From the NCBI GenBank assembly GCA_002404015.1, contig DHIW01000076.1, forward strand, positions 9,576-15,762: DNA of 6,187 nt, read 5' to 3'. The DNA comes from Chloroflexi bacterium UBA4736 (GTDB lineage Bacteria > Chloroflexota > Dormibacteria > Dormibacterales > Dormibacteraceae). This document shows positions 1-6,187 of this stretch, piece after piece. The notes under the pieces are model-generated. The model did not search any database. It was not told the DNA's origin and was given only the letters and a program-made list of their open reading frames with translations. Each line of letters begins with the position of its first letter. Positions within the stretch are counted from its first letter, which is position 1. The translations under genes and the position numbers were made by a program.

Positions 1-61
1 GATCTACGAGGGCACCAACCAGATCCAGCGGGTGGTGATCTCTCGCGCGCTGCTGCGGTAG
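1..61 (+). CDS. Acyl-CoA dehydrogenase, C-terminal end (partial)
   Basis: Only the last 19 codons are present (frame begins at base 2, TAG at 59-61). They read IYEGTNQIQRVVISRALLR, the C-terminal signature of FAD-dependent acyl-CoA dehydrogenases, which oxidise acyl-CoA to 2-enoyl-CoA and pass electrons to ETF. The Glu of the YEGT motif (bases 8-10) sits where medium-chain acyl-CoA dehydrogenase has its catalytic base (Glu376 in human MCAD). Isovaleryl- and long-chain-type enzymes carry the base elsewhere, so this is probably a short/medium-chain or isobutyryl/2-methylacyl type. Substrate cannot be fixed from this fragment. The gene points toward a B12 mutase about 5.5 kb downstream, which suggests a branched- or short-chain acyl-CoA pathway, but five other genes lie between them. 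Confidence 0.9.
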   Translation, partial: IYEGTNQIQRVVISRALLR

Positions 62-98
62 CGGCGGCGCCGCGCTGTCAGAAAGAAGACGATGGCGC

Positions 99-127
99 CG
101 TATGGGCGGGCTCCGCTCGCCCGTATG
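99..127 (+). terminator. Hairpin after the acyl-CoA dehydrogenase, candidate terminator
   Basis: Arms 99-111 and 115-127 can pair over 13 positions around a 3-nt loop (TCC, 112-114). Three of the pairs are G-U, so the structure favours RNA transcribed from the + strand. It starts 37 nt after the dehydrogenase stop. The following bases are pyrimidine-rich (AGTCTCTCTTCCC) rather than a true U run, as is common for high-GC terminators. It could instead be a 3'-end stabilising structure. Confidence 0.4.
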
Positions 128-177
128 AGTCTCTCTTCCCAACGCCGACCGACACGCAATGGGGGGGAAGGGGGCCC

Positions 178-201
178 GGGGGAAACAAGCTTGTTTCCCC
201 C
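178..201. repeat. Perfect 24-bp palindrome, candidate operator
   Basis: The half-site GGGGGAAACAAG (178-189) is followed at once by its exact reverse complement (190-201), so the dyad is perfect over 12+12 bp with no spacer and contains AAGCTT at its centre. It ends 21 nt before the GTG start of the DUF4013-like gene and covers the -35 region of the promoter candidates there, the place for an operator. A terminator role is less convincing because an RNA hairpin would have to open the central 4 nt and the next bases are ACGTCTTTA, not a U run. The dyad is directly visible; the operator role is inference. Confidence 0.85.
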
Positions 202-214
202 ACGTCTTTATAGT
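181..214 (+). promoter_or_regulatory. Candidate promoter of the DUF4013/DUF4190 unit
   Basis: Two overlapping readings are possible. First, GGAAAC (181-186), a 16-bp spacer and CGTCTT (203-208) resemble the ECF-sigma pattern (AAC-containing -35, CGTC -10). Second, TATAGT (209-214) is one base from TATAAT and lies 8 nt before the GTG start, as in a leaderless transcript, but no good -35 accompanies it. Either reading puts transcription initiation within about 10 nt of the start codon, which fits the lack of a Shine-Dalgarno sequence there. The first motif also lies inside the left arm of the palindrome. Confidence 0.35.
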
Positions 215-222
215 TCCGGGCC

Positions 223-864
223 GTGGACCTTGGGGCCGCGATCAGCTGGCCGACTCGCGATCCTCGCTGGTTTGCCAAGTGCCTGCTGATCGGCCTCATC
301 GGGCTGATCCCCATCCTGGGCGGCATCGCCGTCTTCGGCTGGATGTACGCAACCCTCGACAACCTGCGTGCGGGACGCGCCGAGCTGGCTGAAGCCGGCT
401 TGCCTCAGCTCGAGCGGGGAGCCCGTCTCTTCGTCGTCCAGCTTGTGTACGGTGCCATCAGCGCCCTGCTGTTCGCGCTCCTGGTGGTTCCGTCTGTCCT
501 CGTGGCGATCGGCCGGGGCTCTGGCGGCGCGCTGGTCGCCGTGCCGCTCGTGCTGCTGGGGCAGGCGCTGCTGCTCGCCTACCAGCTGGCCTTCTACTTC
601 GTCTTCGTGCCCATCATCCTGGCCGTGGACCGGGGTGGCATCGGGGCCGGTCTCGACTTGCCGGCGCTCTGGCGGGCGATCCGGCCGCGCCTCCCCGACA
701 CCCTCCTCGCCGGGCTGATGGCGTTCGTGGCACTCCTGCTGGGAAGCCTCGGCGTCTTCCTCTGCCTCGTTGGAATCATCTTCACGATTCCGTACGGCTA
801 TGCCATCCTTGCCGCGGTCGTACACGGCTACGAGAGAGATTCCGCCCGGCTACCGGCTGTTTAG
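223..864 (+). CDS. DUF4013-like polytopic membrane protein
   Basis: A 213-residue integral membrane protein of unknown function. The opening MDLGAAISWPTRDPRWFAK matches the usual start of DUF4013 proteins (acidic/aromatic lead-in, then DPxW), and the ending TIPYGYAILAAVVHGY matches their final helix. That match is why GTG at 223 is chosen although no Shine-Dalgarno sequence precedes it; a leaderless or near-leaderless mRNA is likely. Hydrophobic stretches lie at about residues 18-43, 68-97, 103-133 and 158-202 (long enough for two helices), giving about five or six membrane spans separated by short charged loops. No catalytic motif is visible. The gene is followed 15 nt later by a second small membrane protein, so the two are probably one operon and may act together. 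The family assignment rests on recalled sequence pattern, not a search. Confidence 0.8.
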   Translation: MDLGAAISWPTRDPRWFAKCLLIGLIGLIPILGGIAVFGWMYATLDNLRAGRAELAEAGLPQLERGARLFVVQLVYGAISALLFALLVVPSVLVAIGRGSGGALVAVPLVLLGQALLLAYQLAFYFVFVPIILAVDRGGIGAGLDLPALWRAIRPRLPDTLLAGLMAFVALLLGSLGVFLCLVGIIFTIPYGYAILAAVVHGYERDSARLPAV

Positions 865-879
865 AGGAGGAAACCGCGC

Positions 880-1464
880 ATGAGTGACCTACCGCCGCCG
901 CCAGGATCACCCCCGCCGCCACCCGCGGGAGGGGGTGGCTGGCAACCCCCGGGCGGAGGCGGCACGCCGCCCCCGCCGCCGCCTTCCGAGCCGCCGCCGC
1001 CGCCCCCGCCCGGTGGGGAGGATCCCGGCCTACCCCCTCCGCCACCGCCGCCGCCTCCTCCGCCACCGCCGCCGCCTCCTCCGCCACCGCCGCCGCAAGG
1101 CGGATATGTGCCCGCGCCGCCGCCGCAAGGCGGATACGCTCCCCCTCCGCCGCCCGGCGGCGGGTACGCGCCCCAGGCGGGCGCTTACGCCGTGGCAGCT
1201 CCCAACGAGGGCTCGGCTTTGCTCTCGTTGATCCTGGGCATCCTGGGGATCATCTGCTGTCCGATCCTGGCGCCGGTCGCCTTTTTCATCGGAAACTCCT
1301 CGATGGGAAAGATCAGGGCCAGCAACGGGGCCCTGGGAGGGCTCGGACTGGCCCAGGCCGGACGCATCCTGGGAATCGTCGGCACCGTCCTCTTCGCTCT
1401 CGAGATCCTGCTCGTGATCGTGAACATCTTTGTAGGCCTGGGTGGCGCGCGGACCACTGGCTAG
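880..1464 (+). CDS. Proline-rich DUF4190-like membrane protein
   Basis: A 194-residue protein in two parts. Residues 1-108 are almost only Pro, Gly, Ala, Gln and Tyr, with 21 consecutive prolines at 52-72 and then three PPP-(Q/G)GGY-type repeats (about 70-98); this part should be disordered. Residues 111-188 hold two hydrophobic segments (about 112-138 and 160-187) joined by a loop with GKIRASNGALGGLGLAQAG, the DUF4190 pattern of two helices around a Gly-rich basic loop. Proteins of this build are common in high-GC Gram-positive bacteria and have no assigned function; the tail may lie in the cytoplasm or wall. The ATG follows a strong AGAGGAGG ribosome site (863-870) that overlaps the stop of the previous gene, so translation is probably coupled. 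Synthesis of the 21-Pro run should depend heavily on elongation factor EF-P. Confidence 0.85.
   Translation: MSDLPPPPGSPPPPPAGGGGWQPPGGGGTPPPPPPSEPPPPPPPGGEDPGLPPPPPPPPPPPPPPPPPPPPPQGGYVPAPPPQGGYAPPPPPGGGYAPQAGAYAVAAPNEGSALLSLILGILGIICCPILAPVAFFIGNSSMGKIRASNGALGGLGLAQAGRILGIVGTVLFALEILLVIVNIFVGLGGARTTG
1039..1095 (+). repeat. In-frame 21-bp tandem repeat encoding polyproline
   Basis: The 21-bp unit CCG CCA CCG CCG CCG CCT CCT occurs at 1039-1059 and 1060-1080, with a third partial copy (five codons) at 1081-1095. Each unit encodes seven prolines, so gain or loss of a unit keeps the reading frame. Exact copies including the rarer CCA and CCT codons indicate recent duplication by slippage, not only codon bias. 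Confidence 0.9.
1087..1136 (+). repeat. 30-bp-period direct repeat encoding PPPQGGY
   Basis: Bases 1087-1106 and 1117-1136 are identical over 20 bp at a 30-bp offset. Each copy encodes Pro-Pro-Pro-Gln-Gly-Gly-Tyr, and a diverged third unit (PPPPPGGGY) follows. This array extends directly from the polyproline repeat, with which it shares nine bases. Confidence 0.8.
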
Positions 1465-1472
1465 ATAGAGTA

Positions 1473-1503
1473 GAGCCGCCCGGGAGCACTTCCCGGGCGG
1501 CTC
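1473..1503 (+). terminator. Perfect 13-bp hairpin terminator after the DUF4190-like gene
   Basis: The arm GAGCCGCCCGGGA (1473-1485) pairs perfectly with 1491-1503 around a 5-nt loop GCACT. It starts 8 nt after the TAG of the DUF4190-like gene. There is no U run after it, as in many high-GC terminators. It separates the membrane-protein unit from the LCP genes, which therefore need their own promoter in 1504-1568. Confidence 0.75.
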
Positions 1504-1522
1504 CGCCTCGGCGTCGCAGAAC

Positions 1523-1550
1523 GAAACCACTCAACGTCTTGAACCGTCTT
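1523..1550 (+). promoter_or_regulatory. Candidate ECF-sigma-like promoter of the LCP run
   Basis: GAAAC (1523-1527), a 17-bp spacer and CGTCTT (1545-1550) resemble ECF-sigma promoters such as those of Bacillus SigM (TGAAAC, about 16 bp, CGTC). LCP genes are known members of envelope-stress ECF regulons in Bacillus. Transcription would begin near 1556-1558, leaving a leader of about 12 nt that could clip the ribosome site, which is a weakness of this reading. Confidence 0.3.
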
Positions 1551-1572
1551 GCAATGAGGTAACCCGTCTTGG
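1533..1572 (+). repeat. Decamer repeats with CGTCTTG core over the LCP1 start
   Basis: CGTCTTG occurs at 1535-1541, 1545-1551 and 1565-1571, that is at offsets of exactly 10 and 20 bp. The only non-matching decamer between them (1553-1562) holds the ribosome binding site, and the last copy overlaps the TTG start codon. The helical-turn spacing suggests a protein binding array on one face of the DNA, but three short copies could also arise by chance. Confidence 0.55.
1556..1560 (+). promoter_or_regulatory. Ribosome binding site deciding a TTG start
   Basis: GAGGT ends 8 nt before TTG at 1569, a normal spacing. The nearby ATG at 1554 is followed by AGG TAA and cannot be used, and no other start fits between this site and the Arg-rich N-terminus, so TTG 1569 is favoured. 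Confidence 0.7.
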
Positions 1573-3005
1573 ACAGCCCAGCAGGCTCGCGGTCGCGGGC
1601 CCGAAGCTCACGCTATCGCCGATCGCGGTTCGGCTTCCGCCGGCTGCTCGGGCTGGTGTTGCTGGCGGTGGTGGTCGGCGGCTTCGGAGCCCTTGCCTAC
1701 CGCACGGCAGGCTTCCTTAGCGGGGTGGCCCGAGTCGACAACCCACTCCAGGTCATCGAACCCGCCCAGGGGACGATCGCCTGGAAGCTGAAGCACGGCC
1801 AGCAGGTGAACGTCCTGCTGCTCGGTTACGGCGGCGTTGAGAACGACGCCCCCTACCTGACCGATTCGATGGTGGTGCTGAGCGTGGACCCGGCCAGCAA
1901 GCGTGTGGCCGAGGTCTCGATCCCCCGCGACCTGATGGTGGGCATCGACGCCTGGCCGGACCATCACCTGCTCCCGCAGAAGATCAATGTCGCCTTCTCG
2001 GTTGGGGTGGACGACGCCACCTGGACCAAGAAGCGACCGGAGTTCACGCGCCAGCGGGACGCGGGTGGGAAGCTCGCGGAGCAGTCGGTCTCGACGGCCA
2101 CCGGGCTGCAGTTCGACGGCTACGTGGCGGTCGATTTCAAAGCCTTCCGTGACCTGGTCAACGCCCTTGGCGGGGTGGACATCTGCCTCGACACCCCGCT
2201 CGACGACACCCAGTACCCGAACTACAACAACGGTTACATCCGCGGCGGCATCCACTTCCCCACCGGCTGCCAGACGGTGGACGGCGAGAAGGCACTCGAG
2301 CTCGCCCGCTCGCGCCACGCGACCCAGCCGGAGCAGGCCAGCGACTTCGGCCGGGCCCGCCGCCAGCAGCTCCTGATCAACGCCATCCGCAAGAAGGCCA
2401 CATCTGTCAACGCTCTCGCGAAGGCTCCCCAGCTGATGGATGCGCTGCAGAAGAACTTCCGCACGGATCTCGGCCTGGCCGACCTGAAGGCCGTCTACGA
2501 CTGGAGCGGAAAGCTTCCCGACACCGCCATCAACCGGGTCTCCATCACGGACACCGACCTGGTGGACGGCTACTTCATGCGGAAGGGCAGCTGCGGCGAC
2601 TTCTATGCCTACGTGCTGTGCGCCCAGGACCCCAGCTTCAAGGTCATGCACTCCTATTTCGGCAACCTCTTCCTCGACCCCGACCTGCTGAAGGAGGCGG
2701 CCCCTGTGGAGCTGGACAATGCCAGCCTGACCGTCAACGACCTTGGGCCGCGGGTCACCTCCAGCGTCCGCCAGCTCGGCCTCAAGGTCTCCGACCCGAT
2801 TCGGGGCAGAGCCGACCCCCACTCCGTCGTATACGACTATTCGGGCGGCAAGTACCCGCTGACGGCGAAGTGGCTGGCCGACTTCTTCGGAGCCACGGTG
2901 GTCACGCCCGCCTCGGGCGGCCCGGCCCCCGCCGGCACAGCCAGCCAGGGGTTGGTGGTGGTCTTGGGCAGCGACTTCGCCCGCCGGTGGCTCGGCCAGG
3001 CCTGA
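1569..3005 (+). CDS. LytR-CpsA-Psr (LCP) family cell-wall glycopolymer transferase 1
   Basis: A 478-residue type II membrane protein. LCP enzymes transfer lipid-linked glycopolymers (teichoic acids, arabinogalactan, capsule) onto peptidoglycan outside the membrane. An Arg-rich cytoplasmic N-terminus (1-25) precedes one membrane helix (about 26-47). The LCP domain (about 80-275) has NVLLLGYGG, LTDS with Asp99, SIPRD with Arg120 and Asp121, QKINVAF, VDFKAF, ARSR with Arg247 and Arg249, and DFGRARRQQ with Asp259, Arg262 and Arg265; these match the charged residues that bind the pyrophosphate head and metal. A C-terminal LytR_C-like part (about 377-471) ends in VVVLGSDF. Four cysteines (206, 234, 342, 351) could form two extracellular disulphides. 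It has its own ribosome site and lies upstream of a tandem paralogue, 49 nt away. The transferred polymer cannot be inferred. Confidence 0.92.
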   Translation: MDSPAGSRSRARSSRYRRSRFGFRRLLGLVLLAVVVGGFGALAYRTAGFLSGVARVDNPLQVIEPAQGTIAWKLKHGQQVNVLLLGYGGVENDAPYLTDSMVVLSVDPASKRVAEVSIPRDLMVGIDAWPDHHLLPQKINVAFSVGVDDATWTKKRPEFTRQRDAGGKLAEQSVSTATGLQFDGYVAVDFKAFRDLVNALGGVDICLDTPLDDTQYPNYNNGYIRGGIHFPTGCQTVDGEKALELARSRHATQPEQASDFGRARRQQLLINAIRKKATSVNALAKAPQLMDALQKNFRTDLGLADLKAVYDWSGKLPDTAINRVSITDTDLVDGYFMRKGSCGDFYAYVLCAQDPSFKVMHSYFGNLFLDPDLLKEAAPVELDNASLTVNDLGPRVTSSVRQLGLKVSDPIRGRADPHSVVYDYSGGKYPLTAKWLADFFGATVVTPASGGPAPAGTASQGLVVVLGSDFARRWLGQA

Positions 3006-3046
3006 CCGCCCGGCCCGGCGGGACGGCCGGCGCTCGTTCGTAGAAT

Positions 3047-3053
3047 GAGGAGG
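3047..3053 (+). promoter_or_regulatory. Ribosome binding site unusually close to the LCP2 start
   Basis: GAGGAGG is a strong Shine-Dalgarno sequence but leaves only one base before ATG 3055; using only GAGG (3047-3050) gives a 4-nt gap. The upstream ATG at 3045 runs into TAG after five codons. The first downstream ATG (3130) would remove the Arg-rich segment that LCP1 shares, so 3055 stays the best start. The AATGAGG context is the same as at LCP1 (1553-1559). Confidence 0.6.
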
Positions 3054-3054
3054 A

Positions 3055-4524
3055 ATGCGTAGAGCCAGGCCTCGGGCCCGGCGCTCCCGCTACCGCTATA
3101 CCAACCGTCTTGGCCGCTCGGCCCCGACGATGGTCGCCATCGGGCTGCTGGTCGGGGTGTTGCTGGGAACCAGTGTGGTGGTCGCTCGGACCGTCGGCTT
3201 CCTGCACAGCGTCGTCAACTTCTCCAACCCGTTCACGATCGTGCAGCACGAGATCGCCCCGCCCCCGGGCTCGATCGCATGGAAGCTGCGCCACGGCCAG
3301 CAGGTGAACCTGCTGATGCTCGGTGACGGTGGGCTCGAGAACGACTCCCCGCTTCTCACCGACACGATCATGGTGGTGATGATCGACCCCGGCTCCAAGC
3401 GGATCGTGGAGGCCTCGGTCCCCCGCGACCTCTGGGTCAAGATGGACGCCTGGGGCGACGGTCGCACCTACTCGCAGAAGATCAACGTGGCCAACCAGGT
3501 CGGCGGCTCCGACGCGGAGTGGCCGGGCAAGAAAGCCGAGTACACGGGGAAGGACGGGGGCGGCCACCTTGCCACGCACATGGTGAACCAGGTCACCGGC
3601 GTCCAGTTCGACAAGTACGTGACCGTGGACTTCAAAGCCTTCCGCGACATCGTGGACGCGGTCGGCGGCATCGACATCACGCTGGACGGGCCCCTGGACG
3701 ACTGCCACTACCCCGACTACCACAACGGCTACATCAACCACGGGGTGCCGCCCGGCTACCCCTGCCCGGCCGGCGCAGGCATCCATTTCAATGCCGGCCT
3801 TCAGCACATCAGCGGCGAGCAGGCGCTGGAGATCGCGCGGTCGCGCGACGCCAGCGAGCCGGACCAGGCGACCGACTTCGGCAGGGCCAAGCGCCAGCAG
3901 ACGATCGTCAACGCGATTCGCCACAAGGCCGCCTCGGCCGGGGCCCTGGTCAAGGCTCCCCAGCTGATGAACGCCCTCCAGAAGAACTTCACGACCGATA
4001 TGGACCTGAACGACCTGAAAGCGCTGTACGACTTCGCAGGAAGCCTGCCCGACAGCTCGATCACCCGGGTCGCGCTTACTGACACCGACCTCCTGACCAG
4101 CTACGTGCCGTACCAGCGGGGCAGCTGCGGCGACCGCCAGCTGTACGTGCTCTGTCCGGAAGACCAGAGCTACCAGGTCCTGCACCGCTACTTCGCGTCG
4201 CTCTTCATTGACCTCAAGGTCGCGGCCGAGAAGGCGCCGATCCAGGTCGCCAACGCCAGCCGGAGCTCGCTGGACCTCCAGGACAGGGTGACCACCACGC
4301 TGCGCCCCTTCAACCTGAACCTCGGCGCCGGCGTGCGCCAGCCGCTCCGGGCCACCTCGATCGTGTACGACTACTCGGGGGGTGCCTACCCGCAGACGGC
4401 AGCCTGGCTGGGCACGTACTTCAAAGCCCCCGTCCAACCGGCGCCGCCGGCCGCCGGCGGTTCGACCGGCTTCGTGGTGGTCCTGGGAAGCGACTACGCC
4501 AACGCCTGGTACGGCCTAGGCTGA
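3055..4524 (+). CDS. LytR-CpsA-Psr (LCP) family cell-wall glycopolymer transferase 2
   Basis: A 489-residue paralogue of the LCP gene just upstream, with the same build: Arg-rich N-terminus (1-22), membrane helix (about 26-47), LCP domain (about 84-290) and LytR_C-like end (about 395-480, ending VVVLGSDY). Catalytic-type residues are kept: Asp103 in LTDT, Arg124 and Asp125 in SVPRD, Arg262 and Arg264 in ARSR, Asp274, Arg277 and Arg280 in DFGRAKRQQ. KAPQLMNALQKNFTTD differs from LCP1 at only 2 of 16 positions. Compared with LCP1 it has about 12 extra residues before IHF (about 229-241), rich in Pro and Gly, with Cys237. Cysteines are 217, 237, 358 and 367. It ends 6 bp before the MeaB-type gene, so the two are probably co-transcribed. 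It should act on the outer face of the membrane; which polymer it handles is unknown. Confidence 0.92.
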   Translation: MRRARPRARRSRYRYTNRLGRSAPTMVAIGLLVGVLLGTSVVVARTVGFLHSVVNFSNPFTIVQHEIAPPPGSIAWKLRHGQQVNLLMLGDGGLENDSPLLTDTIMVVMIDPGSKRIVEASVPRDLWVKMDAWGDGRTYSQKINVANQVGGSDAEWPGKKAEYTGKDGGGHLATHMVNQVTGVQFDKYVTVDFKAFRDIVDAVGGIDITLDGPLDDCHYPDYHNGYINHGVPPGYPCPAGAGIHFNAGLQHISGEQALEIARSRDASEPDQATDFGRAKRQQTIVNAIRHKAASAGALVKAPQLMNALQKNFTTDMDLNDLKALYDFAGSLPDSSITRVALTDTDLLTSYVPYQRGSCGDRQLYVLCPEDQSYQVLHRYFASLFIDLKVAAEKAPIQVANASRSSLDLQDRVTTTLRPFNLNLGAGVRQPLRATSIVYDYSGGAYPQTAAWLGTYFKAPVQPAPPAAGGSTGFVVVLGSDYANAWYGLG

Positions 4525-4530
4525 CGTCTC

Positions 4531-5526
4531 GTGGGAAAGGAGCGCGACCTGGCGGCCGAGTTCCGCGAGGGCAACATCCGCGGCCTGGCGCGGGCGATCA
4601 CGCTGGTGGAGAAGCGCGACCCGGCGGTCCGCCACCTGCTGGAGGCGCTGCAGGACCGGGTGCAAAGACCTTACGTCGTCGGATTCACCGGCGCCCCCGG
4701 CACGGGCAAGTCGACTCTGGTCGACTGCCTGGTCCGGCTTCTGCGCGACCGCGACCAGGCGGTTGCCGTGATCGCGGTCGATCCCAACTCCCCCTACTCG
4801 GGCGGCGCGATCCTGGGCGACCGGATCCGGATGCAGCGCCACGCGCTCGACTCCAAGGTGTTCATCCGCTCGATGGGCGCCCGCGGCCACCTGGGCGGCC
4901 TGTCGGTCGCGACCCGGGAGGCGATCCGGCTGATGGGAGCGTTCGGCTTCGACGTGGTGATCCTGGAAACGGTCGGCGTGGGGCAGTCGGAGCTCGAGGT
5001 CGCGGCGATCGCGGACACCACGGTGGTCGTTCTGACGCCCGGGCTTGGTGACGGGGTGCAGATGATCAAGGCCGGGATCATGGAGATCGCCGACGTGTTC
5101 GTGGTCAACAAGGCGGATGTGCCCGGCAGCCAGAAGACCATCCAGGAGATCCGCTCGATGCTGAGCATGGGGCCCCGGGTCGCCTGGAGGCCCCCCATCG
5201 TGGGCGCCGTGGCGGCCCGCAACGAGGGGGTGGACGAGGCCTGGAAGGCGGTCGAAGCCCACCGCGCCCACCTCGAGGCGAGCGGCGAGGGCCGCCAGCT
5301 CTCCGAGGCGCGGCTCAAGGACGAGGCGGCCGACCTGGTAGGTGAATGGGCGCGCAGCGAGGCTCGGGCGCTGCTCGACCAGGACGCGAAGCTCTCGGAG
5401 CGGCTGCTCCACGACCGCATCCCGTACGCGGCCGCCGACGAGATCCTGACCCGGCAGCGCGCCGAGCTGATACCCGAGCGGGCACGCTCGAAGAAAAAAG
5501 CCGGGCGGATAATGGAGTCGCGATGA
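4531..5526 (+). CDS. meaB: MeaB/ArgK-family GTPase, chaperone of a B12-dependent acyl-CoA mutase
   Basis: A 331-residue G3E P-loop GTPase. MeaB proteins (human MMAA) gate delivery of adenosylcobalamin to the mutase, protect it from inactivation and help eject damaged cofactor, driven by GTP hydrolysis in the cytoplasm. Visible motifs: Walker [10 protein letters not shown] (54-62), [19 protein letters not shown] (83-101; family signature), ETVGVGQSE (146-154), NKAD for guanine recognition (193-196), and a C-terminal dimerisation-type region with a basic tail (317-331). Length is normal for the family. The GTG start at 4531 lies 6 bp after the LCP2 stop with only a weak upstream AGG; CTG at 4549 behind AAGGAG is a less likely alternative. 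Its stop overlaps the next start (ATGA, 5523-5526), coupling it to the mutase, which is its probable client. Older annotations call this family ArgK or LAO/AO transport ATPase, which is misleading. Confidence 0.95.
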
Positions 5527-6187
5527 AGGTCACGTACGGCGCCAGGGCAGATGGCGTCGAGACGTCCACGATCTCGGGCCTCCCGATCGAGCCCGTCTAC
5601 ACGGCGGCCGACGTTCAGGGCATCGACCTGGAGCCACCCGGCGAGTACCCGTACACGCGGGGCATCCACGAGTCCGGCTATCGCGGCCGCCTCTGGACCA
5701 TGCGGCAGTTCTCCGGCTTCGCGACCGCCGAGGAGACGAACCGGCGCTACCACTCGCTCCTGAAGAACGGGCAGACCGGCCTCTCGGTGGCGTTCGACAT
5801 GCCGACTCTGATGGGCCAGGACTCGGACGCGCCCACCAGCCGCGGCGAGATCGGCCACTGCGGGGTGGCCATCGACTCCCTGGCGGACATGGAGCGGCTG
5901 TTCGAGGGGATCTCGCTGGCCGACGTTTCGACCTCCATGACCATCAACTCGCCGGCCGCGATCCTGCTCTGCATGTACTTGGCCGTGGCCGAGAAGCAGG
6001 GCGTGCCCTTCACCAAGGTCAACGGCACCCTGCAGAACGACATCCTCAAGGAGTTCATCGCGCAGAAGGAGTTCATCTTTCCGCCCGAGCCCTCCATGCG
6101 GCTGGTCGTGGACTCGATCGAGTACTGCGCCGCCGAAGTGCCGCGCTGGAACACGGTCTCGGTGTCCGGCTACCACATCCGCGAGGC
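5523..6187 (+). CDS. icmA: B12-dependent acyl-CoA mutase large subunit, isobutyryl-CoA mutase type (5' part)
   Basis: The first 221 codons of a mutase, open at the window end. The family rearranges acyl-CoA carbon skeletons by a radical mechanism using adenosylcobalamin. Sequence blocks [21 protein letters not shown] (start at 42), [19 protein letters not shown] (84-102), [18 protein letters not shown] (167-184) and VSGYHIRE (214-221) place it in the methylmalonyl-CoA mutase large-subunit superfamily. The substrate-contacting positions are Phe63 (Tyr89 in Propionibacterium MutB), Gln181 (Arg207) and His218 (His244); spacings of 118 and 37 residues match exactly. Phe plus Gln is the known IcmA pattern (Phe80, Gln198 in Streptomyces), so the likely reaction is butyryl-CoA to isobutyryl-CoA. 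The ATG overlaps the MeaB stop and follows GGAG (5514-5517). The C-terminal half of the barrel and any B12-binding domain lie outside, so a split IcmA/IcmB enzyme cannot be confirmed. Confidence 0.88.

Follow-up and report, generated by a model that had tools for sequence, protein, structure and literature searches.

The window, by which we mean the whole 6,187-nucleotide stretch of DNA from Chloroflexi bacterium UBA4736 that was analysed, carries a run of genes that ends within one for an acyl-CoA mutase. A DUF4013 protein (223-864) precedes a forward-strand membrane protein (880-1464) that has a DUF4190 domain and, at its N terminus, a long proline-rich stretch; a similar proline-rich frame occupies the matching position in the related loci L001 and L003. 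Two tandem proteins of the LytR-CpsA-Psr (LCP) family follow on the same strand (1569-3005 and 3055-4524), were identified by profile matches and are probably cell-wall glycopolymer transferases; L001 and L003 have one LCP gene where the window has two. Directly 3' of this pair lies meaB (4531..5526, forward strand), encoding a GTPase chaperone with a predicted role in the loading and protection of adenosylcobalamin (TIGR00750, 315.1 bits against a cut-off of 240.75; PF03308, 303.7 bits), and its stop codon overlaps the start of the mutase gene by four bases (ATGA). The mutase frame (5523..6185, forward strand) begins with the ATG at 5523 and stays open for 221 codons to the end of the contig, beyond which the 3' end of the gene lies. 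We class its product as the first 221 residues of the large (catalytic, TIM-barrel) subunit of an IcmA-type acyl-CoA mutase. It scores 287.6 bits with PF01642 in a profile search and, being truncated, 301.8 bits with TIGR00641, for which the cut-off is 303.8.

The initial annotation had singled out Phe63, Gln181 and His218 in this frame, and reading codon by codon we find all three: Phe63 (TTC, 5709..5711) at the place of Tyr in methylmalonyl-CoA mutase, Gln181 (CAG, 6063..6065) where that enzyme has its carboxylate-binding Arg, and His218 (CAC, 6174..6176), all on the forward strand. The spacings given for them, 118 residues from Phe63 to Gln181 and 37 from Gln181 to His218, hold as well. To these we add Ala90 (GCG, 5790..5792, forward strand), a position that is Asp in HcmA and the other Ile/Asp/Gln (I/D/Q) enzymes; the His is kept in all three residue classes discussed here, namely Phe/Ala/Gln (F/A/Q), Tyr/Ala/Arg (Y/A/R) and I/D/Q. 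The best match of the window mutase in the PDB is 4r3u, the large subunit of 2-hydroxyisobutyryl-CoA mutase (E 3.8e-68). An alignment free of gaps had been asserted: by phmmer there is none against human methylmalonyl-CoA mutase over residues 15-221, and against 4r3u HcmA and 5req gaps occur only before residue 40. In the phmmer comparison with solved structures Gln181 aligns with the Arg of KEFMVRN, and the place of Phe63 is held by Tyr in the human and 6oxc chains and by Phe in 5req, which we take to be the engineered Y89F mutant of Propionibacterium MutB. HcmA reads Ile and Gln at the two sites, as the initial annotation had it for 2-hydroxyisobutyryl-CoA mutase; for isobutyryl-CoA mutase that annotation gives Phe80 and Gln198 at the Tyr and Arg sites. 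A solved structure matched in sequence at E 1.2e-163 settles the fold.

The nearest relatives of the window gene, 79-85% identical to it, are in Dormibacterota/Chloroflexota genomes. Among the 80 nearest loci, a set biased toward Gln since it was fetched using peptides that included the Gln stretch, 79 have F/A/Q and the His and one (L049) has Y/A/R and the His. Chance and sequencing error at the key codons were rejected as explanations because the same residues recur in 79 of the 80 loci. In the class to which genome G003 belongs, 37 of 110 genomes pass an E value of 1e-100, and all 37 fall within the 42 genomes of its order.

Positions 63, 90 and 181 covary in an alignment of 101 rows, which comprise 45 F/A/Q, 51 Y/A/R (these drawn mainly from whole-family searches) and four I/D/Q rows together with 5req, which reads F/A/R. 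In the corresponding tree, from which IcmF and PcmA were left out and in which Ecm is represented only by Streptomyces Ecm-type rows, all 45 F/A/Q rows lie on one side of a branch (SH-aLRT 91), the window and the Streptomyces IcmA-type rows (L035 and L041 among them) included. Within that group the window and seven further F/A/Q rows, all from the Dormibacterota order, cluster together at starred support of 100. HcmA and the I/D/Q rows are neighbours of the F/A/Q group (98, starred, for the two combined), and the Y/R rows, whether stand-alone or fused, lie outside both groups; the row L103 is labelled fused although it is 551 aa long, which inflates the change count of the fused label only. 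The Ecm-type L090 and L093, which we assume to be Ecm and used as outgroup, form a distant pair that retains Tyr and Arg, and the window does not belong to that clade. We also built a control tree after cutting out the 66 alignment columns around the determinants. There the F/A/Q label requires 2 changes, against 33.4 in shuffles, which is still compatible with a single origin, and the window still falls in two starred sets of F/A/Q rows, one of 8 and one of 25; the grouping of F/A/Q with HcmA loses its star and the I/D/Q rows scatter (3 changes). The Streptomyces F/A/Q loci in the tree are, we assume, IcmA. By its residue triplet and its place in the tree the window enzyme is thus filed with IcmA, and a MutB-type methylmalonyl-CoA mutase was rejected as an identification, since Phe63 and Gln181 stand where that enzyme has Tyr and Arg. 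Triplet and tree agree in upholding an IcmA-type active-site pair as against that of MutB, and they support, at the level of sequence, the reading of the window mutase as an enzyme that would interconvert butyryl-CoA and isobutyryl-CoA. Outside the 101-row alignment we noted a mutase-like frame, L286 (G186:C97:5598-7605), that has Leu, Val, Ile and Asn at the four key sites and lacks the conserved His; it may be an inactive partner or another kind of enzyme.

Gene names are a poor guide to these enzymes, as the initial annotation had warned. With the L003 orthologue as query, the named rows among the best 120 of 7999 matches are all methylmalonyl-CoA mutase (N-terminal domain, subunit or family protein). 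Plasmid searches for IcmF and PcmA references gave matches listed as unannotated, as methylmalonyl-CoA mutase (scpA, family protein or subunit beta) or as protein meaA. PMC7764203 describes IcmF as widely misannotated as methylmalonyl-CoA mutase, and PMC7238569 cites Tyr plus Arg at the two key positions as diagnostic of the latter enzyme. Isobutyryl-CoA mutases are at present steered into propionate pathways by their gene names, and the F/A/Q, Y/A/R and I/D/Q triplets offer a sequence-based means of sorting these mutases.

A separate gene for a small B12-binding subunit, which the initial annotation had recommended looking for, follows immediately 3' of the full-length orthologue in L001, L002 and L003, the closest relatives, and the window ends before that place. 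In these loci the full-length large subunit has 547-548 aa, with no match to a B12 domain in the L003 protein, and the small subunit has 134-139 aa, that of L001 scoring 173.8 bits with TIGR00640. The meaB gene lies 5' of the large subunit in L001 and L003 (the L002 contig begins too late to show it) and precedes the F/A/Q gene in most relatives, the gene order among the Dormibacterota relatives being meaB, F/A/Q mutase, small B12 subunit. Further 5' in L001/L160 are an LCP-type gene, a proline-rich and another membrane protein and three acyl-CoA dehydrogenases, then sucD- and sucC-type genes, two reverse-strand genes and a carboxyltransferase of propionyl-CoA-carboxylase (PCC) type, and beyond the carboxyltransferase a Y/A/R mutase, a methylmalonyl-CoA epimerase (TIGR03081, 118.8 against 114.95) and two SCP2 proteins. 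In L160-L162 the Y/R gene is accompanied by methylmalonyl-CoA epimerase, PCC-type carboxylase and succinyl-CoA synthetase-type genes, and no B12 subunit was found beside it in any of the three.

We counted subunits across the order of G003, which comprises 42 genomes, most of them drafts; their completeness is not given, and missing small subunits are for this reason weaker evidence. F/A/Q-type genes occur in 40 of the 42 (all but G164 and G185), Y/R-type genes likewise in 40 (all but G162 and G173), and both types in 38. The 30 F/A/Q loci L130-L159 are all F/A/Q with the His by residue, and the remaining F/A/Q genes of the order were assigned by 77-93% identity. Thirty-seven of the 40 Y/R genes could be read at the key sites, where all have Y/A/R and the His; the other three are fragments, with the Arg visible in that of G185. 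The F/A/Q and stand-alone Y/A/R genes share a contig in 16 genomes, with 12.9-18.4 kb between them. For scoring we retained the 26 genomes with both types, setting aside nine with a third, minor class and three with possible fragments of one. Exactly one mutase-type small subunit was found in 25 of the 26, each time 3' of the F/A/Q gene, and the remaining genome (G100) has two, one behind each of two F/A/Q genes; these copies (G100:C35 and G100:C56) each have their own small subunit and MeaB. None of the 26 has a small subunit behind the Y/R gene, nor was a PF02310 match seen beside the Y/R gene in the order among the matches listed. The other PF02310 or small-subunit matches listed are mainly frames of about 250, 450-600 and 1200 aa, plus a second small-subunit type in genomes with the minor class. 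A single strong MeaB match is present in 35 of the 42 genomes, mostly adjoining the F/A/Q gene, and two are present in G100 and G159; none was found in G002 (whose contig begins at the mutase), G157, G164, G171 or G185. Seven of the nine genomes with minor-class mutases have the second small-subunit type, and G169 holds a minor-class mutase without it. We observed a minor Y/A/R class (L205, L206, L208-L211 and L251) with 46-53% identity to the F/A/Q enzyme, mostly in genomes with a further small subunit, and mutases with Ile and Asp (and Gln where covered; L204, L207, L253 and L287) in genomes of the Dormibacterota order and elsewhere, likewise with a further small subunit.

In the phylum as a whole, PF01642 matches were found in 113 of 151 genomes. 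After this survey we picked 16 genomes, mostly with long contigs, many genomes with two matches lying outside the sample, and eight of the 16 have exactly two PF01642 genes (G010, G051, G093, G097, G115, G117, G129 and G155). All eight hold one F/A/Q and one Y/A/R large subunit, both with the His and of at most 563 aa, one small subunit and one strong MeaB. The small subunits were found at 56-63% identity, and in every case the small subunit gene is directly beside the sole strong MeaB gene, with no large subunit within the 6-9 kb read. Only G010, G097 and G117 are nearly whole on one contig; G115 has 6.3 of 6.8 Mb and G129 4.2 of 7.4 Mb there, and G051 and G093 are in smaller pieces. A further 25 genomes were reached through other F/A/Q loci, for which reason they are uninformative on the frequency of F/A/Q enzymes. 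Fifteen of them have two stand-alone large subunits, one F/A/Q and one Y/A/R with the His, and one small subunit. In G190 and G212 every large subunit has a small one to go with it, and G192, G193 and G194 combine an F/A/Q subunit with a long-frame mutase that has a B12 domain in the same frame. G188, G196 and G198 show a shortage of small subunits only alongside further large subunits or fragments, G189 is fragmentary and G209 has one of each.

Gene runs elsewhere place the same parts side by side. Y/R, epimerase, F/A/Q, small subunit and MeaB genes form one same-direction run in G020 and G034, and in G086 the Y/R gene is followed by epimerase, F/A/Q and small subunit genes with no MeaB match; the key residues were read for all six large subunits of these genomes. 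In G151 a small subunit from this family lies in a run with a Y/R gene, MeaB and two epimerase-type genes, the run containing no F/A/Q gene. In 13 genomes the stretch read around the small subunit contains MeaB and no large subunit. In a tree of 28 small subunits, those of G073 and G153, which hold F/A/Q only, nest with two genomes that hold both types (100/98, starred). The small subunit of G060, which holds Y/R only, joins three both-holding genomes weakly (82/45), and that of the Y/R-only G070 is unplaced. Small subunits of minor-class Y/R mutases group together (88/94). The minor-class small subunit of G179 is a long branch of unsure place. Two of the three small subunits from I/D/Q loci pair (99/96, starred) and the third is a long branch. 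That the small subunit persists in genomes lacking one or the other large subunit is in keeping with a general cofactor module.

Taken together, these observations make it probable, in our judgement, that the F/A/Q isobutyryl-CoA mutase and a separate predicted methylmalonyl-CoA mutase share one B12 subunit and one MeaB. The apparent sharing is predicted from the numbers and arrangement of the genes and from the trees. The F/A/Q mutase itself is of a known kind, and what appears to be new is a B12 subunit and MeaB common to two mutases of different substrate; we found no report of a small subunit common to two acyl-CoA mutases, or of these mutases in Dormibacterota, in the open-licence literature. 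In the mechanism we propose, Gln and Phe would replace the Arg/Tyr carboxylate clamp with a pocket suited to a neutral branched acyl group, MeaB with GTP would keep the small subunit open for loading with adenosylcobalamin, and the loaded small subunit would then cap either barrel, F/A/Q or Y/R. One cofactor module would in consequence serve valine and butyrate carbon (isobutyryl/butyryl-CoA) and propionate carbon (methylmalonyl/succinyl-CoA). For the family, PMC10481361 describes B12 as held between the Rossmann domain and the barrel, with a G-protein wedging them apart for loading. On balance we also favour a broader proposal, in which the small B12 subunit and MeaB are in many bacterial phyla a general module for alternative methylmalonyl-CoA and isobutyryl-CoA large subunits, and fused MutB and fused IcmF represent two exits from sharing. 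If one module docks alternative large subunits, the two reactions would compete for one pool of loaded cofactor. Were the sharing true, cells short of B12 would face an inherent trade-off between the two carbon routes, substrate choice would be exchangeable by a swap of the large subunit alone, and two enzymes would be matured by one MeaB.

We also considered that nothing is shared, the small subunit serving the F/A/Q enzyme alone and the Y/R enzyme either using an undetected B12 protein or being inactive. The small subunits of the order do lie 3' of F/A/Q genes with none found beside Y/R, and many of the genomes are drafts. However, the remaining PF02310 or small-subunit matches are mainly in the longer frames listed above, the Y/R gene retains Tyr, Arg and His and in L160-L162 adjoins genes for epimerase, PCC-type and succinyl-CoA synthetase-type proteins, the small subunit stands beside MeaB without a large subunit in 13 genomes, and Y/R shares a run with F/A/Q, small subunit and MeaB in G020 and G034 and the small subunit runs with Y/R in G151. 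We regard this explanation as unlikely, if still worth bearing in mind. It is less likely again that the window enzyme, though homologous to IcmA, acts mainly on another non-acid acyl-CoA (isovaleryl/pivalyl-CoA, methylbutyryl-CoA or that of a longer acid), a case in which the small subunit would still be shared. The Phe/Gln pair drops the carboxylate clamp without fixing the acyl group, and three acyl-CoA dehydrogenases lie 5' of meaB in L160; yet the Streptomyces IcmA-type genes fall within the F/A/Q clade, and butyryl/isobutyryl interconversion is, to our knowledge, the most frequent known role of enzymes with these residues. A title cited in PMC6759758 concerns the interconversion of isovaleryl- and pivalyl-CoA by a B12 enzyme, which is in keeping with such a substrate. 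That the enzyme is a methylmalonyl-CoA mutase tolerating Phe and Gln, as the library (TIGR00641, PF01642) and database names would have it, is very improbable given that no natural Y/R-clade row of the 101 has the F/Q pair, that 38 of the 42 order genomes hold a separate Y/R-type mutase, which in L160-L162 lies beside methylmalonyl-CoA epimerase, and that Tyr plus Arg is the cited mark of that activity. Equally improbable is a 2-hydroxyisobutyryl-CoA mutase, a candidate we rejected: HcmA is the best solved structure and is in the sister group, but its Ile and Asp are Phe63 and Ala90 in the window, and separate I/D/Q enzymes exist in relatives (L204, L207 and L253), whose genomes each carry an additional small subunit.

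Among known systems, MutB/MMUT resembles the window enzyme and its relatives in fold, conserved His and MeaB partner and differs in having Arg/Tyr rather than Gln/Phe; the full-length L003 relative, moreover, has no B12-domain match. IcmF (4xc6) likewise brings together B12 domain, G-protein chaperone and barrel, but in one chain, whereas here they are separate genes, and the window mutase scores 116.5 against a cut-off of 1500 with NF045497. An IcmF-like fused chain was rejected for the window, where meaB ends at 5526 and the mutase begins at 5523 in another frame. HcmA/HcmB (4r3u) has separate subunits, provides the closest solved structure and belongs to the sister clade, but is Ile/Asp/Gln in contrast to the Phe/Ala/Gln of the window. 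IcmA/IcmB of Streptomyces cinnamonensis offers a parallel in its stand-alone large subunit (about 550-570 aa), its Phe/Ala/Gln residues and, as seen in relatives of the window, its separate small B12 subunit; Streptomyces IcmA-type loci have the F/A/Q residues and fall in the same clade as the window. One Streptomyces genome (G005) has a 538-aa stand-alone Y/R gene (L087) and also a 737-aa Y/R mutase (L081), which is long enough for a fused B12 domain. Unlike IcmA/IcmB, the relatives of the window have meaB and the large and small subunits adjacent, and their small subunit is apparently common to the Y/R mutase.
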